Of a stretch of 64,000 bases of DNA, positions 1-64,000 are shown piece by piece. Both the position numbers and the translations under genes were made by a program. Under the pieces are notes generated by a model. The model did no database searches. It was not told the origin of the DNA and saw only the letters and a list, made by a program, of their open reading frames with translations. Every line of letters begins with the position of its first letter. The first letter of the stretch is position 1. The stretch comes from Prochlorococcus sp. AH-736-L23 (GTDB lineage: Bacteria > Cyanobacteriota > Cyanobacteriia > PCC-6307 > Cyanobiaceae): NCBI GenBank assembly GCA_028141225.1, contig JAOIPS010000004.1, forward strand, positions 1 to 64,000, written 5' to 3'.

Positions 1-2016
1 ATAGGTGCTAGTTCATCTGTTATTGCTGCAGGCCTTTTACATGATGTAGTTGAAGATACTGGCATTGATTTATCTGAAATAGAAACAAATTTTGGATTAG
101 AAGTAAAAATACTTGTTGAGGGTGTAACAAAATTAGGCGGCATTCACTTTAACAACAGGACTGAAGCACAAGCTGAAAATCTTAGGAAAATGTTTTTGGC
201 TATGGCCAGCGATATCAGAGTTGTCTTAGTTAAACTTGCAGATCGACTCCATAACATGAGAACAATTGAATGGCTAAATGATGAGAAAAAACTAAGAATA
301 GCGAGAGAAACAAGAGAGATTTATGCACCATTAGCTAATCGACTAGGAATAAACAGATTTAAATGGGAATTAGAAGATTTAGCTTTTAAATTCCTAGAGC
401 CTAAAGAATATCTAGATCTTAAAGATCAAATCGCCGTTAAAAGAAGTGATAGAGAAAAAAGATTAAAAGTAACTTTGAATCTTATGAAGGAAAACTTGAA
501 TTCAGCGGGTTTGAAAAATTTTGAAATAACAGGAAGGCCAAAACATCTTTATGGCATCTGGAGCAAAATGGAAAGACAGCAAAAGCATTTTCACGAGATT
601 TATGATGTTGCTGCCCTAAGAATTATTGTGGACAATTCAGATAGTTGTTATCGAGCTTTAGCAGTTGTTCATGATACTTTCAAACCAATTCCAGGTAGAT
701 TTAAAGACTATATAGGATTACCAAAACCAAATGGATATCAGTCCTTACACACTTCTGTGATTGGAAGACATCGACCTATTGAAGTTCAAATTAGAACTAC
801 TTCGATGCATCAAATTGCTGAATATGGTATTGCCGCTCATTGGCAATATAAAGAGGGTGGTTCTCCCGCCAAAAGTAATGCCGAGAGATTTAATTGGCTA
901 AGACAATTAGTAGAATGGCAACAAGAAGGTAATGAAAGGGATCATAATGATTATTTAGCTTCAATTAAAGAAGATTTATTTGATGAAGAAGTATTTGTAA
1001 TCACTCCAAAAGGAGATGTTGTTGGTTTAAGGAAAGGATCTACCGCGATAGATTTCGCCTACAGAATCCATTCTGAAGTTGGAAATCACTGTAATGGAAT
1101 AAGAATTAATGAAAAGCTTTCTCCATTATCTACAGCACTTCAAAATGGTGACTTCATAGAAATTTTGACAAGTAATAATGCTACTCCAAGCTTGGATTGG
1201 CTGAACTTTGTAGTTACGCCAACTGCTAAAAATAGAATTCGCCAATGGTATAAGAAAAGCCATCGTGATGAAACGATTAAAAGAGGTAGAGATTTACTTG
1301 AAAAAGAAGTAGGTCGAAACGGTTTTGAAGCATTACTTTCTAGTGAAGCCATGAAAAAAGTTGCAAATCGATGCAATTTAAAAACTACTGAAGACCTTCT
1401 TGCATCTCTTGGTTTTGGTGGTTTAACTTTGCATCAAGTATTAAACAGACTAAGAGAAGAAATAAAATTACAGACAGAAGATGTAAAAAATGATTCTGAC
1501 TCTGAAATAGCAAAATCTCTTAAAGGTAATAATAATTTATCCACTAATCAATCTAATACAGCAGCTAAATCACCAATTTCCGGGATAGAAGGTCTTGATT
1601 ACAGAATAGGTAAATGCTGTTCCCCACTCCCAGGCGAGGATATTATCGGAACTGTGTCGCTCGGCAACCATGGGATAACTATACATAGGGAAGATTGTGA
1701 AAATGTAATACCAATTCCAATAGAGAGAAGATTACCTGTCGGTTGGAATCAAGATAATAAAACTGGCGATAATAAGTTTCCAATTCAGCTACGAATAGAA
1801 GTAATTGATCGAGTTGGAGTTCTTAAAGATATTCTTATGCGGTTATCTGATAAAGGTATAAACGTTAGTGATGCCAATGTTAAAACTGCTTATGGTAAAC
1901 CAGCTGTTATAAATCTTTGTGTAGGTCTTGAAAGTTATAATCAACTTCACAAAACAATTGAACAAATTAAATCAATGGCAGATGTTTTAGATATTGCCAG
2001 AGTTGGACAAAGTTAA
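1..2016 (+). CDS. spoT: RelA/SpoT family (p)ppGpp synthetase/hydrolase, 5'-truncated by window
   Basis: This is a bifunctional stringent-response enzyme that makes and/or degrades (p)ppGpp. The track starts at an internal Met (190), but the frame is open from base 1 and encodes HD-domain sequence (GLLHDVVEDT), so the gene runs off the left edge. In order I see the HD hydrolase part (LADRLHNM), the synthetase domain (GRFKDYIGLPKPNGYQSLH, EVQIRT), a TGS domain (VFVITPKGDVVGLRKGS), a Cys-rich linker (GKCCSPLPGE) and a C-terminal ACT domain. The retained HD motifs suggest hydrolase activity as well as synthesis. It is probably the only long RSH protein of the genome, but that cannot be seen from here. 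It stands alone, convergent with the DUF2062 gene. Confidence 0.95.
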   Translation: MGASSSVIAAGLLHDVVEDTGIDLSEIETNFGLEVKILVEGVTKLGGIHFNNRTEAQAENLRKMFLAMASDIRVVLVKLADRLHNMRTIEWLNDEKKLRIARETREIYAPLANRLGINRFKWELEDLAFKFLEPKEYLDLKDQIAVKRSDREKRLKVTLNLMKENLNSAGLKNFEITGRPKHLYGIWSKMERQQKHFHEIYDVAALRIIVDNSDSCYRALAVVHDTFKPIPGRFKDYIGLPKPNGYQSLHTSVIGRHRPIEVQIRTTSMHQIAEYGIAAHWQYKEGGSPAKSNAERFNWLRQLVEWQQEGNERDHNDYLASIKEDLFDEEVFVITPKGDVVGLRKGSTAIDFAYRIHSEVGNHCNGIRINEKLSPLSTALQNGDFIEILTSNNATPSLDWLNFVVTPTAKNRIRQWYKKSHRDETIKRGRDLLEKEVGRNGFEALLSSEAMKKVANRCNLKTTEDLLASLGFGGLTLHQVLNRLREEIKLQTEDVKNDSDSEIAKSLKGNNNLSTNQSNTAAKSPISGIEGLDYRIGKCCSPLPGEDIIGTVSLGNHGITIHREDCENVIPIPIERRLPVGWNQDNKTGDNKFPIQLRIEVIDRVGVLKDILMRLSDKGINVSDANVKTAYGKPAVINLCVGLESYNQLHKTIEQIKSMADVLDIARVGQS

Positions 2017-2034
2017 TTTTAAAATCAGATCAAT

Positions 2035-2478
2035 CTATCTTTTACTTTTTATCTTGTAGATAAAGAAAACAATACTGCCGCAAATCAAAGCTAATAAAAT
2101 ACCTACACAAGATGAACCTAAGAGTAATTTTAAGGAAAAAATTCTACCTTGTTTCCATAAGTCATCAATAACTAAACTTTTTTCAAGAATTTTATTAGAA
2201 GGATTATTTAAAAAAATCGAACCAACTTTATAGTTAAAATAATAAAGTGGAATATAAGTAAAAGGGTTGCTGATCCAGGTACCAATTGCAGCTAGAACAA
2301 TATTTCCCTTAGCTATTTTCGCAAAAAAAACTCCCATTAAAGTCTGAAAACCAAAAAATGGAAAGCAACCACTAAATACCCCTATAGCTAAACCTTTAGC
2401 ATTAAAGAAAGGACTTCCATGCTGACTCCTAAATAATGATAGAATTTTCTTATAGGTAATATCTCTTTTAAATCTCAT
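2035..2478 (-). CDS. DUF2062 small membrane protein
   Basis: The 147-aa protein matches the DUF2062 pattern: an N-terminal segment, then GLAIGVFSGCFPFFGFQT, a hydrophobic stretch and the IGTWISNPFTYIPLYYF motif, followed by a C-terminal membrane segment (residues about 115-140). Two to three membrane helices are likely. The biochemical function of the family is unknown. It is convergent with the RSH gene (18 bp apart) and divergent from mnmE (66 bp between starts). Confidence 0.8.
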   Translation of the reverse strand: MRFKRDITYKKILSLFRSQHGSPFFNAKGLAIGVFSGCFPFFGFQTLMGVFFAKIAKGNIVLAAIGTWISNPFTYIPLYYFNYKVGSIFLNNPSNKILEKSLVIDDLWKQGRIFSLKLLLGSSCVGILLALICGSIVFFIYKIKSKR

Positions 2479-2544
2479 TCAGAAAGAAAATTTCAAAATT
2501 AAATTCTTGATAATCTTACTTAATTATCCATAACAAAGCGAGAG

Positions 2545-3927
2545 ATGGATTCGATAGTTACTACAGAAGATACGATAGCCGCAATTGCTTCAGCTATAAG
2601 TATTGGGAAGGGAGGAGTTGCGATAATAAGAGTATCAGGGAAAGACGCAATAAATTCTTGCAAAAAGATTGTCCAAACTAAATCTAAATATGCATGGAAA
2701 TCACATAGAGTTTTTCGTGGTTTTATTCAGGAAAATAAACAAAATAAATTTATAGATGAGGTTTTAATTTTAGTGATGAAATCCCCAAATAGCTTCACAG
2801 GAGAGGATGTAGTTGAACTTCATTGCCATGGCGGAATTATCATAGTAAATAAAGTTTTAAAGATATTATTATCTAGTAATTCTAGAGTTAGACTTGCAAA
2901 CCCAGGAGAATTTAGTCAAAGAGCTTTTCTTAATGGGAAAATAGACCTTACTCAAGCCGAGTCGATTAATCAATTAATTAATGCAAGCAATACCAGATCA
3001 GCCGAGTTAGCCTTTAGCGGGGTTCAAGGAGAAATAAAGAAAAAAATTGATGATATTAAAAATGACCTTATAAATCAACTTTGCGAAATAGAAGCGAGAG
3101 TTGATTTTGAAGAGGAATTCACAGATTTTGATTACACCAAATATCTAAAAAACATTAAAAAAGTCAAAGAAAAAATAGAATTACTAATAGAAAATGCAAA
3201 AAGAAATTCATATATTCACAATGGAATATCCATTGCGCTTATAGGTAAAACAAATGTTGGCAAAAGCTCTTTATTAAATTTGCTTGCAAAAAAAGAAAAA
3301 GCAATCGTAACTAATATTCCTGGAACAACTAGAGATGTTATTGAAGTTAATTTAACTATTAATGATATTCCAATGAAAATAATTGATACTGCTGGCATAA
3401 GAGAAACTCATGAACAAATTGAAAGTATTGGAATTAAAAAAAGTTTTGGGAAAATAAAAGAGTCAGATTTTATAATTTATATTTATAGTCTTGAAGAAGG
3501 ATTTAATGAAGAAGACAAAAAAATAATACAAGAAATTCCCAAAGAAAAATTAATTACTATTTTGGGCAATAAAAAAGATTTAATTGATTGCAAAAATATT
3601 AATTCAAATGAGTTAAAAAACACAATTCTTATGAGTATTAGGAATAATGATGGTGAAAGATTATTGATAGACACGATTATAAAAAAATGCGGATTAAAAC
3701 AAGTAGAAAATATAAATATATTTTTAAACGAAAGACATCTAGCAAATTTGTCTGCTTGCTTATCTAATTTAAATGATACTGATGAAATAATTAAAAATAA
3801 ATTGCCATTTGATTTGTTATCAATTGAGCTGAGAGATGGAATTCAAAACTTATCTAAAATAACTGGTCAAGAATTAACAGAGGAACTTCTAGATAATATT
3901 TTTTCTAAGTTTTGTATTGGTAAATAA
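2545..3927 (+). CDS. mnmE: tRNA uridine-5-carboxymethylaminomethyl modification GTPase MnmE
   Basis: With MnmG, MnmE installs the cmnm5 modification on the wobble uridine of certain tRNAs. The 460-aa length is typical. The N-terminal formyl-THF-binding domain has DTIAAIASA and [15 protein letters not shown]. The G domain (about 215-380) has the P-loop [21 protein letters not shown] and NKKD. The chain ends in FCIGK, the conserved C-terminal CxGK motif. The ATG start gives the family N-terminus. It is a single gene followed by 82 bp before nadC. Confidence 0.97.
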
Positions 3928-4009
3928 ATTTGAGTTAAATTACATAGTGATATATAGTTGATTCTCTAACTTCAGTTTAATTTTTATTAATTAATTATTT
4001 CTTAGTTTA

Positions 4010-4876
4010 GTGGATTTAAATACTCCAATAATAAGTAAAATCATTGATAATTGGATCGATGAAGATATAGGTAGGGGAGATCTTACAAGTTCCTCTATTA
4101 CAGAAGAGAATGGTAATGCATATTGGATTGCAAAAGAAGAGGGTATATTCTGCGGGGTTGAAATTATAAAAGAAATTTTTAGAAAAATTGATTTAAAAAT
4201 CAGTCCAAAATTTAATATCTCTGATGGAGATCAATTTGTTAAAGATCAAAAACTTTTAGAAATATATGGGCCTTCAAAAAGTTTGCTAGCTAGTGAAAGA
4301 ATAAGCTTAAATATAGCAATGCATTTATGTGGAATATCAACATACACAAAGAATCTTGTAAATAAGTTAGAAGGTACAAATATAAAATTAGCAGATACTA
4401 GAAAAACGACTCCTGGCTTAAGAATATTTGAAAAATATGCATTCAAATGCGGAGGTGGAGTCAATCATAGAATGGGATTATACGATGCAGCTATGATAAA
4501 AGAAAATCACATTGCATGGACAGATAATCTTAATAATGCAGTAAAAAAAATTCGACTAAATTCGCCTTTTACAACTCATATCATAATTGAAGCTGAGAAT
4601 ATCGAACAGGCAAAAGAAGCAGTATTAGCAGGAGCAGATAGTGTCTTATTGGATGAACTTAGCCCTGAAATAATCAAAAAAAACGTTCAAGAATTAAGAG
4701 ATTTATCAATGAATAGCTTAAAAAAAGAAGTAAATAAAAATTTGATAATAGAAGTTTCTGGAATTAACCCTGAAGAAATTAGTAAATATCTAATAAAAGG
4801 TATTGATTTGATTTCAACAAGTTCTTCAATCACCAAAAGTAATTGGATTGATTTGAGTATGCGTTATATTAATTAA
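4010..4876 (+). CDS. nadC: Nicotinate-nucleotide pyrophosphorylase (carboxylating)
   Basis: This quinolinate phosphoribosyltransferase makes nicotinate mononucleotide from quinolinate and PRPP in de novo NAD synthesis. The 288-aa length is normal. Visible motifs are DEDIGRGDLT at the N-terminus, ADTRKTTPGLR, KCGGGVNHRMGLYDAAMIKENHI-type active-site sequence and a C-terminal VSGIN...IDLISTSS. The start is GTG (GTG GAT TTA AAT), giving MDLNTPII; no in-frame ATG gives a better N-terminus. argS follows 27 bp later on the same strand. Confidence 0.96.
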   Translation: MDLNTPIISKIIDNWIDEDIGRGDLTSSSITEENGNAYWIAKEEGIFCGVEIIKEIFRKIDLKISPKFNISDGDQFVKDQKLLEIYGPSKSLLASERISLNIAMHLCGISTYTKNLVNKLEGTNIKLADTRKTTPGLRIFEKYAFKCGGGVNHRMGLYDAAMIKENHIAWTDNLNNAVKKIRLNSPFTTHIIIEAENIEQAKEAVLAGADSVLLDELSPEIIKKNVQELRDLSMNSLKKEVNKNLIIEVSGINPEEISKYLIKGIDLISTSSSITKSNWIDLSMRYIN

Positions 4877-4903
4877 CTATATAGATAAATAATTGAATAA
4901 TTA

Positions 4904-6718
4904 ATGCTAATCATTTTTAAAGAATTAACAAAACAATTTGAACAATCTCTTTTAGATAGTCTTGAAAAAAATGATAAAAAAGGAGAATTCGAAATTCTTC
5001 GAAAAAATTTAATTACACAATCATCAAAAGAGGAATTTGGTGATTATCAATGTAATGTTTGTTTAAGTTTATCTAAAATATATAAAAAGAACCCAAGAGA
5101 TATTTCTAATGATTTTATTAACCTTTTAAATAAAAATATAAGCATATCAAAATTATGTAAGAGTCTAGAAATAGCTGGACCTGGATTTATAAATATAAAA
5201 TTAAAAGATGAGGTTCTAATAAATGAAATTAAGTCAAATATTCAATGCAATAGGGCTGGCATACCTCTAATTAGAAAAGATTTAGATAGTGGTTTATCCA
5301 ATAAAGTTATTGTAGATTTTTCTAGCCCTAATATTGCTAAAGAAATGCATGTAGGGCATTTAAGATCAACAATAATAGGTGACTCAATATCTAGAATTTT
5401 CGAGTTAAGAGGTTATGAAGTATTAAGACTCAATCATGTTGGTGATTGGGGAACACAATTTGGCATGCTTATTACTCAGCTCAAAGATTTATATTCAAAT
5501 GATCTAGAAGAAATAGGAAAGATCAAAATAAGTGATTTAGTTGAATTTTATAAAGAATCAAAAAAAAGATTTGATAACGAATCTGAATTCCAAAAAAGAT
5601 CTAGAGAGGAAGTAGTTAAGTTACAAAGTGGAGATATTAAATCGATTAACGCTTGGAAATTATTATGTGATCAATCAAGAAAAGAATTTGATGAAATCTA
5701 TAAAAATTTAAAAATAAAAATAGAAGAAAGAGGTGAATCTTTTTATAATCCCTTCTTAAAATCAGTTATTGATGATTTGAATTTAGAAAAAATATTAGTA
5801 GAAGATCAAGGAGCAAAATGTGTATTTTTAGATGGGATGACTAATAAAGAAGGCAAACCTTTACCGCTAATTATTCAAAAAAAAGATGGGGGTTTTAATT
5901 ATGCCACTACAGATCTTGCTGCTATAAGATACAGATTCAATAAACCTCCTAATGGCGATGATGCTTCAAGAATTATTTATGTAACTGATCATGGGCAAGC
6001 AAATCATTTTGCTGGAGTTTTTCAAGTTGCAAAAAAAGCAAAATGGATCCCAGAAAATTGTCAAGTAGACCATGTCCCTTTTGGGTTAGTTCAAGGAATT
6101 GATGGCAAAAAACTAAAGACAAGAGAAGGTGAAACAATACGCCTAAAAGATTTATTAAATGAAGCAGTTAGAAGAGCAAAAGAAGATTTGTTGAAAAGAT
6201 TAGAAGATGAAGATCGTTATGAGACCGAAGAGTTTATAGCAAATACTTCAAGAATTATTGGATTAGGAGCTGTTAAGTATGCAGATTTAAGTCAAAATAG
6301 GATTACCAATTATCAATTTAGTTTTGATAAAATGCTTTCCCTAAATGGTAATACTGCTCCTTATTTGTTATATACACTTGTAAGAATTTTAGGAATTAAA
6401 AGAAAAAATAATTTTGTTTATGACTCTAAAGATTTTCAGTACGTAAATTATGAACATAAATCTGAGTGGAAACTTATCAGAAAATTACTTAAGTTCGATG
6501 AAGTCATAATTTCTATTGAAAAAGACTTAATGCCAAATAGATTATGCAATTATCTGTTCGAGCTATGTCAGACTTTTAATAGATTCTATGATCAAGTTCC
6601 AATCCTCAAAGAAGAACAAAATATAAAAATTTCTAGGCTTAATTTATGTGACCTAACTGCAAAAACACTAAAATTAAGCTTAGAGCTTTTAGGAATTGAA
6701 ACTTTAGAAAGAATGTAA
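4904..6718 (+). CDS. argS: Arginyl-tRNA synthetase
   Basis: This class Ia aminoacyl-tRNA synthetase charges tRNA-Arg. The protein is 604 aa. It has an N-terminal Add-1 domain (about 1-110), a HIGH-type motif ([12 protein letters not shown]), [11 protein letters not shown], a KMSK-region variant ([10 protein letters not shown]) and a C-terminal DALR anticodon-binding domain ([20 protein letters not shown]). Degenerate KMSK sequences are common in ArgS. The stop TAA shares its last base with the ATG of the next aminotransferase, so the two genes are probably co-transcribed. Confidence 0.97.
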
Positions 6719-7827
6719 TGAATGATTTTGATCCATTAAATAATCTTTTCCCAAAACCAAGAGAAGAAATAATAAATATGCAGTCTTACTCTGCACCTTT
6801 AGAAAATAGAAGAAATTTACTCCGCTTAGACTTTAATGAAAATACTTTAGGTCCAAGTCCTAAGGTTCTAGAGGCATTACAAGCTATAAAATTAGATGAG
6901 ATTTCAATTTATCCAGAATATAATTTTTTAAAAAAATTTTTATGTGATAAATATCTTGATTCAAGAAAATTTGGTAATGATGAAATCGGAATTTTCAATG
7001 GAGCAGATGCAGCAATAAATGCAATTTTCAATTGCTTTGGAGAAAAAGATCAAATATTTCTAACAACAAATCCAACTTTTGGTTACTATTCTCCTTGTGC
7101 AGAAATCCGAGGAATGAAAAAAATAAGTTGTTCTTACATTGGAGAAAATTTTCTATTCCCCATCGAAGAATTTAGGGAAAAAATAATAAAGCATAATCCA
7201 AAGTTAATATTTATTTGCAATCCAAATAATCCAACAGGAACTGTTCTAAGCTCTCATGAAATAATTAATTTAGCCAATATCAATAAAGATTCATTAATAG
7301 TTGTTGATGAACTATATGAAAAATTTAATGGAGATAGTCTTCTTGAATCGATAGATTTTGAAAAGAATAAAAATATACTAATAATCCAATCTCTTTCAAA
7401 AACTGCAGGTCTAGCTGGTTTAAGAGTAGGTTTTACTTTTGGCAATAAAAGTTTAATTCAGTACATTAATAAAGTTATAGGACCATATGATGTAAACAGC
7501 TTTGCCATAACAGCTGCATTAGCAGCACTTAAAGACAAATCATATATTGATAATTATGTTTTAGAAGTAAAAAAGGCGAGGGAATGGATTTTAAATAAAT
7601 TTAAATCAACAAAAATTAGAACTCACTTTAGTGGAGGTAATTATTTCTTAATGTGGCCAAAAAAAGATCCTAAAATCTTAATACAACAGATGAGAGAAAA
7701 AGGTATTCTTATTAGAAGTATGGAAAACAAAAAAGATATCGGTAATTCTATAAGGGTTAGTATTGGAACTAAAGAACAAATGATTTTTTTCTGGGACAAT
7801 TACAAGATATTAGATTTAAAAAATTAA
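6718..7827 (+). CDS. PLP-dependent class I/II aminotransferase, HisC/CobD-like
   Basis: This 369-aa fold-type I aminotransferase has LRLDFNENTLGPSPKV at the N-terminus, ICNPNNPTGT, VVDELYEKF and the PLP-lysine region IQSLSKTAGLAGLRVGF. These place it near histidinol-phosphate aminotransferase and the CobD threonine-phosphate decarboxylase branch. The context (argS upstream with a 1-bp overlap) does not decide between histidine, cobalamin or another role, so I leave the symbol blank. Its 3' end overlaps the convergent MBL-fold gene by 4 bp. Confidence 0.85.
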   Translation: MNDFDPLNNLFPKPREEIINMQSYSAPLENRRNLLRLDFNENTLGPSPKVLEALQAIKLDEISIYPEYNFLKKFLCDKYLDSRKFGNDEIGIFNGADAAINAIFNCFGEKDQIFLTTNPTFGYYSPCAEIRGMKKISCSYIGENFLFPIEEFREKIIKHNPKLIFICNPNNPTGTVLSSHEIINLANINKDSLIVVDELYEKFNGDSLLESIDFEKNKNILIIQSLSKTAGLAGLRVGFTFGNKSLIQYINKVIGPYDVNSFAITAALAALKDKSYIDNYVLEVKKAREWILNKFKSTKIRTHFSGGNYFLMWPKKDPKILIQQMREKGILIRSMENKKDIGNSIRVSIGTKEQMIFFWDNYKILDLKN

Positions 7828-8549
7828 TTACTGAAAATATAAATTGTATTTTGATCGATTCTTTTAGGTTTTATTTGAAAATCTTTTCCAACATATTTTA
7901 CTTTAAAATCTTTCATATTTTCGATAAATAAATCAGCATTTGAGAAATCACATTCTTTATTAATTTTTTTGCCGCGTTCAAAGTGAACAGGAATAACTAC
8001 ATTAGGTTTTAGAAGCTTAACTATTTTTGAGGCTTCTTTACCATTGTAAGATTTTATTCCTCCTCCAATTGAAATAAACAATATATCTGGAGCAGACAAA
8101 ATAATTTGACTGTTTATATCAATATCACCAGCAGCTCCTCCCATGTGAACAATTTTAAGGTCATTCTGCTTCCAACTCCAAACAGTTGCCATCCCAAATC
8201 TTCTTCCATCTACTCTGTCATGTGGTACAGAAATTCCATTTAATAAAATATCCTCAAATTGATAGATTCCTGGCTCTACGAACATTAATTGATCATTAGG
8301 ATTATATCCTTCATCTAGAAGCCTAGAACTAGCCAAAATAAAATCTACGTTGACTTCTTTTGGCTCCTTTAAATTACTTGCACAACCTATTGCTTTAAAG
8401 GGATTTATAAGAATAGATTTATCTGCACTAGTAATTAAAAAACTACTATGTCCCAAACTTTTTATTCCTAAGTTCCTTGCCAATAATGAGGTAGGTAAAA
8501 AAGTGCTAATTAATATCAAAAATAAAAAGTTTTTAATTTGAGAAATCAT
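7824..8549 (-). CDS. Exported metallo-beta-lactamase-fold (UlaG-like) protein
   Basis: This 241-aa protein has a probable signal peptide (KNFLFLILISTFLPTSLLA, about residues 6-24), so it likely acts in the periplasm or at a membrane. The mature part resembles the L-ascorbate-6-phosphate lactonase-like MBL group: LGHSSFLITS, SVPHDRVDG, VHMGGAAGDID and VIPVHFERG. The classical HxHxDH motif is replaced by PHDRVDG, so metal binding may be altered. Substrate unknown. It lies 19 bp downstream of pabA/trpG on the same strand. Confidence 0.8.
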   Translation of the reverse strand: MISQIKNFLFLILISTFLPTSLLARNLGIKSLGHSSFLITSADKSILINPFKAIGCASNLKEPKEVNVDFILASSRLLDEGYNPNDQLMFVEPGIYQFEDILLNGISVPHDRVDGRRFGMATVWSWKQNDLKIVHMGGAAGDIDINSQIILSAPDILFISIGGGIKSYNGKEASKIVKLLKPNVVIPVHFERGKKINKECDFSNADLFIENMKDFKVKYVGKDFQIKPKRIDQNTIYIFSN

Positions 8550-8568
8550 AATATTATTTTTTTTTATT

Positions 8569-9165
8569 TTACTTTTGTTCAGCCATTTTTAGAAAATTAC
8601 TAATTAATTTATGACCAAATTGCGTCAACACACTTTCAGGATGGAACTGTACCCCATGTAAATGTTTATATTCTTTATGAGAGATAGCCATAATTGTTGA
8701 GTCTTCTAGAGTCGCAGTTATGTCGAAACAAGATGGTAAAGAACTTGAATCAACTATAAGACTATGATATCTAGTAGCCACAAATGGAGTCTCGATATCT
8801 TTAAACAATCCTTTTTGATTATGAAATATTTTGGATGTCTTACCATGCATAAGTTCTTTCCCAACTATAACCTTACCTCCAAAAGCTTGGGCCAAAGCTT
8901 GATGACCTAAACAAACTCCCAAGGTCGGAATATTTTTAGATAATTTTTTTAGAATTGGCAAACAAATTCCAGATTGATCTGGATTACCTGGACCTGGAGA
9001 TAAGAGAATTCCACCAGGATTTAGTTTGATAATTTCTTCTAAAGTAATTTCATCATTTCTTTTAACTATTAATTCTTTAGTTATTTCATGCTCAACTGAA
9101 AGTTCTCCTAAATATTGAACAAGGTTATAAGTAAAACTATCGTAATTATCAATAACAAGAAACAT
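8569..9165 (-). CDS. pabA: Glutamine amidotransferase of anthranilate / aminodeoxychorismate synthase
   Basis: This 198-aa class I glutamine amidotransferase supplies ammonia to a chorismate-using synthase (anthranilate for Trp, or aminodeoxychorismate for folate). Motifs are IDNYDSFTYNLVQYLGEL, LLSPGPGNP, the nucleophile motif GVCLGHQA and HGVQFHPES, giving a complete Cys-His-Glu triad. TrpG and PabA cannot be separated by sequence here, and one amidotransferase often serves both. It is the first or second gene of a minus-strand run with dgkA just upstream (12 bp). Confidence 0.92.
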   Translation of the reverse strand: MFLVIDNYDSFTYNLVQYLGELSVEHEITKELIVKRNDEITLEEIIKLNPGGILLSPGPGNPDQSGICLPILKKLSKNIPTLGVCLGHQALAQAFGGKVIVGKELMHGKTSKIFHNQKGLFKDIETPFVATRYHSLIVDSSSLPSCFDITATLEDSTIMAISHKEYKHLHGVQFHPESVLTQFGHKLISNFLKMAEQK

Positions 9166-9177
9166 ATTTATATGGAT

Positions 9178-9588
9178 TTAAAATAACAACTTTATTTTAG
9201 GAACAAAGATATATACAGCAATAATAACAGAATTAATGGAAGCTAATAATACTGCTCCTGCAGAAGTATCTTTTGAAATTTTAGCCAAAATACTAAATTC
9301 TTTTTTCACTACTAAATCAACGATTGATTCAATAGATGTGTTCAATATTTCTAATACTAAAACAGACATTATTGTTGCAATCAAAATAACATAATTACTT
9401 AGACTAATTTTTAGTAAAAAACCAATTATTAAACTTGCAACTGCAAAAATTAATTGAATTTTAAAATTTCTTGAAGTTTTAAATACATAACTAATACCAC
9501 TGAAAGCATACTTAAAACTTATAAATACATTACTAGAAGTTTTGTATGATTCTTTTCTATTTTCTAAATTGTTTATTTTTTTTTCCAT
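9178..9588 (-). CDS. dgkA: Diacylglycerol/undecaprenol kinase family (DgkA)
   Basis: This 136-aa integral membrane kinase has three predicted membrane helices and the family signature LEILNTSIESIVDLV (ExxNTxIExxxD). The remaining region GAVLLASINSVIIAVYIFVPK forms the third helix. The small membrane family phosphorylates diacylglycerol or undecaprenol; which lipid is used here cannot be told. An N-terminal cytosolic segment of about 25 residues precedes the domain. It is 6 bp from ybeY on the same strand, as often seen in bacteria where ybeY-dgkA are adjacent. Confidence 0.9.
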   Translation of the reverse strand: MEKKINNLENRKESYKTSSNVFISFKYAFSGISYVFKTSRNFKIQLIFAVASLIIGFLLKISLSNYVILIATIMSVLVLEILNTSIESIVDLVVKKEFSILAKISKDTSAGAVLLASINSVIIAVYIFVPKIKLLF

Positions 9589-9594
9589 TTATTT

Positions 9595-10134
9595 TTAATC
9601 TAATCGAGTAATTAAATATTCTTGGAAATTTAACATATTTTCTAAATCATGCTCATCATTATGTTCCCATCCCAAAAGATGTAAAAATCCATGACTAGCC
9701 AACCAGATCATCTCTCTATAGATTGAATGTTTATATTCATAAGATTGCTCAAGTGCCATCTCTAATGATATAAAAATATCTCCCAACTCTATATGATCTA
9801 AATTATTTAGAGATTCATCAGAAATAATTGGAAAAGATAGAACATCAGTTGGACCATTTTTTTGCATCCATTTCTTATTCAAAGAAGCAATTTCTTGATT
9901 AGATATTATCTGTAAGCCTAATGAAAAAGATTTTTTTTCAAAAATATAATTTGGTAATTCATAATCCTCTTTTTTTAATATAGTATTTATCCAAGATAAA
10001 AAAACTTTCTCCCAAAAAATAGATTCAAAAATAAGATGAGTTTTAGTATCTTTTAACTTATTTGAAAATTGAGAGAAATCATTACATTGAAAAACCAAAT
10101 CTAAATTTATTTCAGAAATAATTTTTTCTTTCAT
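9595..10134 (-). CDS. ybeY: Endoribonuclease YbeY (rRNA maturation factor)
   Basis: This zinc-dependent RNase acts in 16S rRNA 3' maturation and ribosome quality control. The C-terminal metal motif is [11 protein letters not shown], matching HGxLHLxGxxH with three His, and the protein also has GPTDVLSFP and [10 protein letters not shown]. The 179-aa length is somewhat longer than the E. coli protein because of an N-terminal extension of roughly 40 residues ([12 protein letters not shown]...). It sits between the DUF3285 gene and dgkA in a tight minus-strand cluster. Confidence 0.94.
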
Positions 10135-10140
10135 ACATTC

Positions 10141-10323
10141 TTAAACTGGAATATTGGGCTTACCTATTGTGGCCACAAGTATTAATATCCCAATTAAAAC
10201 TAGAAAGGTTATTGAAAAATGAGAAATACTTTTTGAGCCCTTCCTTACCATATTTCTCATAGCAAGCTTTATAAAACTTGGAGGAGAAACTTTTTTTTCT
10301 AAAATTTCGTTTTTATTTTCCAT
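10141..10323 (-). CDS. DUF3285 small single-pass membrane protein
   Basis: This 60-aa protein has a basic N-terminal half (SPPSFIKLAMRNMVRKGSKS) and one C-terminal membrane helix (FSITFLVLIGILILVATIG, about residues 38-56). It matches the cyanobacterial DUF3285 family, which has no known function. It lies 3 bp after prfB and 6 bp before ybeY, so it is very likely co-transcribed with prfB, ybeY and dgkA. Confidence 0.82.
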   Translation of the reverse strand: MENKNEILEKKVSPPSFIKLAMRNMVRKGSKSISHFSITFLVLIGILILVATIGKPNIPV

Positions 10324-10326
10324 TAG

Positions 10327-11449
10327 TTATTCAATAGATTCATTAGAAGAAATATTCATACGTAATAATTCATGAATAAATGGGTCAAGTCCACCATCTA
10401 AAACACTATCTAACTCATTAGTCTCCTGCATAGTCCTAAGATCTTTTACCATTTGATAGGGATGGAAAACATAATTTCTTATTTGATTGCCCCATGCAGC
10501 TTCCACAATATCACCTTTAATATCAGCGACTTCAGCAGCTCGTTGTTCTTTAGCAATCACTAATAGTTTAGACTTTAAAAGTAACATAGCTTTTTCTTTA
10601 TTTTGTAATTGAGATCTTTCTTGAGTACATCTTACTGAAATCCCTGAAGGCAAATGAACAATTCTCACTGCTGTTTCTACTTTATTAACATTTTGTCCTC
10701 CAGCTCCACCGGATCTACTCGTTGTAATTTCTAAATCTTTTTCAGGTATATCAAGTGAAATATTATCATCTAATTTTGGCATAACCTCTACCCCAGCAAA
10801 GCTGGTTTGTCTTTTGCCATTGGCATTAAAAGGAGAAATTCTTACTAATCTATGAGTTCCTTTTTCATGTTGCAGATAGCCATATGCATATTTTCCATCA
10901 ATTTCAAACGTTACACTTTTAATACCTGCTTCTTCTCCTTGAGATAATTCATTAATGACAAGGCTCATTTGATTATTATCGGCCCATCTAGAGTACATTC
11001 TTAATAATATCTCTACCCAATCCTGCGCATCTGTTCCCCCCGCACCTGCGTTAATAGAAACTACTGCTCCTTCCTTATCGTATTCACCACATAACAATCT
11101 TTCAAATTCCCATTTATCCAAATTCTCTCTTAATTTCTTTAATCCCAGCTGAGATTCTAAAATCATTTCCTCTTCGGGTTCTAGAGAATAAAGCTCAAGA
11201 GAGGCATTAGCATCAGAAATAAAAGTTTTCCATTTATCTAACAATTCGAGTTGTGCTTTGACATCATCAAGGATTAACATTTGCTTTTTAGCTTCTTCTT
11301 GATTATCCCAAAATTCAGGCTGAGCAGAAATTTGCTCTAACTCTTTCCTTTTCGCTTTTAATCTTGGAACGTCAAAGACAATCCTGAGCATTACCCAGGC
11401 GCTCTGTTAGTTCCGAAAGATCTTTTTTGAAATCTGTAATATCTATCAA
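10327..11449 (-). CDS. prfB: Peptide chain release factor 2, with programmed +1 frameshift
   Basis: RF2 recognises UAA/UGA. The main frame has [20 protein letters not shown] (the GGQ motif) and [13 protein letters not shown]; the tripeptide anticodon region falls between. The ATG used by the track (11391) is not the family start. The upstream zero frame encodes [20 protein letters not shown]-type sequence from a TTG at 11449 and ends CTT TGA C. A +1 slip there joins it to [14 protein letters not shown], restoring the classic N-terminus. An annotation from 11391 would lose about 25 residues. It heads the prfB-DUF3285-ybeY-dgkA run and is divergent from grxC. Confidence 0.93.
11371..11377 (-). 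promoter_or_regulatory. RF2 autoregulatory +1 frameshift site (CTTTGAC)
   Basis: On the minus strand the sequence AGGATTGTCTTTGAC carries the slippery CTT followed by an in-frame TGA (11374-11372) and C, the exact E. coli prfB arrangement. A short purine-rich AGGA lies four bases before CTT and may play the stimulatory Shine-Dalgarno role, though it is weaker and differently spaced than AGGGGG in E. coli. Low RF2 is expected to favour slippage, giving feedback control; that is family knowledge. Confidence 0.9.
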
Positions 11450-11525
11450 AATAGAATTTAATCGTTATTTATAATCTAACAAGCACTTTTGTTTAATAGT
11501 ATAAACTAAGTATTATTTTAAAAAA

Positions 11526-11780
11526 ATGTCCAAAGTTGAAATTTATACTTGGCAATATTGCCCATTCTGTATTCGAGCAAAATCACTACTCAAGAAAAAA
11601 AATGTAAATTTTACAGAATATAAAATAGATGGCGACGAAGATGCCAGAGCATTGATGATTGAAAGAGCTGATGGTAGAAGAACTTTACCACAAATATTTA
11701 TAGATAATGAGGGTATCGGAGGCTGCGATGATCTCTACGCATTAGAAAATGAAAATAAATTAGAAGCATTATTAAACTAG
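11526..11780 (+). CDS. grxC: Glutaredoxin 3 type (dithiol)
   Basis: The 84-aa monothiol/dithiol exchange protein has the thioredoxin fold and the active site CPFCIRAK (CPxC, residues 12-15), [17 protein letters not shown] for glutathione binding, and a normal length. It uses glutathione to reduce disulfides or deglutathionylate proteins. The gene is immediately followed by gshB (5 bp gap), which makes its cosubstrate, so the pair is a functional operon. Confidence 0.95.
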
Positions 11781-11785
11781 ATCTT

Positions 11786-12709
11786 ATGAAATTTCTATTC
11801 GTAATAGATCCAATTAAAAATATAAATCCCTTAAAAGATTCAACTGCTGCTTTAATGCAAGCATCATCAAAAAAAAATATTGAAATCTGGAGTTGTACTC
11901 CTCAAGACCTGGAAGCTAGAGGTGATGAAGTATGGGCATCTTCCGTAAAGGTTGAAGTAATTCCATGGATTTCTTTCAAAGAGAATGATTGCATACCTCT
12001 CGCCGAATTTAATTGCATTTGGATGAGAAAAGATCCTCCTGTAAATGAGGCTTATTTATATGCAACCCATCTTTTAGAAGTTGCCGAAAGAAAAGGAGTA
12101 AAAGTAATAAACAAACCCTCATCGTTAAGAGCATGGAATGAAAAGCTAGGTGCTTTAAGATACAGCCACTTAATGGCACCTACAATAGTTGCGAGTAAGG
12201 TAAAAGATCTTATTAATTTTGCAAATATAAATAATGAAGTAGTTATAAAACCTCTAGGAGGAAAAGGTGGTCAAGGTGTTATAAGGATAAATAAAAATTC
12301 TCCAGGAATTAAATCAATCATTGAATTAATCACTTCTCAAGAAGAATTACCCGTTATGATGCAAAAATTTATTCCTGAAGTCATAGAGGGTGATAAAAGA
12401 ATAATTATCGTAAACGGAGAAGCAATTGGATCAATAAATAGGATTCCTCAAGGAGGCGATTTTAGGAGTAATTTAGCGATGGGAGGCAAGGCTGAACCCA
12501 CATTATTAACAGAAAAAGAAAAAAGTATCTGCTCAGAATTATCTCAACACTTCAAAAATGAGGGTTTATTTTTTGTAGGTATTGATGTAATAAATGGAAT
12601 GCTTAGCGAGATTAATGTAACCAGTCCAACAGGTTTAAGAGAAATAGAAAATTTATCCAATAAAAATGTTTCAGAGGAAGTTATTGAAAAATTAGTAGAA
12701 ATTATCTAG
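11786..12709 (+). CDS. gshB: Glutathione synthetase
   Basis: This enzyme joins gamma-glutamylcysteine and glycine with ATP. The 307-aa ATP-grasp protein has [18 protein letters not shown] at the N-terminus, [43 protein letters not shown] and [19 protein letters not shown]. The N-terminus and length are typical. Its 3' end overlaps that of the convergent menF by 8 bp. Confidence 0.96.
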
Positions 12710-14114
12710 GGTTTTTAGCGCAAAATATCTGTTTTACTATAGATTCAAATTTTAATTTAATCTCATCTATTTCTTTCTCTAAAACGGAGCCAGAAACTAT
12801 ACCTGAACCTGCAGTAAATTCAATATTTTCTTCAATACATCTTGCGCCTCTTATTGCCAAAAGAAATGAAGCATTACCTGATGAATCAACCCAACCCATT
12901 GGAGAAGCATAATTTCCTCTAGGAAAAGACTCAAGAGTGTTTATCCAATCCAATGCTGCATTTTTTGGGTATCCACAAACAGCTGGAGATGGATGTAAGT
13001 TTTTAAGCAATTCAAAAGGACAAATATTTTCAACTTTAGAGAAAATGAGTGTTTGCAAATGAGAAATATCTCCAAATGAATTTACCTTGATATCACTTTT
13101 TTTAAAGTTTGTTATTTTTGAAACTTCTAAAGATTTAATCAAATGTTGTATTACATAATTATGTTCCTTTAAGTCTTTAGTACTTTTTAGGAGTTTCTTA
13201 AAATTTGAATTAGTAGAGATAGTTCCAGCAAGAGCCTCTAAAGTTAAATTAGGTTTAGAGAAAGAAAATAATTTTTCTGGAGATGCTCCAAACAAAATAT
13301 CCTTACTATTTCTTTTCCAAACGTATCTACATGTATTTGGTTGCTTCTTTTTAAATCTTTTTAAAATTTCTACTAAATCTAATTTATTTTTAAGTTTTAT
13401 TTTAATCCTATTCGCTAAAACTATCTTTTCGAGAATATCTTTCTCTACTAATTGAATTCCTCTATTTACTACTTTTTTCATGTTTGTTTTAGAAGTTTCT
13501 AAGGAGCGTGAGAAATCATCAATAAAAGGGGAATCAAAACTAGTTTTTAAGCCAGATGATTTTATTAATTCTGAGCCAGAATTAATAACTTGATTTCTAA
13601 TTGTCCATATTTCTTCAATTAATCTTCTTAATGATGATTTACCTTCAACATGACCATTGATTCTTAACCAGCAATTCTTGCCACTTTTAGTAATTATTAT
13701 TTTTGGCAAAATTGCTTCCAAACTAGGGATATCTGAAGATAAATTCTTATTATTCAAATTTTCAGAGAAAGAAAATAAATAAATTATTTTTGAAAGTGCA
13801 GAATTATGCGATTCATTAGTTAAGTTAATTAAATTTTTAAAATTCTCAGAATTAAACTCTTTTGCTACCTCAAATCTTTTTGGGCCATCCAAAGTAACAT
13901 ATTTACACTTCTCGAAAGCTATATATGAAATGCCATCAGATTCCTCCCAAAATGAAGAAAACGGATATTGATTTATTAACAATTCATAAACTTGAAATAA
14001 ATCAATACAAGGAATCTCAACACAAATACTTACTAATCCAGAATTTTCAACTTTCTTATCGAAAGAGGAAAATACATCTTTTAAAAAATCTGTTAAGTTT
14101 AAATCATTTTTCAT
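12702..14114 (-). CDS. menF: Isochorismate synthase
   Basis: This enzyme converts chorismate to isochorismate, the first step towards phylloquinone (vitamin K1). It belongs to the chorismate-utilising family; the C-terminal catalytic part has [42 protein letters not shown] and [11 protein letters not shown]. The 470-aa length is usual for MenF. It is transcribed away from menA-menC-menE (102 bp between starts of menF and menA), so the pathway is organised as a divergent cluster. Confidence 0.92.
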
Positions 14115-14215
14115 TACTTATTGAAAATAACTAAAAATGATGCAATAAAGTAAAAAATGTAACTCAATTTATAAACTACATCCAATAATTATCTAATTTT
14201 GCGTGTTAATTAAAA

Positions 14216-15133
14216 ATGGACGAAGATAAAAAAAAATTATGGAAAAAAGCAATAAAATGGCCTCTTTATTCTGTGGCCATACTTCCAGTTTTAATAACAG
14301 GGGCTTACTTGCTCAATCAATATGAAGAGGTAAAAATTTATAATTTGATTTCATTTACTTTAGCTGCAATTTTGATATTACTTTGGGAAAATCTAACTAA
14401 TGATTTATACGACGCAGAAACAGGAATCGATGAATTTAAATTCCATTCAATTGTAAATCTTGTAAAAAATAAAAAAATAATTTCATTTATTGCATATACA
14501 TCTTTAGTTATTGGTTTATTAATAATTTTAATTATTTCAGTATCAACAAGTATAAACATTTTTATTTTGGTGGCAGCTTGCTGCTTCTTAGGATACTTAT
14601 ATCAAGGTCCTCCTTTTAGATTAGGCTATCAAGGTTTAGGAGAACCATTATGCTGGCTTGCATTTGGACCTTTTGCGTACTCTTCAGTCTTAATTGCGTT
14701 AAATCCGTCTAATATTTACTTCGAAGATATTCCATGGAAAGTTTCTTTATTACTTGGTTCGGGACCTTCCTTGGCAACAACTCTTGTGTTATTTTGTTCC
14801 CATTTTCATCAAATTTCTGAAGATAAAAAGCATGGGAAAAATTCACCTTTAGTTCGCTTAGGGGCAAAAAAAGGTTCTCAATTTGTGCCTTGGATAATTT
14901 TTACAATATATATTTTTCAACTTTTCACAATAGTTTATGGATTTATTCCAGTTTTTTGTATCCTTTATTTGCTTAGTTTCCCTCAAGCAACAAGACTTAT
15001 AAATTTATTAAAATCTTCGTATGCAAAACCTTCTGCAATAAAAAATTGCAAATTCATCGCAATAAAATTTCAAACTCTTAATGGAATTGGTTTAATCACA
15101 GGATTAATATTTAATTACTTGCTAAATAAATGA
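14216..15133 (+). CDS. menA: 1,4-dihydroxy-2-naphthoate phytyltransferase
   Basis: This integral membrane UbiA-family prenyltransferase attaches a phytyl chain to DHNA in phylloquinone synthesis. The first aspartate motif is NDLYDAETGID (about residues 61-71), within WENLTNDLYD. Eight or so hydrophobic segments span the 305 residues, and GYLYQGPPFRLGYQGLGE is typical of MenA. It overlaps menC by 4 bp (ATGA), making a menA-menC-menE operon. Confidence 0.93.
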   Translation: MDEDKKKLWKKAIKWPLYSVAILPVLITGAYLLNQYEEVKIYNLISFTLAAILILLWENLTNDLYDAETGIDEFKFHSIVNLVKNKKIISFIAYTSLVIGLLIILIISVSTSINIFILVAACCFLGYLYQGPPFRLGYQGLGEPLCWLAFGPFAYSSVLIALNPSNIYFEDIPWKVSLLLGSGPSLATTLVLFCSHFHQISEDKKHGKNSPLVRLGAKKGSQFVPWIIFTIYIFQLFTIVYGFIPVFCILYLLSFPQATRLINLLKSSYAKPSAIKNCKFIAIKFQTLNGIGLITGLIFNYLLNK

Positions 15134-16095
15134 ACTTAATATTTCAAAAAAAATCTTATAGCTTTAAGTTATCGGCCAAAGTAGAAAATTCTAAAACCAA
15201 TTACCATACAAAATCCGGTTGGATAATTAAATTAATAGGTAATGATAAAAAAATAGGGTTTGGAGAAGTTTCACCGCTACATAAAAAAGACTTAAAAAAG
15301 TGTGCGAAACAACTAGATATGATCCCTGAGTATATAGAGGAATTTAATTTATCTGAGCAAATAAATATTTTTCACCCATGCATTCAATCTGCAATAAATT
15401 CTGCATTAGCTGAGATTAATGGAAAAATAATTTTTAAAGAAAACTACTACTTTGATGAAATTGGTAAAACAGCCATATTGTTAAATCATGAAAATGTAGT
15501 TTCAGATCTAAATGATATTAAAAAAAGACATTGTGATATTGGAAAATCATTAACCTTAAAATGGAAAGTAGCACTAAAAAATAACCATGAGGAAGAAGCA
15601 AAATTAGAAGAAATTTTAAGCAAAATAGGTAATAATATTAAGTTAAGAATAGATGCTAATGGTTCTTGGGGGAGAGAGATAGCTAATAGATGGGCTGATA
15701 TTTTGAAAGATAATAAAAATATAGATTGGTTAGAACAACCTCTCTGTGTTGATGATATTGATGGACTGACAGAACTAAACAAAAAAATTCCAATAGCTTT
15801 AGACGAATCACTTTTAAAATTTCCAACTTTGATTGATGAGTGGAAGGGTTGGCAAATTAGAAGGCCTTCTCAAGAAAATAATCCAGTTAAGCTTTTAAGA
15901 GAATTAGAAAATAAAAAAGCTTTAATATCTATAAGTACCTCATTTGAAACTGGAATAGGAAAGAGATGGCTCCATCATTTATCTTCTCTACAATTACAAG
16001 GACCAACACCAAAAGTTCCTGGTTTAGCAATGAATAAATTCCCTAATTCATTTCTATTTTTAAATGAAGCAAAAACGATATGGGATCAACTATGA
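15130..16095 (+). CDS. menC: o-Succinylbenzoate synthase
   Basis: This enolase-superfamily enzyme dehydrates SHCHC to o-succinylbenzoate. It shows the catalytic Lys motif (LKWKVAL), metal ligands in RIDANGSWG, WLEQPL and ALDESLL, and a C-terminal ISTSFETGIG. At 321 aa it is normal for MenC. The ATG overlaps the menA stop by 4 bp and its own stop overlaps the menE start. Confidence 0.93.
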   Translation: MNLIFQKKSYSFKLSAKVENSKTNYHTKSGWIIKLIGNDKKIGFGEVSPLHKKDLKKCAKQLDMIPEYIEEFNLSEQINIFHPCIQSAINSALAEINGKIIFKENYYFDEIGKTAILLNHENVVSDLNDIKKRHCDIGKSLTLKWKVALKNNHEEEAKLEEILSKIGNNIKLRIDANGSWGREIANRWADILKDNKNIDWLEQPLCVDDIDGLTELNKKIPIALDESLLKFPTLIDEWKGWQIRRPSQENNPVKLLRELENKKALISISTSFETGIGKRWLHHLSSLQLQGPTPKVPGLAMNKFPNSFLFLNEAKTIWDQL

Positions 16096-17294
16096 AAAAT
16101 AAAATTCATACTATTGAAGTTGAAAATAACGAAACTCAATCTGTAGAAAAAATTATTGAAAAAATTAGAGATAATAAAATTATTTATGTAAAAAACAAAT
16201 TTTATGAAGACAAAGATGTATTAGATTCAATTACTGAAAATGGGCCAGCAATTATCTTAAACAGTAGTGGGAGTTCTGGAAAACCGAGACAATGTTTTCA
16301 CCATTTAAATAATCTTAAATTATCTGCAACTACATCAGGTCAATGGCTAATAGAGCAAGGATTTGAATTACAAAACTGCTTAATTTTAAATACTTTACCC
16401 CTGAACCATATAAGTGGATTAATGCCAATTTTTAGAAGTCAAACTTGGGGATGTGATTGTATTAATATTTCTCCGAATTTGATAAAAAAAACTCGAGAAC
16501 TTTTACTTTTCACAATTAAATTTAAAAAAAACAAAAAACACTTGATTACATCATTAGTACCTACCCAATTACAAAGACTTTTAGCTCAAAAAGATGGAAT
16601 TAGTTGGCTAAAAATTTTTGATCTAATTTGGGTAGGTGGAGCTTCAATTTCAGACGAAACTGCAGAACAATGTATAAAAGAAAAAATAAAATTAGCACCT
16701 TGCTACGGCGCAACTGAAACAGCAGCAATGGTTACGAGTTTAAAACCAAAAGAATTCTTAATGGGTTTTAAAAATGTTGGAGAAATACTACCTGATACAA
16801 AAATAAGAATTAACGCACAAGGATTAATCGAAATAAAATCAGCCAGAATTGGAATCGAAATAATAGACTCTTTAAAAACTGAAAATTTCAAAAATAAAAA
16901 TGGGTGGTGGCAAACAAGTGATTTAGGTGAAATTAAGCAAATCAATAATTCTTACTATTTAGAATTTGTTGGAAGAAGTGATAATGCCTTTAATTCAGGA
17001 GGAGAAGTTGTTTTCCCTGAAGTAATTGAATCTAGATTAAATGATTTCATTATGAAAGAAAATATCCCAATTAATAAATTTAATATTGCGAAAGTATCTA
17101 ACAAATTATGGGGAAATAAAATTAAAGTAATAGTTGAATTTAGAGAACTTACAAATGATAAAAATATTGAAATTTATTTAAATTTATTAAAAAATTTTTC
17201 TCAAAGTTGGCCTAAACATGAAAAGCCTGAAAAGTGGATTGTTAAAAACAAAAATAGCATTACAGAAAAAATAAACTATAAATTTAAAAAATAA
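16092..17294 (+). CDS. menE: o-Succinylbenzoate-CoA ligase
   Basis: This acyl-CoA synthetase activates OSB with CoA and ATP. Motifs are ILNSSGSSGKPRQ (P-loop A3), YGATETAAMV (A5) and WWQTSDLGEI (A7). It is about 400 aa, somewhat shorter than many MenE. The track starts at 16080 (MGSTMKNK). I prefer the ATG at 16092, because it forms a 4-bp ATGA overlap with the menC stop, like menA/menC; this is inference. It completes the men operon here. MenD, MenH and MenB are not in the window. Confidence 0.9.
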   Translation: MKNKIHTIEVENNETQSVEKIIEKIRDNKIIYVKNKFYEDKDVLDSITENGPAIILNSSGSSGKPRQCFHHLNNLKLSATTSGQWLIEQGFELQNCLILNTLPLNHISGLMPIFRSQTWGCDCINISPNLIKKTRELLLFTIKFKKNKKHLITSLVPTQLQRLLAQKDGISWLKIFDLIWVGGASISDETAEQCIKEKIKLAPCYGATETAAMVTSLKPKEFLMGFKNVGEILPDTKIRINAQGLIEIKSARIGIEIIDSLKTENFKNKNGWWQTSDLGEIKQINNSYYLEFVGRSDNAFNSGGEVVFPEVIESRLNDFIMKENIPINKFNIAKVSNKLWGNKIKVIVEFRELTNDKNIEIYLNLLKNFSQSWPKHEKPEKWIVKNKNSITEKINYKFKK

Positions 17295-17297
17295 TAA

Positions 17298-17759
<462 letters not shown>

Positions 17760-18947
17760 TTATCTATCAACAGATCCCATAATGACATCTATTGAACCAA
17801 GGATTGCCATAATATCGGCGATTTTGGCACCTTTAAGAATATGAGGCAATATTTGCAGATTATTTAAATCAGCTGCTCTGATTTTAAATCTCCATGGGGT
17901 AACTTCATTATTTCCTTGAATAAATACACCTATTTCTCCTTTGCCGGACTCTAATCTTGTATATAATTCTCCGTTAGGAATTTTAAAAGTTGGAGCAACC
18001 TTCTTAGCTACATATTGGTAGTCAATACCAAATATTTCACTTTTCTTATCTTCAGTCGACATTCTTTGAGCTTCTAAATTTTCTGTTGGACCTCCTGGAA
18101 TCATTTTGCAGGCTTGGCGAATGATGCTTAGTGATTGTCTCATCTCTTCAACTCTTACTCGATATCTCGCATAACAATCTCCTTCTTTTTCCGAAGCAAT
18201 CTGCCAATCAAAATCGTCATAACATTCATAACTATCGACTTTCCTTAAATCCCAGGAAACTCCAGAAGCTCTAAGCATTGGACCAGACAAAGACCAATTA
18301 ATTGCCTGGTCTCTTTGTATTGTTCCTAGACCTTCAATTCTTTTTCTGAAAATTGGATTATTTGTAATTAATTTTTCGTATTCATCTATCTTAGGACCAA
18401 ACCAATCGCAAAAGTCTATACATTTTTCTAACCATCCGTATGGGAGATCACATGCGACACCGCCTATCCTAAAGAAATTATTATTTATTAGCCTTTGTCC
18501 AGTAGCAGCTTCCCATAGATCATAGATCATCTCTCTTTCTCTAAAAATATAGAAAAATGGAGTTTGAGCTCCTACGTCTGCTAAAAAGGGACCAAGCCAT
18601 AAAAGATGATTAGCAATACGATTAAGTTCGAGCATAAGAACTCTGATGTAACTAGCTCTTTTGGGAACTGGAATATTAGCTAATCTTTCAGGAGCATTTA
18701 CTACAATAGCTTCATAAAACATTCCTGCTGCATAATCCATTCTGCTTACATAAGGGACATACATTACATTTGTTCTATTTTCAGCTATCTTTTCCATTCC
18801 TCTATGTAAATATCCAATTACTGGCTCACAATCAATGACATTCTCACCATCAAGAGTTACAACTAACCTTAAAACCCCATGCATTGAGGGATGGTGAGGG
18901 CCAAAATTGACCACCATTGGTTCTGTTCTAGTCTCTAGCTGAGCCAT
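17760..18947 (-). CDS. ndhH: NAD(P)H-quinone oxidoreductase subunit H
   Basis: NdhH is the 49-kDa subunit of the hydrophilic arm of NDH-1 (NuoD homologue), lining the quinone site. The 395-aa length is normal. Visible are [49 protein letters not shown] and the C-terminal [17 protein letters not shown]. It is separated from the ndhA-I-G-E operon. It is divergent from rsmH with only 38 bp between starts. Confidence 0.97.
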
Positions 18948-18985
18948 TCGAAATTTAACTTCTAAATAAATCTTAGTCGAAAGTT

Positions 18986-19888
18986 ATGCAAACTGACCTA
19001 TCTGATTCATCTTTTTTCAATCATCAATCAGTTATGACAGATGAAATTATGGCCTCATTAGAGCATTACCCACTTATACATAACAATCAACTTAAGGGAA
19101 TAGACGCAACTTTAGGCGGAGGCGGTCACTCTTATCATTTATTGAGAAAATATTCAGATTTAAATATAATTGGACTTGATCAAGATCCATTCGCAAGAAA
19201 ATCAGCATCAAAAAAACTTGATGAGTTTAAAAGTAGGATTGATATAAAGGCTTCAAATTTTGCGGATTTTGTACCAAAAGAAAAAGTTTCTTTTGTGATT
19301 GCAGATCTTGGAGTAAATAGTAACCAAATTGATAACCCTAAAAGAGGATTTAGTTTCCAAAAAGATGGTCCGCTTGATATGCGTATGAATCCTTTTCTTG
19401 ATATAGATGCAGAGAAATTAATTGAGACTTTAAATGAAAAAGATCTAGCTAACTTAATCTATAAATATGGAGATGAGAGATTATCAAGAAAGATTGCTAG
19501 AAAAATAAAATTGGATTTGAAGGAAAATGGGAAGTATTCTGGGACAAAAGAGTTAGCTTACTCTATTGCAGGCTGTTTCCCACCAAAACAAAGATATAAA
19601 AAAATACATCCAGCAACAAGAACATTTCAAGCACTAAGAATTGCTGTTAATAAAGAAATTGAAGTATTAGAAAAATTTTTGCAAGTTGTACCTGAATGGC
19701 TTCTGCCAGGGGGTATTATTTCTATTATTAGTTTTCATTCCCTTGAGGATAGGTTAGTTAAAAGTTGTTTTAAGAATGATCAAAGACTAAAAAACCTTAC
19801 AAAAAAGCCAATAACTCCCTCCAAACAAGAAGTCGAACTAAATAAAAGAGCTAGAAGTGGAAAATTAAGAATTGCTCAATTAAATTAA
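18986..19888 (+). CDS. rsmH: 16S rRNA m4C1402 methyltransferase RsmH
   Basis: This SAM-dependent enzyme methylates N4 of C1402 in 16S rRNA. The 300-aa protein shows HQSVMTDEIMASL, GIDATLGGGGHS (SAM-binding), DLGVNSNQIDNPKRGFSF, HPATRTFQALRIAVN and IISFHSLEDRLVK, all RsmH hallmarks. In many bacteria it opens the dcw cell-division cluster, but here no division gene follows, as is usual in cyanobacteria. Confidence 0.96.
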   Translation: MQTDLSDSSFFNHQSVMTDEIMASLEHYPLIHNNQLKGIDATLGGGGHSYHLLRKYSDLNIIGLDQDPFARKSASKKLDEFKSRIDIKASNFADFVPKEKVSFVIADLGVNSNQIDNPKRGFSFQKDGPLDMRMNPFLDIDAEKLIETLNEKDLANLIYKYGDERLSRKIARKIKLDLKENGKYSGTKELAYSIAGCFPPKQRYKKIHPATRTFQALRIAVNKEIEVLEKFLQVVPEWLLPGGIISIISFHSLEDRLVKSCFKNDQRLKNLTKKPITPSKQEVELNKRARSGKLRIAQLN

Positions 19889-19901
19889 AAGTCAATAATT
19901 G

Positions 19902-21047
19902 TTATCGTAATAATCTGATCGTATCTGTAAGAATATGAATTGCTTGTTTTATATCTTTTGAATTAGTATTTAATCCAATACTTAACCTTATTGAAGATTC
20001 TGCTTCTTTAATAGATCTTCCTAAGGCTAGTAAAACATGAGATGGTTCACCATTACTACATGCAGATCCAGTAGAGCAAATTATTTTAGATTTTAAAAGT
20101 TTATGAAACTTTGCTCCGTTTAAATCCAATACAGTCAAATTTAAATTGTGAGGTAATCTTTTTTCTATGGAGCCATTAATTAATAAACCAGAATTATTTT
20201 TTAACAACCCTTCTAAAAGGGTATTTCTATGAAAAAGTAATTTCTCAGCATTATTTTTTTGATTAAAAACTGCTATCTCTATTGCTTTAGCAAAGCCAAC
20301 TACTAAAGGCAGCGGTAATGTGCCAGACCTGAGACCATACTCCTGACCTCCTCCAACAATTAAAGGCTCAAGATTAATTTCTTCATCAAGCAAAAGAAGT
20401 CCTATCCCTTTAGGACCATATATTTTATGAGAACTCATCGTTATCATGTTTACATCTGATAAAAGATTGTCTAACGCCATATAACCTAAACATTGTGCAA
20501 AATCAGAGTGAAATATTATTTCTCTCGATTTACATATTTTTGCAATATTTTCTATTGGCTGAATAACTCCTATTTCGTTATTTGCCAACATGACACTAAC
20601 TAGAAATGTATCATCTCTTATATTTTTTTTGAATAGTTCTTCTGAAATTAAGCCATCTTTCTCAGGATTAATTTCTGTAACCATAAATCCCTCTTTTTTT
20701 AGTTGGTTTAAGGGCTCCAAAACAGCTTTATGCTCAGTTTTTAAGGTAATAATATGTCCATAATTTCCTGTTTTTTTATAGAAATTTCTAGCAAAACCTA
20801 ATAAGGCTAGGTTATTAGATTCAGTTGCTCCACTTGTAAAAATAATTTTTTTATTCTTAAGAAATAAACTTTGTTCTATTTTTTCTCTTGAGGCTTCCAA
20901 TATAGCGCTTGCGTTAATCCCAGCCAAATTAGATTTGCTTGCAGGGTTAGAAAATATCTCACTCCAAAAAGGTTTCATAGAATCAACGACATCTTTAGAG
21001 CAAGGAGTCGAAGATTGATAGTCTAGTAGTATGGGAGTTGATAGCAT
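19902..21047 (-). CDS. iscS: Cysteine desulfurase (IscS/NifS type)
   Basis: This PLP enzyme removes sulfur from cysteine for Fe-S clusters and tRNA thiolation. The 381-aa protein has SGATESNNLALLG, HSDFAQCLGY, the PLP-Lys motif MSSHKIYGPKGIG and the active cysteine in STGSACSNGEPSHVL, typical of group I (IscS/NifS). No iscU-like scaffold or other Fe-S gene lies beside it, so the specific partner is not visible. Confidence 0.94.
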   Translation of the reverse strand: MLSTPILLDYQSSTPCSKDVVDSMKPFWSEIFSNPASKSNLAGINASAILEASREKIEQSLFLKNKKIIFTSGATESNNLALLGFARNFYKKTGNYGHIITLKTEHKAVLEPLNQLKKEGFMVTEINPEKDGLISEELFKKNIRDDTFLVSVMLANNEIGVIQPIENIAKICKSREIIFHSDFAQCLGYMALDNLLSDVNMITMSSHKIYGPKGIGLLLLDEEINLEPLIVGGGQEYGLRSGTLPLPLVVGFAKAIEIAVFNQKNNAEKLLFHRNTLLEGLLKNNSGLLINGSIEKRLPHNLNLTVLDLNGAKFHKLLKSKIICSTGSACSNGEPSHVLLALGRSIKEAESSIRLSIGLNTNSKDIKQAIHILTDTIRLLR

Positions 21048-21105
21048 TATGTTTAGTATATAAAATTCTATTTATTACTAGAAAATCAAATTAAAGAATT
21101 AAAAA

Positions 21106-21834
21106 ATGAATGAAATTAATCAAATAAATAATGAACCAGTAAGAAAATCAAGAATTTTATTAGTTGATGATGAGCCTGGTTTAAGAACAGCTGTAAAAAC
21201 ATTTCTAGAAGATGAAGGCTTTGAAATATTTATTGCAGTTGATGGAGAGGATGGTTGGGAAAAAGCTCAAACAATTTTCCCCGATTTGATTATTAGCGAT
21301 ATTATGATGCCACGAGCCAACGGTTATGCTTTATTAGAAAAAATTAGAGAGGATGAAAAATTAGGAGGAACTCCAGTTATTTTTTTAACTGCAAAAGGAA
21401 TGACTCTAGACAGAACAGAAGGTTATCTGGCAGGAGTTGATGATTATATTTCCAAACCTTTCGATCCCGATGAATTAGCTGCAAGAGTTAAAAATGTTAT
21501 CAACAGACAAGAACGATTATTAAAAGAAGCGGCACGATTCGCAGATATTGACGTAAGCAAAATGGCAAAGCAAATTACTGAAATAAAATCTATGCTCACA
21601 GACCAAAACCAGACTAATCCAGAAAATAAAATTAATCTTCCTAGTTTTACTCCTAGAGAAGCAAGTGTGCTTCAATTAGTAGCAGAGGGACTGATGAATA
21701 AAGAAATTGCAAGACAGCTTGAAACATCTATTAGAAATGTTGAGAAATATGTGAGTAGACTTTTTATTAAGACAGGTACATCTAGCCGAACAGAATTAGT
21801 TCGTTATGCACTTGAAAATCATTTAGTAAAGTAA
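21106..21834 (+). CDS. Response regulator with LuxR-type HTH (Ycf29/NarL-like)
   Basis: The receiver domain (about 15-135) has ILLVDDEPG, the phosphoacceptor DLIISDIMMPR, FLTAKG and DYISKPFDP. A linker (ISDVSKMAKQITEIKSMLTD-like helix) leads to a LuxR/FixJ HTH (about 178-240) with FTPREASVLQLVAEGLMNKEIA. The order and length (242 aa) resemble the plastid Ycf29 / cyanobacterial NarL-type regulators. No histidine kinase is nearby. The cognate signal is unknown. It is divergent from the cysteine desulfurase. Confidence 0.85.
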   Translation: MNEINQINNEPVRKSRILLVDDEPGLRTAVKTFLEDEGFEIFIAVDGEDGWEKAQTIFPDLIISDIMMPRANGYALLEKIREDEKLGGTPVIFLTAKGMTLDRTEGYLAGVDDYISKPFDPDELAARVKNVINRQERLLKEAARFADIDVSKMAKQITEIKSMLTDQNQTNPENKINLPSFTPREASVLQLVAEGLMNKEIARQLETSIRNVEKYVSRLFIKTGTSSRTELVRYALENHLVK

Positions 21835-21835
21835 A

Positions 21836-22537
21836 TTATTTAATTTTTTCGAATTCAATTAGTTTTGAAAAATAAAAAGGAGCTTGATTTAATTTCTTTT
21901 TAACAACTTTAAATCCTCTTTCTTTAGCAGCATTAATAATACCCTTTTCTTTCAATGTATATGCTCTTGTAGTTTTACTTGGCCCAGGAAATAATTTTCC
22001 AATATTTTTTAGAACAGCAAGAACTGGAGTATAGGGAGCAAAGCTTACGATTAGTTTTTCTTTGCTTAAATCGCATAGATGTTGAACCATTTCTTCTGCG
22101 ACCGGTTGCGGATAATGAATAAATACATCCAAACAAACTACAACATCAAATAATCCTTTTAATTTTTCCAGATCACAAACTTCATATTTTATTTTACCTT
22201 GATTCAAACCTAATTCATTAATTCGTTTTTTTGTTTCTTTAATCATTTCAGAAGAAATATCGCTCATCTGCAGTTCTTTTATACCTAGTCTTAGTAAAGG
22301 TATGGAAAGACTTCCTACACCACAGCCTGCATCACAATAACTTTTTTTTGTTAGTTCAGGATAATTTTTGATGTATGTGACCACATCATCTACAGTTTTT
22401 TGATGTCCTTTCCTAATATTTTTCTGAACTGTATTAATTTCATCAGATTTGCTATAAATTTTATTCCATCTTTCAAAGCCAGTACCATTAAAATACTCCC
22501 TGACTTCACTTTTTTCGAAAGTCTTATTTGACGTCAT
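21836..22537 (-). CDS. chlM: Magnesium-protoporphyrin IX O-methyltransferase
   Basis: ChlM methylates Mg-protoporphyrin IX with SAM in chlorophyll biosynthesis. The 233-aa protein has YFNGTGFERWNKIYS at the N-terminus, the SAM-binding motif YCDAGCGVGSLSIPLL, VVCLDVFIHYPQ, SFAPYTPVL and a C-terminal RAYTLKEKGI. These are diagnostic for ChlM/BchM. The gene is convergent with the response regulator (1 bp gap) and divergent from purE. Confidence 0.96.
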   Translation of the reverse strand: MTSNKTFEKSEVREYFNGTGFERWNKIYSKSDEINTVQKNIRKGHQKTVDDVVTYIKNYPELTKKSYCDAGCGVGSLSIPLLRLGIKELQMSDISSEMIKETKKRINELGLNQGKIKYEVCDLEKLKGLFDVVVCLDVFIHYPQPVAEEMVQHLCDLSKEKLIVSFAPYTPVLAVLKNIGKLFPGPSKTTRAYTLKEKGIINAAKERGFKVVKKKLNQAPFYFSKLIEFEKIK

Positions 22538-22576
22538 AATATTCCATGAAAATTTATTCTTTTCATACTAACTAAC

Positions 22577-22600
22577 TGGCGCCAAATTAATTGCGCGCCA
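22577..22600. promoter_or_regulatory. GC-rich dyad between chlM and purE (possible operator)
   Basis: The 89-bp gap between divergent chlM and purE holds a 24-bp near-palindrome: the arms TGGCGC and GCGCCA flank an AATTAATT-centred core, with 20 of 24 positions symmetric. Such GC-rich arms stand out in this AT-rich genome. A regulator-binding site or a small hairpin are both possible. I know no named factor for it. Confidence 0.35.
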
Positions 22601-22626
22601 TTATAGGAAAGAATTGATTTGTTATT

Positions 22627-23163
22627 TTGTCAGAATTGAATTCCAAAGATATTTATAAAATTGCTGTCGTAATGGGTAGTGATTCAGATCTAAATACATT
22701 AAAACCAGCCATTGATATTTTAAAAGAATTTGGAATAAAAACTGAAGTTTGCATACTTTCTGCTCATCGAACACCTATTGAAATGATGGAATATGCAAAA
22801 AATGCAGAATCAGAAAACATAAAAGTAATAATTGCCGGTGCTGGGGGTGCTGCTCATCTTCCAGGAATGCTGGCATCCATAACTTGCATTCCTGTAATTG
22901 GGGTACCAGTAGAGAGTAAGACACTGAAGGGAATTGACTCTCTTTTATCCATCGTTCAAATGCCCTCTGGAATTCCAGTTGCAACAGTTGCAATTAATGG
23001 AGGACAGAATGCTGGATTATTGGCAATAGAGATGATCAGTTTATTTGATGAATCCATAAAGAAAAATTTAAAAGAATTCAGAGAAAATCTACATACACAG
23101 GTAAGAACTAAAAATAATAAGTTATCAAATATTGGACCTGACAATTATCTTCAAAATAAATGA
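22627..23163 (+). CDS. purE: N5-carboxyaminoimidazole ribonucleotide mutase PurE
   Basis: This purine-pathway enzyme rearranges N5-CAIR to CAIR. It has VVMGSDSDLNTLKPA, SAHRTPIEM and AGAGGAAHLPGMLAS, with EVCILSAHRTP as the substrate loop. The start is TTG (TTG TCA GAA TTG), giving MSELNSKD. The 178-aa length is typical with a short C-terminal tail. It is followed convergently by cysC after 15 bp. Confidence 0.96.
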   Translation: MSELNSKDIYKIAVVMGSDSDLNTLKPAIDILKEFGIKTEVCILSAHRTPIEMMEYAKNAESENIKVIIAGAGGAAHLPGMLASITCIPVIGVPVESKTLKGIDSLLSIVQMPSGIPVATVAINGGQNAGLLAIEMISLFDESIKKNLKEFRENLHTQVRTKNNKLSNIGPDNYLQNK

Positions 23164-23178
23164 TCTAATATTTTTCTA

Positions 23179-23817
23179 TTAGGCCTTGTTAAGAAAGTTT
23201 TCTTTTTTAAGGTAGTTAATAACTTTTTCAACGGAATCATTTAAGTCTAACGAACCTGTATCAACAACAATTTCGGGATTATGAGGTGCTTCATATGGAC
23301 TAGAAATCCCGGTAAATTCCTTAATTTCACCCAAACGAGCTTTCTTATAGAGACCTTTAGTATCTCTATTTTCGCAAACTTTGATATCAGCAGAACAATA
23401 AACTTCAATAAAATCCTTTGATCCAATAATTTTTCTCACCTTATCTCTATCACTAATAAATGGTGAAACGAATGCTGTAATAGTTATTATCCCAGCATTC
23501 ATAAATAAATTCGCAACTTCGCCAATTCTTCTTATATTTTCTTCTCTATCTTCATCCGAAAAACCAAGATCTTTACATAAACCGTGTCTAATATTATCTC
23601 CATCCAACACATAAGTCGAAAAACCATCTAAGTGTAAAACTTCATTTAAAGCGTTGGCCAAAGTACTTTTACCAGAACCAGATAAACCTGTAAACCAGAT
23701 AACCATACCTTTATGACCTCTCATTTTCTCTAACTTTTCTCTGTCAATAGTTAAGTTGTGCCACTTTATATTGGTTGACTTTGTTTGATCTTGTTCTTTC
23801 ATTTTTTGCACCATCAA
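23179..23817 (-). CDS. cysC: Adenylyl-sulfate (APS) kinase
   Basis: This enzyme phosphorylates APS to PAPS in sulfate assimilation. It has the P-loop GLSGSGKSTLANAL, LDGDNIRHGLCKDLGFSDEDREENIRR and FVSPFISDRDKVR. It is about 212 aa, typical of the single-domain kinase. It sits downstream (27 bp) of the SUI1-domain gene on the same strand. Confidence 0.95.
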   Translation of the reverse strand: MMVQKMKEQDQTKSTNIKWHNLTIDREKLEKMRGHKGMVIWFTGLSGSGKSTLANALNEVLHLDGFSTYVLDGDNIRHGLCKDLGFSDEDREENIRRIGEVANLFMNAGIITITAFVSPFISDRDKVRKIIGSKDFIEVYCSADIKVCENRDTKGLYKKARLGEIKEFTGISSPYEAPHNPEIVVDTGSLDLNDSVEKVINYLKKENFLNKA

Positions 23818-23844
23818 AATTAAAAACCTATCCTAACCCTTGCT

Positions 23845-24156
23845 TCATAAATTATGAAATCCCTCTTTACGAAGAAACTCAACTGATTTCGATACCATAT
23901 CACCCTGTAACTGGATAGTTCTATCAATCAATGTTCCTCCAGTCCCACAAAAAACTTTAATCTTTTTTAGTAATTCTTTTAATAGGATTTCATCCTCATT
24001 GCCTAAACCTCTAATTAAAGTTACAGTCTTTCCCTTTTTACCTTTTTTTTGTTTTGAAATATTTATTTTTGATCTTTTATTAACAGTATCTACCTTAGCT
24101 ACTTCTTCAGATTTTTTTTCTTGATTATCAAATTCGATCCAATTCTTTTTTCCCAT
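23845..24156 (-). CDS. SUI1-domain (eIF1/YciH-like) translation factor
   Basis: The 103-aa protein has a lysine-rich N-terminal half (KINISKQKKGKKGKTVTLIRGLGN) and a C-terminal SUI1 fold with LKKIKVFCGTGGTLIDRTIQLQGDMVSKSVEFLRKEG, matching YciH-like bacterial homologues of eIF1. Such proteins can influence start-site fidelity in vitro; the physiological role in cyanobacteria is unclear. It starts 48 bp from the divergent trpB. Confidence 0.85.
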   Translation of the reverse strand: MGKKNWIEFDNQEKKSEEVAKVDTVNKRSKINISKQKKGKKGKTVTLIRGLGNEDEILLKELLKKIKVFCGTGGTLIDRTIQLQGDMVSKSVEFLRKEGFHNL

Positions 24157-24204
24157 TATTTTAAATATAATCTATAGTTAGTTAATACTTATTCTATAGA
24201 AAAA

Positions 24205-25449
24205 GTGGTAAGTACATTTTCTCGCAAAGATCAAAACTATAAAAATGACGATTTAAATCAACCCTCCAAAGAGGGAAGATTTGGAAAATATGGTGGTCAA
24301 TATGTTCCTGAAACGCTAATGCCTGCTCTTTTTGAGCTTGAAACAGCTGCATCTAATGCATGGAAAGATAAACTTTTTGTAGAAGAATTAAATCATTTAC
24401 TCAAGACTTATGTAGGAAGAGAAACACCACTTTATGAAGCCAAAAGACTTACTGAACATTACAAAACTAAACAAGCAACTCCTAAAATATGGCTTAAAAG
24501 AGAAGATTTAAATCATACTGGAGCTCACAAAATTAATAATGCCCTTGGACAAGCTTTACTGGCAATAAGAATGGGCAAAAAAAGAATAATTGCAGAAACT
24601 GGAGCTGGTCAACATGGAGTTGCTACTGCTACTGTTTGTGCAAGATTTGGCTTGAAATGTATTATCTACATGGGTGCTGAAGACATAAAAAGGCAATCCC
24701 TTAACGTTTTCAGAATGAAACTTCTAGGAGCTGAAGTTAAAGTTGTAAATTCTGGAACTGCAACACTTAAAGATGCCACTAGTGAAGCCATTAGAGATTG
24801 GGTTTCTAATGTCGAAACCACACACTACATTTTAGGATCTGTTGCGGGTCCACACCCTTTCCCAAAGATTGTGCGAGATTTTCATGCAGTTATAGGTGAA
24901 GAAACTAAAAAACAATGTTTGGAATCATTTGGATCTTTTCCTGATATCTTGCTTGCTTGTGTAGGTGGGGGATCAAATGCAATGGGACTTTTCCATCCTT
25001 TTGTTAAAGAAACTTCTGTGCGGCTTATTGGAGTTGAGGCCGCAGGAAGCGGAGTTGATACTGACAAACATGCTGCCACTATCACTAAAGGATCAGTTGG
25101 AATTTTGCATGGATCAATGAGTCTTCTCCTGCAAGATGATAATGGTCAGGTACAAGAAGCTCACTCAATAAGTGCAGGTTTAGATTACCCTGGAGTAGGA
25201 CCTGAACATAGCCATTTAAAAGATATAGGTAGAGCAGAATATGGATCAGTTACAGATCAAGAAGCTTTAGCCGCTTTGAAACTTGTAAGTGAGCTAGAAG
25301 GAATTATACCTGCACTTGAAACTTCCCACGCCTTTGCTTGGTTAGATAAATTATGCCCTACTCTTGAAAAAGATACTCATATAGTTATCAATTGCTCTGG
25401 AAGAGGAGACAAAGATGTTAATACTGTTGCATCTTCATTAGATATTTAA
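24205..25449 (+). CDS. trpB: Tryptophan synthase beta chain
   Basis: TrpB makes tryptophan from indole and serine with PLP. The 414-aa protein has [17 protein letters not shown], the PLP-lysine region [30 protein letters not shown] and [13 protein letters not shown], typical of TrpB1. The start is GTG (GTG GTA AGT ACA). The usual core begins at about residue 26 (GRFGKYGG). trpA is not adjacent. It ends abutting the convergent rhodanese gene. Confidence 0.97.
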
Positions 25450-25800
25450 TCAATACCTTGGTATTGATGGGTCAATATATCTACTCCATCCATCAATACC
25501 CTCCTCCAAATTCCATATTTCGCTCACAATATTATTATCCAAGCACCATTGAGAAAAGTTATAACTTCTTATTCCTGCATGACAGATAACTACAATTTCT
25601 CTATCTAATAAACCAGCAAATATTTCTTCAACATATTGAGATGTAACTTTACTAATTGGTATATGTAAAAATTCTTTTGAGAAACGAGCCAGTTCAAGCT
25701 CTGACTGCTCTCTTACATCAATCAAGACTGGATCTTCTTTCTCAGAATTAAACCAATCATTGAGACTAGAAGCATTTATAGATTTTGGATAACTTCCCAA
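25450..25800 (-). CDS. Single-domain rhodanese (sulfurtransferase-like)
   Basis: The 116-aa rhodanese domain carries DVREQSELELARF and the active-site loop ICHAGIRSYNFSQWC with the catalytic Cys in CHAGIRS. This is typical of GlpE/PspE-like single-domain proteins, which can transfer sulfane sulfur. The substrate is unknown. The gene's stop abuts the trpB stop with no intergenic base. Confidence 0.85.
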   Translation of the reverse strand: MGSYPKSINASSLNDWFNSEKEDPVLIDVREQSELELARFSKEFLHIPISKVTSQYVEEIFAGLLDREIVVICHAGIRSYNFSQWCLDNNIVSEIWNLEEGIDGWSRYIDPSIPRY

Positions 25801-25883
25801 TTTATAGAATTACTTAAGTGTTATTTACAATTTAATAAATTAAGTTGCAGTAGGAAGTTTATTGTTAAAAATAAAAATAAACA

Positions 25884-27350
25884 TTGATAATGAAACTTAG
25901 AGTATTTGCAATAATAATAATATTATCTTTATTACTTTTTTTTGGTTTTAAAAAAGTATCTCCCCATAAAAATAAGGAGCAAAGTACAAATATTGAGCAA
26001 CTAAGTATCATAAAATATATACCTGAAAACAATAAATTATTATTTATTTCAAATTTAGATAGTTTTAATATTATTAATAATAATGAAAAAGATAAAAATC
26101 GAACAGATAAAGATAACTTTGTTTTAATAAAAGACTCTATATTAGATTACTTAGGAATAGATTTAGGCAACAATAAATTAGAAGATATCTATAATAATGA
26201 ACTTATAATCTCTACTTTTGAAAATAATAAAAAGCTTAAGGATAATATTTTAATTGTTTTTAAAATTAAGCCAGAAAAAACAATAGATGATTTATTAAAT
26301 TTGCCTACTAAAATAGATCAGATTGATGAGATAATTCCTATTAATAGAGAAAACAAACTAAATTTCCTTAACTATATATACCGAACCGACGATAATTATA
26401 TAATTGCTTCATCAAATAAAAAATTAATCAAAAATAGTATTAACTCTAGTAAACATTTTCAGAAAAAAAAATTTCAATATAAGAGAGAACTTGTTGGACT
26501 GAAAAATGAAAAAAATATATTATTTACAAATAAATTTTTGGAAAGTAAATTTTTTAATAATGAAATTTTTACTGAGAATAATGGGGATAATATTGCTACA
26601 ACTTTTGACTTTAAAAATAAGCATTTAATTTTAAAATCATATTTACTAAATAATAAAAAAAATATTGATTTTCTTACTTACGAAAAGTTAATGAATAAAG
26701 AGAATAGTAATGAAGAAAATCCTGAAAATTTAATTTTTTGTGATATAAAAAATTTTGACGAACACCTTAATCCATTAATAAATGATTTTCAACTCAGTTT
26801 TTTTGAAGAGTTTAATCAAAATAATAATCAAAACATTTTAATTCTCAATTCAAAAAAAGATTGGCTTATTACGTTTGAAAAAAATAATGAAGATCAATTT
26901 GATTTAAGTGCTTTGAAAAAGCTAAAAGATTTCAACAAATATACTTTGAAACAAAATGAAGATATTTATTCGATATATTCCAAAGATATTCTTGAAGAAA
27001 AAGACGATGTTATAAAAGAATTATCTTTTGAAAATATCTATTCGATAGAAGCAGGAGGGTTACAAATGATAAGTAATTATTTAATTGATGATAAAAAACT
27101 AGAAACAATCTCAAAAAAATTTTTTAACCTAAAAAGTAATAAAGATAAATCCGCTTTTCTTTATGCGAAAGTCTATATCAAAGATGAAACTTCAAACAAA
27201 ATTGAAAATTTTTCTGATTTGCAAGATCTTAATTTACTAATTAGAAATATTTTAAAAATATCTAGTGAAGAAACTCTAGAGATCATAAGACAATCTATTC
27301 CTGAAGAAAATCCAATTCTTTATAGAGAAAAAATATTAAAGATACTTTAA
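25884..27350 (+). CDS. DUF3352-like protein with N-terminal membrane anchor
   Basis: The 488-aa protein has a strongly hydrophobic N-terminus (RVFAIIIILSLLLFFGF, about 4-22), probably an anchor or uncleaved signal, then a long Asn/Lys-rich region. Stretches such as IIASSNKKLIKNSINSSKH and the general repeat of beta-rich segments suggest the DUF3352 family of cyanobacterial envelope proteins; I am only moderately sure. The composition (Asn and Lys very high) is more biased than its neighbours. The function is unknown. The gene stands alone between rhodanese and gltA. Confidence 0.65.
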   Translation: MIMKLRVFAIIIILSLLLFFGFKKVSPHKNKEQSTNIEQLSIIKYIPENNKLLFISNLDSFNIINNNEKDKNRTDKDNFVLIKDSILDYLGIDLGNNKLEDIYNNELIISTFENNKKLKDNILIVFKIKPEKTIDDLLNLPTKIDQIDEIIPINRENKLNFLNYIYRTDDNYIIASSNKKLIKNSINSSKHFQKKKFQYKRELVGLKNEKNILFTNKFLESKFFNNEIFTENNGDNIATTFDFKNKHLILKSYLLNNKKNIDFLTYEKLMNKENSNEENPENLIFCDIKNFDEHLNPLINDFQLSFFEEFNQNNNQNILILNSKKDWLITFEKNNEDQFDLSALKKLKDFNKYTLKQNEDIYSIYSKDILEEKDDVIKELSFENIYSIEAGGLQMISNYLIDDKKLETISKKFFNLKSNKDKSAFLYAKVYIKDETSNKIENFSDLQDLNLLIRNILKISSEETLEIIRQSIPEENPILYREKILKIL

Positions 27351-27475
27351 AAAAACTCATTCAAAAAAGCTTCAAAAAGAATAAATACAAATTTTCGTGA
27401 GGTTAATAACTTGTGGTTAATTAAAAATTATTTGACTATCTTTAATCTATAAGTATTTTGTATTGAATTAAGAAA

Positions 27476-28621
27476 TTGGACAGCAACAAGCTAATTTTAA
27501 AACCAGGATTAGAGGGTGTCCCAGTTACTAATTCATCTATCTGCGATATTGACGGCAACAAAGGCAAATTATTATACAGAGGCTACTCCATTGAGGAAAT
27601 ATCCAAAAAAAGCAGTTTTTTAGAAACTGCTTATCTATTGATTTGGGGTGAATTGCCTACAGCTATTCAACTTAGAGATTTTGAACAAGAAGTTCAGATG
27701 CATCGAAGGTTAAGTTTTAGAGTCAGAGATATGATGAAATGTTTCCCTGCAACAGGTCATCCTATGGACGCTCTTCAATCCAGTGCAGCTTCTTTGGGGC
27801 TTTTCTATTCACGTAGAGCAATAGATGATCCTAATTACATCTACAACGCAGTGATAAGACTTATAGCAAAAATACCTACCATGATTGCTGCGTTTCAACT
27901 TATAAGAAAAGGACAAGATCCTATTCAGCCTCGTGATGATTTAACTTACTCATCAAATTTTCTGTACATGCTGACCGAAAAAGAACAAGATCCCATAGCT
28001 GCAAAAGTTTTTGATAGGTGCTTAATTCTACATGCCGAACATAGTTTAAACGCAAGTACATTCAGCGCTAGAGTTACTGCCAGTACTCTTACAGACCCAT
28101 ACGCTGTCATCGCCTCTGCAGTAGGAACCCTGGCTGGTCCACTGCATGGAGGAGCAAATGAAGATGTAATTGCAATGTTAGAAGAGATCAAAACTCCAGA
28201 AAATGCTGGTTCTTTTTTGGATAACGCGATAAAAAATAAAAGTAAGATCATGGGCTTCGGTCACAGAGAATATAAAGTCAAAGATCCAAGAGCAATAATT
28301 CTTCAAAAACTGGCAGAAGAGCTTTTTATTAGATTTGGAGCAGATGAAATGTATGAAGTTGCAAAATCACTTGAAGCAGAGGCAATACCAAGACTTGGAC
28401 CTAAGGGTATATTCCCTAACGTGGATTTTTATTCTGGTCTTGTTTATAGAAAACTTGGTATTCCTCGTGATTTATTTACTCCAATTTTTGCTATATCAAG
28501 AGTTGCAGGCTGGTTAGCTCATTGGAGAGAGCAACTTGGAGCAAATAGAATTTTTAGACCATCGCAAATCTATACTGGTTCATCACCAAGAGATTGGATC
28601 AGCTTAGAAAATAGAGAATAA
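27476..28621 (+). CDS. gltA: Citrate synthase
   Basis: This enzyme condenses oxaloacetate and acetyl-CoA. The 381-aa protein has LKPGLEGVPVTNSSICDIDG, HAEHSLNASTFSARV, GPLHGGANEDV, GFGHREYKVKDPRA and NVDFYSGLVY, with catalytic His and Asp in place. The start is TTG (TTG GAC AGC AAC). Cyanobacteria use it in an incomplete or modified TCA route. The next gene, ndhA, begins 75 bp downstream on the same strand, and the 5' gap is 125 bp. Confidence 0.96.
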   Translation: MDSNKLILKPGLEGVPVTNSSICDIDGNKGKLLYRGYSIEEISKKSSFLETAYLLIWGELPTAIQLRDFEQEVQMHRRLSFRVRDMMKCFPATGHPMDALQSSAASLGLFYSRRAIDDPNYIYNAVIRLIAKIPTMIAAFQLIRKGQDPIQPRDDLTYSSNFLYMLTEKEQDPIAAKVFDRCLILHAEHSLNASTFSARVTASTLTDPYAVIASAVGTLAGPLHGGANEDVIAMLEEIKTPENAGSFLDNAIKNKSKIMGFGHREYKVKDPRAIILQKLAEELFIRFGADEMYEVAKSLEAEAIPRLGPKGIFPNVDFYSGLVYRKLGIPRDLFTPIFAISRVAGWLAHWREQLGANRIFRPSQIYTGSSPRDWISLENRE

Positions 28622-28696
28622 TATTTGCAGCTTTTCATAAAAAACGCACATATTGTTTGTGAAGAGTTAATCTATTAAGTAAATAACATAAAAATT

Positions 28697-29815
28697 TTGG
28701 AATACGGATTAGATCTCGAATATAGTTTTAATGAATTCTTAAAGGGTTTTGGCCTTTCCAGCGAAATCGCTCATATAATTTGGCTCCCTCTACCTATGCT
28801 TTTGGTTTTGGTAGCCGCAGTTGTTGGCGTTTTAGTAACAGTTTGGCTTGAAAGAAAAATATCTGCAGCTGCCCAACAAAGAGTAGGTCCCGAATATGCA
28901 GGAGCGCTCGGCGTTCTTCAACCAATTGCAGATGGTCTTAAGTTACTTGTCAAAGAGGATATTATTCCTGCTAAAGCGGATGGAATTCTCTTCACTGCAG
29001 GACCTATTTTAGTTCTTGTCCCAGTGATTCTGTCATGGTTGATTGTTCCTTTCGGACAAAACCTTTTAATAAGTAACGTTGGTATTGGAATTTTCCTATG
29101 GATTGCTTTAAGCAGTATCCAGCCAATTGGACTTCTTATGAGCGGATATGCTTCAAATAATAAGTATTCTTTATTAGGAGGTTTAAGAGCAGCAGCTCAA
29201 TCAATAAGTTATGAAATCCCACTAGCTTTATCTGTACTGGCTATCGTACTAATGACAAACTCTCTAAGTACTATTGACATTGTCAACCAACAAAGTGGTG
29301 CTGGAATCCTAAGTTGGAATATATGGAGACAACCAGTCGGTTTTATAGTCTTTTGGATCTGTGCTCTTGCAGAATGTGAAAGACTCCCATTTGATTTACC
29401 CGAAGCGGAAGAAGAATTAGTTGCAGGATATCAAACTGAATATGCAGGAATGAAATTCGCATTGTTCTACCTTGGTAGTTACATTAATTTAATCCTTTCA
29501 GCTTTATTGGTATCAATACTTTATTTAGGAGGATGGGGTTTTCCTATTCCAGTTGAATTAATAGCTAAGTTTCTAAATTTGCCAATTAATTCACCCTTTA
29601 TACAAGTTTTCACTGCATCAATAGGAATTGTAATGACTGTATTGAAAGCATATCTTTTAGTTTTCATTGCAATATTATTGCGATGGACAACTCCTAGAGT
29701 AAGAATAGATCAACTATTAGATCTAGGATGGAAGTTTCTCCTTCCAATTTCTCTTGCTAATCTTTTGATAACTGCAGGATTAAAACTTGCTTTTCCGCAA
29801 TTCTTTGGTGGTTAA
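28697..29815 (+). CDS. ndhA: NAD(P)H-quinone oxidoreductase subunit 1 (NdhA)
   Basis: This membrane subunit (NuoH homologue) of NDH-1 contributes to the quinone channel at the junction of the two arms. The 372-aa protein has about eight membrane helices and conserved loops [45 protein letters not shown] and [20 protein letters not shown]. The start is TTG (TTG GAA TAC GGA). It opens the ndhA-ndhI-ndhG-ndhE operon. Confidence 0.97.
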
Positions 29816-29883
29816 ACTTAAGTAAAAATACTTAAATTAAAAATTAATCCACTAAAATAAAATAACTAAGTGAATTCTTCAAA

Positions 29884-30510
29884 ATGGAAAATTTTCTTCA
29901 ACAAATAAATAGCTATATCAAAGAAGCATTTAATGCTGGCAAATATTTATACAATGGCTTATCAGTTACTTTTGATCATCTTCGAAGAAGACCTGTTACT
30001 GTCCAATATCCATATGAAAAATTAATACCTTCTGAAAGATATAGGGGTAGGATTCATTATGAATTTGATAAATGTATTGCTTGTGAAGTTTGCGTGAGAG
30101 TATGCCCCATAAATTTACCAGTCGTGGATTGGGTAATGAATAAAGAAACCAAAAAAAAGGAACTAAGAAATTATTCTATAGATTTTGGAGTTTGTATATT
30201 TTGTGGAAATTGTGTTGAATATTGTCCAACTAATTGTCTTTCAATGACCGAAGAATATGAATTAGCTACTTTTGACAGACACAATCTAAATTTTGATAAT
30301 GTTGCACTTGGTAGGTTACCTACAAACGTCACAACAGATCCTTCAGTAAAACCTTTAAGAGAACTTGCCTATCTTCCTAAAGGTGTCATGGACCCTCATG
30401 AAATACCAGCTTCAGATACTAGAGTTGGTAAATTACCGGAAGAAGTCTATGATTGGATGAGGCCAGAATCCAATGAAAATAAAGATAGAGTTTCTACTCC
30501 AAACAATTAA
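29884..30510 (+). CDS. ndhI: NAD(P)H-quinone oxidoreductase subunit I
   Basis: NdhI is the NuoI-like ferredoxin subunit carrying two [4Fe-4S] clusters (N6a/N6b). Both motifs are intact: [12 protein letters not shown] and [12 protein letters not shown]. At 208 aa with a C-terminal extension ([13 protein letters not shown]) it matches cyanobacterial NdhI. The gene is 68 bp after ndhA and 13 bp before ndhG. Confidence 0.97.
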
Positions 30511-30523
30511 TTTCAATTAATTT

Positions 30524-31123
30524 ATGTCCATTGCAATAACAACTCAAATAATTTGTTTTACAATTTTATCTTTAGTTATCCTTATCGGAGCACTTGGCGT
30601 TGTATTACTTGAAAGTATTGTTTATTCAGCTTTTCTTCTAGGAGGAGTTTTCATGAGTGTGGCAGGATTATATCTTCTTTTAAATGCAAGTTTTGTTGCT
30701 GCAGCACAAGTTTTAGTTTATGTGGGTGCAGTTAATGTATTAATAATCTTTGCAATAATGTTAGTCAATAAAAAAGAAGATTTAAAGCCCATCAATGACA
30801 TTAAATCAAGAAGAATCATATCAACATCAATATGTTTAACTCTGCTAAGCCTCTTAATAAGAGTTGACTTGACTAATGTATGGAGCCTATCAAGTCCTGA
30901 AAACTCTATTGGAGAAGAATCAACTATCAGAATTGGTGAACATCTATTTAGTGATTATTTACTCCCATTTGAAGTAGCATCAGTTTTACTTTTAATGGCA
31001 ATGATTGGAGCTATTGTTTTAGCCAGAAGAGATGTAATGAGCAAGGATATTTCTACTGGATTGCCTGTTGATCAAGAGTTAATTGAAAAATCATCAGAAC
31101 CATTACTTACAAATAAAAATTAA
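30524..31123 (+). CDS. ndhG: NAD(P)H-quinone oxidoreductase subunit 6 (NdhG)
   Basis: This NuoJ-like membrane subunit of NDH-1 has five predicted helices in 199 aa. Recognisable features are GVVLLESIVYSAFLLGGVF, the conserved VAAAQVLVYVGAVNVLIIFAIMLV, and SVLLLMAMIGAIVLARRD. It lies between ndhI and ndhE in the standard ndhAIGE order. Confidence 0.96.
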   Translation: MSIAITTQIICFTILSLVILIGALGVVLLESIVYSAFLLGGVFMSVAGLYLLLNASFVAAAQVLVYVGAVNVLIIFAIMLVNKKEDLKPINDIKSRRIISTSICLTLLSLLIRVDLTNVWSLSSPENSIGEESTIRIGEHLFSDYLLPFEVASVLLLMAMIGAIVLARRDVMSKDISTGLPVDQELIEKSSEPLLTNKN

Positions 31124-31138
31124 CGTTTCACCTTTCTT

Positions 31139-31462
31139 ATGATGAGTTTAGAATCAATTCCTATACAAGCATTTTTAATAGTATCTTCAGCACTATTTTG
31201 TATTGGGATTTGGGGATTATTAAATAGCAGAAATGCAGTAAGAGTTCTTATGAGCATTGAATTAATGCTCAATGCAGTAAATATAAACTTAATGGCGTTT
31301 TCTTCTTATATTGATAATAATTTAATTCAAGGACAAGTTTTTACAATTTTTGTGATTACTGTTGCTGCCGCAGAAGCAGCCGTTGGATTAGCTATCTTAT
31401 TATCTCTTTATAGGAATAGGGTGACTGTAGATATGGAAAGTTTTAATTTATTAAAATGGTAA
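31139..31462 (+). CDS. ndhE: NAD(P)H-quinone oxidoreductase subunit 4L (NdhE)
   Basis: This 107-aa NuoK-like subunit has three membrane helices with conserved LMSIELMLNAVNINLMAFS and FVITVAAAEAAVGLAILLSLYR. Two adjacent ATG codons (31139 and 31142) could both serve as start. It ends the ndhAIGE operon; nadK follows after 9 bp, so the operon probably continues. Confidence 0.96.
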   Translation: MMSLESIPIQAFLIVSSALFCIGIWGLLNSRNAVRVLMSIELMLNAVNINLMAFSSYIDNNLIQGQVFTIFVITVAAAEAAVGLAILLSLYRNRVTVDMESFNLLKW

Positions 31463-31471
31463 AACCACTAA

Positions 31472-32383
31472 ATGAAACTTTCATTAGTGCTCATTATATA
31501 TCGTTCAGATAGTTCTATAGCTCAAGAGGCTTCTAAATTCTGTGAAGAAGTCCTCAAAGCTAAAAATATAAACTCAAAAAGAATTGAAAGTGATTTTTAT
31601 AAAGATGAAATTGAAAAATATTTTTGCAATCTAGAATTACAACCAAATATAGGCATAGTTCTTGGCGGAGACGGAACCTTCCTAAAATGTGCAAATGCTT
31701 TAGCTAATTATGATATTCCTTTGTTGAGCATTAATATTGGTGGTAATCTGGGTTTCCTTACGCAAGAAAAAGATTTTTTGTTTGACAAATCTTTTATTGA
31801 AATCCTTGAAAACGAAGAATATAAAATTGACTTTCGTAATAGATTAAATTGTAATGTTTGTATTAATGAGACAAGTTCTGAGAAAAAGATTATAAAAAGC
31901 TACAATGCCTTAAATGATTTTTATTTTAAATCTGTTGAAGAAGACATTTCTCCCACCAACAAAATACAAATTGAAATAGATAACGAGAAGGTTAATGAAT
32001 ACAAAGGTGATGGATTAATCATATCTACATCTACCGGTTCAACCGCCTACTCATTGGCCGCAGGGGGGCCAATAATACACCCTAGTATTGATGCAATGAT
32101 AATAAACCCTATATGCCCGATGAGTTTGGCTAGCAGACCAATAGTTATACCGAATACAAGCAAGGTAATCGTAAAACCTGTAAAAAAAAATAAAGGGGAA
32201 ATTAAATTATGGAGAGACGGTTCAAAATGTATGACCATTAAGGAAAATTACTATTGTGAGATCAAAAAAGGGAAATCACCTTGCAAGATAATAAAGTTTA
32301 AAAAAAGCTCAAGCTACTATAATACCCTAATAAAAAAACTAGATTGGAAAGGTGATTTATCTCAAAAAAATTTAAAAAATTAA
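31472..32383 (+). CDS. nadK: NAD kinase
   Basis: NadK makes NADP from NAD and ATP or polyphosphate. The 303-aa protein has [15 protein letters not shown] (GGDG motif), [34 protein letters not shown] and [14 protein letters not shown]. It follows ndhE by 9 bp, a fitting link between pyridine-nucleotide supply and NDH-1. The CYTH gene begins directly after its stop codon. Confidence 0.95.
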
Positions 32384-32857
32384 ATGGCCTTAGAGATAGA
32401 AAGAAGATTTCTTATAAAAAATGATAATTGGAAAGAATTCATAAATAAAAAAATTTATATTGAACAAGGATATTTTTCCAAAAGTATAGATGATTGGATT
32501 ATTAGGGTAAGGCTTATAGGCAAAAACTCTAAAATTACACTTAAAAAACATATTAAAGGCTTTACCAACTTTGAATTTGAATACTCCATTCCACGAACCG
32601 ATGCTGAAATAATAATGTCAAATCTTTCAAAAAAAATTAAAAAAGATAGATTTTTTCTAGAAATTGAAAAAAAATCTTGGATTATAGATTGCTTTAAAGA
32701 AAATAATTATCCACTTGAAATTGCAGAAGTTGAACTTTCTAATGAAAAGGAAGATTTAGTTCTTCCATCTTTCATTTCAAAAGAAATTACTGGGCTGACC
32801 CATTACTCCAATTTCAGTCTCGCTAACAATCCTTTTTCACAGAGGAAAGAAGACTAG
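32384..32857 (+). CDS. CYTH-domain (triphosphate tunnel metalloenzyme) protein
   Basis: The 157-aa protein starts with the family ExExK-type motif (LEIERRFLI) and ends with EIAEVELSNE, both part of the tunnel of acidic and basic residues. CYTH proteins act as inorganic triphosphatases or related enzymes; the substrate here is not known. It directly follows nadK without an intergenic base and probably ends the ndhA operon. Confidence 0.85.
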   Translation: MALEIERRFLIKNDNWKEFINKKIYIEQGYFSKSIDDWIIRVRLIGKNSKITLKKHIKGFTNFEFEYSIPRTDAEIIMSNLSKKIKKDRFFLEIEKKSWIIDCFKENNYPLEIAEVELSNEKEDLVLPSFISKEITGLTHYSNFSLANNPFSQRKED

Positions 32858-32947
32858 TTAAAAACTTTCAAAAGTAACTAGCCAAAGGAACCACTTATCC
32901 TTTATATTTTCTTTATATTTAAGCAAAATAATTTTAATTTTATTCAG

Positions 32948-33136
32948 ATGTATGGTCTTTACGACAAAGAAGGAATATTGAGATTTGTGGATTCAGACAA
33001 GGATGCTTGTATAGCATATGCTGAACTCTTCGAATTAGGATCTACAAATTATTGTCTAATGGATTTGGCTAATGATACAAAAAAAGTAAAAAGTAATACT
33101 AATCTTGATCAGAGTCTGGAAGTGTACAACAATTAA
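32948..33136 (+). CDS. Small hypothetical protein (62 aa)
   Basis: I do not recognise this protein beyond a likely conserved picocyanobacterial small protein. The N-terminal MYGLYDKEGILRFV and DKDACIAYAELFELGS look like a compact folded domain; the C-terminal tail is polar. It has no membrane segment. Its last 38 bp overlap the 3' end of the convergent LuxR-type gene. The coding assignment rests on its sensible composition and isolated position. Confidence 0.6.
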   Translation: MYGLYDKEGILRFVDSDKDACIAYAELFELGSTNYCLMDLANDTKKVKSNTNLDQSLEVYNN

Positions 33137-33377
33137 ATCCATCTCTGCAAATCTTGCCGTTGTCCATTGCCCAATTTAAAAGAGCTACTCTGTTTTTAGA
33201 ACCAGTTTTTGTAAACATATTACTTACATGATTATCAACAGTTCTTTTACTAATAGTTAGTTTTACCGCAATTTCTTGATTTGTAAGCCCATCAGCTACG
33301 AGATCAATGATTTCCATCTCTCTTGCTGAGAGACCCATCATATCAATGTTGTTTACTTCTTCTTCAACCATTTGCAT
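33099..33377 (-). CDS. Small LuxR-family HTH protein
   Basis: The 92-aa protein is essentially a stand-alone LuxR/GerE HTH: MGLSAREMEIIDLVADGLTNQEIAVKLTISKRTVDNHVSNMFTKTGSKNRVALLNWA. There is no receiver or ligand domain, so it resembles GerE-like or orphan regulators. The C-terminal ICRDGFNCCTLPDSD has several Cys, and the last codons lie in the overlap with the 62-aa gene. It is divergent from metF. Confidence 0.85.
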   Translation of the reverse strand: MQMVEEEVNNIDMMGLSAREMEIIDLVADGLTNQEIAVKLTISKRTVDNHVSNMFTKTGSKNRVALLNWAMDNGKICRDGFNCCTLPDSDQD

Positions 33378-33454
33378 TTAAACAGTTCCTTTTTTATATT
33401 AATTAAGTTTAGCAATCTCAGTAGACTTGTTAACCAAATAGGAAACAAAAGCAA

Positions 33455-34345
33455 TTGAAATCAAAACTTCAGAAGACTTTAGAAAAAAGATCTAAGGTAA
33501 TAACGGCAGAGTTAATGCCGCCAAGAGGGGGAAGCCCCATAAGATCTCTTAAGATAGCACAACTTTTGAAAGATAAGGTACATGCTGTTAACATTACCGA
33601 TGGAAGCAGAGCTGTGATGAGAATGTGCAGCTTGGCAATGTCCAAACTATTACTGGAAAATGGGATAGAACCAGTAATGCAAATTTCTTGCAGAGATCGT
33701 AATAAAATTGCTTTACAATCAGACATTCTTGGAGCGAATGCTTTAGGAATTAGAAACATCTTATGCATTACCGGTGATTCAGTAAAAGCTGGGGATCAAC
33801 AAGATGCAAAGGCAGTACATGAGTTTGAGTCTGTTAGATTGCTTAAACAAATTCAGGCTTTTAATAAAGGAATTGATCCTACTCTAGGAGAACTTTCCGA
33901 TAAAAAAACATTTATTTTTGCAGGTGCTGCAGCTGATCCAAATTGCAAAAATAAAAGAAGTCTTGAAAATAGAATGATAAAGAAAAAAGAGGCAGGAGCT
34001 GGATTTATACAAACTCAAATGGTTATGGAAAAAGAAAATTTAATAGAGTTTTGTGAAAAAATTAGCAAGCCTCTTGAAATTCCTATAATTGCAGGTGTAT
34101 TTCTATTAAAGTCTTACAAAAATGCTCTCTTTATAAATAAATACGTTCCTGGTGCAAATATTCCTGAAAACATCTTAAATCGTCTTAAAAATGCCAAAGA
34201 GCCATTACAAGAAGGCATTAAAATTGCAGCTGAACAAGCTCATGATTTTATGAATATCGCAGATGGTGTTCATCTAATGGCCGTAAAAGCAGAGCATTTA
34301 ATTCCTGAGATTATTGAAAAAGCTAATCTTAGTCTGGAATATTAA
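33455..34345 (+). CDS. metF: Methylenetetrahydrofolate reductase
   Basis: The 296-aa FAD-dependent TIM-barrel enzyme produces 5-methyl-THF for methionine synthesis. It has ITAELMPPRGGSPIRSL, VNITDGSRAVMRM, ILCITGDSVKAGDQ and FIQTQMVMEKENL. The start is TTG (TTG AAA TCA AAA). Its 3' end overlaps the convergent nucleotidyltransferase gene by 17 bp. Confidence 0.93.
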   Translation: MKSKLQKTLEKRSKVITAELMPPRGGSPIRSLKIAQLLKDKVHAVNITDGSRAVMRMCSLAMSKLLLENGIEPVMQISCRDRNKIALQSDILGANALGIRNILCITGDSVKAGDQQDAKAVHEFESVRLLKQIQAFNKGIDPTLGELSDKKTFIFAGAAADPNCKNKRSLENRMIKKKEAGAGFIQTQMVMEKENLIEFCEKISKPLEIPIIAGVFLLKSYKNALFINKYVPGANIPENILNRLKNAKEPLQEGIKIAAEQAHDFMNIADGVHLMAVKAEHLIPEIIEKANLSLEY

Positions 34346-35507
34346 TCAAATCAGTACCTAATAATTCTGCCATAGCTTTCTGCTGAGGAGATGGCTCAGT
34401 CAAATCAGATCTTCTTGAATCTGCTATTAACCAATCTAAAGATGCATCTTGCAAATCAAAATGATCTCCATTTTTACCAACACAATATTTACCAAACACT
34501 AACTTATCCATAAGTCTTACACCTTTACCAATTTTAGAATAATCAAAGATAATTGAGTTATCTATAGTTGCGCCCTCGCAAATGCAACAACTTGGTCCAA
34601 TCATGGAAGGGCCAATAATAGTTGCTCCATCCTCGATCCTAGTCATACCTCCTATATAAACCGGCCCGGTAATATTAACCTTTTCCCAGTTGGCCGCTAC
34701 ATTCAAGCCGGTAAAAACTCCGGGTTTTATTTCCTTACCTGGTATTTGCACTTGTCTTACCTTACCTTGTAATACATTTCTAATAGCACTCCAATAATCA
34801 GGAACTTTTCCAATATCTACCCATTCAAAATCCATCGGTAATGCAAAAAATGGTAAATCCATTTCAACAAGTTTTGGAAAAAGATCAGCTCCAATATCAA
34901 ATTTCTCTGCTGAAGGTATGTAATTAAAAATTTCGGGTTCGAAAAGATAAATTCCTGTATTTATAGAGTCACTTAAAGCTTGATCAACTGTTGGCTTTTC
35001 CTGAAAAGCCTTTATTCTCCCATTTTCATCAGAAACTACAACACCGTAACTTGATACTTGATCTTTAGTTACCTTCTTTGTTATTAAGCTCGCAATAGCT
35101 CCTTTCTGCTTATGTTTTTTAACAGCTTGAGTTAAATCTAAATCAACTAAAGCATCACCACATAAAACAACAAAAGTTTCATCAAAGAAATTTTGAAAAT
35201 CCTGAATTTTTTTTAATCCTCCTGCAGATCCCAACGCATCACCTATTAATTCTCCATCTTCAATTCTTCCCTCAAAACTATAAGCAATTTCTACTCCAAA
35301 TCTTTGCCCATCTCTAAAATAATTTTCAATTTCTTCAGCAAGATGAGAAACATTTACCATTATTTCCTTAAAGTTATGTTCTCTCAAAAGTTCCAAGAGA
35401 AACTCCATAACAGGTTTTTGCAAAATCGGAATCATCGGTTTTGGAATAACATGAGTAATAGGCTGAACACGTGTACCTTTACCTGCTGCAAGTATCATTG
35501 CCTTCAT
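34329..35507 (-). CDS. NDP-sugar pyrophosphorylase (mannose-1-P guanylyltransferase / GlmU-like)
   Basis: The 392-aa nucleotidyltransferase has the signature AAGKGTRVQPITHVIPKPMIPI, VVLCGDALVDLDL and a Rossmann N-terminal domain (about 1-235), then a left-handed beta-helix hexapeptide region (about 250-340, IIGPSMIGPSCCICEGATID). It likely activates a sugar phosphate for envelope polysaccharide, but the nucleotide and sugar are not resolved. It follows scpA on the same strand with a 47-bp gap. Confidence 0.85.
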   Translation of the reverse strand: MKAMILAAGKGTRVQPITHVIPKPMIPILQKPVMEFLLELLREHNFKEIMVNVSHLAEEIENYFRDGQRFGVEIAYSFEGRIEDGELIGDALGSAGGLKKIQDFQNFFDETFVVLCGDALVDLDLTQAVKKHKQKGAIASLITKKVTKDQVSSYGVVVSDENGRIKAFQEKPTVDQALSDSINTGIYLFEPEIFNYIPSAEKFDIGADLFPKLVEMDLPFFALPMDFEWVDIGKVPDYWSAIRNVLQGKVRQVQIPGKEIKPGVFTGLNVAANWEKVNITGPVYIGGMTRIEDGATIIGPSMIGPSCCICEGATIDNSIIFDYSKIGKGVRLMDKLVFGKYCVGKNGDHFDLQDASLDWLIADSRRSDLTEPSPQQKAMAELLGTDLINIPD

Positions 35508-35554
35508 AAATTCAAAACCATTTTTTAAAATTATACGTTATTACTATTAAGCCT

Positions 35555-36376
35555 CTAAGCAGCCGAAGAAGAGACATTACTTACCTCAAGATTTTCTATA
35601 GGCAGCTGTGCTGAGCCACCACCAGGTATTATTCTTTTAATTTGAATTGGACCATATAAGGAATTAATTTGTTTAATTTCAATTTTGTTTTCAGATAATA
35701 AAAATAACAAAGCCCAAAAAACTCCCAAACGATCTTTATCTAAATCATTTTTTACAACTGTTTGCCATTTTTTGACTAAATATTCAAAATCTGTCCATTG
35801 TAATGCTTTTTCCCATCCGTCAATAAATTTCCCTAAAGCTTTAGTTGTTTCTGGAAGTTTCTCACGATGTGCTAAAGATTTTACTTGAGAAATTAAAGCC
35901 TTATCAGAATATTTCTTATTTCTTTTTCTCTTCATAAGCAGAAGATCTTGGGTTTCTATAACTTCTGCTATGGACTCTAACTGACTTACAAGTTCTCCCA
36001 AGGTTGTTGTACGTTGTAGGATTGGCTGGGCAATTGATCTTCTCCTTAGATATTTTTCAGGATATTTTGGGATATCAAATTCTTTATCAATCCAATCTTG
36101 ATCATCCAATTCAAATTCATCTTCAAAATCAGAAGAATTTTCTTTGAAGACATCAGATTCCAAAACCTGGGCCTTAAGATTAACTAGTACGGAAGCCGCA
36201 AAAAACGCTTCGCTGGTCTCAGCTAAATCCTTCTGATATGAGATTTGACTATTTGAAGATTGATTAAAAGTATGTGAGTATTCCTCTAAAAAACTATCAA
36301 TTACACTTATTACATCAATATCCCATGGGTCAAGCTCACCTTTACCTGCGGCGTCTTGGAGAAACTTAATCAGCAA
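35555..36376 (-). CDS. scpA: Segregation and condensation protein A
   Basis: ScpA is the kleisin that bridges SMC heads for chromosome condensation. The 273-aa protein has LIKFLQDAAGKGELDPWDIDVISVIDSFL and a C-terminal winged-helix (GVFWALLFLLSENKIEIKQ). The track start is TTG. The frame stays open 23 codons further upstream (FNPNDRQQLGPR before the TTG), with no ATG, GTG or TTG before an in-frame TGA. Homologues often have residues before this point, so the true start may be non-canonical. It lies between ndhD and the nucleotidyltransferase. Confidence 0.9.
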   Translation of the reverse strand: MLIKFLQDAAGKGELDPWDIDVISVIDSFLEEYSHTFNQSSNSQISYQKDLAETSEAFFAASVLVNLKAQVLESDVFKENSSDFEDEFELDDQDWIDKEFDIPKYPEKYLRRRSIAQPILQRTTTLGELVSQLESIAEVIETQDLLLMKRKRNKKYSDKALISQVKSLAHREKLPETTKALGKFIDGWEKALQWTDFEYLVKKWQTVVKNDLDKDRLGVFWALLFLLSENKIEIKQINSLYGPIQIKRIIPGGGSAQLPIENLEVSNVSSSAA

Positions 36377-36499
36377 TCTAGGGCCTAATTGTTGCCTATC
36401 GTTAGGATTGAAATAAGATATTTTGAGATAGAGAAAATCTACTCACAAGATATCTTTTAATTTATTTAATGCCAAATAATATTGCGTTAATTTTAAAAA

Positions 36500-38140
36500 T
36501 TATATTTTTGGAGCTTTTATTATGTCATTTGTTTTAGTTCCTGAAAAAATATTTGTTTTGACAGTACCTTTAACTGCAGTTAAATCTCGATCGACCAAAT
36601 TATTAATAGATGCAATATAACTTTCAGTAATTAATCTTGGGTATAAACCTATTCCAATAATCGGTAAAAGTAAACAGGCAATAATATAAATTTCCCTCGG
36701 CTCAGCATCTATAAGTTTTCGTTCTTCGATTAATTTAGGATTTTCTTTACCAAAGAAAATTTCTCTTAACATTGAAAGTAAATAAATAGGAGTAAGTATT
36801 ACACCAATAGCTGCTAAAGAGGCCATCACTACCCTAAACGGAAGTGTATACACTTCATCAGTAACAAATCCTGTAAATACCATCAATTCGGAAACAAATC
36901 CACTCATACCAGGTAAAGCTAGAGAAGCCAGGGAGCAAGCAGTCCATAGGGCAAACATGATTCTCATTTTTTGTCCTACACCACTCATTTCATCAAGTTT
37001 AAGAGTCTTTGTTCTGTCATAGGTAGCACCAACAAGAAAAAATAAACTCGCACCGATTAATCCATGACTAACCATTTGCAGCATAGCTCCGCTTGTTCCA
37101 AGGCTACTAAAACTCCCTATTCCAATAAGAACAAAACCCATATGACTTATCGAACTGTATGCAATTTTTCTTTTAAGATTTCTTTGAGCAAAAGAAGTTA
37201 ATGCAGCATAAATTATATTAACTACCCCTAGAACTATTAATAATGGGGCAAATTGAGCATGAGCAATGGGTAATAATTGTGCATTAAATCTTAAAAGAGC
37301 ATATCCTCCCATCTTTAATAAAATCCCTGCTAGAAGCATATGAACTGGAGCTGTAGCCTCGCCATGAGCATCTGGAAGCCAAGTATGAAGGGGGACTATT
37401 GGGAGTTTAACTCCAAATGCAATTAAAAGACCTATGTAACATAATATTTGGAATTTTTGACTAAAATCTTGTGCTGCCAAGTGAGAAAACTCAAAGTTAG
37501 GAATTTCTGTACCATAGAAACCCATTGCTAACGCTGCAAGAAGAATGAAGATAGAACTGCCAGCTGTATAAATAATGAATTTTGTTGCTGCATATTGTCG
37601 ATTTTTGCCACCCCATATAGCCAGTAATAAATAAACGGGAATTAACTCAAGTTCCCAAGTTAGAAAGAATAAAAGCATATCTTGTACGGCAAACACAGCG
37701 ATTTGCCCTCCATCCATAACCAATATCAAAAAGAAAAATAACTTTGGTTTGAACTTGACTGGCCATGCAGCAAGAACTGCTAAAGCAGTTATAAAACTAG
37801 TCAATAATATTAACGGCATAGAAATGCCATCAGCGCCAACAGACCAAGTAAGACCTAAATCAGGGAGCCAACTAATCTTTTCTTTAAGTTGAACATTTTC
37901 ATTACTAATATCAAAGCCATTTATATATGAACCTACAGTTATTAAAAAAGTAATTAATGCAATAGATAATGCAAACCATCTAACCTCTTTGCCATCGCCT
38001 TTATCTGGGATAAAAGGTATCACAAATGCACTACCAATTGGGAATAAAATTGAAGCAGATAACCAAGGAAAATTAGACAATCCAGCTCCCAAAGTTCCCA
38101 ACATTTGTGTTGCAAAATGTGTATAAAAATAAGTACTCAA
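36500..38140 (-). CDS. ndhD: NAD(P)H-quinone oxidoreductase chain 4 (NdhD)
   Basis: This proton-pumping antiporter-like membrane subunit (NuoM homologue) of NDH-1 has about 14 helices in 546 aa. Recognisable segments are [62 protein letters not shown] and the conserved pump Glu/Lys positions. With ndhF it forms a minus-strand block. The subtype (D1 respiratory or D2) cannot be told without alignment. Confidence 0.96.
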
Positions 38141-38225
38141 ATTAATAAGAAATTTATCTTAAATAAAGTCTAGAAATTTTCTGTATTTTTTCACCCCAAT
38201 GAACAGTGAAGACACACAATTGTAA

Positions 38226-40247
38226 TTAAGATACTTGAGGAGATTGAAAACCAAATATAGCAACTAGTAAAATAACGCCTCCAAAAACAATAAGCGCATA
38301 AAATTGAGCCCTACCAGTCTCAAAATATTTTAAACCTTCTCCACTGCCTAAAGTTACAAGTCCAGTAAGATTCACGACACCATCAACAACCTTGGAATCA
38401 ACCTCTAAAACTTCTTTGGCAAGTTTTCTACTACCCTTAACAAAAAGTTTTTCATTAATATCATCCAGATACCATTTATTGGATAAAAATCGGTTGATGC
38501 TAGGAAACTTTTCAGCAAATAAAACTGATAAATTAATTTTTTTCACAAAATACGCCTGATAAGCAATGATGATTCCAGCTGATGCAATAAGTACTGAAGC
38601 AAGTGCTAAAGGCAAAAATTCTTTTATTTCGAAAGCTTTTGCAGCAGTCTCTGCTTCTTCAGGATCTAGTAAATTTGCAATTTTGCTATCCCATGGAAGT
38701 CCCATAAAACCAATTATTACAGACGGTACAGCTAGAAATACCAAGGGAAATGTCATTGACCAGGGTGACTCATGAATAGAGCCATGTTCTTCATGCTCTT
38801 CTTCATTTTCTTCATCGAGGTTTGTTTGGGAGGCTGTAAGAAGCTCTTTTTGCAATTCTTTATTCTCCCCTCTGAAATCTCCTTCAAATGTCAAGAAATA
38901 AAGCCTAAACATATAAAAAGCAGTCATACCAGCTGTTAGAAGTCCTATGAACCAAAAAGCTGGAAATGATATAAAAGCATTTCCGAGTATCTCATCTTTA
39001 CTCCAAAAACCTGCCAATGGTGGAATTCCACTAATTGCTACACAACCTATGAAAAATGTTGTTGATGTATAAGGCATTTTTTTTCGTAAACCGCCCATCA
39101 ATCTCATATCTTGAGCTAATACAGGCTTATGGCCAACTACTTCTTCCATAGCATGTATTACTGAACCAGATCCCAAAAATAGCATTGCTTTAAAGCAAGC
39201 ATGAGTCACTAAATGAAAAATTCCTGCTATTGGTGCTCCACAACCCATTGCGAGCATCATATACCCAAGCTGAGAAACTGTGCTATAAGCTAAACCTTTT
39301 TTTAAATCCATTTGGGTCAAAGCTATAGAGGCTCCTAAAAAACAAGTAATGGTACCAACTAAAGCAATTATGAACTGAATAGAGGGGAATATTGAGTATA
39401 AAGGTTGTAGTCTTGCTACAAGAAATATTCCTGCTGCAACCATTGTTGCAGCATGGATAAGTGCAGAAATAGGTGTAGGGCCTTCCATCGCATCAGGTAA
39501 CCACACATGAAGAGGAAACTGAGCAGATTTAGCCATTGGCCCTAAAAAAACTAAAAAACAAAGTAATAAAGCAGCCCAAATGGGAATCGAATTATCAGAT
39601 ATTGATTGAGAAATTCCAGTAGCTATTTCATTAAAATCAAAACTATTCGTTGCCCAAAATAGGCCAAGAATTCCAAGTAATAACCCAAAATCTCCTACTC
39701 TATTAACAACAAAAGCTTTTTGTGCAGCGTGTGCAGCGCCATCCCTGTCATACCAAAAACCAACTAATAAATAAGAACACATCCCAACTAATTCCCAAAA
39801 AACATAAATTTCTAGTAGGTTCGGACTAACTATTAATCCCATCATTGAACTACTAAATAATGCTAAATATGTAAAAAATCTGACATAACCTTTATCATGT
39901 GTCATGTAACCATGAGAATAAATCATTACCAGCAAAGTTATTGTAGTTACTAAAGCAAGCATTACACTCCCCAAAGGATCAAGGACAAATCCCATAGGAA
40001 TAGTGAAATCCCCAGCATTAGCCCATACAAATAATTTTTCTACTGATTGATAACCATTAATTTGTTCAATTAAAGCTTTATAACTAATTACCGCAGAAAT
40101 CCCAACGAAAGAAATCAGTCCTACAGAAACAATTTCTCTTGAATTATTAATTTTCTCATTGATGCTTATTAGTCCTAAGCCAGAAAGCACTGCTCCAATA
40201 AGTGGGAAAACAGGAATCAACCAGGCAATTTCTGAAGCTTGTGGCAT
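38226..40247 (-). CDS. ndhF: NAD(P)H-quinone oxidoreductase subunit 5 (NdhF)
   Basis: This NuoL-like antiporter subunit of NDH-1 is 673 aa, with KSAQFPLHVWLPDAMEGPTP, GCVAISGIPPLAGFWSKDEI and a long acidic insertion (EENEEEHEEHGSIHES, about 475-490). The C-terminal lateral helix region (KEFLPLALASVLIASAGIIIAYQ) is present. ndhD lies 85 bp downstream and a Z-ISO-like gene 33 bp upstream, all on the minus strand. Confidence 0.96.
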   Translation of the reverse strand: MPQASEIAWLIPVFPLIGAVLSGLGLISINEKINNSREIVSVGLISFVGISAVISYKALIEQINGYQSVEKLFVWANAGDFTIPMGFVLDPLGSVMLALVTTITLLVMIYSHGYMTHDKGYVRFFTYLALFSSSMMGLIVSPNLLEIYVFWELVGMCSYLLVGFWYDRDGAAHAAQKAFVVNRVGDFGLLLGILGLFWATNSFDFNEIATGISQSISDNSIPIWAALLLCFLVFLGPMAKSAQFPLHVWLPDAMEGPTPISALIHAATMVAAGIFLVARLQPLYSIFPSIQFIIALVGTITCFLGASIALTQMDLKKGLAYSTVSQLGYMMLAMGCGAPIAGIFHLVTHACFKAMLFLGSGSVIHAMEEVVGHKPVLAQDMRLMGGLRKKMPYTSTTFFIGCVAISGIPPLAGFWSKDEILGNAFISFPAFWFIGLLTAGMTAFYMFRLYFLTFEGDFRGENKELQKELLTASQTNLDEENEEEHEEHGSIHESPWSMTFPLVFLAVPSVIIGFMGLPWDSKIANLLDPEEAETAAKAFEIKEFLPLALASVLIASAGIIIAYQAYFVKKINLSVLFAEKFPSINRFLSNKWYLDDINEKLFVKGSRKLAKEVLEVDSKVVDGVVNLTGLVTLGSGEGLKYFETGRAQFYALIVFGGVILLVAIFGFQSPQVS

Positions 40248-40280
40248 TTTTTAAAGTACTTATGTTTTGATTTTAAACTG

Positions 40281-41009
40281 TCAATTGAAAAATTCAGACA
40301 AAAATGATGAATTAAATGTTTTAACAGCAATATTTATATATTGATGAGACCACCAAAGTACGCTTATTGCAATTAATATACCAAATTGAGATAACCTAAA
40401 AAATTCCTTAATCTTAAATTCTTGCCTACCCTCAAGAATTGCCATGAAAGGAATTATGGAAGTATTTTTTTTAAAATTTTCAAATTCTTCTCCAAATCTA
40501 TTTGCTAATCTCTTGTCACCATGCCAAATTGCAAAAAGATGATGCAAAACTAAGCCAATAGAAGTTACTAGTGTGAATGATGTACCAATCCATAAAGTAT
40601 GCGCAAAACACCAAATTATCTGTCCAAATGCTTGTGGATGTCTTGTGATTCGCATTATCCCAGTTCCATAGATTCGTACTTTAGGTTTTAAAACCGAAGG
40701 AATTTCTAGCAAATTGTAAGTAGCGGGATATAAAAATAAAAAACTTATTGCAGTTAATATCCATACGACCATAAAAACAAAATTATTGCCCTGTAAATTC
40801 CATAATCTGATTCCATCGTATCTATGAGCCAAAAAATAGCTAATCAAGATAATTGCAGATGGCAAACTTAAAAAAACAAAACATAACCGCCATAATCTTG
40901 GACCCATAATAGATTCTGCTTTGATTCTTAAAGCAGCTCCCCCACTATGAATTACCGCAAAAATCAAAATCAAAAGTAAGATAATTAGGGAAGTTTTATG
41001 AGTCTCCAT
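40281..41009 (-). CDS. NnrU-family membrane protein, probable 15-cis-zeta-carotene isomerase (Z-ISO)
   Basis: This 242-aa polytopic membrane protein (about six helices) carries the NnrU/Z-ISO signatures AVIHSGGAALR, HRYDGIRLWNLQG, GTGIMRITRHPQAFGQIIW, HHLFAIWHGDKRLANRFG and SIIPFMAILEGRQ. Plant Z-ISO, a heme b enzyme that isomerises the 15-cis bond of tri-cis-zeta-carotene, shares these blocks, including candidate heme-ligand histidines. Its location between ndhF and rbcR, 2 kb from crtP, supports a carotenoid role. It is 33 bp upstream of ndhF and may be co-transcribed. Family membership is clear; substrate is inferred. Confidence 0.8.
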   Translation of the reverse strand: METHKTSLIILLLILIFAVIHSGGAALRIKAESIMGPRLWRLCFVFLSLPSAIILISYFLAHRYDGIRLWNLQGNNFVFMVVWILTAISFLFLYPATYNLLEIPSVLKPKVRIYGTGIMRITRHPQAFGQIIWCFAHTLWIGTSFTLVTSIGLVLHHLFAIWHGDKRLANRFGEEFENFKKNTSIIPFMAILEGRQEFKIKEFFRLSQFGILIAISVLWWSHQYINIAVKTFNSSFLSEFFN

Positions 41010-41092
41010 ATATTTAAAATGTTCAAATAATTTTTGTTCTTAACAAGAGTGCTTCTAAGCATTAGAATTATAAGAAATTGTAGGCATAATAG

Positions 41093-42037
41093 ATGCCAGA
41101 ATTACCATTTACACTCGATCAATTAAGAATATTAAAAGCTATAGCAGCTCAAGGAAGTTTTAAAAAAGCTGCAGATCTCCTATATGTAACCCAACCTGCC
41201 GTGAGTTTACAAATACAAAATTTAGAAAAACAACTTGAAATCACAATTTTCGACAGAGGTGGTAGGAAGGCTTTATTGACTGAAGCAGGGAGACTATTAC
41301 TTGAATATTGTGAACGAATTTTGAATCAATGCGACGAAGCATGCAAAGCTATTGAAGATTTAAATAGCTTAAAAGGTGGAACTCTTGTAATTGGAGCGAG
41401 CCAAACAACCGGTACCTATTTAATGCCTAGAATGATAGGACTTTTTAGACAAAAATACCCTGATGTATCTGTTCAACTTCAAGTTCATAGCACGAGAAGA
41501 ACTGGTTGGAGTGTGGCCAATGGACAAATTGATTTAGCCATTATTGGCGGACAATTATCTGGAGATTTGGAAAATTTGCTACAAGTAATTCCATATGCCA
41601 CTGATGAGTTGGCATTAGTCTTACCATCTAAACATCCACTTTCGTCCAAAAAAGAGCTTCTAAAAGAAGACTTATACAAATTAAATTTTGTAACATTAGA
41701 CTCACAATCTACAACAAGAAAAGTTGTTGACAAACTTCTGCAAGATTCTGGGCTTGATATTCAAAGATTAAAAATTGAGATGGAACTTAACTCTCTTGAA
41801 GCAATCAAGAATGCAGTTCAATCAGGTTTAGGGGCTTCCTTTTTGCCTGTTGTTTCTATTGAAAGAGAATTATCGGCTGGAACAATTCACAAAGCATTCA
41901 TTGCTGATTTAGAGGTAAAAAGAGAACTTAAATTAATTACTAATCCGTCAAGATATACATCAAGAGCATCAGAAGTATTTAAGAAAAACATTCTCCCACA
42001 ATTTGCTAGTTTAGAAAGCCCTTTGAGGCATATATAA
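41093..42037 (+). CDS. rbcR: LysR-type transcriptional regulator, RbcR/Ycf30-like
   Basis: The 314-aa LysR-type regulator has an N-terminal winged HTH ([43 protein letters not shown]) and a C-terminal effector domain ([34 protein letters not shown]). The N-terminus closely resembles RbcR / plastid Ycf30, which regulates RuBisCO or carbon-related genes in response to metabolites. It is divergent from the Z-ISO gene with 83 bp between starts. Its regulon cannot be seen here. Confidence 0.85.
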
Positions 42038-42043
42038 TTTGGA

Positions 42044-42667
42044 TCAAAACTGAATTGCTTCTCTATTAATACCTATCCCGCCGTCTTCAGCTTGTCCATC
42101 ACCTTTTATTATAAATTTATTTTCATTTACATCAGTCTGATAAACGCACTTAACTATTGGCTTATCTCTTATAGAACCAATATAAGCAAAAGTATTCATC
42201 CTTTGCTTACATTCTCTTACATCTTCATTACTAATTGCGCCCTCTTTTTGTAGCACTGTCCAATTCTCTCTTCTAATAACACACCCTGGTTGAAGAGCTG
42301 GTTGCGTTACAAAACTCGTAGATGGATTCAGAGTCGTATACATTTCAACATCAATCACAAAAGCACTAGCTCCCCATTGTCTGCAAAATTCAGGATCTGG
42401 AACAGCCATATCTAATTGTTGTTGACTTGCTATATTGCCCTGCCCGCCATCAGTTGTACTGGTAATAGCGCTCCCAATACCAACTCCTAAAATTAATACT
42501 CCAGCAAGTACAGCAATGGTTCCTGTACTAAAGTTGATCTTTTGTTCAGAAGAAGCAGGCAATCTATTGCTTCTTTTACCATACGGATCCCTGTCATTTG
42601 GATTTGGTGGATAATAACTTCTATCTGAGCCTCTTCTTGGCCTTCTATTTGAAGATGATCTATTCAT
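42044..42667 (-). CDS. DUF3172 protein with one membrane anchor
   Basis: The 207-aa protein has a basic, Arg/Asn/Pro-rich N-terminus ([17 protein letters not shown]), one membrane helix ([22 protein letters not shown], about 48-70) and a soluble C-terminal domain with [22 protein letters not shown] and [16 protein letters not shown]. It fits the cyanobacterial/chloroplast DUF3172 family. The function is unknown. It overlaps ndhM by 4 bp (ATGA), so the two are co-transcribed. Confidence 0.85.
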
Positions 42668-43011
42668 AGCACTTCATTTGTCTTTGGTAAGCCCATTGAA
42701 TAATTCATTACTCTACAATCAGGGTTATAGCTAAGCTGACCATTTTGAAGCAAAAACTTAATCAAACCTTCAATTTCTGATCCTATTTTTCGAAGTTCAT
42801 AATCATCTAAATCTTTTCCTGCTCTTTCTTTTATTAATTCATTGAATTTTTCATTTATTTTGTTTAGAGAATCTTCGTTCCAAATAAATTCGTTATCAGG
42901 ATCTAAATCAAGAGTTAGTTTATTGGGATGAAACTTTAATTCCTCATCTACCACTTCGGCAGTAAAAATTCTTACATGCCTAGTAGTCGATTTTAAAAGC
43001 ATTTTTTCCAT
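42664..43011 (-). CDS. ndhM: NAD(P)H-quinone oxidoreductase subunit M
   Basis: NdhM is an oxygenic-photosynthesis-specific subunit of the hydrophilic arm of NDH-1. The 115-aa protein has [37 protein letters not shown] and [15 protein letters not shown], characteristic of the family. It is divergent from crtP (90 bp between starts) and translationally coupled to the DUF3172 gene. Confidence 0.94.
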
Positions 43012-43059
43012 AATTTTACGAAATAATCAACGAAAAAAACTATTATGTTCTAACTTTAA

Positions 43060-44502
<1,443 letters not shown>

Positions 44503-44542
44503 GATTTACATTCCAGTAATTTAAAAATTCATCTAAAACTTT

Positions 44543-45451
44543 TTGAAAAATTCAATTTCTCAACTAGATCAAGCATACGAGATATGCCGAAAAGAAACCC
44601 AAAAATGGGCTAAAACTTTTTACTTGGGAACCCTTCTGCTACCTGTAGAAAAAAGAAAAGCTATTTGGGCTATTTATGTTTGGTGTAGAAGAACAGATGA
44701 AATAATGGATAGCTTAGAAGCTTCAACTAAATCGCAAGATGAACTTGAAGAAAATTTAAATACATGGGAAGAAAATACAAAGAATGTTTTTAAAGGCAAC
44801 ATTAAATCGGAATTAGATGCCGTTTTACTAGACACCATCGAAAAATATCCACAAAGTATTCAACCTTATCTAGACATGATAGATGGCCAGAGAATGGATC
44901 TTAATAAATTTAGATACAAAGATTTTGATGAATTACAACTCTATTGTTATAGAGTCGCAGGGACAGTTGGTTTGATGACTCAGAATGTCATGGGGATTGA
45001 TAGTGCTTACACATCCGCTCCATGGAGTGCCAAACCTGACCCCTCAGAAGCCGCTATAGCTTTAGGTATAGCTAATCAATTAACAAATATATTAAGAGAT
45101 GTCGGCGAAGATAGGCAAAGAGGTAGGATTTATCTTCCTCAAGAAGATATTGAAAAATTTAATTATTCTGAAGAAAAACTTTTAAAAGGTGAAATAAACA
45201 AACAATGGAAAGCACTAATGAAATTTCAATTAACCAGGGCTCGCGATTGGTTCCAGAAATCTGAAGATGGAATCAAATGGTTATCTTCTGACGCAAGATG
45301 GCCTGTATGGACATCCTTACGTCTTTACAGAGGAATATTAGATTCTATAGAAAGATTAGACTATGATGTCTTTAACAATAGAGCTTTTGTAAAAAATTCA
45401 GTAAAAGCTTTTGAAATTCCTATATCTTTTTTAATTTCTCGAATTAAATGA
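44543..45451 (+). CDS. crtB: Phytoene synthase
   Basis: This enzyme condenses two geranylgeranyl diphosphates to phytoene. The 302-aa protein has WAIYVWCRRTDEIMD (first DXXXD motif), YCYRVAGTVGLMTQNVMG, LGIANQLTNILRDVGEDRQRGRIYLP (second motif) and IKWLSSDARWPVWTSLRLYRGIL. The start is TTG (TTG AAA AAT TCA). It lies 40 bp after crtP. Its stop codon abuts the stop of the convergent RRM gene. Confidence 0.97.
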   Translation: MKNSISQLDQAYEICRKETQKWAKTFYLGTLLLPVEKRKAIWAIYVWCRRTDEIMDSLEASTKSQDELEENLNTWEENTKNVFKGNIKSELDAVLLDTIEKYPQSIQPYLDMIDGQRMDLNKFRYKDFDELQLYCYRVAGTVGLMTQNVMGIDSAYTSAPWSAKPDPSEAAIALGIANQLTNILRDVGEDRQRGRIYLPQEDIEKFNYSEEKLLKGEINKQWKALMKFQLTRARDWFQKSEDGIKWLSSDARWPVWTSLRLYRGILDSIERLDYDVFNNRAFVKNSVKAFEIPISFLISRIK

Positions 45452-45871
45452 CTAAGCAGGAGTCTTCTGATTAGCCAATAAATCTTTTAATTTAGATAGT
45501 TCTCCTGCCCATCTTGGATCAGGAGCTTCTAAATTAGGAGCATCACTGTGAACAATTTTCTTAAAGTCTTTCCTCTTCTTATTCTTATTTGATTTTCCAC
45601 TATTTCTTTTATTTGAAGCAGAATCTTTCTTTTCTGATAGCTCTACTCTTAATTTAGAACCATTAAATTCAAAACCATTTAATTTTTGAATTAATAAATT
45701 AGCATTATCTTCATTATTAGAAGTCGCAAAACCAAACCCCCTGCATTCCTTAGTTTCCTTATCTAAAACTGCTTTAAACCTAATCGAGTCAGAAACTGAC
45801 TTTAAAAGTGTATCAAATTCTTTTGGATTAAATCCTTGTGGTAAGTTGCCAATGTAAATGCGAATACTCAT
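45452..45871 (-). CDS. RRM-type RNA-binding protein
   Basis: The 139-aa protein has a single N-terminal RRM (about 1-80): RNP2 IYIGNL and RNP1 ECRGFGFATS. A lysine/asparagine-rich linker and a short C-terminal segment (APDPRWAGELSKLKDLLANQ) follow. Cyanobacterial Rbp proteins of this type are cold- or mRNA-localisation-related in some species; the role here is not known. It has no operon partner. Confidence 0.9.
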   Translation of the reverse strand: MSIRIYIGNLPQGFNPKEFDTLLKSVSDSIRFKAVLDKETKECRGFGFATSNNEDNANLLIQKLNGFEFNGSKLRVELSEKKDSASNKRNSGKSNKNKKRKDFKKIVHSDAPNLEAPDPRWAGELSKLKDLLANQKTPA

Positions 45872-45929
45872 AAATTTTTAAAAATGATTTTTAAGTCTGA
45901 ACTTTTAAACAAAACTAAGCTATGTGTAT

Positions 45930-47147
45930 TTAATCACATTTTGGCGCATTTTGTTCAATCCATAGCTTTGCTTTATAAATAGCTTCATCAAAATTATTTA
46001 ATCTGTTATATGCAAGTTCTTTAGAAAGATACTGTAAAAGCTCTCCCAAGATAGGTCCATCCTTGATTTCCAAATTTTTTTTAATTACATCACCATTAAC
46101 TAAGTTTGAGGGATGAAATAATTTATCATCGTTGTCACGCCATCTATTAAGCCAATCTAATTGTAAGTTTTGAGGTAAATAAAAAATAAAAGATGGCAGA
46201 AACATTTCTAATTCTTGATGTAATTTAAATCTGTCAAATTCATCTAACTGAGAGATATTTTTGTTTTTCAAGAAAAGGTGCCATTTTCGCAATAACTTAG
46301 TTTTTGCAATATCAGCTTTACTAAATTTCAGTTTCTCTAAAGTTACAACATCTAAGATTTGAGCAATAAAAAATGATGGCAAATATTTATCTTTTTCTTC
46401 CTGATCAAGTTCTCCATAATTAATTTTCTCTAAATCCAAAAAAAAAGAATCTTCAAATAAATTTTCAGTATCAAATATATTTAATTTCTTTATCAACAAT
46501 ACTGCATCAATAGCATTTGTTCCATTTACTATTTTTTGTATTTCATAAGTAATTCTCTCTTTTGCGACAAGATATAAGTTCCCTTTATTTTTTTTTATAA
46601 AATCAACTAATCTTAAATCAATTTTAAAATTCAATTCTGAAACAAATCGAAAACATCTTAAAATTCGTAATGGATCATTTAATAAATTGTTTTCAGAATG
46701 AGTTCTAAGCAAAGAAATCTCAAGATCTTTAAGACCATTTAATGGATCAAACAAACTCTTCTTATCAAATAAAAAAGCAATTGAATTGATCGAAAAGTCT
46801 CTAGAACATAAATCTCCTTCTATGGAAGATGAAACTTGATTAGCAATATCAATATAAATATTATTAAGAATAATTCTTACTACTTCTCTTTTTTTATCTA
46901 AAATTATAAATTTTGATCCAATATTATCTGCAATCTTTTTACCAATTTCAATTGCATTTAAAGGTACCACAATATCAATATCTAACTTTTCAGTTTTTCT
47001 TCCCAAAATAATATCTCTTATATAACCACCCACCAAATATGATCCTTTAGGTAAAAAACCTAAGATTAAATCCAAATTATGAAATTTTATACTTGTTTCT
47101 AATTCATCAATTATTAGTGTATGATCTGTGTGAAAGCTATTTTTCAT
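45930..47147 (-). CDS. cca: CCA tRNA nucleotidyltransferase
   Basis: This enzyme adds or repairs the 3' CCA of tRNAs. The Pol-beta-type head shows KGSYLVGGYIRDIILGRKTEKLDIDIVVP, GDLCSRDFSINSIAF and DPLRILRCFRFVSEL. The track's start at 47201 would run into the ycf34 coding region and adds an unlikely leader (MIHLSTHLQLMQ). I prefer the ATG at 47147 (MKNSFHTDH), 10 bp from the ycf34 start. A TTG further in, before LDLILGFLP, is also possible. Confidence 0.9.
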   Translation of the reverse strand: MKNSFHTDHTLIIDELETSIKFHNLDLILGFLPKGSYLVGGYIRDIILGRKTEKLDIDIVVPLNAIEIGKKIADNIGSKFIILDKKREVVRIILNNIYIDIANQVSSSIEGDLCSRDFSINSIAFLFDKKSLFDPLNGLKDLEISLLRTHSENNLLNDPLRILRCFRFVSELNFKIDLRLVDFIKKNKGNLYLVAKERITYEIQKIVNGTNAIDAVLLIKKLNIFDTENLFEDSFFLDLEKINYGELDQEEKDKYLPSFFIAQILDVVTLEKLKFSKADIAKTKLLRKWHLFLKNKNISQLDEFDRFKLHQELEMFLPSFIFYLPQNLQLDWLNRWRDNDDKLFHPSNLVNGDVIKKNLEIKDGPILGELLQYLSKELAYNRLNNFDEAIYKAKLWIEQNAPKCD

Positions 47148-47157
47148 ATTATTTATT

Positions 47158-47409
47158 ATGTGCATTTGCATCAACTGTAAATGGGTTGATAGATGTATCA
47201 CATATCATGATGTTGAGAATAATCATGGTGTTGATCATATTTGTGATCTACCTGATTTTAAAGCAAAAAAACCATTCATTCATGTCAATATAGTTAAAGA
47301 TAATAATGGTGATTATAAAACTGATTGGGATGTTCAATCTTGTGAAAGTTTTGAAAATGAATTTGGTAAATGGTCCAAGTGTAATCCAGGCATGGAATTA
47401 CCTGTTTAA
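47158..47409 (+). CDS. ycf34: Ycf34 family protein
   Basis: The 83-aa protein begins MCICINCKWVDRCITYHDVE and continues FIHVNIVKDN and DWDVQSCESF, the exact Ycf34 pattern. The four conserved cysteines (CxCxxC...C) bind an Fe-S cluster in Synechocystis Ycf34, which is reported to affect photosynthetic electron transport. The start is fixed by the MCIC motif, which forces the divergent cca start to be close by. tsaB follows after 9 bp. Confidence 0.92.
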   Translation: MCICINCKWVDRCITYHDVENNHGVDHICDLPDFKAKKPFIHVNIVKDNNGDYKTDWDVQSCESFENEFGKWSKCNPGMELPV

Positions 47410-47418
47410 AGGTAATAG

Positions 47419-48072
47419 ATGACAAATAAACTCAATCACGGAGAAAATAACTCTACATTAGTGATTCATAGCACAGACAACTCTTTTGGCTTTGGGTTTA
47501 GAAAAAACAATACCCTTGAATCTGATGAATTATTTATCAAAAAATTTGATAATGACCTTTGCAACAACTTAATTAATGATCTTAACAAATTCATTTCTAA
47601 AGAAAATTTAAAAAAAATAAATAAGTTATCTGTCAGCATAGGGCCAGCAAACTTTAATGCTTCACGACTGATTGTGGTTTTAGCAAGAACCATCTCACAA
47701 CAAGTAAATTGTCCTCTAGACAGTTTTAGTTCATTTGAAATAATGGCAAAAAGAATTGCTTTAAAAAATAATATCTTTACAAACAAAAATACATTCTGGA
47801 TTTACAAAAAATTAAAACGCAAGGGTTTTATTGCAGGTAAATATGAAATTTGTCATAACGAAAAAACCCCTTCAGATCTAGTCATTAGAGAAACAGTTTT
47901 ACCAAAAGTTTTTAAAGAACTTGAGAATAAAGAAATTTTGTTTGAAGCTATTTATGATGATAAAGAAGATTTAAAAGAACTATTAAATTTATCAAATAAA
48001 AATTTATTAAATTCAAATGTAGATTCCTGGGAAAAAGTTTTGCCTCTTTACCCTATTTCTCCAATTAACTAA
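47419..48072 (+). CDS. tsaB: TsaB-like protein (tRNA t6A biosynthesis), divergent
   Basis: The 217-aa protein resembles TsaB, the non-catalytic Kae1/YgjD-like partner in threonylcarbamoyladenosine formation. The N-terminal LVIHSTDNSFGFGF and SIGPANFNASRLIVVLARTI correspond to the ASKHA phosphate motifs. Canonical TsaB has GPGSFTGLR where this has GPANFNASR, so the motif is degenerate. The identification rests on this alignment and length. Its 3' end is 4 bp from the convergent plsC. Confidence 0.7.
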   Translation: MTNKLNHGENNSTLVIHSTDNSFGFGFRKNNTLESDELFIKKFDNDLCNNLINDLNKFISKENLKKINKLSVSIGPANFNASRLIVVLARTISQQVNCPLDSFSSFEIMAKRIALKNNIFTNKNTFWIYKKLKRKGFIAGKYEICHNEKTPSDLVIRETVLPKVFKELENKEILFEAIYDDKEDLKELLNLSNKNLLNSNVDSWEKVLPLYPISPIN

Positions 48073-48076
48073 ATAT

Positions 48077-48697
48077 TCATCCAATCAAATTATTAATTTT
48101 ATCTTGAAGCTGCATTGTTACAGAATTCAGATCGTCTCTTGATGAACTTTGTGGAGGTTGAACAGGTTTTCCCACTTTAATAACTATTTTTGAAAACATT
48201 GGAATAAAGAATTTAAGTCTTATTAGTCTATGGGAATTAACTATTGCAACAGGCAATAATAATTTTTGATTTTTAAAGGCTAATAATGCTGCACCCTGTT
48301 TGGGCTTATTCACTCGGCCATTTTTTTGACGAGTGCCATCAATAAAAATTCCAATACAATTATCATTTGATAATTTTTTACATGCTGTTTTAATTGTATT
48401 TTTATCCACAATTCCTCTTTTTACAGGATAGGCCCCACAAGCCTTGATAATAAAGCCCAGAAAAGGAATTTTAAAAAGCTCTGCCTTGGCCATAAAAGAT
48501 ATATTACGTCCAAGGGCATGGCCTAACAAAGGAGGGTCAAGTAAAGAACCATGATTAGAAACCATGATAAAGGAACCTTTTTGCGGAATATTATCTCTAC
48601 CTATTAAATGACCTTTAAATACTAATTTATAAATAGGAAATACAAAAAGCTTGCTAACTAATTCATAGATTAATTTTTGAATAGTATGATTTTTCAT
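48077..48697 (-). CDS. plsC: 1-acyl-sn-glycerol-3-phosphate acyltransferase
   Basis: PlsC acylates lysophosphatidic acid to phosphatidic acid. The 206-aa protein has the HX4D motif (SNHGSLLDPP), KAELFKIPFLGFIIKACGAYPV and FIDGTRQ. A hydrophobic N-terminal segment likely touches the membrane. It is the last gene of the rpaB-plsX-fabH-fabD-plsC cluster, 5 bp after fabD. Confidence 0.93.
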   Translation of the reverse strand: MKNHTIQKLIYELVSKLFVFPIYKLVFKGHLIGRDNIPQKGSFIMVSNHGSLLDPPLLGHALGRNISFMAKAELFKIPFLGFIIKACGAYPVKRGIVDKNTIKTACKKLSNDNCIGIFIDGTRQKNGRVNKPKQGAALLAFKNQKLLLPVAIVNSHRLIRLKFFIPMFSKIVIKVGKPVQPPQSSSRDDLNSVTMQLQDKINNLIG

Positions 48698-48702
48698 ACA
48701 AA

Positions 48703-49599
48703 TTAATAAGATATTTGATCAGAAGATGAAACTTGAGAAATTTTTACATCTTTAAGATGTCTTTTCCCTAAACCGCTTAGTACATTAGAAGGGCCAATTT
48801 CAACAATATGAAGATCACTATCTTTTGCCATTAAATCCATAGTTTCTCGCCACCTCACTCCATTACACATTTGCTTTTCTAATCTAATTTTAAGCTCGTT
48901 TGGATCACTGCAAAGTGTAGGTTTATAATTACTTATGACTGGGAAAGAGGGATTGTTAAAATTAATTTGTTTTAAATATTCCGAAAATTTTGATGAAGGT
49001 TCGTTCATAAATGGCGAATGAAATGCACCTGAAACATTTAGTTTCAAGAATCTTTTACAAGAAATTTCTTTCGAAAAATTATCTAATGCTTCAGTAGATC
49101 CTGATAAGACAACTTGGGAAGAGCTATTATCATTTGCAATTACAATATCATCAATTTTTTGTACGAATAAATCAAGTTGATTTCTATCAAAACCAATTAC
49201 TGCTGCCATAGATCCTTTCCCAGCATTTTCCATTAATTGAGACCTTTCTTTTATTAGTGAAACACAATCTTCGAATGAAAATACATCCGCACAATACAGT
49301 GCAGTGATTTCTCCTAGACTGTGCCCAGCAACATAAGTAGGTTTAAATCCATTTTCCTTTAATGCATCTAATAAAATTGATTCAACTAAAAAAAGACAAA
49401 TTTGTGTATTTCTTGTGTTATTTAGATCAATAAGAGGATTTGTTTGTTCACAATCTAACTCACAAATTTCAAATAAATTCCGCTCAAATATTTCAGATGC
49501 ATAACTAAACCTCTCTTTTGTGTTGGGCAAAGTTTCAATTTGTTTTGCCATTCCAATTTTTTGAGAACCCTGTCCAGGGAATACCCATGCAACTGTCAT
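48703..49599 (-). CDS. fabD: Malonyl-CoA:ACP transacylase
   Basis: FabD loads malonyl groups on ACP. The 298-aa protein has FPGQGSQKIGM, the active-site GHSLGEITALYCA (GHSxG) and VSGAFHSPFM with the catalytic His. It is 15 bp after fabH and 5 bp before plsC in the minus-strand lipid operon. Confidence 0.96.
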   Translation of the reverse strand: MTVAWVFPGQGSQKIGMAKQIETLPNTKERFSYASEIFERNLFEICELDCEQTNPLIDLNNTRNTQICLFLVESILLDALKENGFKPTYVAGHSLGEITALYCADVFSFEDCVSLIKERSQLMENAGKGSMAAVIGFDRNQLDLFVQKIDDIVIANDNSSSQVVLSGSTEALDNFSKEISCKRFLKLNVSGAFHSPFMNEPSSKFSEYLKQINFNNPSFPVISNYKPTLCSDPNELKIRLEKQMCNGVRWRETMDLMAKDSDLHIVEIGPSNVLSGLGKRHLKDVKISQVSSSDQISY

Positions 49600-49614
49600 A
49601 ATGCTCCTTTTTGT

Positions 49615-50622
49615 TTAACCCCATTTAATTAGGGCTGCACCCCAACTTAACCCAGCGCCAAAACCACTTGTGGCAATAATATCATTTTGTTTAATTCTAT
49701 TATTTCTAATTGCCTCATCCATCACTAGTGGAATTGTTGCTGCTGAAGTATTACCATATTTTTCTAAATTGCTAAGAATTTTTTCTCCAGGAATTTTTAA
49801 TCTATCTCCTACAGAATCTAATATCCTTTGATTAGCTTGATGTAATACAAGCCAATCAACTTCATTAGAGGTATAGTTCATTTTTTTAAACAACTTTTCA
49901 AGAATTAATGGGACTTCTCTAACTGCAAATTTATACACTTCCTGACCATTCATCTGAATTGGAGAAAAAGCTCCACTTAAAAAATCAATATTATCAATTA
50001 TTGAATCTTTATTATTTTTTGATGAGAGATTAAGAAAAGAACCCCTTTCTCCATCAGTTCTCATATCAAAACCAATTAAATTATCACATTCATTATTTGC
50101 TTCAATTGCTAATGCACCTGCACCATCTCCAAAGAGAATGCAACTTCTTCTATCATTCCAGTCAACAAAGCTTGATAGTTGATCTGCTCCTATTACAATA
50201 GCCCTTTTGAAACTACCCCCTTTCAAAAATTGTGAGGCTGTAATTAAGGCAAATAAGAACCCACTACATGCTGCAGTTAAATCGAAAGCTACAGCATTAG
50301 CTGCCCCTAATTTACCTTGAATGGATGGGGCAGATCCAAATAAATCATGCGGAGTAGAAGTAGCTAAAACAATCAAATCAATCGTTTTAATATCCCAATT
50401 AGCCATTTCTATAGCGTTTAGAGCAGCCTTATAACCCATCTCATTAACATTATCTTCTACGCTAGAGATTCTTCTCTCAGAAATGCCCGTTCTAGATTTT
50501 ATCCATTCATTGCTTGTATCAACCTTTTGACTAATTTTTTGATTGGTTAGGATTTGATCAGGTACATAACTTCCGCTTCCCTTAAATGACACTCCAATCT
50601 GATTAAAATTAATTACTTCCAA
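49615..50622 (-). CDS. fabH: 3-oxoacyl-ACP synthase III (KAS III)
   Basis: FabH starts fatty-acid synthesis with acetyl-CoA and malonyl-ACP. The 335-aa protein has GSYVPDQILTNQ, the active Cys in LTAACSGFLFAL, HQANQRILD and YGNTSAATIPL (His and Asn of the triad). It lies 54 bp downstream of plsX. Confidence 0.97.
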   Translation of the reverse strand: MEVINFNQIGVSFKGSGSYVPDQILTNQKISQKVDTSNEWIKSRTGISERRISSVEDNVNEMGYKAALNAIEMANWDIKTIDLIVLATSTPHDLFGSAPSIQGKLGAANAVAFDLTAACSGFLFALITASQFLKGGSFKRAIVIGADQLSSFVDWNDRRSCILFGDGAGALAIEANNECDNLIGFDMRTDGERGSFLNLSSKNNKDSIIDNIDFLSGAFSPIQMNGQEVYKFAVREVPLILEKLFKKMNYTSNEVDWLVLHQANQRILDSVGDRLKIPGEKILSNLEKYGNTSAATIPLVMDEAIRNNRIKQNDIIATSGFGAGLSWGAALIKWG

Positions 50623-50676
50623 AAGAGTTTTTTTATTTACTTATATTAGTCAAACATAAATTTGACTCAATATGTT

Positions 50677-52083
50677 TTATGAATTTAAAACTTGAAGCTT
50701 TTGCAGTTGATTTAAATTGTCCATAACACCATGATTCACAGCAGAGTGAGCCAAGCGAAGAGCACTAACTACTGATAAAGATTTGCTACTTCCATGACCA
50801 ATAACGCAAATACCATTCACCCCAAGTAATAAAGCTCCTCCATGTTCGGCATGATCTAACCTTTTCTTAATTCTAAGTAGATTACTTCTTAAAAAAGCTG
50901 AACCAACTTTCCCCCGCCTTCCACGTGGCAGCTCAGATCTCAAAATATCTAATAAAACTCCTCCCACAGATTCAAGAAATTTCAACAATATATTTCCAGT
51001 AAATCCATCACAGACTACTACGTCGAAACTACCTGATAGTACATCTCTCCCTTCACAATTACCTCCAAAATCAAAACTTTTTTCAGAAGATAATAATTCA
51101 AACGTTTTTAAGGATAAATCATTACCTTTACATTCTTCTTCTCCAATATTTAAGAGGCCAATTCTTGGTTTTTGTACTTGTAGGACATCTTTTGCATAAA
51201 TATTACCTAGAAGAGCAAATTGATGCAGATAAGATGGCTTGCAATCAGTATTTGCACCGACATCTAAAACTAATACCGGACGAGTTTGATCCCTTGTTGG
51301 AAACAATGCTCCTATAGCTGGTCTCTCAATCCCTTTCAATCTCCCTATTCTAAATATGGCAGAAGCCATCATGGCACCTGAATTACCCGCTGAGTAGACA
51401 GCTTCAGCTTTATTATTTCTCACTAAATCCATTGCAACGTTTATACTTGCATTTTTCCTTTTTCTAACTGCGGTAGCTTCTTCATTCATCCCAATAGGCT
51501 CTCCACTATCAATTAATTCAAGACGATTATTATCTATTTCATTTTCTAATAATTCTGCTAATCCAATTTTTTCTGCTGCATCTTTAACTTTTTCAATTTT
51601 GCCGACAAACTTTATATTTATTGGAAATCTACTTATTGCTTCTAGACAACCCTCAAGAATTGGACCAGGAGCATAATCACCACCCATCCCATCAACTGCG
51701 ATCCAAATTCTTTTAGATTGAGATTGCTCCACCCTATCTAAAATATTATCGTTATTTTGTAATCTTTTTAATGGGTCAAAAACTAATGGCTGTAATGTAT
51801 TTTTAGCTATTGAACTAGCATTTGAAACTACACTACTAGCAGTATTAACAACAGATTCAGCACTTGAAACTACATTACCTGCAACATTACCTGCAACATT
51901 ACTAGCTGTGCTCACAACAGAACCAGCACCAGAAACCATATTACCCGCAACATTACTAGCAGTTGCTGCAGAACTTGCAGCAGTATCTACTATTGAAGTG
52001 ACAGCCGAATTTCTTTTGTACCAAATAACTAATCTTCTAATGGCTCTAGGCTTGTTAATTTTTTGCGCTGTTTCTTTCCCCAT
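50677..52083 (-). CDS. plsX: Phosphate acyltransferase PlsX with hendecad-repeat N-terminal extension
   Basis: PlsX makes acyl-phosphate from acyl-ACP for phospholipid synthesis. The catalytic part starts near residue 125 (RIWIAVDGMGGDYAPGPILEG, NSGAMMASAIFR, GGALLLGVNG). The first about 120 residues are extra. A basic segment (RAIRRLVIWYKR) is followed by six 11-residue repeats (residues 31-96) rich in Ala, Val, Ser and Asn, then a linker. At 468 aa it is longer than the usual 330-350. The ATG start directly follows the rpaB stop codon, so the two are co-transcribed. Confidence 0.95.
   Translation of the reverse strand: MGKETAQKINKPRAIRRLVIWYKRNSAVTSIVDTAASSAATASNVAGNMVSGAGSVVSTASNVAGNVAGNVVSSAESVVNTASSVVSNASSIAKNTLQPLVFDPLKRLQNNDNILDRVEQSQSKRIWIAVDGMGGDYAPGPILEGCLEAISRFPINIKFVGKIEKVKDAAEKIGLAELLENEIDNNRLELIDSGEPIGMNEEATAVRKRKNASINVAMDLVRNNKAEAVYSAGNSGAMMASAIFRIGRLKGIERPAIGALFPTRDQTRPVLVLDVGANTDCKPSYLHQFALLGNIYAKDVLQVQKPRIGLLNIGEEECKGNDLSLKTFELLSSEKSFDFGGNCEGRDVLSGSFDVVVCDGFTGNILLKFLESVGGVLLDILRSELPRGRRGKVGSAFLRSNLLRIKKRLDHAEHGGALLLGVNGICVIGHGSSKSLSVVSALRLAHSAVNHGVMDNLNQLQKLQVLNS
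51796..51993 (-). repeat. Six 11-residue (hendecad) repeats within PlsX
   Basis: Residues 31-96 of PlsX parse into six units of 11: IVDTAASSAAT, ASNVAGNMVSG, AGSVVSTASNV, AGNVAGNVVSS, AESVVNTASSV, VSNASSIAKNT. Position 1 is Ala/Ile/Val, position 4 is mostly Val, and positions 5 and 8 are also largely hydrophobic, fitting a 3-11 amphipathic helix with an uncharged polar face. The unit-level DNA similarity is partial, so the repeat is mainly at protein level. Confidence 0.8.
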
Positions 52084-52830
52084 TTATTTACCATCAAAAG
52101 GAGCAATATCAACAATCCTTTGAAAAAGATATCCTGTACCCCTTGCTGTCAAAATTAATTCAGGATTTGCTGGATCAGCCTCAAGTTTTGATCTTAATCT
52201 TGATATATGAACATCTACGACTCTCGTGTCTACATGTCTCTCGGGGGTATATCCCCAAACTTCTTTCAAGATCTCTCCTCTACTAAATGGCTCTCCTGAC
52301 CTACTTACCAAAAGCTCTAAGAGACTAAATTCCATTCCAGTTAATCTTATTCTCTCATCGCTTTTAAAAACTTGTCTTCGGTTTGTATCAATTTTTATAT
52401 CCGTAACCAAAATTAATCCTGAATTAGGCATTCCAGGAATTTGTTCTTTATCAATTCTTCTAAGAACACACCTAATTCTAGCTTCTAATTCCTTTGGGCT
52501 GAATGGTTTTACTACATAATCATCAGCCCCTAATTCTAAACCTGTTATCCTATCTGCGACATCTCCTAATGCAGTTAACATAACAATTGGGACATCAGAA
52601 TCTTTCCTTAATTCTTGACAAACTCCATAACCATCTAGCTTTGGCATCATGACATCAAGCACTACTAAATCAGGTTCATAATCCTTAAATAACTTTAGTG
52701 CTTCTTTACCATCACATGCAGTTACAACTTTGTAGCCAATCATGGAGAGACGTGTCTCCAGAATTCTTCTAATACTTGCCTCGTCATCTGCGACAAGTAT
52801 AGTTTCTTTAGTTTGACTAGATAGAGCCAT
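52084..52830 (-). CDS. rpaB: OmpR-type response regulator RpaB
   Basis: RpaB is an essential cyanobacterial regulator that binds HLR1 sites and controls high-light and photosystem genes. The 248-aa protein starts TKETILVADDEASIRRILETRLSM, has the phosphoacceptor DLVVLDVMMPKLDG, DYVVKPFSPKELE and a winged-helix DNA-binding domain ([33 protein letters not shown]). The N-terminus is diagnostic. It heads the lipid operon with no gap to plsX, and is divergent from radA (107 bp between starts). Confidence 0.95.
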   Translation of the reverse strand: MALSSQTKETILVADDEASIRRILETRLSMIGYKVVTACDGKEALKLFKDYEPDLVVLDVMMPKLDGYGVCQELRKDSDVPIVMLTALGDVADRITGLELGADDYVVKPFSPKELEARIRCVLRRIDKEQIPGMPNSGLILVTDIKIDTNRRQVFKSDERIRLTGMEFSLLELLVSRSGEPFSRGEILKEVWGYTPERHVDTRVVDVHISRLRSKLEADPANPELILTARGTGYLFQRIVDIAPFDGK

Positions 52831-52937
52831 TTGTTTCTATTAGCTAATCAGTAAGAGAATTTATTATTAACCTAATCTAACTTGTAGAGGGGCAATATCC
52901 CAAACATTCTAGTTCCATTACTTCATTCAGAAACTTA

Positions 52938-54290
52938 ATGTCTAGCAAATTATCAACTTTTATTTGTCAGAATTGTGGATCTGAAACTTCTCAATACTTT
53001 GGAAAATGCCTTAATTGCAACTCATGGAATTCCATTGTTGAAGAAATAAAAAGTAAGAGCTCTAAATATCAAGAAATCAAAAATAGTAAAAAATCTATAC
53101 CATTTAATGAGATCTCATCAAAAAAAATATCCAGATTCACGAGTGGTTTTAGTGAATTTGATAGAGTTCTTGGAGGTGGAATAGTACCAGGATCTGTTGT
53201 TTTACTTGGAGGAGAACCAGGGATAGGTAAAAGCACAATAGTTCTTCAATCAGCAGGAAAAATATCTCTTAAAGAGAAAGTTTTATACATAACTGCAGAA
53301 GAATCTTTAGAACAAGTAAAAATTAGATGGGAAAGATTAAATCAAAACAGTATTGATTTAAAAATTTTTGCAGAAACTAATTTATCCCTAATTATTGAAG
53401 AGATCAAACGTGTCAATCCAAGTTTCGCAATTATTGATAGTATTCAAGCCATCCATAATCATGAAATGCAAAGTTCTCCAGGATCGGTTTCTCAAGTGAG
53501 AGCATGTTCATCTGAATTGCAAAATCTTGCCAAAGACAATAATATTGCGCTTCTAATAATTGGTCATGTAACCAAAGATGGTGCTTTAGCTGGCCCTAAA
53601 ACTTTAGAGCATTTAGTTGATACAGTAATAAACTTTGAAGGAGATAATATTTCCTCACATAGATTACTAAGAAGTATAAAAAATCGATTTGGATCGACCT
53701 TTGAGATTGGAATCTTTGAAATGCTTGAAGAGGGTTTACGAGAGATAAAAAACCCAAGTTCAATTTTTACAAATAAAGAAAACATATCAGGTGTAACAAC
53801 TACGATTACCAATGAAGGAACTCGACCATTAGCAGTTGATATACAAGCACTGGTAAATAAAACTTTCTACAGCAACCCAAGACGGACTACAACTGGAATT
53901 AGCATAAATAGATTGCATCAAATCCTAGCTGTTATTGAAAAACACGTAGGGATAAAATTATCTGAATTTGATTGTTATGTAGCTACTGGTGGGGGTTTTG
54001 AGATTAATGATCCTTCATCTGACTTAGGGGTTGCAATATCAATTTTATCAAGTTTGAAAAATATTCCTCCTTTGGCCAGTAGCTCATTTATTGGCGAATT
54101 GGGTTTAAGTGGTCAGGTTAGAAAATCGAATAACCTTCGAACAAAAATAGAAGAAGCTGTAAGACTAGGGATCAAAAATATCGTAGTGCCAAAACTAGAG
54201 GAGGAACTAAATAATAATTTTCAAAATTTAATAAATATCAAAGAGATATCAAATATAAAAGAAGCAGTTGACTATTCTTTATCAGTTTAA
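52938..54290 (+). CDS. radA: DNA repair protein RadA (Sms)
   Basis: RadA is a RecA-related ATPase that promotes branch migration in recombination. The 450-aa protein has an N-terminal zinc finger (CQNCGSETSQYFGKCLNCNSW), Walker A GGEPGIGKST, the KNRFGS motif and a C-terminal Lon-like domain (GGGFEINDPSSDLGVAISI). It is a single gene, convergent with ycf3 (5 bp). Confidence 0.96.
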   Translation: MSSKLSTFICQNCGSETSQYFGKCLNCNSWNSIVEEIKSKSSKYQEIKNSKKSIPFNEISSKKISRFTSGFSEFDRVLGGGIVPGSVVLLGGEPGIGKSTIVLQSAGKISLKEKVLYITAEESLEQVKIRWERLNQNSIDLKIFAETNLSLIIEEIKRVNPSFAIIDSIQAIHNHEMQSSPGSVSQVRACSSELQNLAKDNNIALLIIGHVTKDGALAGPKTLEHLVDTVINFEGDNISSHRLLRSIKNRFGSTFEIGIFEMLEEGLREIKNPSSIFTNKENISGVTTTITNEGTRPLAVDIQALVNKTFYSNPRRTTTGISINRLHQILAVIEKHVGIKLSEFDCYVATGGGFEINDPSSDLGVAISILSSLKNIPPLASSSFIGELGLSGQVRKSNNLRTKIEEAVRLGIKNIVVPKLEEELNNNFQNLINIKEISNIKEAVDYSLSV

Positions 54291-54295
54291 AAAAA

Positions 54296-54817
54296 TTAGA
54301 GATACATATCGATTGAACTTCTTCCTGAGTTTTTCAACCAATTTTCAATATCTAGATAACCACCTGGATATAATCTAACTGCTTTAGACCAGACTTCTGC
54401 AGCTTTATCGAACCAAATATCTCTCTGATCTAAATCACCATTTTGCTCAGCATATCTTCCCCTTTTTTCATAAATCAAACCTATATTTTTAAGGCATGAT
54501 GGCTGTTTGGGATTTTCTACTAATGCTTTTTCATAAGTTTCTATAGACAGATCCTCTTCACCATTACTCATATATATTATTGCCATATTTTTTAAAGTCT
54601 CACCCCTATCAATTTTATTTTCTTCAAGTAGTAAACTCTCTTTGTAATACTCTAATGCTTCCGAATAATCTCCATTATTTTGTGCAGCTAGGCCATCTCT
54701 ATAATAGATATATGCTTTTTTTTCTTTCTCTGCAATAGGCATTATTTTTACTATTGATTCAGCAATTACAGTAAAAGCTTTATCGATAAAGTTGTCTCTG
54801 TTTTGATTACTAGGCAC
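54296..54817 (-). CDS. ycf3: Photosystem I assembly protein Ycf3
   Basis: Ycf3 is a TPR protein that helps assemble photosystem I at the thylakoid. The 173-aa protein starts [22 protein letters not shown] and has three TPR units ([45 protein letters not shown] and [13 protein letters not shown]), matching Ycf3 closely. It stands alone, divergent from the copper ATPase (110 bp between starts). Confidence 0.95.
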
Positions 54818-54927
54818 TGCTCAAAATCTAATAAAATTAATATAGTAATTTTAAAAAATAATTATTTAAAAAGTCTATTACATTTATTATAGTTAAATAT
54901 AAAGTCAAGCATTAATTTGCTTCTATC

Positions 54928-57231
54928 GTGAAAAATATGAAGAGCATTCAATTAAGCATTACAGGAATGAAGTGCGGAGGTTGTGTTAGTACTGTTGAAA
55001 AGATATTGAATAATTCTGATGGGATTGAAAATGTTTCTGTTAACTTACTTACTGAAAGTGCTTATTTTGAAATTACACAGAAACATATAGAAATAGAATC
55101 AGTTCTCGAAAATCTAAAAGAGAATGGTTTCCCATCAAAGATTTACATAAATGATTTTTCAAAAAAAATAAATAAAACAGAATTAGAAAAAAAAAAGAAG
55201 TGGAATAATCAATGGAAAAAACTAACTTTTGCCCTATTACTTTTATTATTTTCAGGATTAGGTCATCTGGCAGAAGGAAGATATATAAATTTTCCAATAT
55301 TAGGTAACATATTTTTTCACGCTTCATTAGCAACTTTATCTCTACTATTTCCTGGAAGAGGAATAATTATTAATGGATTTAAATCATTTATTAAGAACCA
55401 TCCTGATATGGATTCTTTAGTAGCTCTTGGAGTAATAAGCGCATATACAACAAGTCTTCTATCCTTAATATTTCCTGCCACTGGTTTTCCTTGTTTTTTT
55501 AATGAGCCAGTCATGCTGTTAGGCTTCATACTGATTGGGCGTTACTTAGAAGAAAGAGCAAGATATCAAACTGGTTCATCCATTGGAGAATTACTAGATC
55601 TTCAACCTGAAATGGCGAATATCTACACTGAAGACAATCAAATAAAGTCAATAAGAGTGAACACTTTAAGACCTGATCAAGAGATTCAAGTTTTAGCAGG
55701 AGACAGAGTACCTGCTGACTGCATTGTTACCCGAGGTAATTCATATGTTGATGTTTCGCATATTACTGGAGAATCCAAACCTATAGAAGTCAAAGAAGGC
55801 GAACATCTATCTAGTGGGTCTTTAAACCTTAATTCAACTCTTAGACTTAAAGTACAAAAGGTCGGAGGAGATTCTTCTCTTGCAAAACTGGTAAATCTTA
55901 TTGAGTCTGTAAACTCTAGAAAACCACGAATTCAAGGAATTGCTGATGAAATTGCAGGAAAATTTACTTACTTTGTACTTATTTTTGCTACTTTAACCTT
56001 CTGCTTTTGGTGGAAGGGGGCAAAAAACATATGGCCTGATTTATTAAGTCACAATCATGAATTAATCACTCACTCAAGCCATACACTTCATAGTTCTCTT
56101 GGTAGTAATGCTGAGAATTTCCTGAGTTTAGCAATTCAATTATCAATTGCCGTTTTAGTGATAGCTTGTCCTTGTGCATTAGGTTTAGCTACCCCAACTG
56201 TAATCACTGTCGCTTCAGGTAAAGCAGCAAAAAAAGGGGTTTTATTTAAAGGCGGGGATAAAATAGAGATGGCTTCAAAAATTAATCTCATTATTTTTGA
56301 TAAGACAGGAACCCTAACAAAGGGTAAGCCTTTCATTGTTGATTACAAAAATAATGACGATAATTTATTTTTATTAAAAATAGCTGCCAGTTTAGAAAAA
56401 GAAAGCAGACATCCAATTGCAGATGCCTTAACTCAAGAAGCAAAAAAGCAAAATTTAAGTTTATTTCCAATAAAAAAAATTTTTACTCATTCAGGGAGAG
56501 GTATTTCTGGAGAACTTGAGTCAATTGATGGACTTATTAATATTGGAAATATTGAATGGCTACTAAGCAAAGAAATTATTATTGATAGTGATGCAAAAAA
56601 AGTCATTGAAAATGAAGAAACAATAACGAACACCATCATTGGAGTTAGCATCAAAGATAAGTTATTAGGCTTTATTTTGCTCGGAGATTTACTCAGAGAT
56701 GATTCAATTAAAACAGTTAAAAATTTGAGAGAAAACAAATTTAAAATTAACATTTTAAGTGGAGATAGGAAACAAACAGTTTTAGCTTTAGCAAAAAAAA
56801 TCGGTTGCAAAGAAACAGAAGTAAAATGGGATCTTCTTCCTGAAATGAAGCTAAAGACTATAGAAAATTTAAAAATTAATAATAAAGTGGCAATGGTTGG
56901 TGATGGTATTAATGATGTCCCAGCCTTAGCATCCTCAGACTTAGGAATTGCGGTAGGATCAGGGACTCAAATAGCCAAGGCAAATGCAGATGTAGTATTA
57001 ATGGGAGATCAACTAAATGGATTACCCTATGCATTGAATCTTGCAAAAAAAACTATTAGAAAAATAAAGCAAAATCTAACATGGGCTTTTGGTTACAACT
57101 TACTAGCTATACCTTTAGCAGCCGGCATTTTATTCCCTAAATACGGTATTCTTCTTACTCCCTCAATAGCAGCATTATTGATGGCTATTAGCTCTATTAC
57201 GGTTGTAATTAATGCTTTATCTTTGGATTAA
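54928..57231 (+). CDS. Copper-transporting P1B-type ATPase
   Basis: The 767-aa ATPase has an N-terminal heavy-metal domain (ITGMKCGGCVSTVEK, CxxC), membrane helices, the metal-site CPC motif (IACPCALGLATP), the phosphorylation motif DKTGTLTKG, the HP motif (SRHPIAD) and GDGINDVPAL. CPC and GMxCxxC indicate Cu+ transport, as in CtaA/PacS, which feed plastocyanin or export copper; the direction is unresolved. The start is GTG (GTG AAA AAT ATG). tmk begins directly after its stop. Confidence 0.93.
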   Translation: MKNMKSIQLSITGMKCGGCVSTVEKILNNSDGIENVSVNLLTESAYFEITQKHIEIESVLENLKENGFPSKIYINDFSKKINKTELEKKKKWNNQWKKLTFALLLLLFSGLGHLAEGRYINFPILGNIFFHASLATLSLLFPGRGIIINGFKSFIKNHPDMDSLVALGVISAYTTSLLSLIFPATGFPCFFNEPVMLLGFILIGRYLEERARYQTGSSIGELLDLQPEMANIYTEDNQIKSIRVNTLRPDQEIQVLAGDRVPADCIVTRGNSYVDVSHITGESKPIEVKEGEHLSSGSLNLNSTLRLKVQKVGGDSSLAKLVNLIESVNSRKPRIQGIADEIAGKFTYFVLIFATLTFCFWWKGAKNIWPDLLSHNHELITHSSHTLHSSLGSNAENFLSLAIQLSIAVLVIACPCALGLATPTVITVASGKAAKKGVLFKGGDKIEMASKINLIIFDKTGTLTKGKPFIVDYKNNDDNLFLLKIAASLEKESRHPIADALTQEAKKQNLSLFPIKKIFTHSGRGISGELESIDGLINIGNIEWLLSKEIIIDSDAKKVIENEETITNTIIGVSIKDKLLGFILLGDLLRDDSIKTVKNLRENKFKINILSGDRKQTVLALAKKIGCKETEVKWDLLPEMKLKTIENLKINNKVAMVGDGINDVPALASSDLGIAVGSGTQIAKANADVVLMGDQLNGLPYALNLAKKTIRKIKQNLTWAFGYNLLAIPLAAGILFPKYGILLTPSIAALLMAISSITVVINALSLD

Positions 57232-57870
57232 ATGAAAGGAAAATTTATCGTTATTGAGGGTATTGATGGATGTGGTAAAACTACCCAAATAGATGAATTA
57301 TCTAAATGGCTTCCTAATAGTGGTCTAATAAAGAAAGGGTCTCAATTAATCACAACTAGAGAGCCTGGAGGCAGTCTTTTAGGAAAAAAACTTAGAGGAC
57401 TGATTCTTGATAATAATGAAAATAATAAGCCTTCATCTCTTGCAGAATTATTACTTTATTCAGCGGATAGAGCTGAACACGTTTCCAAAATTATTTCACC
57501 TGCTTTAAATAACAATGATTGGGTAATAAGTGATAGATTTTCCGATTCCACACTGGCTTATCAAGGTTATGGAAGAAATATAAATTTAGAAATAATTAAA
57601 AATATTGAATCTATTGTTTGTCAAGGAGAATCTCCAGATCTCACTTTCTTCTTAGAAATTTCACCAGAAGAGAGCATATTCCGAAGAAAAAATGAAATTC
57701 CCGACAGAATAGAATCAGAAGGTATTAGATTTTTAGAAAAAGTAAATGAAGGCTTCAAACTAATTGCCAAACAAAAAAACTGGAAAGTGATATCTGCTTC
57801 ACAAAATATTAAAACTATTTCTAATCAAATTAAAGAGACTTTGCTAAACAATTTTTCTAATAACAAATGA
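57232..57870 (+). CDS. tmk: Thymidylate kinase
   Basis: Tmk phosphorylates dTMP to dTDP. The 212-aa protein has [12 protein letters not shown] (P-loop), [32 protein letters not shown] (LID region) and [10 protein letters not shown]. It immediately follows the copper ATPase and overlaps holB by 4 bp (ATGA); tmk-holB pairing is common in bacteria. Confidence 0.96.
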
Positions 57871-58829
57871 TTGATGTTAAAAAAAATAATTTTTTCTTGA
57901 ATGAAGAAGTCAATACCTTTCTTAAGAACATAATTGAAAACAAATCGTTGGCTAATGGTTATATATTTTATGGTGCTGAAGGATTAGGCAAGAAGCAAAC
58001 TGCTCTTCAATTTATAAAAGAGATTTTCAAACAATCTTCACCAAACGAAAATATTGAAGAGAGAATTACAAACAATAACCATCCTGATTTTTTAATTATT
58101 GAACCTGATTCTCTTTTGGCAACACAAAGTTCAGGAAGTTTCGATCTTGAAAAAACAATAAAAAGTGGATCTGAGATTATTAAAATCGCTCAAATACGTA
58201 ATATCAAAACTTTTCTTAGTCAAAAATCAATAAACTCAGAAAAAAAAATTGTTTTGATTATAGATGCACACCTCTTAAACGAAGCAGCCTCAAATTGCCT
58301 TTTAAAAACCTTAGAAGAACCTAGTAACGGCATTTTTATTTTATTAACATCTAAATTAAATCTTCTCTTAGATACAATAATTTCAAGATGTCAAATCGTC
58401 AGATTTCGATCTTTTTCTAGTAAACAAATAAAGTCAATTTTAAAAGAATATTTAGATACTTCTAAATTAAATATAAATACAAATTTAAAATTTGAAGATT
58501 TAATAAACTCTGCAAACGGATCTCCAAATCAATTATTGAAAAATATTGAAATTTGGAATGATTTTTCAGATGAAATTATACGAAAAGTGGATTCTCCAAT
58601 TAAAAATAGTCTGGAAATATTCGAAATATCTAAATCAATATCTGAGAAATTGGAAATTTCTCAACAGATTTGTTTAGTAAATTTAATTCAAATAATTTGG
58701 TGGAGAAAAACAAAAAATATCGATTTAGTTAAAAAACTTGAAAATTTAAAATACCTTTTAAGAAAAAATATTCAACCAAAGTTGGTATGGGAAATAGCTT
58801 TTTTAAAAATTTTAATGGAAGATTTATGA
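57867..58829 (+). CDS. holB: DNA polymerase III delta' subunit
   Basis: HolB is a clamp-loader subunit. The 320-aa AAA+ protein has [42 protein letters not shown] and the SRC motif with arginine finger ([10 protein letters not shown]). The Walker A GLGKKQT is variant, in keeping with delta' not needing ATP hydrolysis in many bacteria, and I see no zinc-finger cysteines. It ends 2 bp before the convergent rpaA. Confidence 0.9.
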
Positions 58830-58831
58830 GA

Positions 58832-59614
58832 TTAATCTACTGCAGAATTTATCAAGTCAGGATTTCTTGCTTGAATGAACTCTTGCCTAGCAGTTTCCAC
58901 TTGAGAACCGATAGGTAACTCAAGACAATATCCAGCACCGTATACAGTTTTTATATATATAGGTTTGCGTGGATCGGGTTCTAGTTTAGTGCGTAAGTGT
59001 CTAATATGAACTCTTATTGTCTCAATATCATCATCAGGTTCATATCCCCATACTTCTTTAAGAATTAATGCTGGCGATACAGTTTGACCATGTCTCTGCA
59101 AAAGACAATGAAGAAGTTCAAATTCAAGATGCGTTAACCTAACAGGAGATTCGAACCATATAGCTTCAAATCTTTCCGGAACAAGAGTTAAAGGGCCATA
59201 ATTTAATATTTCTTGCTGGTTACTAGAATTTAATTGTGCTCTGTTAGTTCTTCTTAATAAAGCTTTTATGCGTACATATAATTCTTCTAAATCAAATGGT
59301 TTAGTAATGTAATCATCTGCTCCAGAATTAAACCCGGTAACTTTATCTTTAAGGCCGCCTAACGCAGTTATCATCAAGATTGGTATATTTGATGTTCTTT
59401 CATCTCTTCTTAGACGCTGGCATAAAGTTAAACCATCTACACTAGGTAGCATTAAATCCAAAAGTATTAAATCTGGGGAATATTGAAGAGCTAATGCTTG
59501 TCCTTTTATTCCATCTTCAGCTTTTTGGACATCAAACCCAGAATGTTCTAAATGCCTAGCCACCAAATCACGCATATCACGATCGTCTTCAATTAAAAGG
59601 ATTGAAATTTTCAT
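58832..59614 (-). CDS. rpaA: OmpR-type response regulator RpaA
   Basis: RpaA is the output regulator of the circadian clock, phosphorylated by SasA. The 260-aa protein has [13 protein letters not shown], the phosphoacceptor [29 protein letters not shown] and a winged-helix domain. [37 protein letters not shown] and [14 protein letters not shown] are RpaA-specific. The gene has a long upstream gap (404 bp) to the acidic protein gene and no adjacent kinase. Confidence 0.93.
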
Positions 59615-60017
59615 ATTTATGAACTATTAAATTAAAATTAAGTTTTAGTATTATGATTCTCTCAAGAATTTATAAAGATTGCTGAATTAGTGTAAACAAT
59701 TTTATCAATTCAATTTATCAAATAACTCATTGATAGCAATGGATTATCTAAAAATTGTAATTTTTAATAAAGTTGAAATTTTAGAATTTCTTTCGATTCT
59801 ATTTACTTTTTCTTAATAATCAAAGGATTTTTCGAAACAAATAATGTTTCAATTAGAAAGATTATCTAGTTGAGATTGCCATTATTAAGGTTTGAAAAAT
59901 TGAATTAAATGGAGATTTTCAGTTTTCAAATAGAAATTAACTAAGTTAAAAATTTTTAATTTCTCCAGAATGTTTAAATTAATAATTTTGTCTATATTAA
60001 AAAAAATTTAAGTATTT
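59615..60017. other. Intergenic region, 403 bp
   Basis: This AT-rich gap lies between divergent rpaA and the 119-aa gene and should hold both promoters and 5' UTRs. Only weak inverted repeats are visible (for example GAAATT/GAATTTC near 59775). I find no ORF longer than about 25 codons, no tRNA and no clear operator. Confidence 0.6.
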
Positions 60018-60377
60018 ATGAAAAAGAATTCTATTATCTATTCTGATTTATCAAAAAAACAACTAGAAACTCTTAAAGAACTTTACATTCAAAAAAAAGT
60101 TGAATCGATGAGTCATCAAGAACTTAGACAATATGTATTAGAAATTATTTCTCATCAGATAAACGATACTATTGGCAAAGAAGAGGAAATGGAAGCATGG
60201 AAAGAAATGTCAGATTTTTTTGGGGAACAATTTGAAATAAATATTTTAGAAATACAAACAAAATATATTGACGATAAAAACGTAATTGAAACAGAAATAG
60301 ATTCTCAGAAGCAAAGAATAGAATTACTTGAAAGGAATAATTTAGATCAAGAGAAAAAGGATATGTGGGATGACTAA
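60018..60377 (+). CDS. Acidic hypothetical protein (119 aa)
   Basis: I do not recognise this protein. It is charged (Lys and Glu rich), has no membrane segment, and is predicted to be largely helical with a C-terminal coiled-coil-like stretch (VIETEIDSQKQRIELLERNN). The N-terminal SKKQLETLKELYIQKKVESMSHQELRQYVLEIISHQINDT is helical too. It starts with ATG in a normal context. It has no operon partner and is flanked by two of the longest noncoding regions of the window, which suggests a lineage-specific gene. Confidence 0.6.
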   Translation: MKKNSIIYSDLSKKQLETLKELYIQKKVESMSHQELRQYVLEIISHQINDTIGKEEEMEAWKEMSDFFGEQFEINILEIQTKYIDDKNVIETEIDSQKQRIELLERNNLDQEKKDMWDD

Positions 60378-60491
60378 AATTTCCTGAATGGTGCAGTAAT
60401 TCATAGTATATAAAAGAAAATATGTCTAAATTTTAAAAAATGAAAATAAATCAAGGAGCTTATTTTTCACTTTATATAGAATTTTATATAC

Positions 60492-60590
60492 GTTCTAATT
60501 ACTGTTATTAAAAAACGTTTTTTAAATTTTAAAATAATTATAAACAAATATAATCTAATTATTTTAAATGTTCTATATACTGTTCTAAAA
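60492..60590. repeat. Imperfect direct repeats and 18-bp palindrome
   Basis: Two similar copies begin GTTCTAATTACTGTT (60492) and GTTCTATATACTGTT (60570), each followed by an A-rich run. An 18-bp perfect palindrome TTAAAAAACGTTTTTTAA (60508-60525) overlaps the end of the first copy. The GTTCTA hexamer occurs three times. The role is unknown; AT-rich sequence makes partial chance similarity possible. Confidence 0.5.
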
Positions 60591-60650
60591 AGTTCATCAA
60601 ATATACTTATTTACATCTTCGGCTAAACACTATTTGACAAAAGAAGGTCA

Positions 60651-60685
60651 AAGAAATAAAAAAGTCATCCTGTTAGGATGACTTT
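60651..60685 (-). terminator. Rho-independent terminator (minus strand)
   Basis: A perfect 10-bp stem, AAAGTCATCC / GGATGACTTT, with a 5-base loop is followed on the minus strand by TTTATTTCTT. On the plus strand the stem is not followed by a clean T-run. It therefore ends a minus-strand transcript arising between here and the tRNA-Asn terminator. Confidence 0.75.
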
Positions 60686-60838
60686 GGATAACTTTTTGGA
60701 ATGTATAAACACCCCTGGCGAAAGTCGGGGAGACCTCACCTGATAGTGCCTGACTGAACCTGATATAAGAAATCGAAGAAAAGATATATTTCACGACCAT
60801 TTCACGACCATCACAATTAATTTGATTCCAATAGGGCA
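60656..60838 (-). ncRNA. Candidate small minus-strand transcript, GC-richer than surroundings
   Basis: Between the tRNA-Asn terminator and the terminator at 60661-60685 lies about 180 bp with its own minus-strand terminator but no convincing gene. The sequence around 60708-60775 is clearly GC-richer than the flanks. A tandem ATGGTCGTGAA occurs twice near 60794-60815. A 68-codon ORF is open here but its product looks unlike a protein family. It could be a small RNA, a short peptide gene or a remnant. Confidence 0.4.
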
Positions 60839-60840
60839 TT

Positions 60841-60874
60841 AAAAAAGACCTCAAGTAAATTAACTTGAAGTCTT
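60841..60874 (-). terminator. Rho-independent terminator of tRNA-Asn
   Basis: On the minus strand AAGACTTCAAGT pairs with ACTTGAGGTCTT across a 6-base loop (one T-G wobble), followed by a run of six T. It begins 18 bases past the mature 3' end of tRNA-Asn, so it should end that transcript. Confidence 0.85.
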
Positions 60875-60891
60875 AAGAACCCGTTATTGAA

Positions 60892-60963
<72 letters not shown>

Positions 60964-61012
60964 ATATAAAATGAATTTAGCTCTTTAAAGTACCTTATGA
61001 CAAGTACAAGGG

Positions 61013-61699
61013 TTAATTATATTGAAATTTTGATGGTTCTTGCCAACTGGATAAATAACCATTTTTCAACTCTGCTACTGCATCAGCATAAGTTAATTCT
61101 TCATAACGATGAGTAATCCACAAAGCTGATAAAGGTTTTTTACAGTCACTTGTAAGATCTTTAATAGTTTTTAAAACTTTTAATTGGCTGGTTTGATCAA
61201 GTAACGCTGTAGGCTCGTCTAAAAGAATAAAATTTCTATTACTAATCAGAGCGCATGCAATAGTTAAGCGTTGTTTTTGTCCACCGCTCAAAGTATGAAC
61301 TGGCCTTTTTTCAAAACCAGTCATTCCAACCTTATCAAGCACATATTCAATTTTTTTATTAATTTCATTTTGACTTATATTCTGATTAATATTAATCAGA
61401 AGTTCACTCCTACAATTTGGCATTAATATTTGATGATCAGGGTTTTGGAACACCATGCCAATATTTGCATTAGAGTCAATGACGCCATTTTTGGGTTTGA
61501 TTATTCCATTGATTAATTTTAAAAGAGTACTTTTTCCACTCCCGTTTTTACCTACAACCATCCAAAATCCAGGTTTTTTTATTGAGAAGTTACATTTAAA
61601 AATTAAATTTTCTTTTTCTCTAAGATATGAAAAAGAAACATCTTTGAATTGAATATGAGGTATTTCATTTTCAAGTGAATCTCGCATTAATTCTATCAA
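61013..61699 (-). CDS. ABC transporter ATP-binding protein
   Basis: The 228-aa ATPase has Walker A GKNGSGKST, Q-loop VFQNPDHQIL, signature LSGGQKQR, Walker B FILLDEPTALLD and the switch His (WITHRYEEL). QNPDHQI and the overall length resemble the ECF/cobalt-type (CbiO/EcfA) ATPases, but no permease is adjacent, so the substrate is unknown. Its ATG overlaps the stop of the UPF0367 gene by 4 bp. Confidence 0.88.
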   Translation of the reverse strand: MIELMRDSLENEIPHIQFKDVSFSYLREKENLIFKCNFSIKKPGFWMVVGKNGSGKSTLLKLINGIIKPKNGVIDSNANIGMVFQNPDHQILMPNCRSELLININQNISQNEINKKIEYVLDKVGMTGFEKRPVHTLSGGQKQRLTIACALISNRNFILLDEPTALLDQTSQLKVLKTIKDLTSDCKKPLSALWITHRYEELTYADAVAELKNGYLSSWQEPSKFQYN

Positions 61700-61974
61700 T
61701 CTATGTTGAGAGAAAATCCAGGCCTTTTAGCTCCTCCTGCTACAGATGATTTTTCATATATCTGAACAGAAATGATTTCTTTAGCTCTTACCGAAATTAA
61801 TTTATCTTGCACTTTGTCACACCTTAATTCGATCAAGTTTGAGGATTCTAAAGTTTCATTCATAGAACTTTTTATTTCATCATAAATTCTTTTAACATCA
61901 TCAAATTCTTTCTTCTGAATTGAAAGTGGAAAAGGTGAATATCTCAGACTTAGTTCTAACGAATACATAATCAT
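61696..61974 (-). CDS. UPF0367 family protein
   Basis: The 92-aa protein has MYSLELSLRYSPFPLSIQKKE and the C-terminal KSSVAGGAKRPGFSLNID that mark the cyanobacterial UPF0367 family of unknown function. Two in-frame ATG codons (61974 and 61968) are possible; AGGAAG lies 7 bases before the first. It is translationally coupled to the ABC ATPase by a 4-bp overlap and divergent from cysK. Confidence 0.88.
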   Translation of the reverse strand: MIMYSLELSLRYSPFPLSIQKKEFDDVKRIYDEIKSSMNETLESSNLIELRCDKVQDKLISVRAKEIISVQIYEKSSVAGGAKRPGFSLNID

Positions 61975-62099
61975 AATAAAAACTTCCTTTTATATTACTA
62001 AATATTTTTTCTCAGGAAGTTATTTAAATTAAATTCTTTTGAGAAAATTATATAAAAGATCTTTAAATACAATTATTATTAATATTAGGAGAAATTAAT

Positions 62100-63089
62100 T
62101 TGCATTTTAAAAATAACTGCATGGAAATAGCAAATGATATAACTTCACTGGTTGGCAATACCCCATTAGTTAAATTAAATCGAATCAAAAAGTATTTTGA
62201 TTGTTATCCAGAAATAATAGCCAAACTAGAAAGTTTCAATCCATCAGCGTCCGTTAAAGATCGGATCGCTTATTCAATGTTATGTAAAGCTGAAGAAGAA
62301 GGATTGATAACGCCAGATAAAACAACGTTAATTGAAGCAACTAGTGGGAATACTGGCATCGCATTAGCAATGGTTGCTGCAGCAAAAGGCTATAAATTGA
62401 TATTAACTATGCCGGATACGATGAGTATCGAGAGAAGGGCAATGTTGAGGGCATATGGAGCTGAATTACAGCTAACACCAGGAAAAGACGGAATGAAAGG
62501 AGCTTTAGATTTAGCTAATGAGTTGTCTTCAACCATTACAAATAGCTATCAATTTAATCAGTTTGAAAACTTTGCTAATCCAGATATTCATGAAAGAACG
62601 ACGGCTCAAGAAATATGGTCCCAATCCAATAACAATTTAGATGGACTAGTTACAGGAGTAGGCACAGGAGGAACAATTACTGGTTGTGCACGTTTTTTGA
62701 AAAAAGTTAATCCAAATTGCAAAATTTATGCCGTAGAGCCCAAAAAAAGTGCTGTGATTTCCGGAGAAAAAGCAGGATCTCATTCGATTCAAGGAATTGG
62801 AGCGGGTTTCGTACCGAAAGTTCTTAATACTAAATTAATTGATGAAATTATAAAAATAGATGACGATGAAGCATTTTATTATGGGCGTTTATTAGCTAGA
62901 TTAGAAGGCCTTTTATCTGGCATCAGCAGCGGTGCAGCTTTAGCAGCAACTATAAAAATCGGCAAAAGGAAAGAACTAATGAATAAAAGATTGATAGTTA
63001 TTCTTCCAAGTTTTGGAGAAAGATATTTATCAACAGCAATGTTTGAATCTAATACTTCAATTCAGGCCAGAAAAGATGGTTATCTTTAA
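62100..63089 (+). CDS. cysK: Cysteine synthase (O-acetylserine thiol-lyase)
   Basis: This PLP enzyme makes cysteine from O-acetylserine and sulfide. The protein has SLVGNTPLVKLNRI, the PLP-Lys motif NPSASVKDRIAYSM, EATSGNTGIALA and GVGTGGTITG. The track start is TTG (TTG CAT TTT), with AGGAGA at good spacing upstream; an ATG 21 bp later (MEIANDITSL) has no visible ribosome site. I keep the TTG start with moderate certainty. cysM versus cysK is not settled. Confidence 0.93.
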   Translation: MHFKNNCMEIANDITSLVGNTPLVKLNRIKKYFDCYPEIIAKLESFNPSASVKDRIAYSMLCKAEEEGLITPDKTTLIEATSGNTGIALAMVAAAKGYKLILTMPDTMSIERRAMLRAYGAELQLTPGKDGMKGALDLANELSSTITNSYQFNQFENFANPDIHERTTAQEIWSQSNNNLDGLVTGVGTGGTITGCARFLKKVNPNCKIYAVEPKKSAVISGEKAGSHSIQGIGAGFVPKVLNTKLIDEIIKIDDDEAFYYGRLLARLEGLLSGISSGAALAATIKIGKRKELMNKRLIVILPSFGERYLSTAMFESNTSIQARKDGYL

Positions 63090-63105
63090 TGCATAATTTA
63101 TAAAA

Positions 63106-63783
63106 ATGGAAAAAAATTTATATGAAGAATTAGGTCTCAAACAAAATGCAACCAGAAGTGAAATTAAATCTTCATATCGCTCTTTAGTTAAGCAACATCA
63201 TCCAGATGCAGGCGGCAAGAAAGAACGATTTCTTGCAATACAAAATGCCTGGGAAACTCTTAATGACCCTATCAAAAAGAAACAATATGATAGCAGTTTT
63301 TCCTTTTCCAGCTCATCATTTGATTCATTAAATGAAAATTGGGAGGAGAAATTTAATTCAAAAAAACATAATTCTTCAATTAAGGACAAAGAAGTTGAAA
63401 CATGGATTAAAGAAATTTATAGTCCGATAAATAGATTAATTAGTCAAATCATTAAACCTTTGAATAACGAAATAAAAGAACTATCTGCGGATCCATATGA
63501 TGACGAACTAATGGAAAATTTTTGCAGTTATATTATTCTTTCACAAAAGAAAATAGAAAAGGTTGAAAAAATTTATAACAAAAAAATAGTTCCAAAGTCT
63601 ATTTCAGCTTTAGGCCTCGATCTTTATCATTGTTTTTCACAAGTTAAAGATGCACTATCAGAATTTGATAGATATACGCAAGGATACGTAGATAATTACT
63701 TATTTGATGGCAAAGAAATGATCAAAGAAGCAAAAAGAATACAATCAAAGATGTCAATAGAGAAAAAAAATAAAAACTTTTAG
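63106..63783 (+). CDS. J-domain protein (DnaJ-like)
   Basis: The 225-aa protein has an N-terminal J domain (about 1-65) with NLYEELGLKQNATRSEIKSSYRSL and the HPD motif (QHHPDAGG). It lacks the Gly/Phe region and zinc-finger of DnaJ. The C-terminal part is charged and helical (LISQIIKPLNNEIKEL). It probably stimulates a DnaK-type chaperone at an unknown client. It follows cysK by 16 bp and is convergent with ndhO. Confidence 0.88.
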   Translation: MEKNLYEELGLKQNATRSEIKSSYRSLVKQHHPDAGGKKERFLAIQNAWETLNDPIKKKQYDSSFSFSSSSFDSLNENWEEKFNSKKHNSSIKDKEVETWIKEIYSPINRLISQIIKPLNNEIKELSADPYDDELMENFCSYIILSQKKIEKVEKIYNKKIVPKSISALGLDLYHCFSQVKDALSEFDRYTQGYVDNYLFDGKEMIKEAKRIQSKMSIEKKNKNF

Positions 63784-63794
63784 ATATAAAAATT

Positions 63795-64000
63795 TTATTG
63801 AGTATATTCTTTAAGTTGATCTAATTTCAACCAAACATCTGGAACAGGTCTGCGCCATCGAACCTGAGCATATTCGTCTTTGACTGAAAGAATCTCTCCA
63901 GGACCTTCAAAGACATAATTAGGTAGATCATCATCACTGGCTAGCGCTTCGGTACTTTTTATATAATTTTCTCTATCGATAAAAACTAAGCTTCCTTTCT
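63795..64000 (-). CDS. ndhO: NAD(P)H-quinone oxidoreductase subunit O (NdhO), N-terminus beyond window
   Basis: This gene is absent from the ORF track because it is cut by the right edge. The minus strand from 63998 reads KGSLVFIDRENY, ALASDDDLPNYVFEGPGEIL and VRWRRPVPDVWLKLDQL, ending YTQ and TAA at 63795. This matches NdhO, an oxygenic-photosynthesis-specific hydrophilic-arm subunit of NDH-1. About 67 residues are visible out of roughly 80. It is 11 bp from the convergent J-domain gene. Confidence 0.9.
   Translation of the reverse strand, partial: KGSLVFIDRENYIKSTEALASDDDLPNYVFEGPGEILSVKDEYAQVRWRRPVPDVWLKLDQLKEYTQ

Follow-up and report, generated by a model that had tools for sequence, protein, structure and literature searches.

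A lineage-specific N-terminal extension of picocyanobacterial PlsX is a candidate membrane-surface anchor

PlsX (phosphate acyltransferase) commits acyl chains to glycerolipids. In Prochlorococcus and Synechococcus, which are among the most abundant photosynthetic cells, these glycerolipids end up as the lipids of the thylakoid. It is a membrane-interfacial enzyme (PMC10146087). The Bacillus subtilis protein binds membranes via the tip of a hairpin in the enzyme core, where a short amphipathic peptide is located (PMC6702220; reviewed in PMC10146087); this 9-residue peptide is the anchor of a protein without any N-terminal extension (PMC6702220). Replacement of the membrane-inserting Leu254 by alanine or aspartate (L254A, L254D) delocalises B. 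subtilis PlsX, and localisation is retained in L254E, which was explained by snorkelling (PMC6702220). In Synechocystis, PlsX is associated with the thylakoid membrane (PMC6878006). Two groups of amphipathic helices in other proteins are also relevant here. Plin4 and alpha-synuclein are built of true 11-mer (3-11) repeats in which 15-24% of the residues are charged; their hydrophobic moment, hydrophobic fraction, aromatic fraction and charged fraction are 0.257, 0.35, 0.002 and 0.15 for Plin4 and 0.30, 0.47, 0.02 and 0.24 for alpha-synuclein (PMC5889406). ALPS motifs (e.g., that of GMAP210) are shorter, with bulky hydrophobic residues and an almost uncharged polar face of the Ser/Thr/Gly type.

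The window analysed here is a stretch of 64,000 nucleotides from Prochlorococcus sp. AH-736-L23. In it, the genes for RpaB, PlsX, FabH, FabD and a PlsC-like acyltransferase are arranged head to tail along the minus strand (48077-52830), so plsX, beside fabH, fabD and the plsC-like gene, is in an ordinary lipid-synthesis setting. The coding sequence of plsX (50677..52083, minus strand, 468 aa) starts with an ATG immediately downstream of the rpaB stop codon. By Pfam, NCBIfam and predicted fold the product is PlsX, with a core from about residue 126. The Pfam match (PF02504) begins at residue 128 with 340 bits (E = 1.7e-101, curated cut-off 29.1), and TIGR00182 gives 363.7 bits (curated cut-off 243.4). 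We place the catalytic core at residues 128-454 (50722..51702, minus strand) from PF02504 and from the AF2 model, which Foldseek aligns with the B. subtilis PlsX crystal structure (6a1k_B) with a TM score of 0.94 by target length. The two enzymes thus have the same fold, as well as the same need to act at the membrane surface. The NCBIfam model NF010419 (PRK13845, 440 positions) matches the window protein with 888.9 bits, extension included (cut-off 729), and gives the PlsX of a cyanobacterium without the extension 477.7 bits, under the cut-off. The alignment of a Synechococcus-type member starts at model position 3; the extension is therefore already part of a public family model, which is silent on its function and periodicity. 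In the literature searched, with subscription papers mostly outside its scope, we found no description of the PlsX extension. The first-pass annotation of this DNA likewise knew of no such description for cyanobacterial PlsX.

The N-terminus consists, in order, of a short variable start, a basic segment, a repeat, an exit motif, a variable linker and the core. The basic hydrophobic segment (RAIRRLVIWYKR, residues 13-24, 52012..52047, minus strand) is near-invariant in alignments of the picocyanobacterial family. It is followed by 72 residues of amphipathic repeat (residues 25-96, 51796..52011, minus strand) made of Ala, Ser, Val, Asn, Thr and Gly, then by the strongly conserved exit motif LQPLVFDPLKRLQ (residues 97-109, 51757..51795, minus strand) and by the linker (residues 110-124, 51712..51756, minus strand). 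The first-pass annotation had recognised most of the repeat (residues 31-96, 51796-51993, minus strand), and was right that it precedes the PlsX domain, that a basic segment lies ahead of it and that its polar face is neutral (Ser, Asn, Gly and Thr).

The same annotation described the repeat as six exact 11-residue units with hydrophobic residues at fixed positions, that is, as a hendecad (3-11) array. We rejected exact hendecads since the columns of an 11-residue register are mixed (column 5 reads A,A,V,A,V,S) and self-identity at lag 11 is low, at 0.18, vs 0.32-0.36 at lags 7, 18 and 22. At the DNA level the tandem repeat has a unit of 66 bp (22 aa) in 1.9 copies. Successive V/A pairs are spaced by 4 or 7 residues, and these steps average out to an ordinary alpha-helix: the spectrum of the window protein has its maximum at 99-100 degrees, equivalent to 18 residues per 5 turns. 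Judged by this periodicity, the repeat is a straight stripe along an ordinary alpha-helix, with a period of 18/5 and not 11/3 (98.2 degrees). Its helical moment in the 90-110 degree band was matched by none of 5000 composition-preserving shuffles, and by three of 5000 when any angle from 60 to 180 degrees was allowed. Among the 59 open reading frames in the window that are 120 aa or longer, it also has the strongest 66-residue signal at 96-104 degrees (power fraction 0.212, runner-up 0.155). The peak at 98-102 degrees recurs in 121 of 123 distinct segments from the family, with 95% of segments at p<0.01 vs shuffles, so that the periodicity is common to the relatives even though the period is not 11 residues.

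Picocyanobacteria (Prochlorococcus, marine and freshwater Synechococcus and relatives) form a single clade on a tree of PlsX cores (support 0.91). A genus-level search returned a match in 127 of 151 genomes, most misses being incomplete assemblies, and at the family level a PlsX match was found in 120 of 121 genomes, with all 37 sampled genera represented. When the N-termini were read, 221 sequences had the full architecture; their repeat segments, 149 of which are distinct, are 25 to 94 residues long. Another 15 sequences, in five genera, had no repeat. An unrelated or absent N-terminus was seen in none of the close relatives, all of which carry the extension. PlsX of other cyanobacteria begins about 10 residues before the core motif and has no extension, as is the case for the nearest outgroup of the family (locus L143). 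On the core tree, two successive early branches of the family are without the repeat. One (loci L228 and L230-L235) has the basic segment, and five of its seven sequences also have a link of 14 residues (such as TGPVIRLVNTAGTA-LTPL). In the other (L236-L242), the basic stretch is rich in Arg and Ile. Thus, the basic segment predates the repeat, which grew afterwards. As a side observation, the 14-residue link resembles a seed of the later repeat.

In the genomes searched, the extension occurs in one copy per genome and always on PlsX. No similar segment was found in their other proteins beyond one weak match, an 81-aa open frame outside plsX (G170:C8:35542-35658, E 0.014) that is possibly due to chance. 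A second extension-like match in another genome (G235) was discarded as a contig end. Viral contigs yielded no extension, and comparison with the PDB gave chance-level matches only.

The repeat is under strong purifying selection. Within Prochlorococcus, dN/dS is 0.083-0.113 for the repeat and 0.062-0.068 for the core, with values of 0.008-0.046 for the basic motif and 0.017-0.019 for the exit motif. Single-step replacements changed the hydrophobic or polar class of a residue in 3 of 36 cases in one set (expected 42%, P = 1e-5) and in 13 of 80 in another (expected 46%, P = 3e-8); the groups of 40 and 54 residues were uninformative for this test, as equal length there does not mean homologous register.

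With a moment of 0.29, a hydrophobic fraction of 0.45, no aromatic residues and a charged fraction of 0.045, the repeat resembles Plin4 and alpha-synuclein in being long, repetitive and weakly hydrophobic, with few or no aromatics and a similar moment, and, like them, it is probably unfolded alone. The features shared with the 11-mer class are thus a long, weakly hydrophobic, near-aromatic-free helix and a moment of about 0.26-0.35; tandem 11-residue units and the 11/3 period are absent, the PlsX tail having an 18/5 period and about 4% charged residues. The resemblance is one of chemistry, and we do not claim homology. The polar face fits that of ALPS motifs, whereas the hydrophobic face, made of Val and Ala without Phe, Trp or Tyr, is not bulky, and we do not assign the tail to that class. 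No 19-residue segment is hydrophobic enough for a transmembrane helix, the maximum mean Kyte-Doolittle (KD) value being 0.86 in the window protein and 1.42 in the family against a threshold of 1.6. A glycine zipper was excluded because Gly is located on the polar face (mean cosine -0.51), together with Ser and Asn. In the AF2 model of the full protein nearly all residues 28-104 fall below pLDDT 50, and the tail modelled alone has low-confidence helices at 5-48 and 70-95. This is compatible with folding on a surface, of which it is no proof, and with the tail so poorly defined AF2 was set aside as a guide to docking mode.

We consider it probable, at roughly 60%, that the extension serves as a lineage-specific N-terminal membrane-surface anchor of picocyanobacterial PlsX. 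We favour this reading because the amphipathic pattern is conserved and selected, because its values are like those of Plin4 and alpha-synuclein, and because the residue at the hairpin tip of the core is now Arg (see below). Anionic lipids (SQDG and PG) would be drawn to the basic RAIRRLVIWYKR segment. The following segment, Ala/Val-faced and backed by Ser, Asn, Thr and Gly, is likely to be largely disordered in solution and, on a lipid surface, may fold into one long, weakly hydrophobic, straight alpha-helix within the head-group region, from which the exit motif would lead the chain back to the dimeric enzyme. Such an anchor could keep PlsX at the site of acyl-phosphate transfer to PlsY, and would probably supplement or partly replace the insertion of a hydrophobic hairpin tip that other PlsX proteins use. 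That the tail binds lipid, folds on the membrane and functionally replaces the tip is what we infer. The targeting to a membrane or lipid surface that was proposed in the first-pass annotation thus stands as the best explanation, for the picocyanobacterial family and not for cyanobacteria at large; judged by sequence, the membrane concerned may be the thylakoid, the plasma membrane or the surface of a lipid particle. Synechocystis PlsX, from the group without the extension, is found at the thylakoid, and the extension is therefore not the general cause of a thylakoid location.

Several observations count against an anchor. The hydrophobic face of the repeat is weak (Val/Ala), and a 66-residue Plin4 fragment alone remained cytosolic (PMC5889406), so that, unless helped by the basic segment and the dimer, the tail may bind too weakly. 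The length of the repeat also ranges from 25 to 94 residues, and the two early-branching clades lack it. Finally, its polar face could equally serve protein-protein contact.

The tip of the helical hairpin in the core (ELPRGRRGKVGSA, residues 384-396, 50896..50934, minus strand) differs from that of B. subtilis. Arg389 (codon 50917-50919, minus strand) aligns with Leu254, so the window protein does not have the hydrophobic residue that defines a tip anchor of the B. subtilis type. The equivalent position is Arg in 235 of 236 picocyanobacterial sequences and Tyr in the remaining one. Of 60 other cyanobacteria (three of the tip residues were read by eye), about 57 have Leu, Ile, Trp, Val or Met there, two have Thr and one is unclear. 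Given that L254E retained its localisation, Arg may also be tolerated at the tip. In the early branches, the tip Arg arrived together with the basic segment, before the repeat; since Arg is already at the tip in the clades without the repeat, the repeat itself did not arise with it. The tip change and the extension both fall on the stem of the family and are therefore one coincidence, rather than independent evidence or a statistical association. From these alignments, the membrane anchor of picocyanobacterial PlsX may have been rebuilt as the tip turned positively charged. It is a tentative proposal, on balance doubtful, that the anchor of this essential enzyme moved from the tip (once hydrophobic, now Arg) to a new N-terminal cationic helix, from which a long perilipin-like surface helix later developed; growth of the latter by steps of 4 and 7 residues, part of the same scenario, is put forward just as tentatively.

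If the anchor did move, it would represent a bacterial case of an enzyme tethered to glycolipid-rich membranes by an 18/5 amphipathic helix that is both long and nearly uncharged, and an anchor rebuilt across the lineage would bear on where small picocyanobacterial cells make their membrane lipid. The tail and the tip residue provide a clean test pair within one protein. Helix length also varies naturally, with no helix in some sequences and 25 to 94 residues in the others, and this series could reveal the length that a weak amphipathic helix needs to hold an enzyme on a glycolipid membrane.

Alternatively, the extension may be for protein contact, with the Ala/Val-faced helix packing with itself, to form higher-order PlsX, or with PlsY, ACP or FabH. 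We regard this, the main rival, as unlikely. A conserved amphipathic pattern whose hydrophobic face carries small residues would suit helix packing, and GxxxG spacing is frequent (226 occurrences vs a shuffled mean of 65). The conservation of the basic and exit motifs is high enough for them to make specific contacts, and the genes rpaB, plsX, fabH, fabD and plsC are grouped. However, the stripe runs at 100 degrees, vs the 102.9 (heptad) or 98.2 (hendecad) degrees of supercoiled coils, and Gly is on the polar face, unlike a zipper with Gly on the packing face. The nearly fourfold range of lengths would be odd for a defined interface, and AF2, in a monomer model, gave no confident packing.

It is improbable that the extension is a low-complexity linker, generated by replication slippage and serving for little more than spacing. 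In favour of this, tandem repetition is visible in the DNA and the repeat is variable in length. All 19 distinct repeat lengths correspond to whole numbers of helical turns (Rayleigh R 0.82 at 3.6 residues; 0.10 for the linker control), and of 79 length changes mapped on the core tree, 78 keep the phase. If slippage occurred between direct repeats already present, 93-99% of the resulting changes would be in phase; thus, the phasing is not independent evidence, and we rejected length quantisation as proof of selection. The linker explanation is nevertheless largely refuted by selection, given the dN/dS of 0.08-0.11 and the class-preserving replacements. The pattern is retained in about 30 genera between nearly invariant flanking motifs, and the adjoining true linker, from exit motif to core, has every length from 18 to 25 across the family. 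Targeting elsewhere (a specific zone of the thylakoid, the cell pole, a lipid particle or another compartment) via a receptor for the basic segment would accord with that segment being the most conserved part and with its presence in early-branching clades that have no repeat, but is the least probable explanation, as nothing like the segment was found in other proteins of the searched genomes, the PDB or viral contigs.

A minor feature concerns the start of the gene. In many Synechococcus-type relatives (e.g., loci L188, L200 and L216) plsX has no ATG, and the likely start is a conserved TTG, followed by PPKDPD. In these relatives the upstream frame seems to overlap the end of rpaB.
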